Assembly (NCBI GenBank): GCA_029261755.1
Contig: JAJDAS010000524.1
Location: 1 to 38,182 of the forward strand
Direction: 5' to 3'
Length of the DNA stretch: 38,182 nucleotides
Source: Nitrospinia bacterium
GTDB taxonomy: Bacteria > Nitrospinota > Nitrospinia > JACRGO01
Of this stretch, positions 1 through 38,182 are shown piece by piece (the stretch's first letter is position 1; every line of letters begins with the position of its first letter). Made by a program: the position numbers and the translations under genes. The notes below the pieces were generated by a model. The model ran no database searches. It saw nothing but the letters and a program-made list of their open reading frames with translations, and had not been told where the DNA came from.

Positions 1-1908
1 AAAGGCGCCAAAATCCATTATCTTGGAAACCTTTCCGTTATAAATCTTGCCCACCTCGGCTTCCTTGACAATATTTTCAACCATTTGGATAGCTTCCTGA
101 GCAGATGCTTCGTCTGGTGAAGCTATGACGACCCTACCGCCATCTTCAATATCGATGGAGGCACCCGTCTTCTCAATAATTCCGCGAATGACCTTTCCTC
201 CTGGTCCAATAATACCACCAACTTTTTCAGGCCTTACCTGGATAGTAAAAATCCTCGGCGCGTAAGTGGAAAGATTTTCCCTGGGGTCCGACAAAGCTTC
301 AGTCATCTTGCCCAGTATATGCATCCTGCCTTCTTTTGCTTGAGCCAAGGCGCTTTGCATCAAATCTTTGTCCACGCCATCGATCTTAATATCCATCTGT
401 AAAGCGGTAATCCCCTTCTCGGTGCCTGCAACCTTGAAGTCCATATCTCCTAAATGGTCTTCGGAACCCAGGATATCCGAAAGAACGGCAAAATTCCCAT
501 CTTCCTTAATCAGACCCATGGCAATTCCCGCCACGGGTGCAGAAATGGGAACCCCAGCATCCATCATGGCAAGGGAAGAACCACATACGGTGGCCATGGA
601 ACTGGAACCGTTAGATTCCATTATCTCGGATACAATCCGGATGGTATAGGGAAATTTTTCCTGATCGGGAATCACACCGGAGACGGCTCGTTCGGCAAGG
701 GCGCCATGGCCAATCTCTCTTCTACCCGGGCTGAGGTTGAACTTGGTTTCCCCTACGCTGAACGGGGGAAAGTTATAATGAAGCATGAACCTCCTGTTTT
801 TTTTGCCTTCCAGGTTGTCCAGCCTTTGTTCATCCGAACCGGTTCCCAAGGTAGCAACAACCAGGGCTTGGGTTTCTCCCCTTGTAAAAAGAGCGGAACC
901 GTGTGTTCTGGGAAGAAGGCCAACCTGGGATGATATGGATCTTACATCTCTTAAACCTCGCCCATCCATCCTCTTACTTTCTCCGCTAATCATCTTACGA
1001 ATAACGCTTTTCTTCAGGTCGCCAAAAGCACTCTTAATATTATTTGTGAGTTCCCCGTCCTCATCAGGATTCAACTGAGCCACGGCTTCCTCGCGAATTT
1101 TTTTGAACTCATCATCCTGCTGATGTTTTCCGGAGATATGGCAGACTGCTAAAATTTTATCCTTAGCGATTTCGGAAACCTTTGCCAAGAGTTCCGTATC
1201 TTTTTCTACAACAGGAATCTCCATATTTGCCTTGGCAAACCCCTCGGCTAACTCCTCCTGCAAGGAAACTACCTGCTTGATAATCCCTTGCGCAAATTCC
1301 AGGGCATCAACCATGACTTCCTCGGAGAGTTCCGCAGCGCCACCTTCCACCATGGTAATCGCATTCTTCGTTCCCGCCACGGTGAGATTGAGGTCGCTCT
1401 TCTCTAATTCTTCGTAAGTGGGATTGGCAACGAACTGTCCATCAACCCTTCCTACTCGAACAGCCCCTATAGGCCCTGCAAAAGGTATGTCGGAAACAGT
1501 TAAAGCTGCCGAAGCGCCAATAAGGGCCAGAATATCAGGATCATTCTGCTGGTCTGCGGAAAGCGTATAACAAATGACTTGAGTTTCCTTATAAAAACCG
1601 TCCGGGAAAAGGGGCCGGAGTGGCCTGTCGATCAACCTGCTTGTCAAAGTTTCCTTTTCACCGGGCCGCCCTTCCCTTTTGAAAAATCCTCCCGGAATTT
1701 TTCCTGCTGCGTACATTTTTTCCCTGTAATCCACCATGAGGGGAAGAAAATCAATATCTGCCCTCGATTGTGGAGAAACCACTGCAGATACAAAAACCAC
1801 GGTCTCTTCATAACTCACCAGAACAGACCCGTTTGCCTGTTTAGCGATTTCACCCGACTCAATGGTAAGGGTCTTTCCACCAATTTCTAATTTTACAACT
1901 TTCCGCAT
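1..1908 (-). CDS. pnp: Polyribonucleotide nucleotidyltransferase (PNPase), C-terminus cut by window edge
   Basis: Reverse-strand frame from ATG at 1908 reads MRKVVKLEIGGKTLTIESGEIAKQANGSVLVSYEETVVFVSAVVS...DFLPLMVDYREKMYAAGKIPGGFFKREGRP...RPLFPDGF and runs to the window start through a KH-like segment (VGGIIGPGGKVIRGIIEKTGA). It is absent from the ORF track because its stop lies outside the window. Confidence 0.96.
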   Translation of the reverse strand, partial: MRKVVKLEIGGKTLTIESGEIAKQANGSVLVSYEETVVFVSAVVSPQSRADIDFLPLMVDYREKMYAAGKIPGGFFKREGRPGEKETLTSRLIDRPLRPLFPDGFYKETQVICYTLSADQQNDPDILALIGASAALTVSDIPFAGPIGAVRVGRVDGQFVANPTYEELEKSDLNLTVAGTKNAITMVEGGAAELSEEVMVDALEFAQGIIKQVVSLQEELAEGFAKANMEIPVVEKDTELLAKVSEIAKDKILAVCHISGKHQQDDEFKKIREEAVAQLNPDEDGELTNNIKSAFGDLKKSVIRKMISGESKRMDGRGLRDVRSISSQVGLLPRTHGSALFTRGETQALVVATLGTGSDEQRLDNLEGKKNRRFMLHYNFPPFSVGETKFNLSPGRREIGHGALAERAVSGVIPDQEKFPYTIRIVSEIMESNGSSSMATVCGSSLAMMDAGVPISAPVAGIAMGLIKEDGNFAVLSDILGSEDHLGDMDFKVAGTEKGITALQMDIKIDGVDKDLMQSALAQAKEGRMHILGKMTEALSDPRENLSTYAPRIFTIQVRPEKVGGIIGPGGKVIRGIIEKTGASIDIEDGGRVVIASPDEASAQEAIQMVENIVKEAEVGKIYNGKVSKIMDFGAF

Positions 1909-1929
1909 TCGTTTATTTCTCCTATTCTC

Positions 1930-2199
1930 TTATTTTCTAATTCCAAGCTTATCAATAATTCCCCGATAACGCTCAATATCGTTTGTTTTCAAATAATCCA
2001 ACAAACGTCTCCTTTTGCCGACAATCTTAAGAAGTCCCCTTCGAGAATGATTGTCTTTCTTGTGTACTTTGAAGTGGTCGGTCAAGTAACGAATCCTTTC
2101 GCTCAGGATCGCTATCTGGACCTCTGGTGAACCAGTATCGTCATTGTGATTTCTATGTTCGTCGATCAGCGCTGTTTTCACTTCGCTTGTAAGACTCAT
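1930..2199 (-). CDS. rpsO: 30S ribosomal protein S15
   Basis: 89 aa with typical S15 sequence ([50 protein letters not shown]). Adjacent to pnp. Confidence 0.98.
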
Positions 2200-2281
2200 C
2201 TCCTCTCTCCTCCCCTAAAGTTTTGGATTCTTTTAGTACAAATCCTAAGTGTCTTAGTTTAACATAGAAAAGCAAATCAGT

Positions 2282-3226
2282 TCAATTGGCAAAAACTTTC
2301 CTCGATTTCAGCACAGGAGCTTCCGAACTAATTTTTTCGTAGTCTTCCGATCCCAGCAGTGACTCCATGAGGGCGACCAGTTTACCATTTGGACCGATTA
2401 CTCGAAAAACATCTTCCGCTTTGAAAGGACATTGGAGAGGACTAAACCCTCGTTTTGGTATTGGAAGTCCACGAATGATGCCCGATTCGGTTTTTAGATC
2501 AACGTGGACAGCGGGCAAAAAAGATAGAGCCTGATTCATGTCTTTTACAACCTCATTCAGCCTTCCATCTTTTTTTAGTTCATGTAGCCGGTCCAGGGGA
2601 GTCGCATCCTCAATATCCATATTTCCCACCTTTTCCCGAACCAGGGATTTGAGATGGGCTCCGCAGGAAAGGTCGTTACCAATGCTATCGCACAGGGTGC
2701 GGATATAAGTTCCAGGCGATGTTTCCGCCCTGAAAAGAATTTCGTCATCCTCCAACCCTAAAAAAGAAAGAGAAGCGATATTTACGGTTTTTGGCTCCCG
2801 CTCTATTACAATGCCTTTTCTCGCCAATTCGTAAAGCTTTTTCCCATCTATTTTTTTTGCGGAATACATAGGGGGAACCTGCTTTATTTCTCCAATGTAC
2901 CTGGAAAAAACATCCAAAACTTGCTCTTCACTTACGGAAAAATCATCACACCTTTCCGTAATTTTTCCTTCCGCATCCTGGGTGTCGGTTCGACTGCCCA
3001 GCTTCATCCTTCCGAAATAAACTTTGTTGGACTTTAGCAGGAACTGCCCTATTCGGGTCGCCTTCCCAATGCAAACTGGGAGCACCCCGGATGCATTGGG
3101 ATCTAAAGTTCCGGTATGCCCGGCTTTCTTTGCTCCGAATATTTTCCGCACTATGGAAACCACCTTGAAAGAGGTAATTCCAACAGGTTTGTTTATATTG
3201 ACGATTCCTTCAAGAGATGCCGTCAT
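2282..3226 (-). CDS. truB: tRNA pseudouridine(55) synthase TruB
   Basis: INKPVGITSFKVVSIVRKIFGAKKAGHTGTLDPNASGVLPVCIGKATR motif and operon context. Confidence 0.97.
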   Translation of the reverse strand: MTASLEGIVNINKPVGITSFKVVSIVRKIFGAKKAGHTGTLDPNASGVLPVCIGKATRIGQFLLKSNKVYFGRMKLGSRTDTQDAEGKITERCDDFSVSEEQVLDVFSRYIGEIKQVPPMYSAKKIDGKKLYELARKGIVIEREPKTVNIASLSFLGLEDDEILFRAETSPGTYIRTLCDSIGNDLSCGAHLKSLVREKVGNMDIEDATPLDRLHELKKDGRLNEVVKDMNQALSFLPAVHVDLKTESGIIRGLPIPKRGFSPLQCPFKAEDVFRVIGPNGKLVALMESLLGSEDYEKISSEAPVLKSRKVFAN

Positions 3227-3296
3227 TTTGACCTTTCGATAAAACAGTATGCGTAGATTTGTTACTTCAAGATAAAATTACCAATTTTTCCCGGGT

Positions 3297-3647
3297 TCAC
3301 GACTCTTCACTTTTAATTTCTGAAAGTATCTTGTTGATTTTAGAGCTATAGTCAAGAGAGTCATCAATTTTGAACCTAAGTTCCGGTATGTACCTGAGCT
3401 TTAGCGTACGCCCCAGTTCCTTCCGTATAAAGCCGGATGCGCTCATCAACCCTTCAATAGTCTGATTCTTTTCTTCTTCGTTGCCCAAAACGCTTACATA
3501 AATTTTTGCGTGCTTCAAATCATTGGTCAATTCAACTTTAACCAGGGTCACAAAGCCTATTCTTGGATCTTTGATGCCATTTATCAAGAGATTAGATATC
3601 TCTTCATGAATCAGTTCGCTGACACGTTGGGAGCGCTTGAATTGCAT
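3297..3647 (-). CDS. rbfA: Ribosome-binding factor A
   Basis: MQFKRSQRVSELIHEEISNLLINGIKDPRIGFVTLVKVELTNDLKHAKIYVSVLG is RbfA-like; operon context. Confidence 0.96.
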   Translation of the reverse strand: MQFKRSQRVSELIHEEISNLLINGIKDPRIGFVTLVKVELTNDLKHAKIYVSVLGNEEEKNQTIEGLMSASGFIRKELGRTLKLRYIPELRFKIDDSLDYSSKINKILSEIKSEES

Positions 3648-3805
3648 GGGGTAAGGGGTTGAAAGGAAAGGATAAAACGAGTTTTTCTCTTGAAGAAAGG
3701 GAAGGGTTGATTTCCATTCCCGAATTGGAGTTACTGTAAATTTCGTCGGAAGAGGCAGGGCTTGTCGAAAGGTTTTTTTTTAGGCTAACCGAAACTGGCC
3801 ATCAA

Positions 3806-4087
3806 TTAATAAATTTCAATTCTACTTTCTAAAAGTTCTGCAAGGTGAAGGTCTTCAATGAAATTGACGGCATTTTCCAGTACTCTCTCCGTCTGGACTT
3901 TATCGCCACTCACCGTAGCAAGTCCCAGTATTATTTTTCTATGATTGTCTTGTTCGTCAACTTCGGAGATGGAAATATTGAATTTGCTTTGAGCCTGGCT
4001 CTTGATCCTTTTTACTACGCTTCGCTTCCCCTTTAGTGAGTTATTTCCATGAAGATAAAGGGTCAGAGAACAACCGCCAGTTACCAT
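3806..4087 (-). CDS. DUF503 (YlxP-like) family protein
   Basis: 93 aa, LYLHGNNSLKGKRSVVKRIKSQAQSKFNISISEVDEQDNHRKIILGLATVSGD; typical position between infB and rbfA. Confidence 0.93.
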   Translation of the reverse strand: MVTGGCSLTLYLHGNNSLKGKRSVVKRIKSQAQSKFNISISEVDEQDNHRKIILGLATVSGDKVQTERVLENAVNFIEDLHLAELLESRIEIY

Positions 4088-4110
4088 TTTTTAATTATAA
4101 ATAGATTTTA

Positions 4111-6057
4111 CTATATCGTTTTTGCAGTTTTTTCGATGGTGAAGGGCTCGATGATATCACCATCTTTAATATCGAAAAAATTTTCAAACCCAATACCACA
4201 CTCATAACCGGAGGCAACTTCTTTTGCATCATCCTTGAATCTTCTAAGCGAGCAAATTTTCCCCTGGTGAACGACCACACTATCCCGAATCAAACGCGCT
4301 TCGGAATTTCGGATAATGGTTCCATCCAGCACATAGCAACCCGCGATTTTCCCTAATTTTGGAATGACAAAAACCTCTCTTACCTCTGCCTTGCCGCTTA
4401 TCTTCTCGGAAAGAGTCGGTTCGAGTAGCCCTTCCATGGCTGCCTTGACATCGCCGATAGCGTTGTAAATCACCGTATAAAGTCTTACATCCACCCTCTC
4501 TCTTTCCGCGATGACCCTGGCATTATCGGTTGGCCTGACATTGAATCCGATGATAATCGCATTAGAGGCGGAGGCAAGGAGAACATCCGATTCCGTGACA
4601 CCGCCAACACCACCGTGGATCACTTTGATCTGGACTTCGCTAGTGCCCATTTTTATCAATGATTCTTTTACGGCCTGCACAGATCCCTGTACATCCGCTT
4701 TGATAACGATGTTGAGGATTTTCACCACTCCATCGGAGATTTGCTTATAAAGGTCATCCAGTGTAATTCTGGTTCCCGCAAGCAAAGAGTCTTCCCTCTG
4801 TTTTTGAGTCCGGGAAGTACTTATTTGCCTGGCCCTTTTCTCATCTTGAACGACTACAAAACCGTCACCTGCTTTTGGGACATCATTCAGACCAATGACT
4901 TCCACAGGAATGGAGGGAATAGCCGATTTGACTTTCTTGCCACAATCGCTAAAAAGCGCTCTAACTCGTCCGTGACTGGAGCCGACGATAAAAATATCAC
5001 CCACTCTCAGTGTTCCCTTCTGTACAAGGATGGTTGCCACCGGCCCTTTTCCCTTATGGAGTTTTGATTCCAACACAACCCCTCGGGCCATGGGCTTTGG
5101 ATTGCCTTTAAGCTCCATGATCTCGGACTGAAGGAGAATCATTTCCAGAAGATTTTCAATCCCTTCATTTTTCAAAGCGGAGACGTTGGCAAAAATAGTG
5201 GAACCTCCCCATTCTTCGGGGATCAGGTTGAAGTCCGCAAGATCCTTTTTGATCTTATCCGGATTGGTGCCTGGTTTGTCTATTTTATTAACCGCTACAA
5301 TCACCGGAACTTTAGCCGCGAGGGCATGATCTATCGCTTCCTCGGTTTGCGGCTTGATGCCGTCATCTGCAGCTACCACCAATACCACGATATCCGTTAT
5401 CTGGGCACCCCTTGCTCTCATAGCCGTGAAGGCTTCGTGTCCCGGGGTATCCAAAAACGTTATTTTTCCGCGGTCAATTTGGACAGAGTAAGCTCCGATA
5501 TGTTGAGTAATGCCTCCTGCCTCTGTATCGGTAACCCTGGTTTTCCGAATCGCATCCAGTAATGTGGTTTTTCCATGGTCAACATGCCCCATAATGGTAA
5601 CCACCGGGGGCCGGAAGGCATAGTCTTCTTCGTTATCCTCTTCATCGGTTTCTATTTCATTGTCGATAGTGATTTCCTTACTCTGAAAGCCGAAATCATC
5701 ACAAATTTTCTTGGCGGTTTCTTGGTCAACTACTTGGTTAATGGTCACCATGATTCCTTGCTTCATCAACCTCTTGATGATCTCCGTACCCACGACACCC
5801 ATACTTTCAGCAAGGTCTTTCAGATTAGTTGCTTCACCTATGGAAATAACAATGTCTTTCTGCCGAATTTGAAGATCATCATCTTCTTCTTTTTTCTTTT
5901 TTTCCTCGACTATGCTTCGGATAAGCTCCGCAGTCTCAGTATCCACAGAACTCATTTTGTTCTTGACCTTCACCCCTTCATCTTTAAGGAGTTTGATCAA
6001 TTCAGGGCTTTGGATATCAAGTTCCGAAGCCAAATAATGTACGCGAATATTACCCAT
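4111..6057 (-). CDS. infB: Translation initiation factor IF-2 (short form, 648 aa)
   Basis: IF2_N-like N-terminus and G domain [24 protein letters not shown]...DTPGHEAF...NKIDKP. Confidence 0.98.
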
Positions 6058-6124
6058 CGATTATTTCCAAAATTAAATTAATTAACGTTAAATATAGTTC
6101 AGGCAAACCATGCCGGCAAAACAA

Positions 6125-7750
6125 CTAAACCTTTTCGTAAAGCTCCAAAAATTTGATCGTTTTCTGCTGCAAGTCTTCCGCCTCGTGTGGAGCCAGTCCT
6201 TCTTCAATCAGTTCACTAGCTTCCGCACCGGACACTTCCGCCACAGTCTGGTACCCGGCAGCTTTCAATCGTGCCATTACCGATTCCGGAATCTCGGGCA
6301 GTTTCTCTAAAGGAAACTCCTCAATATTTTCCACGGTCTCAACATTTTCCTTTTCCCCGGATTTCGTTGAATCCACTTGTTCAGTAGCAGAAGCTTCCGC
6401 CTTCAGGAGAGCATCCTTTTTTTCCTTCGCTATAGCAGCTTCAAGATCTTTTGCACTTTCGGCGAGTTCTTTTTCTCTTTCTATCTCTTCTTTGTGTTTG
6501 ATCTCGGAAAGATCAAAAAGCACAGCCGCTTTCTCCTCTGCAAATCCCACTTCCACCAACCCTTCCTTACCTTTTTCAATCACTTTTTTGAAGCTTTGGA
6601 GGCCATAATTCAACAGATTATTAATATCTTCTTCTTGAATATTTTCCTCTGCCTGAAGGGTGGCCAATAGAAATTCCTTGTTTTTTTGAAGTTTTTCTTC
6701 ACTGAGTTCCAATTCCTGGCGCAATTGGTTTTGCCCCTTGATATCAATTCTCCATTTGATCAAGTTGGAAGCAAGGCGAACGTTTTGCCCCCTTTTTCCA
6801 ATAGCAAGGGATAGCTGATCGTCCGGAACGATAACCGACATGGTTTTTCCCTCGGGACTCAGGTTCACCCTGGCAATTTTTGCAGGACTGAGGGCGTTTG
6901 CTACGAAAACGGAGGGTTCTTCCGACCATTCCACGATATCTATTTTTTCACCCATCAGCTCGTTTACGATGGATTGAACGCGGACTCCTCTCATCCCCAC
7001 ACAAGCTCCAACCGGATCAACATCTTTCTCCTTGGAAAGTACCGCAATCTTGGATCGGCCACTTGGTTCCCTGGCCACTCCTTTGATTTCAATAATTCCC
7101 TCATGAATTTCCGGAACCTCAATTTCAAATAGCCTGGAAATAAGGCCTGGATGTGTTCTTGATAACAAGGCGTATACCCCTTTGGGTCCTCTTTTAATAT
7201 CCAGGACAAAGGCTCTAATCCGGTCGTTTCTTCTAAATTTTTCGGATGGCACCTGTTCTTTCCTTGGGAGGACACCCTCGATTCTGCCGAAATCCATAAT
7301 AATATCTCCACGTTCCTGCCTCAAGACTATGCCGCTTATCACATCGTTGATTTTATCTTTAAAGCTGTTGTAGAGAATTTCCGCCTCGGCCTCCCGAACA
7401 CGCTGCATAATTACCTGTTTGCCATTTAAAGCTGCGATTCTACCAAGGTTTTTTAATTGGCTTGGAATCTTTACTTTCTCCCCTCTTTTGGCATCGGGGT
7501 CCACCTTCTTAGCATCTTTTAAGGAAATCTCCAGTTCCTCGTTGGAAACAGTACGTACCACGTCCTTCATCAAAAAAAGCTCGGCTTCTCCTGTGGCTTC
7601 ATCGAAGGTAACCGACAGTTCCAGCTCAGGGTTGAACCGCTTTCGAGCAGCAGAAAGCACCGCAGCCTCAATGGCCTCAATCATTACTTTACGATCAATC
7701 CCCTTTTCATGGCTGATTGCATCAATGATTTGAACTATTTCAACACTCAT
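6125..7750 (-). CDS. nusA: Transcription termination/antitermination factor NusA
   Basis: N-terminal NusA domain, S1/KH region (VGACVGMRGVRVQSIVNELMGEKIDIVEWSEEP), C-terminal acidic linker and HhH-like tail; directly upstream of infB. Confidence 0.97.
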   Translation of the reverse strand: MSVEIVQIIDAISHEKGIDRKVMIEAIEAAVLSAARKRFNPELELSVTFDEATGEAELFLMKDVVRTVSNEELEISLKDAKKVDPDAKRGEKVKIPSQLKNLGRIAALNGKQVIMQRVREAEAEILYNSFKDKINDVISGIVLRQERGDIIMDFGRIEGVLPRKEQVPSEKFRRNDRIRAFVLDIKRGPKGVYALLSRTHPGLISRLFEIEVPEIHEGIIEIKGVAREPSGRSKIAVLSKEKDVDPVGACVGMRGVRVQSIVNELMGEKIDIVEWSEEPSVFVANALSPAKIARVNLSPEGKTMSVIVPDDQLSLAIGKRGQNVRLASNLIKWRIDIKGQNQLRQELELSEEKLQKNKEFLLATLQAEENIQEEDINNLLNYGLQSFKKVIEKGKEGLVEVGFAEEKAAVLFDLSEIKHKEEIEREKELAESAKDLEAAIAKEKKDALLKAEASATEQVDSTKSGEKENVETVENIEEFPLEKLPEIPESVMARLKAAGYQTVAEVSGAEASELIEEGLAPHEAEDLQQKTIKFLELYEKV

Positions 7751-7830
7751 GGTCCCTATCCCGAAACAAATATAAAATTGCGTTCACTAACCTATATTCC
7801 GCAAGCCAGGAAAATTGAAAACACTCCTGT

Positions 7831-7863
7831 AAAAAAAAAGTGGGCTCAAAAAAAAGCCCACTT
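7831..7863 (-). terminator. Intrinsic terminator (minus strand) upstream of nusA
   Basis: Minus strand reads AAGTGGGCT-tttttttg-AGCCCACTT followed by an uninterrupted T tract. Stem arms are at 7838-7846 and 7855-7863. Confidence 0.85.
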
Positions 7864-8028
7864 CTGCCTTGCTCGATCAAGTCATAACAAGCTAACACAA
7901 AAAACTTTTAAACGCAAGATCTTAGCCATCCCTTTAGCTCTGGCGTATGAACCTATTTCCAGCACAAAAAATGCTTCTTGCCAGCTACCATGGACTACAG
8001 TACAATCAGAGCTAAGCGATTTAGGGAA
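7863..8028 (-). ncRNA. Candidate structured RNA (nusA-operon leader/attenuator or stand-alone sRNA)
   Basis: Minus-strand promoter-like TTAACT-17 nt-TATAAA (8057-8062 / 8034-8039), long hairpin (TTAGCTCTG/CAGAGCTAA at 8007-8015 and 7934-7942, plus TCCCT/AGGGA outside it), then the intrinsic terminator. No credible ORF on this strand. Confidence 0.5.
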
Positions 8029-8351
8029 GGATCTTTATAAGTTTTAGACATTGAAAAGTTAACCTAAAAGATTTAAGAACGTAAGAATTTAACGCTGAGG
8101 CGCAGAGAACGCAGAGAAATACAAAACCACACAGAATTTCTTTTCTTTTTTTCTGTGCCATTCAATGTTATAAAAGCCAGTATTGTGAGCGTCTTAAATG
8201 AATAAAGCTCGGAAATACCTTAGGTTTTTCAATGAAAATATCTCATGGTTTTAAAGCCGAATCTCCTTGCCCACGATAGAACCTTTAACCGGCTAACCTG
8301 AGTAATTACGATTTTTTCAACTTGTCACTCGTTACTCCTTCAGGAAAGAAT

Positions 8352-9968
8352 GTGCTAAAAAAATTAGCCATTATCACTGCAAGCCTCTTTACCCTGGCAT
8401 TACTTTTCGCGGGAGGGATCTTTTTCTATAGCTCCACTCCCTCCTTTTGCCGCAGCTGCCATATCATGGAACCTTTCTACCAATCGTGGACCACCTCCAA
8501 GCATAATGATATCGCTTGCGTCAAATGCCATTTCGAGCCGGGCCTGGCGGGCAGCCTGAAGGGAAAATGGCAGGCAAGCGCCCTCCTGGTTCAATATCTA
8601 ACCAACACTTACAGTCCGAAACCCTTTGCCAACATCAAAGACGCCAGTTGTTTGCAGGAAGGCTGCCATGTGAAGGCCGAACTTGGGGAAACAAAACCCT
8701 TCAAGGGAAAGGCCGCCTTCAACCATCAACCGCATTTTCAACCCGGACTTCAGAGCGATCTCACCTGCACCTCCTGCCACTCCCCTTTGAAAGGAGAAAA
8801 ACATATCTCCGTGAATGAGACCCATTGCTACCTCTGCCACCTAAAAGGGGTGGATTGGGAATCCCAAGAAGAGAGAATACCAGATGCCGACTGTCGCCTC
8901 TGCCATAAGACCTTCCCAAAAGTGATCTCACTGGGCTCCAAAAATATTGAACACGAAAAATACATTGAAGGGAACATTAGTTGCCACGAATGCCATAGCC
9001 ACGTAGTAAAGGGAGGGGGAAAGGTGGAAGAAAGCACCTGTTTCAAATGCCATGACTTTCAGGAACGATTGCAGATAAAAGAAGATAAGGAAAAGTTGCA
9101 CAAAATTCACGTGGTGGCACATGTGGAGTGTTTTTTATGCCATGACGACATCAGCCACCAGATAGACCACAAGGCCAAGATGGAAGGATCGGACTGCCGC
9201 TCCTGCCATCTCGCGAAGCATTCTGGCGTCAAGATGCTCTATAGCGGAAGAGGTGGACAAGGAGTGCCGGACAAACCGGGTCCCATGTTCCAGGCCGGGG
9301 TGGACTGCATCGGCTGCCACAACGATCCTTCTCCCGTAGTCAGTCCGGACTTCAAGGGGAGGACTCTCACCACCGTTAAGCAACGTTGCGTGGAATGCCA
9401 TAACGATGAGCGTTATGGGGATATTTTGGACAAATGGAAGGGTTTCATCAAAACCAGACTCCAGGCCGTTGGCGAAAAGATGGAAAAAGGAGAAAAGAAA
9501 GTGGGACCTAAGCCGGAAGATCCGAAAATGAACAAACTATATCAGGAAGCCAGATACAACTATTTCTTCGTGAAGCAGAGTCCGGGGGTCCACAACGTGG
9601 GTTATTCCAAGAGTCTCCTGGAGGCTGCGGAGAACAAGCTGGATTCCATCCTGGGCGAGGAACCCATAGAAGAGACCGAGGAAACGGAAGAGGAAGAGAT
9701 TTTCTGGTTCGAAGATACGGAAGGGTTAGCTCCCGTGCGATTCAGTCACGAATTTCACCAATCCATGTTCCCGGAATGCGGGGAGTGCCATGACAACCTC
9801 TTTTCCATGGAGAAAGGAAGCTCCGATTCTTTAGGTCTACTCACCATGAGCAACATGAAACGCGGGAAATATTGCGGCCATTGCCATAACGGGGAAGAGG
9901 CCACGAATATAACAGAGAGTTGTGACATGTGCCATGTGGACAAAAAGACTAATGGAGTGGTGGAATAA
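8352..9968 (+). CDS. Multiheme c-type cytochrome, NapC/NirT-like N-terminus with c7-type C-terminal module
   Basis: One N-terminal TM segment followed by CRSCH and 13 more CXXCH motifs plus one CX4CH (CLQEGCH). The track ORF starts at TTG 8322; GTG 8352 has a Shine-Dalgarno-like AGGAAAG just before it. Confidence 0.9.
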   Translation: MLKKLAIITASLFTLALLFAGGIFFYSSTPSFCRSCHIMEPFYQSWTTSKHNDIACVKCHFEPGLAGSLKGKWQASALLVQYLTNTYSPKPFANIKDASCLQEGCHVKAELGETKPFKGKAAFNHQPHFQPGLQSDLTCTSCHSPLKGEKHISVNETHCYLCHLKGVDWESQEERIPDADCRLCHKTFPKVISLGSKNIEHEKYIEGNISCHECHSHVVKGGGKVEESTCFKCHDFQERLQIKEDKEKLHKIHVVAHVECFLCHDDISHQIDHKAKMEGSDCRSCHLAKHSGVKMLYSGRGGQGVPDKPGPMFQAGVDCIGCHNDPSPVVSPDFKGRTLTTVKQRCVECHNDERYGDILDKWKGFIKTRLQAVGEKMEKGEKKVGPKPEDPKMNKLYQEARYNYFFVKQSPGVHNVGYSKSLLEAAENKLDSILGEEPIEETEETEEEEIFWFEDTEGLAPVRFSHEFHQSMFPECGECHDNLFSMEKGSSDSLGLLTMSNMKRGKYCGHCHNGEEATNITESCDMCHVDKKTNGVVE

Positions 9969-10113
9969 TGGAATGGGGGAATACTGGAGAAACTGTGGGA
10001 AGTCTTTTTCCTTTCTTAGCCTGAACCTTTGCCTCGGCCTGAGCAGTTACCCCTTTCCCGTTAACCATGTGACTTTTTATATCCCCTGTCCATTGACCCT
10101 GGCCTCACAATTT

Positions 10114-10160
10114 GATATTACAAATATCATATTTCAACTTTTTATGATATTAGGAATATC
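10114..10160. promoter_or_regulatory. Two tandem 15-bp dyads GATATTnnnAATATC, operator-like
   Basis: GATATT-aca-AATATC at 10114-10128 and GATATT-agg-AATATC at 10146-10160, centres 32 bp apart. Confidence 0.5.
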
Positions 10161-10349
10161 ATGTTTGTTCAAATATACAATCAAAATATTTGGTGGGCTG
10201 AAATACCGGAAAAAGATGGGATTTTCAGATTTCAAGATGATGGATAAGCTTGGATTTAAGGAAGGCATCATGATTTCCAGGGAAAAACTTGAAAGGCGGA
10301 ATGGTTTTTATATTATTCCCATAGAACTCTTTCTTATTACAAGAAACAA

Positions 10350-10400
10350 CTAAAACCCAAAACCTAGCCCACGAAATGCACGAAAAATCACGAAAAAAAC
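10350..10400 (-). repeat. Periodic CACGAAA-type intergenic repeat (inverted copy of 13160-13223)
   Basis: Reverse complement GTTTTTTTCGTGATTTTTCGTGCATTTCGTGGGCTAGGTTTTGGGTTTTA aligns with GTTTTTATTCCGTATCTTTTCGTGTATTCCGTGGGCCAGGGGTTTAAGGTTTTTGGGATTTA on the plus strand near 13163-13224. Confidence 0.6.
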
Positions 10401-10432
10401 TTCAAGAAAAGAGGTTAATAACGAAAAACAAT

Positions 10433-10545
10433 TTTAACGCAGAGGCGCAGAGGCCGCTGAGAAAAGATTTAAAGAGGGAAAAAGAATAATTTATTTTTTG
10501 GTTTTTCTCTGCGTTCTCTGCGTTCTCTGCGAACTCTGCGTTAAA
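10433..10545. repeat. Inverted-repeat element of iterated ACGCAGAG units
   Basis: Left arm TTTAACGCAGAGGCGCAGAGGCCGCTGAGAAAA; right arm TTTTTCTCTGCGTTCTCTGCGTTCTCTGCGAACTCTGCGTTAAA. Terminal TTTAACGCAGAG/CTCTGCGTTAAA is a perfect 12-bp inverted repeat. A partial copy lies at 8091-8119. Confidence 0.8.
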
Positions 10546-10695
10546 TTTCTTTTTTTTAAAATAAAGTCATTGCCACAGAATGTAAAGAACGGAGAACATG
10601 AAGCATAGTTAAAATTTTATCCATTTTCCATAAACCATTTTCCAAGCTCCCTCTCCTACTCTATTTTGTACTATCCCATTGGCGCTGAGCAAACC

Positions 10696-11442
10696 ATGCC
10701 TTTCCATAAAGCTTTCTTAATCCCCATTCTCATAATCTTTTCTCTCCTCTCCTTTTCCCCCCAGCTATTGGCGGAGGAAGAAAAAAATATTTTCCCATGC
10801 AAGGACAAAGAGAAAATCCTGGGCAAAAAAACTCTCCATGAACAATTTAGACAAGGAAAAACTGTTTCCGGTTGCCGCGTTAATGGTGATGATATTCTTG
10901 AAATCATCAGGATTGAAGCACAATGGGAAGAAAAGCTTTCTAACATTTCAATCGAAAATTCGATCATTGAAAGAGGGTTGGACTTTAGTATCTTGCCGAA
11001 AATAAAGTTAACTACGGTAAACCTTCCCGAAAACTGGGAAGAAGAAAAAAAGAAGGAATTCCTGAAGAAGAATTCGACAAAATCCTTTCGGATAGTAAAA
11101 AATAAAATCAAAATCAAAAATTCTGAAATTAAGTCGAAAATAAACAAAAACGGGAGAGAGGGTGACTATTATTCCACTTTTGCAGAATCAACTTTATTTG
11201 AAAAAGATGTCTTTTTCGATGAAAAAACAATTTTCCGAGGAGATGCTTTCTTCAAATACGCCATATTTACTGGAGAAGCTTCTTTCTATTCTGCTACATT
11301 CCATGAAGTTGTTTCCTGCTATTCCACAACATTCCATGGGGAGGCTCACTTCTCTTCAGCCACATTCCATAAAGATGCTTATTTCTCTTCCGCAACATTT
11401 AGTGCAAAAGCTTCCTTCTCTTTGGCTACATTCAATGGATAG
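10696..11442 (+). CDS. Pentapeptide-repeat protein, N-terminal part (signal peptide and first repeats), ended by in-frame TAG
   Basis: ATG 10696 starts MPFHKAFLIPILIIFSLLSFSPQLLAEEE (signal-like). Repeats of the type SATFHGEAHFSSATFHKDAYF continue in the same frame beyond the TAG at 11440-11442. The track ORF begins at upstream TTG 10666. Confidence 0.75.
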   Translation: MPFHKAFLIPILIIFSLLSFSPQLLAEEEKNIFPCKDKEKILGKKTLHEQFRQGKTVSGCRVNGDDILEIIRIEAQWEEKLSNISIENSIIERGLDFSILPKIKLTTVNLPENWEEEKKKEFLKKNSTKSFRIVKNKIKIKNSEIKSKINKNGREGDYYSTFAESTLFEKDVFFDEKTIFRGDAFFKYAIFTGEASFYSATFHEVVSCYSTTFHGEAHFSSATFHKDAYFSSATFSAKASFSLATFNG

Positions 11443-11850
11443 GCTTCCTTCTCTTCCGCAACATTCAGTGAAATGGCTAACTTCTCTGACGCAACATTCA
11501 GTGGAGGAGTTTCTTTCTCTTCCGCAACATTCAGTGGAGAAGCTAACTTCATGGGAGAAGCTGTTTCCTTCTCTTCCGCAAAATTTAGTGGAGGAACTTC
11601 CTTAATGGGAGAAGCTATTAACTTCTCTTCCGCAGCATTCAGAGGAGGAGCTAACTTCTCTGACACAACATTCAGTGGAGAGGCTGACTTCTCTGGCGCA
11701 GCATTCAGTGGAGAGCCTTTCTTCAAATCCGCCAAATTCAGTGTAGGTGTTTACTTCAAATCCGTAACTTTCAGCGGTGGTGCTAACTTCTCTTCCACAA
11801 CGTTCAGTGGAGAAGCTAACTTCTTTGACACCACATTTAACAATTTAGCC
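11230..11850 (+). repeat. Coding tandem repeat with ~30-nt (10 aa) period
   Basis: Near-identical DNA units like ttctcttccgcaacattcagtggagaagctaac encode [F][S][SD][A][T][F][S][G][E][A]. Confidence 0.85.
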
Positions 11851-13059
11851 TATTTTAAAGATTCAATTTTTCTTAATTCATTAAACCTCGTAAAGGCCGG
11901 TTTTCATGGATACGCCGACTTTCGTGGTTCGAAAATCAGAAAGTTGGACTTTAACAACAATAAAAGCCCCAGGGTTTTTCCCAGCCGTCTCGATTTCCGG
12001 GGTGCTGTGATTACCGAAGCCCATTTTCAGGATCTGGTCTTTGAGAAGGATGTGGATTTTTCCGATGTAGCTATTGGACAGCTTGTGAAAGAATCTCCAT
12101 CGAAAGCAGAAGAGGCTTCAAAAAAGGAACCGCAGGGGAAAGTGGATAAGGGGGAGGAAACAACTACCTCATTTTCCACTGTCTTCCGTTTCGTAACCTT
12201 CGAATCGGACGCCTTTTTTCTCAGAACAAAGTTCCTAGGTCCCATGGCCTTTGAAAAGGTGAACTTCAAGAAGGAGGCGAATTTCAGGGAAGCTGCCTTC
12301 AAAAAGGCTAAAAAGTTTTCTCTTTCTTACCTGAATTTCAAGGATCTGTGGATTCGCTGGGCTCAATTCCCTCCCATTGAATCCTGGATCAAAAAGGACG
12401 AAAACATGATTAAAAGTTTCAGTGACAAGGAAATTGAAGAAACCGAAACAAGGAAAGAAGAAGGCATAGAAAACCTTTCTAAGGTTTTCAAAAGACTGGA
12501 GGAAAACTTCCGAGCCCGAAACCTTTTGAGTGACGCCAATTCCGCCTATTACCATCGAGAAAATGCAGAACTGGAAGAAAAGAAAACGGAAAAAATCCCA
12601 TGGTGGAAGAAGCTCTTTCGAATGCTTTGGCAAGCATGGGGAATCATTTCCGGCTACGGGACGAAAATCGAGAGGATTGCAGTATGTGCCTTGGTTTTAA
12701 ACCTGCTCTTTACCCTCCTCTACTGGATCGGGGCCAACCTTGAAAGGCACGCTCCCCCCAAACCCGAAAGGGATTTCACCTTCAAACTTAGGTTCCGGGA
12801 TTTCACCAGGGATTACCTCGCCGATCCTGGGGAATCGACTCCCTGGAAACTCACGACTGCCCTCAGATTTAGCTCCGTCATACTCTTCAAAATCGGCCCC
12901 AGGGACACCACCATCTCCGGGAAGATGTTTTGGATTCTGAATGCCAAAATCTTTGTCTGGCTTGAATGGTGGCTGGGGGTCTTGCTCATGGCCGCCCTGG
13001 CTTATACCCTGGCGAATACGGTTCCGGTTATCCACTGGCTTATTAGCGGTATTCTTTGA
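11473..13059 (+). CDS. Pentapeptide-repeat protein, C-terminal part with two predicted TM segments (same frame as 10696-11442)
   Basis: ANFSDATFSGGVSFSSATFSGEANF... repeats, charged linker, then hydrophobic IAVCALVLNLLFTLLYWIGANL and WLGVLLMAALAYTLANTVPVIHWLISGIL. Confidence 0.75.
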   Translation: MANFSDATFSGGVSFSSATFSGEANFMGEAVSFSSAKFSGGTSLMGEAINFSSAAFRGGANFSDTTFSGEADFSGAAFSGEPFFKSAKFSVGVYFKSVTFSGGANFSSTTFSGEANFFDTTFNNLAYFKDSIFLNSLNLVKAGFHGYADFRGSKIRKLDFNNNKSPRVFPSRLDFRGAVITEAHFQDLVFEKDVDFSDVAIGQLVKESPSKAEEASKKEPQGKVDKGEETTTSFSTVFRFVTFESDAFFLRTKFLGPMAFEKVNFKKEANFREAAFKKAKKFSLSYLNFKDLWIRWAQFPPIESWIKKDENMIKSFSDKEIEETETRKEEGIENLSKVFKRLEENFRARNLLSDANSAYYHRENAELEEKKTEKIPWWKKLFRMLWQAWGIISGYGTKIERIAVCALVLNLLFTLLYWIGANLERHAPPKPERDFTFKLRFRDFTRDYLADPGESTPWKLTTALRFSSVILFKIGPRDTTISGKMFWILNAKIFVWLEWWLGVLLMAALAYTLANTVPVIHWLISGIL

Positions 13060-13125
13060 GCACAAGGAATTCAGAAATAACAAAAGGCAGTATGTAGTAG
13101 ACAGTAGACAGAGAACGGAAAACAG

Positions 13126-13199
13126 GTGGTTATACAGTAACGAGAAATACCTACAAATGTAGTTGTTTTTATTCCGTATCTTTTCGTGTATTCCGTGGG
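13126..13199 (+). repeat. Direct repeat copy 1 of ~75 bp intergenic segment containing CTACAAATGTAG
   Basis: gtggttatac-13 nt-acctacaaatgtagtt-t/a run-attccgt..ttcgtg..ttccgtg, matching 13753-13829. Confidence 0.7.
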
Positions 13200-13437
13200 C
13201 CAGGGGTTTAAGGTTTTTGGGATTTAAAATTTCGATTGCTGCACCCTTCCATCTGTTTGGCCCTCCGGTTCATATCCTGCTTTCCCTTTCCCTTTAACAT
13301 GGTCGCAAATTAACGCGAATAAAACCATTCTCTTAGGAAGACAGGAAAGGCAGGAAGAATCTTTACACTTTTTTGCTTTTCAGGTTTTTTCCTAGTTTCC
13401 TGCATTCCTTAGCTGAGTTATTTAGATAGGCAAGTGG

Positions 13438-13752
13438 TTAATTTAAATATGCCTCAATAGCTTGAAGCATGATGGCCCTTACGTTGGTCCCTTCATCCAG
13501 TGCGCGCTGCTTTAGGGAATGTAACGTCTTTTCAGGCACATCCCGTAACAGGTAAGCCGTGGCATTTTGTGTGTCGCGTAGTTGCTTTTTGGCTATTTGC
13601 AAAACATTTGCAGGTTTTTCCTCAGCCCTGAGCCTGTCGATTTCAGCACTGATATCCGCTATACAATCTTTGCATATATAGACCCCGGACATTATTCTGA
13701 GTACTCCCGCACCCTCACACGCTGTACATAGTCTATTTACTGTTTGCTTCAT
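13438..13752 (-). CDS. Small protein: ClpX-like CxxC...CxxC zinc finger followed by ribbon-helix-helix-like domain
   Basis: LCTACEGAGVLRIMSGVYICKDCIADISAEI resembles a shortened zf-C4 ClpX motif. The C-terminus YLLRDVPEKTLHSLKQRALDEGTNVRAIMLQAIEAYL is FitA/Arc-like RHH. Confidence 0.6.
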   Translation of the reverse strand: MKQTVNRLCTACEGAGVLRIMSGVYICKDCIADISAEIDRLRAEEKPANVLQIAKKQLRDTQNATAYLLRDVPEKTLHSLKQRALDEGTNVRAIMLQAIEAYLN

Positions 13753-13829
13753 GTGGTTATACCGCGCCCCAAAAGACCTACAAATGTAGTTATTTTTTTT
13801 TATTCCGTGTCGTTCCGTGCCATTCCGTA
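13753..13829 (+). repeat. Direct repeat copy 2 of ~75 bp intergenic segment; upstream region of 13438-13752
   Basis: gtggttatac-13 nt-acctacaaatgtagtt...attccgtgtcgttccgtgccattccgtag; starts at the base after the minus-strand gene's ATG. Confidence 0.7.
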
Positions 13830-13836
13830 GTGAATT

Positions 13837-14304
13837 TCAAAGAACCACATCCAAAAACCGAAAATCGTACTCCCCTTCCTTTATCTCAATAATCCCGGCG
13901 GATGGCCCGAAATGGTCCCTGGGTTTCACGAAGGATCCCGGACTAAAATAAACGATGCCATTATCCTCCACATGGTAACGTTTATGGAGATGGCCGAATA
14001 GCACGATGTCGTATCCGTTCTCCCGGTCCTCCGTTCTTGAAGGGATTTTTAATCGTGCGGGATCATGGGTCATGAAGATCCGGGTATTCTGCACTTCCAG
14101 GGTATCGGATGCCGGTAGCGAACTGTTGCAGTCGCAATTCCCCTTCACCCCTCCAAGGATAGTGTGATGGCTCTTAATGATTTTCATCTCCTTGTTGGAG
14201 ATATCTCCCAGGGTGATGACCCTGGAATCCGAGGGAAAAAGGCCTTCAAAGTTTTCGGTGGTAAGTGCACCGTGGGTATCTGAAATGATAGCGAGGGTAG
14301 TCAT
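13837..14304 (-). CDS. YfcE/MJ0936-type metallophosphoesterase
   Basis: MTTLAIISDTHGAL...VITLGDIS...GGVKGNCD...TH...LFGHLHKRYHVEDNGIVYFSPGSFVKPR. The ATG at 14304 is a better start than 14370. Confidence 0.88.
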   Translation of the reverse strand: MTTLAIISDTHGALTTENFEGLFPSDSRVITLGDISNKEMKIIKSHHTILGGVKGNCDCNSSLPASDTLEVQNTRIFMTHDPARLKIPSRTEDRENGYDIVLFGHLHKRYHVEDNGIVYFSPGSFVKPRDHFGPSAGIIEIKEGEYDFRFLDVVL

Positions 14305-14583
14305 CTTAAACCTGAAATTAAATCTCTTACAATCTAAATAATCTTTAAAGTCAAAAACACGGAACCACAAATTTCACGGATTCCACAAATAAAAAATTAG
14401 TGCAATTAGTGAAATTCGTGGTTGAGAAAGTTTTTTGTGACTTTGAGTCTTAGTGGTAAAATCATTCCCTTTCGATCTACTTCGCATCTGTTGCAAGTAA
14501 ACTAAGGGGTATTGTATTCTAGCCCTATTAAACAAAGGTTTCCGTAAATTGTCTCTCTAACCAATCTTGAATTGTACCCTCTT

Positions 14584-15135
14584 ATGGATACAGCCATCAA
14601 GGATAATAGCTCCACAGCCATTTCCGAATCGTTCAACTGGAACAAGATCATCCTGCTTATTGCGGCGGGATTGATCCTTCGCGCCTTTTTTCTTTTCGAG
14701 ACGCCCATTATGCCGCTGCAAGTGGGAGATTCGACGCCGGATTTCCGGCTGGAGCTCTTTGACGGCAAGGAGATCACCGGCAAAGGAATCCTGGGAAAAC
14801 CCCATGTGTTTTTCTTCTTTGCCGGTTGGTGTCCATGCGCCAACCTTTCCGTTCCTTTTCTGAAAAGAGCCCATGAGGAATATGCTTCCAAAGGGGTAAG
14901 TTTTGTGGGTGTGGGATTCCAGGATACCAGAGAGAGTTTGAACTCCTTTGTGTCTCGGCATAACCTCACTTTTCCCGCTGGCCCGGATGTAAATAATGAG
15001 GTGGGAAATCTCTTTGGAATTGCCACTCCTCCTGTCACCGTATTCGTAAATTCCGAAGGGAAGATCGCCTCCATCTTTTCAGGAAAAGTTAAAAAATACG
15101 AGGACTTACAACCTCATTTGGAGAAACTAATTTAA
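14584..15135 (+). CDS. Membrane-anchored thioredoxin/peroxiredoxin-like (TlpA/AhpC-TSA) protein
   Basis: N-terminal TM, LQVGDSTPDFRLELFDGKEITG...FFAGWCPCANLSVPFL...FGIATPPVTVFVNSEGKI. ATG 14584 preferred over track start 14572. Confidence 0.8.
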   Translation: MDTAIKDNSSTAISESFNWNKIILLIAAGLILRAFFLFETPIMPLQVGDSTPDFRLELFDGKEITGKGILGKPHVFFFFAGWCPCANLSVPFLKRAHEEYASKGVSFVGVGFQDTRESLNSFVSRHNLTFPAGPDVNNEVGNLFGIATPPVTVFVNSEGKIASIFSGKVKKYEDLQPHLEKLI

Positions 15136-15136
15136 G

Positions 15137-15817
15137 ATGTCTATTTCCCAGGCCCTTTTGGGCGGCGCCCTCAATTTTTTCTCCATCTGGATCCTTTGTC
15201 TCTTGCAGGTGGTGCCCTTCCTCTTTGCAACAATTACTGCTAACAGCCTGCTGGAAATGGGAAATAGCGACTGGAAAGATCAGCTTGGTGGAACTCTCAC
15301 ACTGCTATTCTCTTGTTTGCTTGGGTTCGGAATTGTTTATTATATACTGGGAACTTCCACCACCGGCCTTGCTGCTTTGCTGTTCAAATACCAGCCAATT
15401 TTTCTCCAGATTGGCGGAGTTTTTCTATTTTTATGCGGTTTCTATTTTCTCGGCTTCCTGAAAATTCCCGAAACCTTCACCAAACCGCTGAGGCTTACTG
15501 GAAACTTCCTGGTGGGCGCTATTTTAGGACTCGCCTACCAGCCATGCATCACCCCTACCCTGGCGAAAATCTATAATATGGTGAAAGACCCCAATGCCTT
15601 TTCCGAGGGTGTTTGGTTCATGCTGATATACACTACCGGACTTGTTTCGGCGTTGGCCATAAGTTTTTTCGGGCTTGTATTCATCCTGTCCGTGAGTAAA
15701 GGCAAGATGCTTCGACCCATCATCATCAAGTTTTGCGGTTTGGCCATGATGATGATATCCGGTCTCATTCTTTTCCAGAAGATGACGGTTTATAAGGGAT
15801 TTTTGGTGAAAATGTAG
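15137..15817 (+). CDS. Divergent CcdA/DsbD-like integral membrane protein
   Basis: Six or so TM segments; Cys in ILCLLQVVP and in LAYQPCITPTL; starts 2 nt after a redoxin gene. Confidence 0.7.
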   Translation: MSISQALLGGALNFFSIWILCLLQVVPFLFATITANSLLEMGNSDWKDQLGGTLTLLFSCLLGFGIVYYILGTSTTGLAALLFKYQPIFLQIGGVFLFLCGFYFLGFLKIPETFTKPLRLTGNFLVGAILGLAYQPCITPTLAKIYNMVKDPNAFSEGVWFMLIYTTGLVSALAISFFGLVFILSVSKGKMLRPIIIKFCGLAMMMISGLILFQKMTVYKGFLVKM

Positions 15818-15842
15818 CTGAACTTTCATTTAGGAGAAAACC

Positions 15843-16160
15843 ATGTCTGTTTTGTTAGAATTTTCCATGACTCCCCTGGATAAAGGGGAAAGCGTCAGCA
15901 AGCAGGTATCCCGTTCCCTGGATATCATTGATAGGTCAGGAATAGACTATAGATTAAACCCCATGGGTACAGTCCTGGAGGGCGACTGGGATCAGGTGAT
16001 GGGAGTGGTAAAAGATTGCTTTGAGCGAATGAGTGAAGACTGTAACCGGATTACGTGCAGCATGAAGATAGACTACAGAAAGGGCCGAGATGGACGACTG
16101 ACTGCAAAAATAAAGAGCGTGGAAGAGAAGCTAGGCAGAGAGTTGTCGAAAAACCTGTAA
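15843..16160 (+). CDS. MTH1187/YkoF-type thiamine-binding (DUF77) family protein
   Basis: MSVLLEFSMTPLDKGESVSKQVSRSLDIIDRSGIDYRLNPMGTVLEGDWDQVMGVVKDC is typical of the family. Confidence 0.88.
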   Translation: MSVLLEFSMTPLDKGESVSKQVSRSLDIIDRSGIDYRLNPMGTVLEGDWDQVMGVVKDCFERMSEDCNRITCSMKIDYRKGRDGRLTAKIKSVEEKLGRELSKNL

Positions 16161-16200
16161 GTAGAGCCACTAATTTCAACCAACCAAATGAGGAAAAAAA

Positions 16201-17220
16201 ATGATCATAGTAATGGAAAATGATGCCAGCGAGGCGCAAATTAACGGCGCGAAAAAAAAGATTGAGGCATTCGGCTATACCTGCCACGTGATTACGGGCG
16301 TGGAACAAACGGTGATCGGCGCTATTGGAGATGAACGAGGAAAGGCTGCCCTGAAAACTTCCATGGAGTCCACGCCGGGAGTCATGAACGTCATAGAAAT
16401 ACTGAAGCCGTACAAATTAGCCAGTAAAGAGCTTCACAAAGAAAAGATGGTCATTGACGTTAATGGAGTTAAAATAGGCGGTGACCAGTTTGTCGTTATG
16501 GCAGGTCCCTGTTCCGTTGAGTCGAGGGAACAAGTTTTGGAAACAGCCAAGGCCGTTAAAGAGGGAGGCGCTCAGATACTGCGTGGTGGGGCTTATAAGC
16601 CAAGAACCTCTCCCTATTCCTTCCAGGGAATGGAGGAGGAAGGATTGAAGCTTCTTGCGGAGGCCAGAGAGGCCACCGGACTCCCCATCGTAACGGAGGT
16701 GATGAATCCAAGAGAAGTGGAACTGGTGGCAAAGTATACGGATATCATGCAGGTGGGCGCCAGGAACGTTCAGAACTTCTCTCTCCTCAAAGAGATTGGG
16801 AAAATACCTAAACCCGTCTTCCTGAAGAGGGGGATGATGACCACTATCAAAGAGTTCCTCATGTCGGCGGAGTATATAATGTCCGAGGGAAACAAAGAAG
16901 TGATTCTTTGCGAGCGGGGCATCAGGACCTTCGAGACGGCTACCCGAAACACCCTGGATTTGAGCGCCATACCGGTATTGAAGGCGGAAACCCATCTGCC
17001 TCTGTTTGTGGATCCGAGCCATGCCACGGGGTATTGGCATCTGGTGGCGCCCATGGCCAAGGCGGCCATAGCGTCGGGAGCAGACGGCCTCATGATCGAA
17101 GTTCACCCAAATCCTGAAACGGCCTACTCGGATGGTCCACAATCGCTAAAGCCGAAAAAATTCGCAAAGCTCATGGAAGAGTGCAAACCCTATCTGGAAA
17201 TCGAAGGGAAGCATTTATAG
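16201..17220 (+). CDS. aroF: 3-deoxy-7-phosphoheptulonate synthase (AroA-beta type with N-terminal ferredoxin-like domain)
   Basis: [55 protein letters not shown]...[35 protein letters not shown]. Confidence 0.95.
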
Positions 17221-17277
17221 TTAATACCTACCACTATGTCACAAAGGCACAAAAAAAGAACAAAAAAGTTTTTTCTT

Positions 17278-19836
17278 CTACTGAAAATGAACTTTCTGCT
17301 TCACCACGTCCGTTTCCCACTCATCGAACCTTCCTGCACCCACCATCTTTTTTAATATATCCTTGGGCTGTACCTGTTTGGAGTCGATAACCAGCAAGAT
17401 CATTCCAAGCCGAACCAGGCTTTCCGAAAATTCCGTAATCTCGATTTTTCCTATAAAAGGCCGCAGATTTACTTTTTTCGTTTTACCCTTACGAATACGT
17501 TCGATGATCATTTCATCTGCGTCAAAAACGTTTTGCAGCATGTCCTCCAGTTCCTTCCAGTCTTCAAACAATTTTTTGCCATTCCTGCCACATCGTAAGG
17601 TTACCTCATAATCGATCTTATTATAAGAGTTGGAAAGTGGGCTGGATAAGGGTGGGAGAGACTTAGCCTCTAAAATCTCAATACCTTCAGGAAGGGCATC
17701 ATTCAGTCTTTTTTGAACCAAATCGGAATCTATGATGGTGTTGAATTGGATCTCTGCATACTCCGCCAAGCTTTCCACCCCTAAAGAGAGGGCCGAGGCA
17801 TAGGAAATTTTCGGGTGAGGATGAAACCCCTGGGAGAAGAAAAGCGGCAAGCCGGCCCTTTGGCATGCCCTGTGAAATACTCGAGTCAAGTCCAGATGGG
17901 AGATATACTTTATAGAGCCGGTTTTCTTAAATCGCATTCTAACCGTGGAAGGTAAACTGTGGTAAGGTCCACCCTCTTCCAAAGCGGGAGAATGTTCTTC
18001 GTCAATATTTTTTGCAAGAACCTTTTTGCATTCCGACTCCATCCCACACAGTTGGCATTTCTCAGTCCGGCAATCTTCCGTAACAGTACCCTGGAAGGCA
18101 TTTTGGTATTCTTTCTTCAAATATTCTTCCGAAATGCCTGAATGGATATGCGACCATGGGAGAGTTTCCTCCAAAGGTATATTTCTGTTGGCATAAAAAG
18201 TGGGATCAAGGCCGCAATCCTCAAAGGACTTTTGCCAAAGCTCAAAGCGGAACCATTCGCCCCAACCGTCAAATCGGCAACCTTTTTCAAAGGCTTTTGC
18301 GATAACCTTTCCCATTCTTCTATCCCCTTTTGCCATAACGGCTTCCAGGAAGCTCATTTCCGGCCTCAACTTCTTTAACGAGAACTCTCTCTTTCTTTTA
18401 AAAAGGGAATTCAAGAGGGCAACCTTCTCTTTCACTGCTTCAAGGCTCTCCTGCCCTATCCACTGGAAAGGCGTATGAGCCTTGGGGACAAAGATTCCTA
18501 TCCCAAGATTGATGTTCTTGATCTGTTTTTTGTTCTGATTGGCCGTTGTTAAAATAAGCTTACAAAATTTTTCGATTTCGCGTATATCCTCTTCCGTTTC
18601 AGTGGGTAAGCTGATCATAAAATAGAGCTTGAGGTGCTCCCACCCAAGGCTTGCTAAATCGGTCACTGTTTTCAAAATATCTTCTTCGGAGATGTTTTTG
18701 TTCAACACCTGCCTTAGCCTTGCTGTTCCCGCCTCAGCGGAAATGGTAAAACCGGTCTTCCTCACCGTTTTGATGGCTTCCATTAAATCCCTGTGAATAG
18801 TTCCCGGTCTTAATGAGGGAAGAGACAGGGCTATCTTTTTCTCCCGATATTTTCGAAGCAAATGAGGCACGAGGAAATTGATCCTGGAATAGTCACCTGA
18901 ACTTAATGACAAAAGTGAAAGTTCCTCATATCCACTGGCCGCAAGGGCCTTATCCAGAAGTTCCTCCACCTTTCTGGAAGATCTTTCCCTAACCGGACGA
19001 TAGATAATTCCAGCCTGGCAAAATCTGCAACCTTGGGTACAGCCTCTATCAATTTCCACGGAAAGCCTGTCGTGCACCAATTGAACAAAGGAGACTATGG
19101 GTTTAGTGGGGAATTCGATTTGGTTTAAATCCTTTAGTAAGCGTTTCTTTATATTGGGCTTGGCTGAATTTTTGGGCCTGATTTCCCGTACAGCGCCGCT
19201 ATCATGATAAGAAACTTCATAGAGTTCAGGCACATAAACTCCCTCTATCTCAGAAAGCTTTCTTTTCGTATCCTCTCTACTCAATCCCTCTTTTTTTGCG
19301 GAAGCTATCATCTCGGCTATCTCCACAATGCCCTCTTCCCCGTCGCCAATCAAAAAGAGATCGAAAAATTGGGATATAGGTTCGGGATTGAAGGCACAAG
19401 GGCCTCCTCCAATAATGAGGGGATTGCCCTCTCCTCTTTCTGCGGTATGGATTGGAATTTTTCCAAGGGAAAGCATGAGCAGAATATTGGTGTAGGTGAG
19501 TTCGTACTGGAGGGTGAATCCCACTGCATCAAATTGGTTCAGAGGGGTTTTGGACTCCAGGGAGGCCAAAGGGAGGTTTAACTTTTCGAGTTCCTCGATG
19601 TAATCCGATGCGGGAGCATAAACCCGCTCGGCGGCAATAGCCTCCTTGCCGTTTAAAATGTGGTACAAAATGTTGAGGCCGAGGTGAGACATCCCAATTT
19701 CATAGAGATCGGGAAAGGCAAGAGCCATGAGAAGCTGAATTCCAGGCCCCTTTTTCTGAACGGCATTTAATTCAGAGCCAAGGTATTGGGCGGGTTTGTT
19801 CACACGGCGGTAAAGTTGTTCGTAATCACATGTCAT
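17278..19836 (-). CDS. TIGR03960-type B12-binding/radical SAM protein fused to DUF2344 (TIGR03936) domain
   Basis: CTQGCRFCQAGIIYRPVRERS radical SAM CxxxCxxC, and C-terminal MRFKKTGSIKYISHLDLTRVFHRACQRAGLPLFFSQGFHPHPKISYASALSLGVES. Confidence 0.9.
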   Translation of the reverse strand: MTCDYEQLYRRVNKPAQYLGSELNAVQKKGPGIQLLMALAFPDLYEIGMSHLGLNILYHILNGKEAIAAERVYAPASDYIEELEKLNLPLASLESKTPLNQFDAVGFTLQYELTYTNILLMLSLGKIPIHTAERGEGNPLIIGGGPCAFNPEPISQFFDLFLIGDGEEGIVEIAEMIASAKKEGLSREDTKRKLSEIEGVYVPELYEVSYHDSGAVREIRPKNSAKPNIKKRLLKDLNQIEFPTKPIVSFVQLVHDRLSVEIDRGCTQGCRFCQAGIIYRPVRERSSRKVEELLDKALAASGYEELSLLSLSSGDYSRINFLVPHLLRKYREKKIALSLPSLRPGTIHRDLMEAIKTVRKTGFTISAEAGTARLRQVLNKNISEEDILKTVTDLASLGWEHLKLYFMISLPTETEEDIREIEKFCKLILTTANQNKKQIKNINLGIGIFVPKAHTPFQWIGQESLEAVKEKVALLNSLFKRKREFSLKKLRPEMSFLEAVMAKGDRRMGKVIAKAFEKGCRFDGWGEWFRFELWQKSFEDCGLDPTFYANRNIPLEETLPWSHIHSGISEEYLKKEYQNAFQGTVTEDCRTEKCQLCGMESECKKVLAKNIDEEHSPALEEGGPYHSLPSTVRMRFKKTGSIKYISHLDLTRVFHRACQRAGLPLFFSQGFHPHPKISYASALSLGVESLAEYAEIQFNTIIDSDLVQKRLNDALPEGIEILEAKSLPPLSSPLSNSYNKIDYEVTLRCGRNGKKLFEDWKELEDMLQNVFDADEMIIERIRKGKTKKVNLRPFIGKIEITEFSESLVRLGMILLVIDSKQVQPKDILKKMVGAGRFDEWETDVVKQKVHFQ

Positions 19837-19974
19837 AAAATCTCAACTCCGAAAGGACACTATAATAAAGCCAGCCGGCAAACTGGAAACATTGAAAGAG
19901 GAAAAGAACGGGGAGCAAGCTCCCGGAGTGGAAAGATAAATAACTGGGTCTGTTGAATTAAGAGAGAGGAATGA

Positions 19975-20235
19975 TTACCAACAGGTAACGGTATCTGCCG
20001 CCATGATCTTTTGAACCATTTCTCCATAGTCCAGGGTGGCTTTGTGATGTTCGACATTTCTGGCTTCAACATCTTCCTTGCAGGCAATAACGGTGAAACC
20101 CCCAAAGCATTTTTTTGTAAAAACTGCGTCTTGTATCAGGAGCACTTCCACGGTTTCTCCCTTGTCGGCTTGGAACGCCATAAGCCTTTCTGCTTCAGGA
20201 TTACTGGTCTTTTTTAGAATATGCAGTCTTTTCAT
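19975..20235 (-). CDS. DsrH/TusB-like sulfur relay family protein
   Basis: MKRLHILKKTSNPEAERLMAFQADKGETVEVLLIQDAVFT...VIACKEDVEARNVE...YGEMVQKIMAADTVTCW matches DsrH/TusB organisation, including C-terminal [SC]W. Confidence 0.65.
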   Translation of the reverse strand: MKRLHILKKTSNPEAERLMAFQADKGETVEVLLIQDAVFTKKCFGGFTVIACKEDVEARNVEHHKATLDYGEMVQKIMAADTVTCW

Positions 20236-20315
20236 GCGCGGAAAACAGGAGGTTAATAAAGTCCTTTAGTCTAAGTGAATTGATCGTAATTTTCAAGGTA
20301 AAAGCTTATTTACCC

Positions 20316-20345
20316 TTGCCTTTATTATGAAAAATATGCTATAAA
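20316..20345 (+). promoter_or_regulatory. Sigma70-like promoter of rpsB operon
   Basis: TTGCCT-18 nt-TATAAA. Confidence 0.6.
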
Positions 20346-20480
20346 ATTGGGTTTTAGTTAATCAAGGTCCCCTCTGTTGGGGAACCAAATTCACACGCTT
20401 TTGGACTTTTACGTAAGGGTGCATTATTACCGTAAAGGGAAGAAGAAAGCGGAGGCTAAACCCTTTTATCAGGAGAAGTT

Positions 20481-21395
20481 ATGGCTATTTCGATGAAAGA
20501 ATTATTGGAGGCCGGTTCCCATTTCGGCCATCAGACAAGAAGGTGGAATCCCAAGATGGAGCAGTATATCTATGGGGCCAGAAATGGGATTCATATCATT
20601 GACCTTCAAAAAACATTAAGGAAATTCTGGGAAGCCTACGCCTTCACTAAGGACATAGCCTCCAAGGGTGGAAAAATCCTTTTTGTGGGCACAAAGAAAC
20701 AGGCCCAGGAGCTGATTACGACGGAAGCCCAGAGATGCGGGATGTATTACATAAATAGGAGATGGTTGGGTGGGACCTTGACCAACTTTGCCACTATCAA
20801 AAAGAGCATCAGCAGACTGAAGAAGATTGAAGGAATGAAACGGGATGATACTTACGCCAGCCTTCCCAAAAAAGAAACGGTAAAGTTGGATAAAGAGTTG
20901 GAAAAGCTCAATAAGTTTCTTGGCGGAATCAAGGACATGGGCAGTATCCCCGATGCGGTATTCATCATCGACCCAAAAAAAGAAAAGATAGCTTTGGCGG
21001 AAACCAATAAACTGGGCATTCCTGTGATCGGGGTGGTGGACACCAACTGTGATCCTGCGAATATTGACTTCGTTATCCCCGCTAATGACGATGCCATACG
21101 CTCCATCCGTCTCTTTTCTTCAAAAATCGCGGATGCGGTTCTGGAAGGCAAACAGCTTGCCGAAGCTGCATCCAGGGAACGTGAAGAGGAAAAGGCAGCT
21201 AAGAAGAAGGAAGCCGATACAAAAAAGAGTGAGGGAAAGAAATCCGACGAACAACCCAAGAAGTCCACGAAAAAAAGAGCTGTAGGAAAATCATCCGATG
21301 CCGGAAAATCAGATGCTAAAGAAAATATAGAAGCAACCACAGCTAAAACCGAAAAAAAAGCAACCGTTGCTGAAGAAAAAAAAGGAGAAAAGTAA
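20481..21395 (+). CDS. rpsB: 30S ribosomal protein S2 with long Lys/Glu-rich C-terminal tail
   Basis: [45 protein letters not shown]. Confidence 0.98.
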
Positions 21396-21396
21396 T

Positions 21397-21990
21397 ATGA
21401 GTATCACTGCAGGAATGGTAAAAGAACTCAGAGAAAAAACAGGCTCTGGGATGATGGATTGCAAAAAAGCGCTGAAAGAAACCGATGCGGATATGGAAAA
21501 AGCCATTGACTTTTTGAGAAAAAAGGGCCTTGCCGATGCCCAAAAGAAAAGTGCCCGTTTGGCCAATGAAGGGATTGTAGGCACTTACATTCACGCCGGT
21601 GGAAAAATTGGAGTTATAGTGGAAGTAAATTGTGAAACGGATTTTGTCGCGAAAACCGACGAGTTCAATGCGCTGGCCAAAAACCTTGCCATGCATATTG
21701 CGGCTCAATCCCCCATTTGCGTAAAGAGGGAAGACGTCTCCGAAGACGACCTGAACCGAGAAAAAGCAATTTATGCCGACCAGGCAAAAGAATCGGGAAA
21801 ACCGGAAAAGGTAATCGAAAAAATCGTAACTGGAAAACTGGAAAAGTTTTACAGCAACGTTTGCCTTATGGAGCAATCCTTTATTAAAGACTCGGATATT
21901 ACCATTCATGACCTTATTGCCAGGAAGGTGGCTTCGTTGGGTGAAAATATCTCCGTTAAGCAATTCTCCCGATTCCAGATAGGGCAATAA
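21397..21990 (+). CDS. tsf: Elongation factor Ts (short form)
   Basis: [48 protein letters not shown]. The ATG at 21397 follows the rpsB stop. Confidence 0.97.
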
Positions 21991-21991
21991 C

Positions 21992-22708
21992 ATGCCTCCT
22001 AAAGCAAAGTACAAGCGGATTCTGCTCAAAATTGGAGGTGAAGCACTTGCCAAAGATGGTGGTTATGGTATTGACCCGGTGGTAGCCAATTCCCTTGCTA
22101 AGGAGTTCAAGGAAATTCACAAGTGTGGCGTGGACATTGCCATTGTTATCGGCGGCGGAAATATCTTCAGAGGGTTAGAAGCAGAGGAACTGGGCATGGA
22201 GCGTGTCACGGCGGACTATATGGGCATGCTTGCCACCTGTATTAACGGCATGGCACTTCAAAGCGCCATGGAGAAAGTGGGCTTGGACACCAGAATGATG
22301 ACTTCCATCAGTATGCACCAGATGGCGGAACCCTATGTCCGCAGAAGAGCCATGCGGCATTTGGAAAAAAAGAGGGTCATCATCTTTGCCGGGGGAACAG
22401 GAAATCCATATTTTACCACCGACACAGCCGCTTCTTTGAGAGCAGTGGAAATGAACGCGGAAATCATCATAAAGGCTACCAAGGTTGACGGCATCTATTC
22501 GGCTGATCCGCTAATTGACAAAAAGGCCAAGAAATATCAGAAGCTGTCCTATCTGCAAATCTTGAAAGATAATCTAAAGGTAATGGATTCTACTTCCATA
22601 TCCTTGTGCATGGACAACAAGCTCCCTATAATTGTCTTGAACCTTAAGAAAAAAGGGAACTTGAAGAATGCTTTATTTGGTAAAAAGGTAGGAACTTACG
22701 TGGGGTGA
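21992..22708 (+). CDS. pyrH: UMP kinase
   Basis: [23 protein letters not shown]...[11 protein letters not shown]...[16 protein letters not shown]. Confidence 0.98.
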
Positions 22709-22712
22709 TAAA

Positions 22713-23270
22713 ATGCTTGAAAAAGTATACGAGGATACTGAAAGGAAAATGACCAGCGCTATAGACCATCTGGCTAAGGAACTGGCGGGAGTGCGAACCG
22801 GCAGGGCCTCCACCGCTTTACTGGAAGGCATTGCCGTAGATTATTATGGAACTCCCACCCCACTCAACCAAATGGCCACCCTTTCTGTGCCGGAAGGCTC
22901 TCTGATTACCGTCCAACCCTGGGACAGAACCATGCTTGCTGCCATGGAAAAAGCGATCCAGGCCTCCAGCCTGGGACTTACCCCCTCCAACGACGGAACC
23001 GTTATCCGCATACCCATCCCTCCCCTTTCCGGTGAACGCCGCCAGGAATTAGTCAAACACGTAAAGAAACTGGCCGAGGACGGCAAGGTTGCGGTTAGAA
23101 ATGTACGAAGGTCGGCAAACGAAGAGTTAAAGAAGGCCCAAAGCAAAAGCGAAATCACCGAAGACGATTTGCACAAGGCCCAAGACAAAGTCCAAAATAG
23201 CACGAACGGATTTGTAGAAAAGATTGACAAAATCCTAGCCGACAAAGAAAAAGAAATTCTCGAAGATTAA
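22713..23270 (+). CDS. frr: Ribosome recycling factor
   Basis: LAGVRTGRASTALLEGIAVDYYGTPTPLNQMATLSVPEGSLITVQPWD. Confidence 0.98.
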   Translation: MLEKVYEDTERKMTSAIDHLAKELAGVRTGRASTALLEGIAVDYYGTPTPLNQMATLSVPEGSLITVQPWDRTMLAAMEKAIQASSLGLTPSNDGTVIRIPIPPLSGERRQELVKHVKKLAEDGKVAVRNVRRSANEELKKAQSKSEITEDDLHKAQDKVQNSTNGFVEKIDKILADKEKEILED

Positions 23271-23356
23271 CCTCCCTCCCCAGCTCCTTGCAATACCTAT
23301 TTCATTGCGATTATTCACAGGAGCTTTTCTAAATCCAACCACCAGGAAGATTCCAA

Positions 23357-24169
23357 TTGGATGAATTAAGCTTGCCAAGCGAAATAGAAGAAAGTAAGCT
23401 GCCAAAACATATTGGCATCATCATGGACGGCAACGGCAGATGGGCTCGAAAGCGGCATTTGCCAAGAATCGCCGGGCATCGGGCCGGTGTCAAAACAGTT
23501 GACAGGGTTGTCGCTTTCTGTAGAAAAGTTGGGATTCAGGCTCTCACCCTTTATGCCTTTTCGGACGAAAACTGGGGCCGGCCTTCCATGGAAATCAATG
23601 GGTTGATGAAGCTGCTCAAGGAATATCTGCTAAAAGAAACCCCTCGAATGATCAGAGAAAATATCCGCTTCCACACCATCGGCAGAATACAGGACTTGCC
23701 GGATTTTGCCCAGGAAGTGATCGCGGAAACCAAAAGGAAAACCGAGAACAATGATGGGTTGATTTTTACCCTGGCATTAAGCTATGGCGCTAGAAGGGAA
23801 ATAACGGACGCTGCCAGAAGACTCGCCGAAAAGGCGGTTAAAGGAGAGTTGGACGTCGGTGAAATCAACCAACAACATTTTGAAGCGGAGCTTTCTACGG
23901 CCCTTCTTCCTGAACTGGACCTTCTGGTGAGAACAAGTGGAGAGTATCGAATAAGCAATTTCCTCCTCTATCAGTTGGCTTACGCGGAGTTGTATTTCAC
24001 CGATACTTTGTGGCCGGAATACCAGGATAAGGACCTTCTGGAAGCCATCCTGGAGTTTGGGAAGAGAGAAAGAAGGTTTGGGTTGACAGGAGAGCAGGCC
24101 AAGCCCAATGAGAAAAAATCCCGAAAAACCCTGAATCCACTTTCATGGAAATTGGGCAAAAAAGGGTAA
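23357..24169 (+). CDS. uppS: Isoprenyl (undecaprenyl) diphosphate synthase
   Basis: KHIGIIMDGNGRWARKRHLPRIAGHRAGVKTV...LTLYAFSDENWGRP...DLLVRTSGEYRISNFLLYQLAYAELYF. Confidence 0.97.
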   Translation: MDELSLPSEIEESKLPKHIGIIMDGNGRWARKRHLPRIAGHRAGVKTVDRVVAFCRKVGIQALTLYAFSDENWGRPSMEINGLMKLLKEYLLKETPRMIRENIRFHTIGRIQDLPDFAQEVIAETKRKTENNDGLIFTLALSYGARREITDAARRLAEKAVKGELDVGEINQQHFEAELSTALLPELDLLVRTSGEYRISNFLLYQLAYAELYFTDTLWPEYQDKDLLEAILEFGKRERRFGLTGEQAKPNEKKSRKTLNPLSWKLGKKG

Positions 24170-24182
24170 TTCTGGTTCAAGG

Positions 24183-24593
24183 TTGAATATGAACATGAGC
24201 AATAACAAAGAATTTTTTTTAAATCTATTCCTGCTGTTGGCTTATTGCGGCCTGATTTTCTACGTTTCATCCCTGGAAGGGAAAGTTTCCAAACCGGCTC
24301 TTCTTTTCCCGGGAGAAGACAAGGTTGTCCACATGTTGGAATATGGTGTCCTTGGGATTTTACTCATGAGGTGCTTGCTGTCATGGAAGGAAAGTGCCGC
24401 CAATTTAGGGATCGCCATATTTATCGGAACTCTTTATGGCATGAGCGACGAATATCATCAAAGCTTTGTTCCCGGCAGGTATGTAGAAGCTGAAGATGTT
24501 TTGGCTGACTTTATCGGCGTAACCCTGGCCTCGATCCTTTATATGAAACGTCAGGGAAAAGTTGGTGCGTTAAACATAAAGCGTAACTACTGA
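24183..24593 (+). CDS. VanZ-like family membrane protein
   Basis: Small membrane protein with DKVVHMLEYGVLGILLMR and YGMSDEYHQSFVPGRYVEAEDVLADFIGV. Confidence 0.88.
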   Translation: MNMNMSNNKEFFLNLFLLLAYCGLIFYVSSLEGKVSKPALLFPGEDKVVHMLEYGVLGILLMRCLLSWKESAANLGIAIFIGTLYGMSDEYHQSFVPGRYVEAEDVLADFIGVTLASILYMKRQGKVGALNIKRNY

Positions 24594-24753
24594 GGTGTTC
24601 TGACTGAAGACTGAAGTCTGAAGGAAAAAGCACTAAAAAGGTTATGAATAGTTTGATTAAGGTATTTCGAAATACTCGATTTGGTTCAGCCTTCGGCCTT
24701 TTCACCTGAGCAGATACTATAAAGCTTTAAAAGCACCTCCCCCCCCAAAAAAC

Positions 24754-25863
24754 CTATCCAAGATATTCCAGAAGGCATTTGCAAACATACTCAGTCTGCT
24801 CGTCCTTCAGCTCCGGAAACATGGGCAGGGAAAGGACTTCCTCCGAAACTTCAGAACAAACCGGGAGGTCTTTATCTTTATATCCTAAATACCTGAACGA
24901 TTCCTGCTCAAAAGCAGGAATGGGGTAATGGATGGCCGTTGATACCCCCTTCTCTCCAAGAAATCTTTGGCATTTCTCCCTTTCTTTGACTCTAACCGAG
25001 TAAAGATGGTAGACATGCTTATTTTGGTCCAACTCCTTGGGAAGAACGATTTTTTCATTGCCTTTCAACAGGGAGTTATATTTGGATGCATGCTGCCTCC
25101 TCAAATCGTTCCATTCGTCAAGATGTCTTAGGTGAACTCTCACCACAGCTGCTTGCAGGGAATCCAATCGGCTGTTATACCCCACAATCTGGTGGACATA
25201 TTTATCCTTGCTTCCATGGACCCTTAGCATTCTCACTTGTCCGGCAACCTTCTCATCGTTTGTAAAAACCATGCCGCCGTCCCCTGCCCCGCCAAGATTT
25301 TTAGTAGGAAAAAAACTGGTACAACCTACATGCCCGATTCCGCTTAACTTCTTATCACGGTATTCTCCGCCAAATGCCTGGGCAGCATCTTCAATAACCT
25401 TCAAACCATATTTTTGGGCCAATTCCCATATAGAATCCATATCCGCTGCCTGCCCATACATATGTACAGGAATAATGGCTTTTGTTTTTTCGTTAATCTT
25501 TTTTTCAATTTGATCCGGATCTATGTTGTAAGAGTCAGGCAAAATATCCACCAGAACCGGCTTGGCGCCTGTATAAACAATGGCTTCCACTGTAGCAATA
25601 AAGGTGAACGGTGTAGTAATTACCTCATCGCCTTCTCCAATCCCGTAAGCCCTGAGCGCAAGATGCAGGGCATCCGTACCGGAGGCCACCCCCACGGCAT
25701 GTTTTACGCCTATGTATTCGGCTGCCTCCTCTTCCAGTTTGGAAACTTCCGGCCCTAAAATAAACTGGCCGCTTTTCAAAACGGATAAAACCGACTCGTT
25801 GATCTCTTTTTCCACTGTTTTGTAACGAGCCGCGATATCTATGATTGGAACTTTATTGAGCAT
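24754..25863 (-). CDS. DegT/DnrJ/EryC1/StrS family PLP-dependent aminotransferase
   Basis: MLNKVPIIDIAARYKTVEKEINESVLSVLKSGQFILGPEVSKLEEE...IEDAAQAFGGEYRDKKLSGIGHVGCTSFFPTKNLGGAGDGGMVFTND. The ATG at 25863 is preferred over 25926. Confidence 0.94.
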   Translation of the reverse strand: MLNKVPIIDIAARYKTVEKEINESVLSVLKSGQFILGPEVSKLEEEAAEYIGVKHAVGVASGTDALHLALRAYGIGEGDEVITTPFTFIATVEAIVYTGAKPVLVDILPDSYNIDPDQIEKKINEKTKAIIPVHMYGQAADMDSIWELAQKYGLKVIEDAAQAFGGEYRDKKLSGIGHVGCTSFFPTKNLGGAGDGGMVFTNDEKVAGQVRMLRVHGSKDKYVHQIVGYNSRLDSLQAAVVRVHLRHLDEWNDLRRQHASKYNSLLKGNEKIVLPKELDQNKHVYHLYSVRVKEREKCQRFLGEKGVSTAIHYPIPAFEQESFRYLGYKDKDLPVCSEVSEEVLSLPMFPELKDEQTEYVCKCLLEYLG

Positions 25864-25885
25864 TAAGATTCTCCTGAAATTTTGA

Positions 25886-28042
25886 TTAAAAACGTCTATG
25901 TAGCATCTTTTTCCCTGCGGAACCAAAGGCGCCTAGGCCTTTTAGCTCAAGCTGAAATAAAAATCTGGTATCGTCCTTCGCTTCTCCCTGAGTGTAATTG
26001 GTCCGTTTGATCACATCCAGTCCAACTCCCCAGCATTGAGTACGGTAAAAAAGGCTGACATCGTTTTCGTTGAAACGCTTTTTTAACTCATCATACCGTG
26101 TCGTTAAATCAAATTGCCAGTTTTTGGTTATACCCCAGCGAATAGTGCCCAAAACATCCGTTGAGCTGTCACGAATGTAGCGTCTTTCCACATAAAAACC
26201 AAAATTGTCCCAAGGCTTGAACACCATTTCCACATTTAGACTCTTTAACCAGGACTCGTTAACATCGTAGGTTCCATCAAAGTTGAACATAAGCTTTTCA
26301 GTAAGCCGGCTGTCAAGATCGAACCGTAAATCGGAAAAGGCCTTGCTGCCCTGCGCATTTTTATCAGCCAAAAAATCATAGGACTGGCTAAGCTCAAACC
26401 TTGCTATTTCCTTGGTAATGAAAGAATCACCTTGAGGAACTTTCTTGAATAGGCGGTTGATTAGTGAGAAACGGGTTCGGTTGACCTCTCTGAGGCTATC
26501 GATCCCATCGGTAATGCTAATCCTGTTTGCCACCTGCCCGATATCGGGAATATAGTTGTAGGTAACTCTCGGTTCAATGAGATGTTTGTAAGAAGCTCCT
26601 CCCTTCTTTTTGGACAAAAAGGTTTTTGTAAAGGAAGGACCTGTCACTGTAGTATCAAAGTTATAAACAGTTCTGAGTTGAGGTTCACTATAGCTTGCAG
26701 AGGCGGTTGTCTTACCGTGGTCATAAATGGTCTCCCTGATCCCAAACCTGGGAGTGATGTTCAGCCAGGGCCATTTGTTAATAGGCATGGATATTTGCGG
26801 ATGCACATCAAATCTTTGAGTCAGTTCAAGCGTTGATGAGGCATTGGGCTTGTTTGCAAAGTTGGTATAGGAAGTATCCAACTCAAAATAAAACGGGGTT
26901 TTGCCTAGCTTTTGGAGCTGGTTTCTGAAAGTGATTTGGGGCAGGGTCCCGGACTCACTTCCCACGCTCGGTTCCAGACTTTTGTGGTATCGGGTTTCTA
27001 TGAAGAGAGACCTGTTTTCCCAGTTTTTGGTAATTGTTAAAAAATTGTCCGTTTCGCGGCGGGTCCTTTCCTCCACGCTGCTTGAGTAAATTTTGTCGTA
27101 CTCGGACCCTGCCAGCCATTCAATATTAGCCGCAATATCGATGTCAGAAAATATCCTTTGCTTGTGCTCCACAAGGATTTGCCAAAAAGTCTCTCCTGTG
27201 GCCCGATCCTTCAGGAAATCTGCATACCAACGTCCAATGGTGTGGGGATCTGTATAGTATCGGAGTTCCGCGCTGGGCCTGATCCCCCTTTTGGAGAGAT
27301 AGTCAAGACCGAAAGTAGCATCCCATTGCTCGTTTATTGCCCAAAAAAAAGCGTTATTGAAGAATGTGCCATCCTCGTTGCTGGTTCCGAATTTTGGAAT
27401 GAGAAAGCCGGTAGACCTTGCCGTGTCCAAGGGGATATATCCGTAAGGGGCATAAAATACAGGAATGTCCTTGATTAAAAATTTGGGGTCATGAAGGAAC
27501 GCATAGCTGCCTACATGGGCGTCCACTTTTGAGCACTCGAATTTCCAAAAGGGGTTTTTTCCAAAACAGGAGGTGATGTCGCCATCGGTTACCACATAGT
27601 GGTCTTCTGACTTTCTCTCCACCTTTTTCCCATGAAAGTAGTACTCATTAGCTATAAATCCCTTGCTGTTGTATAGGGTCGCTTTTTGGTTATGGATGTT
27701 GAATAGCATCAAAGGGCACTTGACCTTCTGGCTTTTCACCTCATCGATGAGCACCACATTGCCCCTTGCCGTACCGAAACCGGTTTCGGTATTCAGCTCT
27801 ATTCTATCCGCTGAAATCCTTGTTGTACTGAATTTGACTTTAACATTCCCAATACCAATGATCTTGTTTTCGGCATTGATCTGCTCCAGCTTATCGGCCA
27901 TGATGTTGATAGCTTCCCCCTTACCCTTCTTGGAAGAGCTTTTTTCGGCCAATTTGATCTTTTTTACCTCTGCAAAGACACTTGGACACAACCCTACAAA
28001 TAGGAAAAAGAGCAGGAACAGGATTATTGACGACTTTTTCAT
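25886..28042 (-). CDS. lptD: LPS-assembly protein LptD (OstA)
   Basis: Signal peptide, OstA-like N-domain (INIMADKLEQINAENKIIGIGNVKVKF), then LptD beta-barrel sequence. ATG 28042 at MKKSSIILFLLFF. Confidence 0.9.
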   Translation of the reverse strand: MKKSSIILFLLFFLFVGLCPSVFAEVKKIKLAEKSSSKKGKGEAINIMADKLEQINAENKIIGIGNVKVKFSTTRISADRIELNTETGFGTARGNVVLIDEVKSQKVKCPLMLFNIHNQKATLYNSKGFIANEYYFHGKKVERKSEDHYVVTDGDITSCFGKNPFWKFECSKVDAHVGSYAFLHDPKFLIKDIPVFYAPYGYIPLDTARSTGFLIPKFGTSNEDGTFFNNAFFWAINEQWDATFGLDYLSKRGIRPSAELRYYTDPHTIGRWYADFLKDRATGETFWQILVEHKQRIFSDIDIAANIEWLAGSEYDKIYSSSVEERTRRETDNFLTITKNWENRSLFIETRYHKSLEPSVGSESGTLPQITFRNQLQKLGKTPFYFELDTSYTNFANKPNASSTLELTQRFDVHPQISMPINKWPWLNITPRFGIRETIYDHGKTTASASYSEPQLRTVYNFDTTVTGPSFTKTFLSKKKGGASYKHLIEPRVTYNYIPDIGQVANRISITDGIDSLREVNRTRFSLINRLFKKVPQGDSFITKEIARFELSQSYDFLADKNAQGSKAFSDLRFDLDSRLTEKLMFNFDGTYDVNESWLKSLNVEMVFKPWDNFGFYVERRYIRDSSTDVLGTIRWGITKNWQFDLTTRYDELKKRFNENDVSLFYRTQCWGVGLDVIKRTNYTQGEAKDDTRFLFQLELKGLGAFGSAGKKMLHRRF

Positions 28043-28107
28043 TAAAAATATTCGAAAAAATGGGCACTTAGAGTAATTCAACATGCAATGGTATTGTTTT
28101 GCAATTC

Positions 28108-29385
28108 TTATACCCTAATTCCGAATATTTTGTATGCTTCCCCTACGGTAATAAATGAGCCTGTGACGCAGACCAGCCCATCCTTTCCGGCCAACTCTTT
28201 TCCCTTGAGGATGGCAGTCTTCAAACTGTCAATGGATTCCGCATTCACTCCACTTTCCTGGAAATAACCGGTGATTTTTCCCGGATCTTCCATTCCTTCC
28301 GATCCAGGCTTTACAGAGATCGCCATATCGGAAATCTTAGCTAACTCTTTGATAATTAAGGGAATATCCTTATCTTTTCTGATCCCCACAATAAAAACAA
28401 GCCTTGAGAATTCAAACAGTTCCTGTAATTCGTTGACCAAGGTCCTTGCCGCCTGAGGATTGTGGGCCACATCCAGCACTACCTTTGGCGAGACGGAAAC
28501 CGTGTCCAAACGTCCTCTCAAACTGGTTTTTTTCGCCCCTTTCAGAAGGGATTCATGAGAGATTCCCGAAAATTTATTTTTCAATTCCCATGCAGCGGCC
28601 ATGGCCGTCTGGGCATTTTTTACCTGGTGGCTCCCGGCAAGAGGTACTTTAACGGCCTCTATCTGATTGTTTTTAAAGGACAAATTGAATATGCTTCCCA
28701 GGAAGTTCATGGAAATGACCTCAGCGTCAAATTCCCGACTAATATTTAGCATTTTCGCCTGCCGTTCACTGCAAATTTTTTGAAAAACTTCTAAACTCTT
28801 TTCTTCCTGGCAGCAGGCCACTAAGGTCCCGTTTTTTTTAATAATTTCACCCTTTTCCTCAGCAATTTCCTTAAGGGTGTTCCCCAGGTGCTCCGTGTGG
28901 TCCAGACCGATGGAGGAAATGATGGATAGTTCAGGATCAAGAATATTGGTGGCATCCCACCTTCCACCCATCCCCACTTCCACGACGGCAAGCTCCACCT
29001 CCACTTTGGAAAAATAGAGAAAGGCGATAGCGGTAAGACACTCGAAAAAAGTGGGTGGATTGTCCATGGAGACGGACTGGATTTCTTCCACTGCCTCCAC
29101 CATTGCCACTTCCGGGATCTTCTCTCGAGCAACTAAGATTCTTTCTTTAATATCAATTAGATGCGGTGAGGTATATAAACCAGTTTTGCAACCGGATTCC
29201 ACCATAATGGAGTGGAGTATGGAGGCGGTGGACCCTTTGCCGTTGGTGCCAGCGATGAGAACCGATTTAAAATTCCGGTGGGGGTTGCCCAGTCGATCAA
29301 GAAGACTCCCTATGGTTTCTAGGTCCGGGCGAATCCCCAACCTTTTCAGGGAAAAGAGAAAATTAATGGCTTCTGTATGTGTCAA
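28108..29385 (-). CDS. folC: Folylpolyglutamate synthase / dihydrofolate synthase
   Basis: VLIAGTNGKGSTASILHSIMVESGCKTGLYTSPHLIDIKERI...VVEVGMGGRWDATNI. Confidence 0.95.
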   Translation of the reverse strand: MTHTEAINFLFSLKRLGIRPDLETIGSLLDRLGNPHRNFKSVLIAGTNGKGSTASILHSIMVESGCKTGLYTSPHLIDIKERILVAREKIPEVAMVEAVEEIQSVSMDNPPTFFECLTAIAFLYFSKVEVELAVVEVGMGGRWDATNILDPELSIISSIGLDHTEHLGNTLKEIAEEKGEIIKKNGTLVACCQEEKSLEVFQKICSERQAKMLNISREFDAEVISMNFLGSIFNLSFKNNQIEAVKVPLAGSHQVKNAQTAMAAAWELKNKFSGISHESLLKGAKKTSLRGRLDTVSVSPKVVLDVAHNPQAARTLVNELQELFEFSRLVFIVGIRKDKDIPLIIKELAKISDMAISVKPGSEGMEDPGKITGYFQESGVNAESIDSLKTAILKGKELAGKDGLVCVTGSFITVGEAYKIFGIRV

Positions 29386-29586
29386 GAGAAAATGGATTTA
29401 GGCCGAAAAGGTAAAGAGATTCTGAAATTTTTTAGAAATCCCATTATAGTACCTTTGTTGAAAAATCGAAAATCTCTTGTAGCCCCTTAAATAATGGTGC
29501 TAAAATCGTAACCACTCAGGCAGAAGGCACAAAGTTAGGAATCTTCCAGGCACAAAGTGAGTTTGAATTGGGGCAACTGAAAAAAC

Positions 29587-30933
29587 ATGTCTAAATATCA
29601 GGAACTATTACAAAAGCTCCCGGAAGTACCTCAGCTCGTCGAAACCTTCTTTCGGGAAACCTTGTGGGAATATCAGGAGGAGGAACTTACCAAAACTCAG
29701 CTTTTCCTCATCAGGTTGATCAAAATCATCTACATTTCTATCAAGGGGCTTGCGGATAGAGACTTCCTTACCCTCGCCTCTTCCCTTACTTTCAGCACTA
29801 CCCTTTCCCTGGTTCCATTGTTAGCCCTCAGTTTTGCCCTGGCAAAAGGGTTCGGAGTCCAGGAAATGCTCCAACCGCTCATACTTTCCAAAGCCATGGG
29901 TAATGTGGCGGAAGATTTGGTGCCAAAAATCATGGAGTACGTGGAGAAAACCAATGTGAAGCCCCTGGGTTCCATCGGCCTGGTCATAATGATAATGACC
30001 GCCATCAACGTTCTGGGAAAGATTGAGGTCTCTTTCAACAAGATCTGGGGAGTAAAAAAGCAACGGACCTTTTTCAGAAGATTCAGCGACTACCTTTCGG
30101 TTTTGACCGTGGGTCCCATCTTCATCCTGGCCGCCATTGGTATTTCCACTACCCTCAGCAGCCACACAGTCACCCAAAAGTTGCTGGAGATAGGGTTGTT
30201 TGCCGGTTTTATGAAAGTTTTTCTGCTTACCCTCCCCTGGCTCTGCATCTTTTTCGCCCTCACCTTCCTCTATATCTTCATCCCAAACACCAAGGTCAAT
30301 TTTTTACCGGCTTTGTTAGCCGGTGTCATCGCGGGTTCGGTATGGGAACTCACCCAGTACACGTACATATATTTTCAAGTGGGCGTATCAAAATACAACG
30401 CCATTTACGGGACCTTTGCATCCGTTCCCATCTTTCTCATGTGGGTTTATATCAGTTGGGTCATTGTATTGGTAGGATCGGAAATCAGTTTCGCCTGCCA
30501 GAATGTGAAGCAGTTGCATAGCCTGGATTTGGGCCAGGAGGTGGATTACCACACCAAGGAGAAGGCGGCCATCTCCATCATGCTGGAACTCTGCAAGGAA
30601 TATGAAAAACAGCAATCCAGGCTCACCGCCGAGGGAATATCATGGAAGACAAAGCTGCCCCTTACCTTTGTGAACGATGTGCTGGACCACCTTTATCGGA
30701 TGGGCTACATTCTGTTTGTGGAAAAAGACAGGGAGGTGACCTTTGTACCCGCCCGGCCAACGGACCAACTCAAAATAACCGGATTTTTTCAAGATTACAA
30801 AAAGGCCAAAGGTGAAATAGATTTTGAATTCGTAGAATCGGACATCAATAAAATCGTGGAAGCGTTGTTGGCTCGCCATTCCACTTCTCTTCAGTCCGAG
30901 TTCCAAAAGGAAAGTTTTAAAGATCTTCTTTAG
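29587..30933 (+). CDS. YihY/BrkB (UPF0761) family inner-membrane protein
   Basis: DFLTLASSLTFSTTLSLVPLLALSFALAKG..., FIPNTKVNFLPALLAGVIAGSVWELTQYTYIYFQVGVSKYNAIYGTFASVPIFLMWVYISWVIVLVGSEISFACQN, C-terminal winged-helix-like region. Confidence 0.93.
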   Translation: MSKYQELLQKLPEVPQLVETFFRETLWEYQEEELTKTQLFLIRLIKIIYISIKGLADRDFLTLASSLTFSTTLSLVPLLALSFALAKGFGVQEMLQPLILSKAMGNVAEDLVPKIMEYVEKTNVKPLGSIGLVIMIMTAINVLGKIEVSFNKIWGVKKQRTFFRRFSDYLSVLTVGPIFILAAIGISTTLSSHTVTQKLLEIGLFAGFMKVFLLTLPWLCIFFALTFLYIFIPNTKVNFLPALLAGVIAGSVWELTQYTYIYFQVGVSKYNAIYGTFASVPIFLMWVYISWVIVLVGSEISFACQNVKQLHSLDLGQEVDYHTKEKAAISIMLELCKEYEKQQSRLTAEGISWKTKLPLTFVNDVLDHLYRMGYILFVEKDREVTFVPARPTDQLKITGFFQDYKKAKGEIDFEFVESDINKIVEALLARHSTSLQSEFQKESFKDLL

Positions 30934-31002
30934 AGGTAAAACCAATCCTGCCTTTACTTTACCCAGCGCCCTTCATTTCAGATCGCGCCAACTACTCTTT
31001 GG

Positions 31003-31389
31003 TTAAGTTTCAACATTCACATTTGTGCCTTTGCCCGACTCAAACATATCTGCCTGGCTTCTTGCCGCAATCAATGCGGTTTTGCCTGCCACATCTTGAG
31101 AGCTGTTTTTTTGAACACTAGTGATGCCTTTATCGATAATATCTCTAAGTTCTTGCGCTCTTTCGCTCCCGGAAGATGCAAGAACCTCCCCTTTTTCATT
31201 AATAGTCCCAGCTACCCTCTTCCCTTCCTCTATGACGGCGCTGTATTGGCTTCTGACCCTGTTCACCCTGCTAATGGTGGCGTTCAGGCTCAATTGGTCC
31301 ATCACATCGTTATTGGCCTTGACCGGTGCTTTCGTGGCAAACCGATTTCCAAGTTGGGGGCCTATGGCAACGGTGGAAAGTTTTGGCAT
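31003..31389 (-). CDS. Small protein of unknown function, divergent from flagellin
   Basis: 128 aa from ATG 31389 with a GGAGG Shine-Dalgarno (MPKLSTVAIGPQLGNRFATKAPVKANNDVMDQLSLNATISRVNRVRSQYSAVIEEGKRVAGTINEKGEV...). The track start at 31509 is less likely. Confidence 0.65.
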   Translation of the reverse strand: MPKLSTVAIGPQLGNRFATKAPVKANNDVMDQLSLNATISRVNRVRSQYSAVIEEGKRVAGTINEKGEVLASSGSERAQELRDIIDKGITSVQKNSSQDVAGKTALIAARSQADMFESGKGTNVNVET

Positions 31390-31494
31390 GGGGAAACCTC
31401 CTATTTCAAAATCCCTACCTGCTTTTAATATATTTATTAGAAAATAAAAGTCAAGTCTTCCGGGAGATTCTACCTCAAAAAGATCTTTATTAGC

Positions 31495-31523
31495 TTGACA
31501 CCATCTCAATAAAAGAATATATT
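31495..31523 (+). promoter_or_regulatory. Near-consensus sigma70-like promoter of flagellin gene
   Basis: TTGACA-17 nt-TATATT, followed by AAAGGAGG before ATG 31548. Confidence 0.65.
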
Positions 31524-31547
31524 CAAGTTTGTAAAGGAGGCAGAATC

Positions 31548-32393
31548 ATGGTTATGGGAATTAACAATGACGGATTGCAACAACGTCTTCAGAACAACAT
31601 CAATAAGGTAAACAACAAGCTCACCAGCAACCTGAACAAATTAGCCACGGGACGCCGAATCAATAAAGCCTCGGATGGCCCAGCCGCATTGGTTTTGGGC
31701 ACCAGGCTGGAATCAGATGCCTCTACCCTTCGCAAATCTCTCGAAAACATTCAAAGCTCTGTCTCCATGGTGAAGGTAGCGGGAGGATCCTTGGGGCACA
31801 TCTCCAAAATGCTATCCAGGGCCAGCGAATTGGCGCTTCAGTCCTCTAACACCTCCCTAAAAGATTCATCCCGAAGTGTCTTGAACTCGGAATTCAACAG
31901 CATCAAGAATGAAATCAACCGAATTGCCCAAGTCACAGAGTTTAACGGCCAAAAACTGATAGATGGCGGACTAGCTCCAAATTCGTCCAATCAGGTGAAT
32001 ATTCAGGTTGGCATCCCTGGCAATGCAGGGGACCAAATCAGCCTCAACGTCATCCAGGGATCATCTACTACTGATCTGGGGCTCGAGAATACAGATATCT
32101 CCACCCAAGCAAACGCCTCTAACGCCCTTGCAGCCATTGATAATGCCATGAACCTGGTTACCGCTAACCAGGCAGGCGTTGGTGCCTTTGTAGGCCGACT
32201 CTCTCAAGCCTCTTCCCATCTCGGAATATCCATTGAGAACCTAACTTCCGCAGCTTCCAGCGTAATGGACCTGGATTATGCATCCGAGACTTCCAGCTTT
32301 TCCCAAAACCAGATTCTTCAAAATGCCTCATTGATGGCCACGGCTCAAGCCAATGTAAACCAGGTAGGCCAATTGCTCAACCTGAAGATTTAG
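31548..32393 (+). CDS. Flagellin family protein
   Basis: N- and C-terminal flagellin domains: NKVNNKLTSNLNKLATGRRINKASDGPAALVLGTRLES...EFNGQKLIDG...FSQNQILQNASLMATAQANVNQVGQLLNLKI. Confidence 0.93.
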   Translation: MVMGINNDGLQQRLQNNINKVNNKLTSNLNKLATGRRINKASDGPAALVLGTRLESDASTLRKSLENIQSSVSMVKVAGGSLGHISKMLSRASELALQSSNTSLKDSSRSVLNSEFNSIKNEINRIAQVTEFNGQKLIDGGLAPNSSNQVNIQVGIPGNAGDQISLNVIQGSSTTDLGLENTDISTQANASNALAAIDNAMNLVTANQAGVGAFVGRLSQASSHLGISIENLTSAASSVMDLDYASETSSFSQNQILQNASLMATAQANVNQVGQLLNLKI

Positions 32394-32688
32394 GTTTAGC
32401 TGACCAGAGTGACGATGCACCCCCCTCCCCCATTGCGTTGGGCTTCCTTTCAAAAGAAACTTTTCCGGATAATTCCCTAATATTGCGGTTCAAATGATTT
32501 TTCCGGTTTTGTAAGCAGGCCCGGAGGGACGAATGATGTGGCGTTTAAAGATGTTGAGGAAAAGTGAGAAAGGTGCAGGAGGGTTTTACAAAAACTACGA
32601 AAGGAAGCAAAGTGCTGGGTAACACAGCCGTAACTTGCTAAAGTTAATTATTGACACACAGTACCAACCAATTGTTTTCATTGACATT

Positions 32689-32764
32689 TGGTAGCCCCAA
32701 GGGGTTTCGAACCCCTGTCTCCGGCGTGAGAGGCCGGTGTCCTAGGCCCCTAGACGATGGGGCC
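32689..32764 (-). tRNA. tRNA-Glu (anticodon CTC), CCA encoded
   Basis: Minus strand GGCCCCATCGTCTAGGGGCCTAGGACACCGGCCTCTCACGCCGGAGACAGGGGTTCGAAACCCCTTGGGGCTACCA folds as a cloverleaf with anticodon loop CTCTCAC. Confidence 0.95.
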
Positions 32765-32951
32765 AAATACCAATGAAAGATCCAATTGTAGCATAAAAAA
32801 AGGAAAAAGAAAATTGGCTTAAAGGGTGGTTTTTCATAGTCTTGACAGATGCTTCTGCATGGCTACGCGTCTTGACATAATTCTAAAGCGTATACTATAC
32901 TTCCATATTGTTTTACTATTAAAAATCCTTTAATTATCAGGAATTTAAGGA

Positions 32952-33407
32952 ATGAGCCAGGAGAAAATAGCAGTTGCTTCAGACCACGGAGGATTCCAGT
33001 TAAAAGAGGACGTAATCAACATCTTGAAAAACGGCGGATATGCTGTTGAAGATTTTGGGACCAAGGATAATAGTTCAGTTAATTATCCCGAATTTGGCGC
33101 CATGGTAGCCAAAAAAGTTTCCAGTGGAGAAATCGGCCGAGCTATCTTGATCTGCGGAACCGGAATCGGCATGTCCATCGTGGCGAATAAATTTCCAAAC
33201 GTGAGGGCCACCCTTTGCCATAACCTATTCACAGCAAAAATGAGCCGGGAACACAACAACTCCAATATCCTGATCCTGGGTGAACGAATCCTCAATCCGG
33301 TAGACGCCGAGGGCATTGTCCAAACCTGGCTCTCCACTCCATTCGAAGGTGGTCGGCACCAGGTACGCCTGGACCTTATTTCCAAGATAGAAAAGGAGAT
33401 TTCATGA
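32952..33407 (+). CDS. rpiB: Ribose-5-phosphate isomerase B
   Basis: KIAVASDHGGFQLKEDVINIL...ILICGTGIGMSIVANKFPNVRATLCHN...SREHNNSNILILGERI. Confidence 0.96.
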   Translation: MSQEKIAVASDHGGFQLKEDVINILKNGGYAVEDFGTKDNSSVNYPEFGAMVAKKVSSGEIGRAILICGTGIGMSIVANKFPNVRATLCHNLFTAKMSREHNNSNILILGERILNPVDAEGIVQTWLSTPFEGGRHQVRLDLISKIEKEIS

Positions 33408-33898
33408 AGTGCCCTGCATGCGGGGATGTGGATAACAAGGTCATCAACTCCCGCTTAAATCGCGAGGGTGATGTGATCCGACGCCGAAGAGAATGTCTTC
33501 AGTGTACGGACAGGTTTACCACCTACGAGCGGATTGAATACTCTCTCCCCATGGTCATCAAAAAGGACGGGAGGAGAGAGCCGTTTCAGAGGGATAAGAT
33601 TTTCCAAGGAATACAGACCGCCTGCCAAAAGCGGCCCATAAGCATGGAGGCCCAAGAGGAGTTGGTTTCCAGGGTGGTGAAACGATTTCAAGGGAGTGGT
33701 GAAAGAGAGGTTTCATTCAAAGAAGTTGGAGAAACCGTGGTCAAGGAGCTTGCCGTTCTGGATGATGTGGCCTACGTCAGGTTCGCCTCGGTTTACCGGT
33801 CATTCAAAGACGTCAGTGAGTTCATGGAGGAACTTCAGGACATCCTGGAAGCAAAGAAAAAGCTGGATCATGGTAGACAGGAGAAAGAAGGAAGTTAG
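33404..33898 (+). CDS. nrdR: Transcriptional repressor NrdR
   Basis: MKCPACGDVDNKVINSRLNREGDVIRRRRECLQCTDRFTTYERIE. Confidence 0.97.
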   Translation: MKCPACGDVDNKVINSRLNREGDVIRRRRECLQCTDRFTTYERIEYSLPMVIKKDGRREPFQRDKIFQGIQTACQKRPISMEAQEELVSRVVKRFQGSGEREVSFKEVGETVVKELAVLDDVAYVRFASVYRSFKDVSEFMEELQDILEAKKKLDHGRQEKEGS

Positions 33899-34062
33899 AC
33901 CCCCAAGACGGTTTCCTGCCTTCTATTAATGCATTTTCACCGGCATCCCATTGAAACCCGTTTCCTATCCATCTTTCCTTTCTGTTTCTGACCAAAATTG
34001 TTACGACACACTACAAACTGATGAGCTCTTAAGCACTCCGCAAATCATCAATCATCAATCTC

Positions 34063-34713
34063 ATGCTATATCCAATCTTCTTAAAACTTGAAAATAAACG
34101 GTGCCTGGTAGTTGGCGGCGGCAATGTGGCTGAACGGAAAGTCCACACCCTCTTGAAAGCGGGTGCCTCAGTCACCGTGAACAGTCCTGAACTGGTAATG
34201 CCTCTTCAAAATCTATCTGAAGAGGGAAAGATAAAGGTCATCCGCTCCGAGTTCCAAGAGGACTACCTGGATGGAATCTTTCTGGCAATCGGCGCTACGG
34301 ATGACGAGGAGGTGAACAGGAGGATAGCGGAGGAAGCGGAACATCGGAATATTTTGTATAATATTGTGGATGTCCCGGATCGCTGTAATTTCTTTGTGCC
34401 TTCCATAGTGGAAAGAGGAGATCTCTCCATCGCCATATCAACCAATGGGAGAAGTCCCGCCCTGGCCAAAAGACTACGTAAACGATTGGAAAAGGATTTT
34501 GGCGAGGAGTATGCGGCCTTTTTAAAGCTGATGGGAGAATTGAGAGAAAAGGTCCTTCAATCCGATATGGAGTTAGCGGATAGAAGCAAACTGTTTGAAT
34601 CGTTGGTGGACTCTAATCTTTTGGAAATGTTCCACCGTAAAGAGGAAGAGCAAGCAAGGCAAAAAGGCTATGAAATGGTAGAGGATTGCTTGCGGCAATA
34701 TGAAAAAAATTAG
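34063..34713 (+). CDS. Precorrin-2 dehydrogenase/sirohydrochlorin ferrochelatase (CysG N-domain/SirC type)
   Basis: MLYPIFLKLENKRCLVVGGGNVAERKVHTLLKAGASVTVNSPEL...NIVDVPDRCNFFVPSIVERGDLSIAISTNGRSPALAKRLR. Confidence 0.93.
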   Translation: MLYPIFLKLENKRCLVVGGGNVAERKVHTLLKAGASVTVNSPELVMPLQNLSEEGKIKVIRSEFQEDYLDGIFLAIGATDDEEVNRRIAEEAEHRNILYNIVDVPDRCNFFVPSIVERGDLSIAISTNGRSPALAKRLRKRLEKDFGEEYAAFLKLMGELREKVLQSDMELADRSKLFESLVDSNLLEMFHRKEEEQARQKGYEMVEDCLRQYEKN

Positions 34714-34724
34714 AAAAGAATTTA

Positions 34725-34818
34725 TTCACAAAGAGAAAAAGAGAAAAGCCGAAGAAGAAAATCCAAATAAAAAATATTTCCTTTTTTCCTTCTCTTGTAC
34801 TCTTTTACTCTTTGTGAA
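34725..34818. repeat. Imperfect inverted repeat of CACAAAGAG-type periodic units
   Basis: TTCACAAAGAGAAAAAGAGAAAAG ... CTTCTCTTGTACTCTTTTACTCTTTGTGAA. Outer TTCACAAAGAG/CTCTTTGTGAA is perfect. Confidence 0.65.
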
Positions 34819-34853
34819 ATTTTGTTTGCCTAATAATATAGAAGGAAAAGCCT

Positions 34854-35636
34854 TTGCAGGAAACCCTGTTTTTTATTACCCTATTTTTGTATCTGATCTC
34901 CTCCGTTAAGTATTTCCTTTACTTGGCGTTCAGGAGGAGGCTGCTTTTCCTTATTGCGAATAGCACCGTGGCCCTGGGTTTTATTATACATACCGCAGGA
35001 CTGGTCATTCGCTCTTCTCAGACAGGAGAAGGACCGTATACCTCGGACTACGAGTACGTTCTCTTTTTTTCCTGGGCCATCATTTTGGTTTACCTGATTA
35101 CAGAGATTCGTTACCAAATCAAGGACTTAGGTTCCTTTGTCGTTCCCTTAGGCTTTTTAGTGTTTATGTACTCCTTCACCTTGCCATCGGAAACCATCGC
35201 CACCAGCCCTGCCATCAAACTTTGCCTTACCCTTCATCGCACTCTCTCATTTTTTGGCTACGCCGCTTTCACGCTGGCCTTCGGCACAGCCATTATGTAT
35301 CTGCTTCAGGAAAGACAGTTGAAAACCAAAAAAATCAACACCCTGTTCTATCGGCTTCCTTCACTGGAAGTGATAGACGATATCAACCACAAGGCCATAA
35401 CCTTCGGCTTTCCCGTTTTCAGTATCGGTTTCATTACCGGCTCTCTTTTGGCCTCCGAAGGACAAGGGTCTTATTTTGCCTGGCAACTATCCACACTTCC
35501 ATTGATCCTTACCTGGCTCATTTACGGAGCCATCTTTGCGGGAAGAATATCTATTGGAATGAGACGTAAGAAGGCCGCCATTGGAGCCATTTTCGGATTT
35601 ATCACGGTGATCGCCACCTATTTAATACATGTTTAA
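34854..35636 (+). CDS. ccsA: CcsA/HemX-type cytochrome c biogenesis protein
   Basis: Polytopic membrane protein with CcsA-like LCLTLHRTLSFFGYAAFTLAFGTAIMYLLQER, lying upstream of hemA. Confidence 0.85.
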   Translation: MQETLFFITLFLYLISSVKYFLYLAFRRRLLFLIANSTVALGFIIHTAGLVIRSSQTGEGPYTSDYEYVLFFSWAIILVYLITEIRYQIKDLGSFVVPLGFLVFMYSFTLPSETIATSPAIKLCLTLHRTLSFFGYAAFTLAFGTAIMYLLQERQLKTKKINTLFYRLPSLEVIDDINHKAITFGFPVFSIGFITGSLLASEGQGSYFAWQLSTLPLILTWLIYGAIFAGRISIGMRRKKAAIGAIFGFITVIATYLIHV

Positions 35637-35664
35637 CCCATTGACATAAAAGGTTAGATTTAAA

Positions 35665-36927
35665 ATGAATCTCGTCGTAGTTGGACTCAACCACAAAACA
35701 GCGCCGGTGGAAGTGAGGGAAAAACTGGCCTTTTCCGAAAACAACATGGAAGAATCCTTGCGGAAGCTGGTGGAATTCACCCATCTGTCGGAATCCGTCA
35801 TCCTTTCCACCTGCAATCGGGTGGAAATTTACGCAAGGGCTCAGCATAAAGAAAGCGGCATCAAAAACATCAAAAACTTTATCTGCAAATACCATGAGTT
35901 GGACCCCACTCTGCTTGAAGAACACCTCTACTCTTATTCCAATGAAGAAACCGTGGAACACCTATTTAAGGTCTCATCCAGCCTGGACTCCATGGTGGTG
36001 GGAGAACCCCAGATCCTTGGCCAGGTAAAAGACGCCTATTCCAAGGCCAAGTCTGTCCGGGCCACGGGAATGCTGTTGAACCAACTCTTTGAGCGAGCCT
36101 TCACCGCCGCTAAAAAAGTGAGAGCGGAAACGGCCATCGCGGAAAACGCCGTCTCCATCTCCTACGCGGCCTCGGAACTAGCAAAAAAAATCTTCGACCG
36201 CCTGGATGATAAGTCCGTTATGCTTATCGGAGCCGGAGAGATGTCGGAATTGGCAGCCAGGCATTTAGTGGCCAACGGAGTCAAGATGGTCATGGTTTCC
36301 AACCGCACCTTCGAGCGAGCCGTGGAGTTGGCAAGCGAATTGAAAGGCAACGCCATCCGATTCGAAAACTTCCCCGATGAACTGGAGCGAACGGACATTG
36401 TGATCTGCTCCACCGGAGCCCCCCATTTCATTATCAAAAAGGAAGATGTGGAAGATGTGCTGCATCGAAGAAAAAACCAGCCCATGTTCTTCATCGATAT
36501 CTCCGTTCCCAGGAATATTGATCCCGCCGTCAACGACATTGAAAACGCCTATCTATACGACATCGACGATCTGGAAGGGGTGATTGAGTCCAACAAACGG
36601 GAGCGGGAAAAGGAAGCCGAAAAGGCCGAAGCCATCGTGCAAAAGGAGGTAAACCAGTTCCTTCACTGGATGGATACCCTGGACGCAGTGCCCACCATTG
36701 TAGCCTTGCGGGAGAAAGCGGAAAAAATCCGGGAAGAAGAGATGGCAAAGACCTTCGCAAAGTGGGACGACATGACAGATAAAGAAAGATTGGCCGTGGA
36801 CACCATGACCAGTTCCATGTTCAACAAACTACTGCACTCTCCCATCGTTAATTTGAAAAAGCAAACTGAGTCGAAAGACGGACACTGGTACCTGAAGGTT
36901 GTGAAGGATCTTTTTAATTTGGATTAG
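35665..36927 (+). CDS. hemA: Glutamyl-tRNA reductase
   Basis: MNLVVVGLNHKTAPVEVREKLAF...VILSTCNRVEIYA...VVGEPQILGQVKDAYSKA. Confidence 0.98.
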   Translation: MNLVVVGLNHKTAPVEVREKLAFSENNMEESLRKLVEFTHLSESVILSTCNRVEIYARAQHKESGIKNIKNFICKYHELDPTLLEEHLYSYSNEETVEHLFKVSSSLDSMVVGEPQILGQVKDAYSKAKSVRATGMLLNQLFERAFTAAKKVRAETAIAENAVSISYAASELAKKIFDRLDDKSVMLIGAGEMSELAARHLVANGVKMVMVSNRTFERAVELASELKGNAIRFENFPDELERTDIVICSTGAPHFIIKKEDVEDVLHRRKNQPMFFIDISVPRNIDPAVNDIENAYLYDIDDLEGVIESNKREREKEAEKAEAIVQKEVNQFLHWMDTLDAVPTIVALREKAEKIREEEMAKTFAKWDDMTDKERLAVDTMTSSMFNKLLHSPIVNLKKQTESKDGHWYLKVVKDLFNLD

Positions 36928-36992
36928 AGTTTGTTTGACGTAACTGTTCACCATATGTTCATGCAATTACGCAGCCTTGGCTGGTCCTCTGG

Positions 36993-37158
36993 TTCCCAGG
37001 GTCTCCCTGGGAATCCATACCTGGAGGCTCTGCCTCCAGTCTTTACCACGGATCTGTTTCAACGATAAATTTTTAGTATGGCTGGGACTTTAAGATCATT
37101 TTTTAATGTACGAGGCGGAGCCTCGTGATTTCACATTCCCAGGGAGGACCCTGGGAAC
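36993..37158. repeat. Paired-hairpin inverted element (MITE/REP-like)
   Basis: TTCCCAGGG-tct-CCCTGGGAA (36993-37013) and CTGGAGGC-tct-GCCTCCAG (37021-37039), mirrored by CGAGGC-gga-GCCTCG (37111-37125) and TTCCCAGGG-agga-CCCTGGGAA (37137-37158). Confidence 0.75.
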
Positions 37159-37205
37159 GAGAGGTTAAATTCCAACAAGCCTGAAAATCGGAAGAACTCA
37201 TCAAC

Positions 37206-38147
37206 ATGAAAAAAAAAATAACCATAGGCACACGAGGCAGCAAGCTGGCCCTTTGGCAAGCCAATTGGGTTAGAGACCAGATCATCAAGCATCACCCTGA
37301 TGTGGAAGTGGAACTGTTGAGGATTAAAACCAAGGGAGATAAGATTCTTGACGTTCCTCTTGCCCAGGTGGGTGGAAAAGGGCTCTTCGTTAAGGAGATT
37401 GAGGAGGCCCTGCTGGATGGAAGAGCCGACATCGCCGTCCACAGCCTGAAAGACGTCCCCACCGAGTTCCCGGATGGACTATCCCTCTCCATTTACCTTC
37501 CTCGAGAAGACCCCAGGGACATGCTCATCTCAAAAAATAAAACCCCTTTTAAATCTTTGCCTTCGGACGCATTGGTTGGAACCAGCAGCCTCCGACGAAA
37601 AAGCCAGCTTTTACGTGAACGGTCGGACCTGAAGTTGGTGGATATTCGCGGAAACCTGGATACCCGAATTCGAAAATTGGAGACCGAGGAGTTCGATGCC
37701 ATCATCGTAGCTGCGGCAGGCGTAAAACGGCTCGGCCTGGAGGAACATACCACCGAAATATTTTCCACCGAGATGATGCTCCCCGCCACAGGCCAGGGGA
37801 TTGTCTGCATAGAAGCCAGAGAGAAGGATGACGAGGTGTTGGACATCATCCGCCCTTTGGGGCATCGCGAGACGGAATTGGCCGCCCAGGTGGAAAGAAC
37901 CTTTCTGAAACGGTTGGAGGGTGGTTGCCAGGTACCCATCGCCGGCCACGCCGTGTTGGAGAATGGAACAATCCGATTTGAAGGCCTGCTCGGCAGCCTG
38001 GACGGAAAAACCATTCTTCAAGAATCTGCTTCCTGTAAATTGGATGATCCCAACTACGCGGAAATGGGTACCGCCACCGCCGAGAAGATCCTAAGTAGGG
38101 GTGGGGACACAATCCTGGCCGAGGTCTATGGCCGGGAAGTTTGTTAA
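37206..38147 (+). CDS. hemC: Porphobilinogen deaminase (hydroxymethylbilane synthase)
   Basis: KITIGTRGSKLALWQANWVRDQI...HSLKDVPTEFPDGL...LEGGCQVPIAGHA. Confidence 0.98.
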   Translation: MKKKITIGTRGSKLALWQANWVRDQIIKHHPDVEVELLRIKTKGDKILDVPLAQVGGKGLFVKEIEEALLDGRADIAVHSLKDVPTEFPDGLSLSIYLPREDPRDMLISKNKTPFKSLPSDALVGTSSLRRKSQLLRERSDLKLVDIRGNLDTRIRKLETEEFDAIIVAAAGVKRLGLEEHTTEIFSTEMMLPATGQGIVCIEAREKDDEVLDIIRPLGHRETELAAQVERTFLKRLEGGCQVPIAGHAVLENGTIRFEGLLGSLDGKTILQESASCKLDDPNYAEMGTATAEKILSRGGDTILAEVYGREVC

Positions 38148-38182
38148 TAGACCTATCGCGATTTGTTTTTTTTGGAATTATT

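Follow-up and report, generated by a model that had tools for sequence, protein, structure and literature searches.

The rimP-leader was the most widespread attenuator in the survey of Naville & Gautheret 2010 (PMC2965389), where it was described as a terminator specific to rimP-nusA-infB operons whose conserved GGGc(...)gCCC stem is unusual. The element lies 4-130 nt before the gene and has no larger conserved element, and NusA was proposed as its likeliest effector, with RimP as the alternative (PMC2965389). In B. subtilis, autoregulation by NusA through termination in the leader has been reported (PMC12288461).

The window analyzed here is a stretch of 38,182 nucleotides from a Nitrospinia bacterium (contig JAJDAS010000524.1), in which an intrinsic terminator, conserved across the phylum and linked to nusA, stands ahead of that gene. 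Judged by its sequence, this terminator is a member of the rimP-leader family in an operon that lacks rimP, and the site is very likely a transcription attenuator of the nusA operon through which NusA would be expected to regulate its own synthesis negatively. An observation made on raw sequence is thereby assigned to an attenuator family that is already known and occurs very widely. The features of the locus are as follows.

4111-6057, minus strand: infB, 648 aa, the next gene of the operon
6125-7750, minus strand: nusA, 541 aa, the first gene past the leader
7831-7865, minus strand: intrinsic terminator of the nusA leader, AGAAGTGGGCTTTTTTTTGAGCCCACTTTTTTTTT, identified by sequence, pattern search and phylum comparison; stem AGAAGTGGGC(TT)...(GA)GCCCACTT, T9 tract at 7839-7831
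7831-7883, minus strand: short leader RNA, predicted length about 50 nt, spanning the putative start site through the last T of the tract
7889-7917, minus strand: putative promoter, TTGCGT (7917-7912), 17 nt, TAGCTT (7894-7889), assigned by position and homology
7910-8036, minus strand: long hairpin proposed earlier; inverted repeats present, judged not to be a functional RNA from folding and comparison with the sister genome

The order on the minus strand is nusA, with its ATG at 7750, followed by infB, and rimP is absent from the operon. The terminator ends 80 nt upstream of the nusA ATG, within the 4-130 nt that separate the rimP-leader from the first gene of its operon. Its GTGGGC...GCCCAC (7861-7840) contains the GGGC/GCCC core of the family and is followed directly by nine T residues (7839-7831), corresponding to the family's U tract. 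The sequence is far beyond chance and occurs as a single copy in the 5.6 Mb genome, before nusA; the terminator is real and looks functional. A preliminary description of this DNA had placed a terminator about 80 nt before the nusA ATG, and it was found there, at 7865-7831 on the minus strand. The attenuator suggested in the same description, to be read through for expression of nusA-infB, is well supported by the conservation of the stem and its linkage to nusA, and the analogy drawn with autoregulation of the E. coli nusA-infB operon was apt, although the exact family, the rimP-leader, had not been named.

In order to follow the stem through the phylum, 77 genomes were searched with the strict pattern AGTGGGC-N3-12-GCCCACTTTT and with a longer version of it. 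The strict pattern was present at one site each in three genomes, before nusA in the window genome (G000) and its sister (G001) and before rimP-nusA in G002, while the reversed control yielded none; this single-copy occurrence in all three corresponds to the operon specificity of the rimP-leader. Stems in the other genomes were mostly GCGGGC/GCCCGC, GCGGGT/ACCCGC or GUGGGU/ACCCAC. A hairpin with a T tract preceded rimP-nusA (nusA in G000 and G001) in 52 of the 52 leaders having enough sequence to score, and most of these hairpins scored above the best of 20 shuffles. The GYGGG core was kept in 50 of the 52 leaders and GGG/CCC was nearly invariant, with compensatory changes in the flanking pairs (C-G in 39, U-A in 9 and U-G in 2; for the second pair, C-G in 35 and U-A in 9), as in the compensatory stem conservation of the rimP-leader.

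Across the phylum, nearly every leader has a TTGnnn-16..18-TAnnnT promoter whose end is separated from the stem by 25-34 nt (median 28). The matching position in the window, 27 nt before the GTGGG stem, is occupied by TTGCGT-17-TAGCTT, in which TAGCTT (7894-7889) is preceded by TGT, an extended -10 (TGn extension). The site falls in a block aligned with the sister genome, TTGCGYTTAAARG.TTTTTRTGT, and the promoter of G004 opens with an identical TTGCGTTTAA, TTGCGT being present in both G004 and the window. It is a weak consensus match, and several background sites scored equal or higher with a matrix derived from the leaders of the phylum; the matrix did not single it out, and its assignment as the putative leader promoter therefore depends on position and alignment. 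The promoter proposed in the preliminary description, TTAACT-17-TATAAA, is present as sequence at 8062-8034, but as a promoter it was outscored by several background sites, with a matrix score of 1.44 versus 2.96 for the position-conserved site.

An independent sRNA of about 200 nt, running from TTAACT/TATAAA to the terminator with a long hairpin as its body, had also been suggested. The inverted repeats are present (arms TTAGCTCTG at 8015-8007 and CAGAGCTAA at 7942-7934), a promoter-like pair lies ahead of them and the stretch closes with a terminator, but the properties of the hairpin make such a transcript highly improbable. The hairpin alone (8036-7910) folded at -33.5 kcal/mol versus -31.25 +/- 3.53 kcal/mol for dinucleotide shuffles (z -0.64), 46 of 200 shuffles folded as well, and the same 500 bp contain, besides the terminator, another unrelated 9-bp perfect inverted repeat. 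The fold of the whole stretch gave z = -1.98, which owes most to the terminator, since the upper hairpin alone stays at shuffle level and is unconserved. At the hairpin's place in the sister genome, the only close relative, a 136-aa ORF ends and the remaining sequence is unrelated, with no counterpart of the hairpin. When the whole 212-nt stretch was searched against 59 relatives at the nucleotide level, the only hits were the terminator in the sister genome and, in G040, a terminator-like piece at another place, with no similarity beyond the terminator. Furthermore, the 3' arm of the hairpin runs into the -35 of the position-conserved promoter, and the hairpin thus lies upstream of the promoter. 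The preliminary description had recognized no riboswitch, T-box, SRP or tmRNA signature. An Rfam scan at the gathering score gave no family at the site, its only match in the window being a tRNA at 32692-32764; at permissive thresholds the site gave only weak, chance-level matches (riboswitch, T-box, 6S, SRP and others).

The long hairpin was dropped as a functional RNA on its z of -0.64, its lack of conservation and its place upstream of the shared promoter position. It is probably a product of chance, or at least lies outside the leader unit. The earlier reading of the stretch as a structured RNA is probably wrong given the shuffle-level stability, the missing counterpart in the sister genome and the position ahead of the conserved promoter. 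Stem covariation, which had been named as a check on that reading, is found as compensatory change in the terminator stem of the phylum, but not for the long hairpin, which is without counterpart in the sister genome.

The product of the gene divergent from nusA (8322-9968, plus strand) contains numerous CxxCH haem-binding motifs (multihaem cytochrome). Further along the plus strand, at 10666-13059, two adjacent ORFs carry pentapeptide-like repeats (FSSATFSGEA...) and are perhaps a single gene broken by a frameshift. The interval between nusA and the divergent gene also contains one copy of the dispersed repeat TCTCTGCGTTCTCTGCGCCTCtGCG (8093-8117, minus strand). The repeat has 36 copies with up to 3 mismatches in the window genome (reversed control 0), none in the sister genome and few in the remaining relatives; some copies form close inverted pairs (e.g. 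C123:2474-2561 and C429:1043-1135), resembling a palindromic mobile repeat.

The terminator could be a plain insulator, with nusA driven from a promoter between terminator and ATG. The 80 nt gap does hold a weak promoter-like TTTCAA-18-TATAGG (7820-7791), and in the sister genome about 120 nt separate the terminator from the end of a same-strand upstream gene. In the window, however, the neighbouring gene upstream has a divergent orientation and starts at about 8322, more than 450 nt from the terminator, which therefore has no obvious upstream gene to serve. The gap from T tract to ATG is about 40 nt in the sister genome and 21-60 nt in most of the Chloroflexi loci described below, too short for a promoter, and an insulator would not need an operon-specific stem sequence. 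Simple insulation is accordingly unlikely. In the attenuator reading, transcription would start about 20-30 nt before the GTGGGC stem, yielding a leader RNA some 50 nt long, and most polymerases would halt at the GTGGGC...GCCCAC terminator, with those that read through going on to transcribe nusA-infB and later genes. By binding the elongating polymerase as well as the conserved hairpin, NusA would raise termination, such that excess NusA would lower expression of its own operon. In this scheme we infer where transcription starts, that it terminates in vivo and that NusA is the effector.

The distribution of rimP bears on the factor that is sensed. In the window genus rimP is located on other contigs (C221 in G000, locus L060; C111 in G001, locus L056), with no terminator upstream of the relocated gene in either genome, and nusA keeps the terminator. 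The gene neighbourhoods of the relocated rimP differ between the two genomes. RimP, which acts in 30S maturation, is otherwise a widespread protein. Its N-terminal domain (PF02576) was detected in 10 of 14 control genomes and in 0 of 60 genomes of one Chloroflexi class (the class of G078), where RimP is possibly lost or strongly diverged, and where a divergent RimP may escape the PF02576 model; in loci of this class no gene of RimP size fits between leader and nusA. Directly before nusA, 28 of 30 loci of the rimP-negative class carry a G[TC]GG...CC[AG]C hairpin with a T tract, and many of these leaders have a TATACT-like box about 35 nt ahead of the hairpin. In three other genomes, where rimP precedes nusA (L040, L044 and L045), the terminator lies about 500 nt before nusA, i.e. 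before rimP. On this comparative evidence, the relocation in G000 and G001 and the Chloroflexi class without detected rimP, the leader tracks nusA or the head of the operon and does not go with rimP. A NusA tree had an outgroup branch too long to be usable for ordering these events.

Sensing of RimP or of the state of ribosome maturation, instead of NusA, would suit the name of the element, and feedback by RimP was considered by its discoverers (PMC2965389), but a leader that remains at nusA after rimP has relocated, and that is present where rimP went undetected in all 60 genomes, makes this reading extremely improbable. The tracking of nusA is in agreement with NusA as the sensed factor, and another operon product (e.g. 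IF2) would fit as well. The relocation thus serves as a natural experiment, and it speaks for NusA, or for something else encoded in the remaining operon, rather than for RimP as the sensed factor. What is slightly new is that nusA retains the leader where rimP has moved or goes undetected, a modest evolutionary point for which 'nusA-leader' is suggested as a better name than 'rimP-leader'.

Upstream of the terminator, 40 of the 50 rimP-linked leaders of the phylum (L089-L110, L052-L081) contain a box, CCUGC, UCUGC, CUCGU or UCUAC, located 8-15 nt before the stem and complementary to its 5' arm. Mean complementarity between box and arm in the rimP-linked leaders was 3.83 versus 2.17 +/- 0.14 for shuffled sequence, with UCUAC paired with GUGGG leaders and YCUGC mostly with GCGGG. 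The box was absent in both genomes of the window genus (G000 and G001), and the Chloroflexi leaders had no clear excess complementarity (2.52 versus 2.26 +/- 0.18). An arm-complementary box was not seen in the original rimP-leader description (PMC2965389). It could represent a candidate antiterminator or pause hairpin, but with few independent changes it is only a lead. A broader proposal, speculative and rather doubtful at present, would recast the rimP-leader as a sensor of NusA that accompanies nusA when the operon breaks up and where rimP is absent, with a phylum antiterminator (YCUGC/UCUAC with the GCGGG/GUGGG arm) missing exactly where rimP left the operon. If true, its absence precisely in the rimP-unlinked genus would point to a second, rimP-linked input.

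Among described systems, Rfam RF01770 'rimP' (102 positions) has the same gene context, and no match above its gathering cut-off (47 bits), only chance-level hits, was obtained in the window genome and 19 relatives. Of 14 control genomes, one passed the cut-off, so the model is narrow; it seems to have been built on the longer gammaproteobacterial form. Several Gammaproteobacteria have a tandem terminator with an antiterminator in the nusA-operon leader. The leader of E. coli metY-rimP-nusA-infB includes a tRNA gene and is longer than the leader described here. Autoregulation of the nusA operon, predicted at this locus, is known in E. coli (Plumbridge 1985 and Nakamura 1985, as cited in PMC2965389). 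The leader of B. subtilis ylxS(rimP)-nusA likewise has a terminator in the 5' leader of the NusA-encoding operon, and there NusA-stimulated termination was demonstrated experimentally (PMC12288461), whereas here it is predicted; the B. subtilis leader measures about 180 nt (PMC2965389) versus the roughly 50 nt predicted here. The closest resemblance is to the rimP-leader (PMC2965389), with which the locus shares a GGGc...gCCC stem and U tract, 80 nt before the first gene of a nusA-infB operon, and an operon-specific motif with no larger conserved RNA. Unlike the rimP-leader (PMC2965389), the first gene here is nusA, with rimP on another contig, and the phylum, except for the window genus, has a YCUGC/UCUAC box before the terminator.
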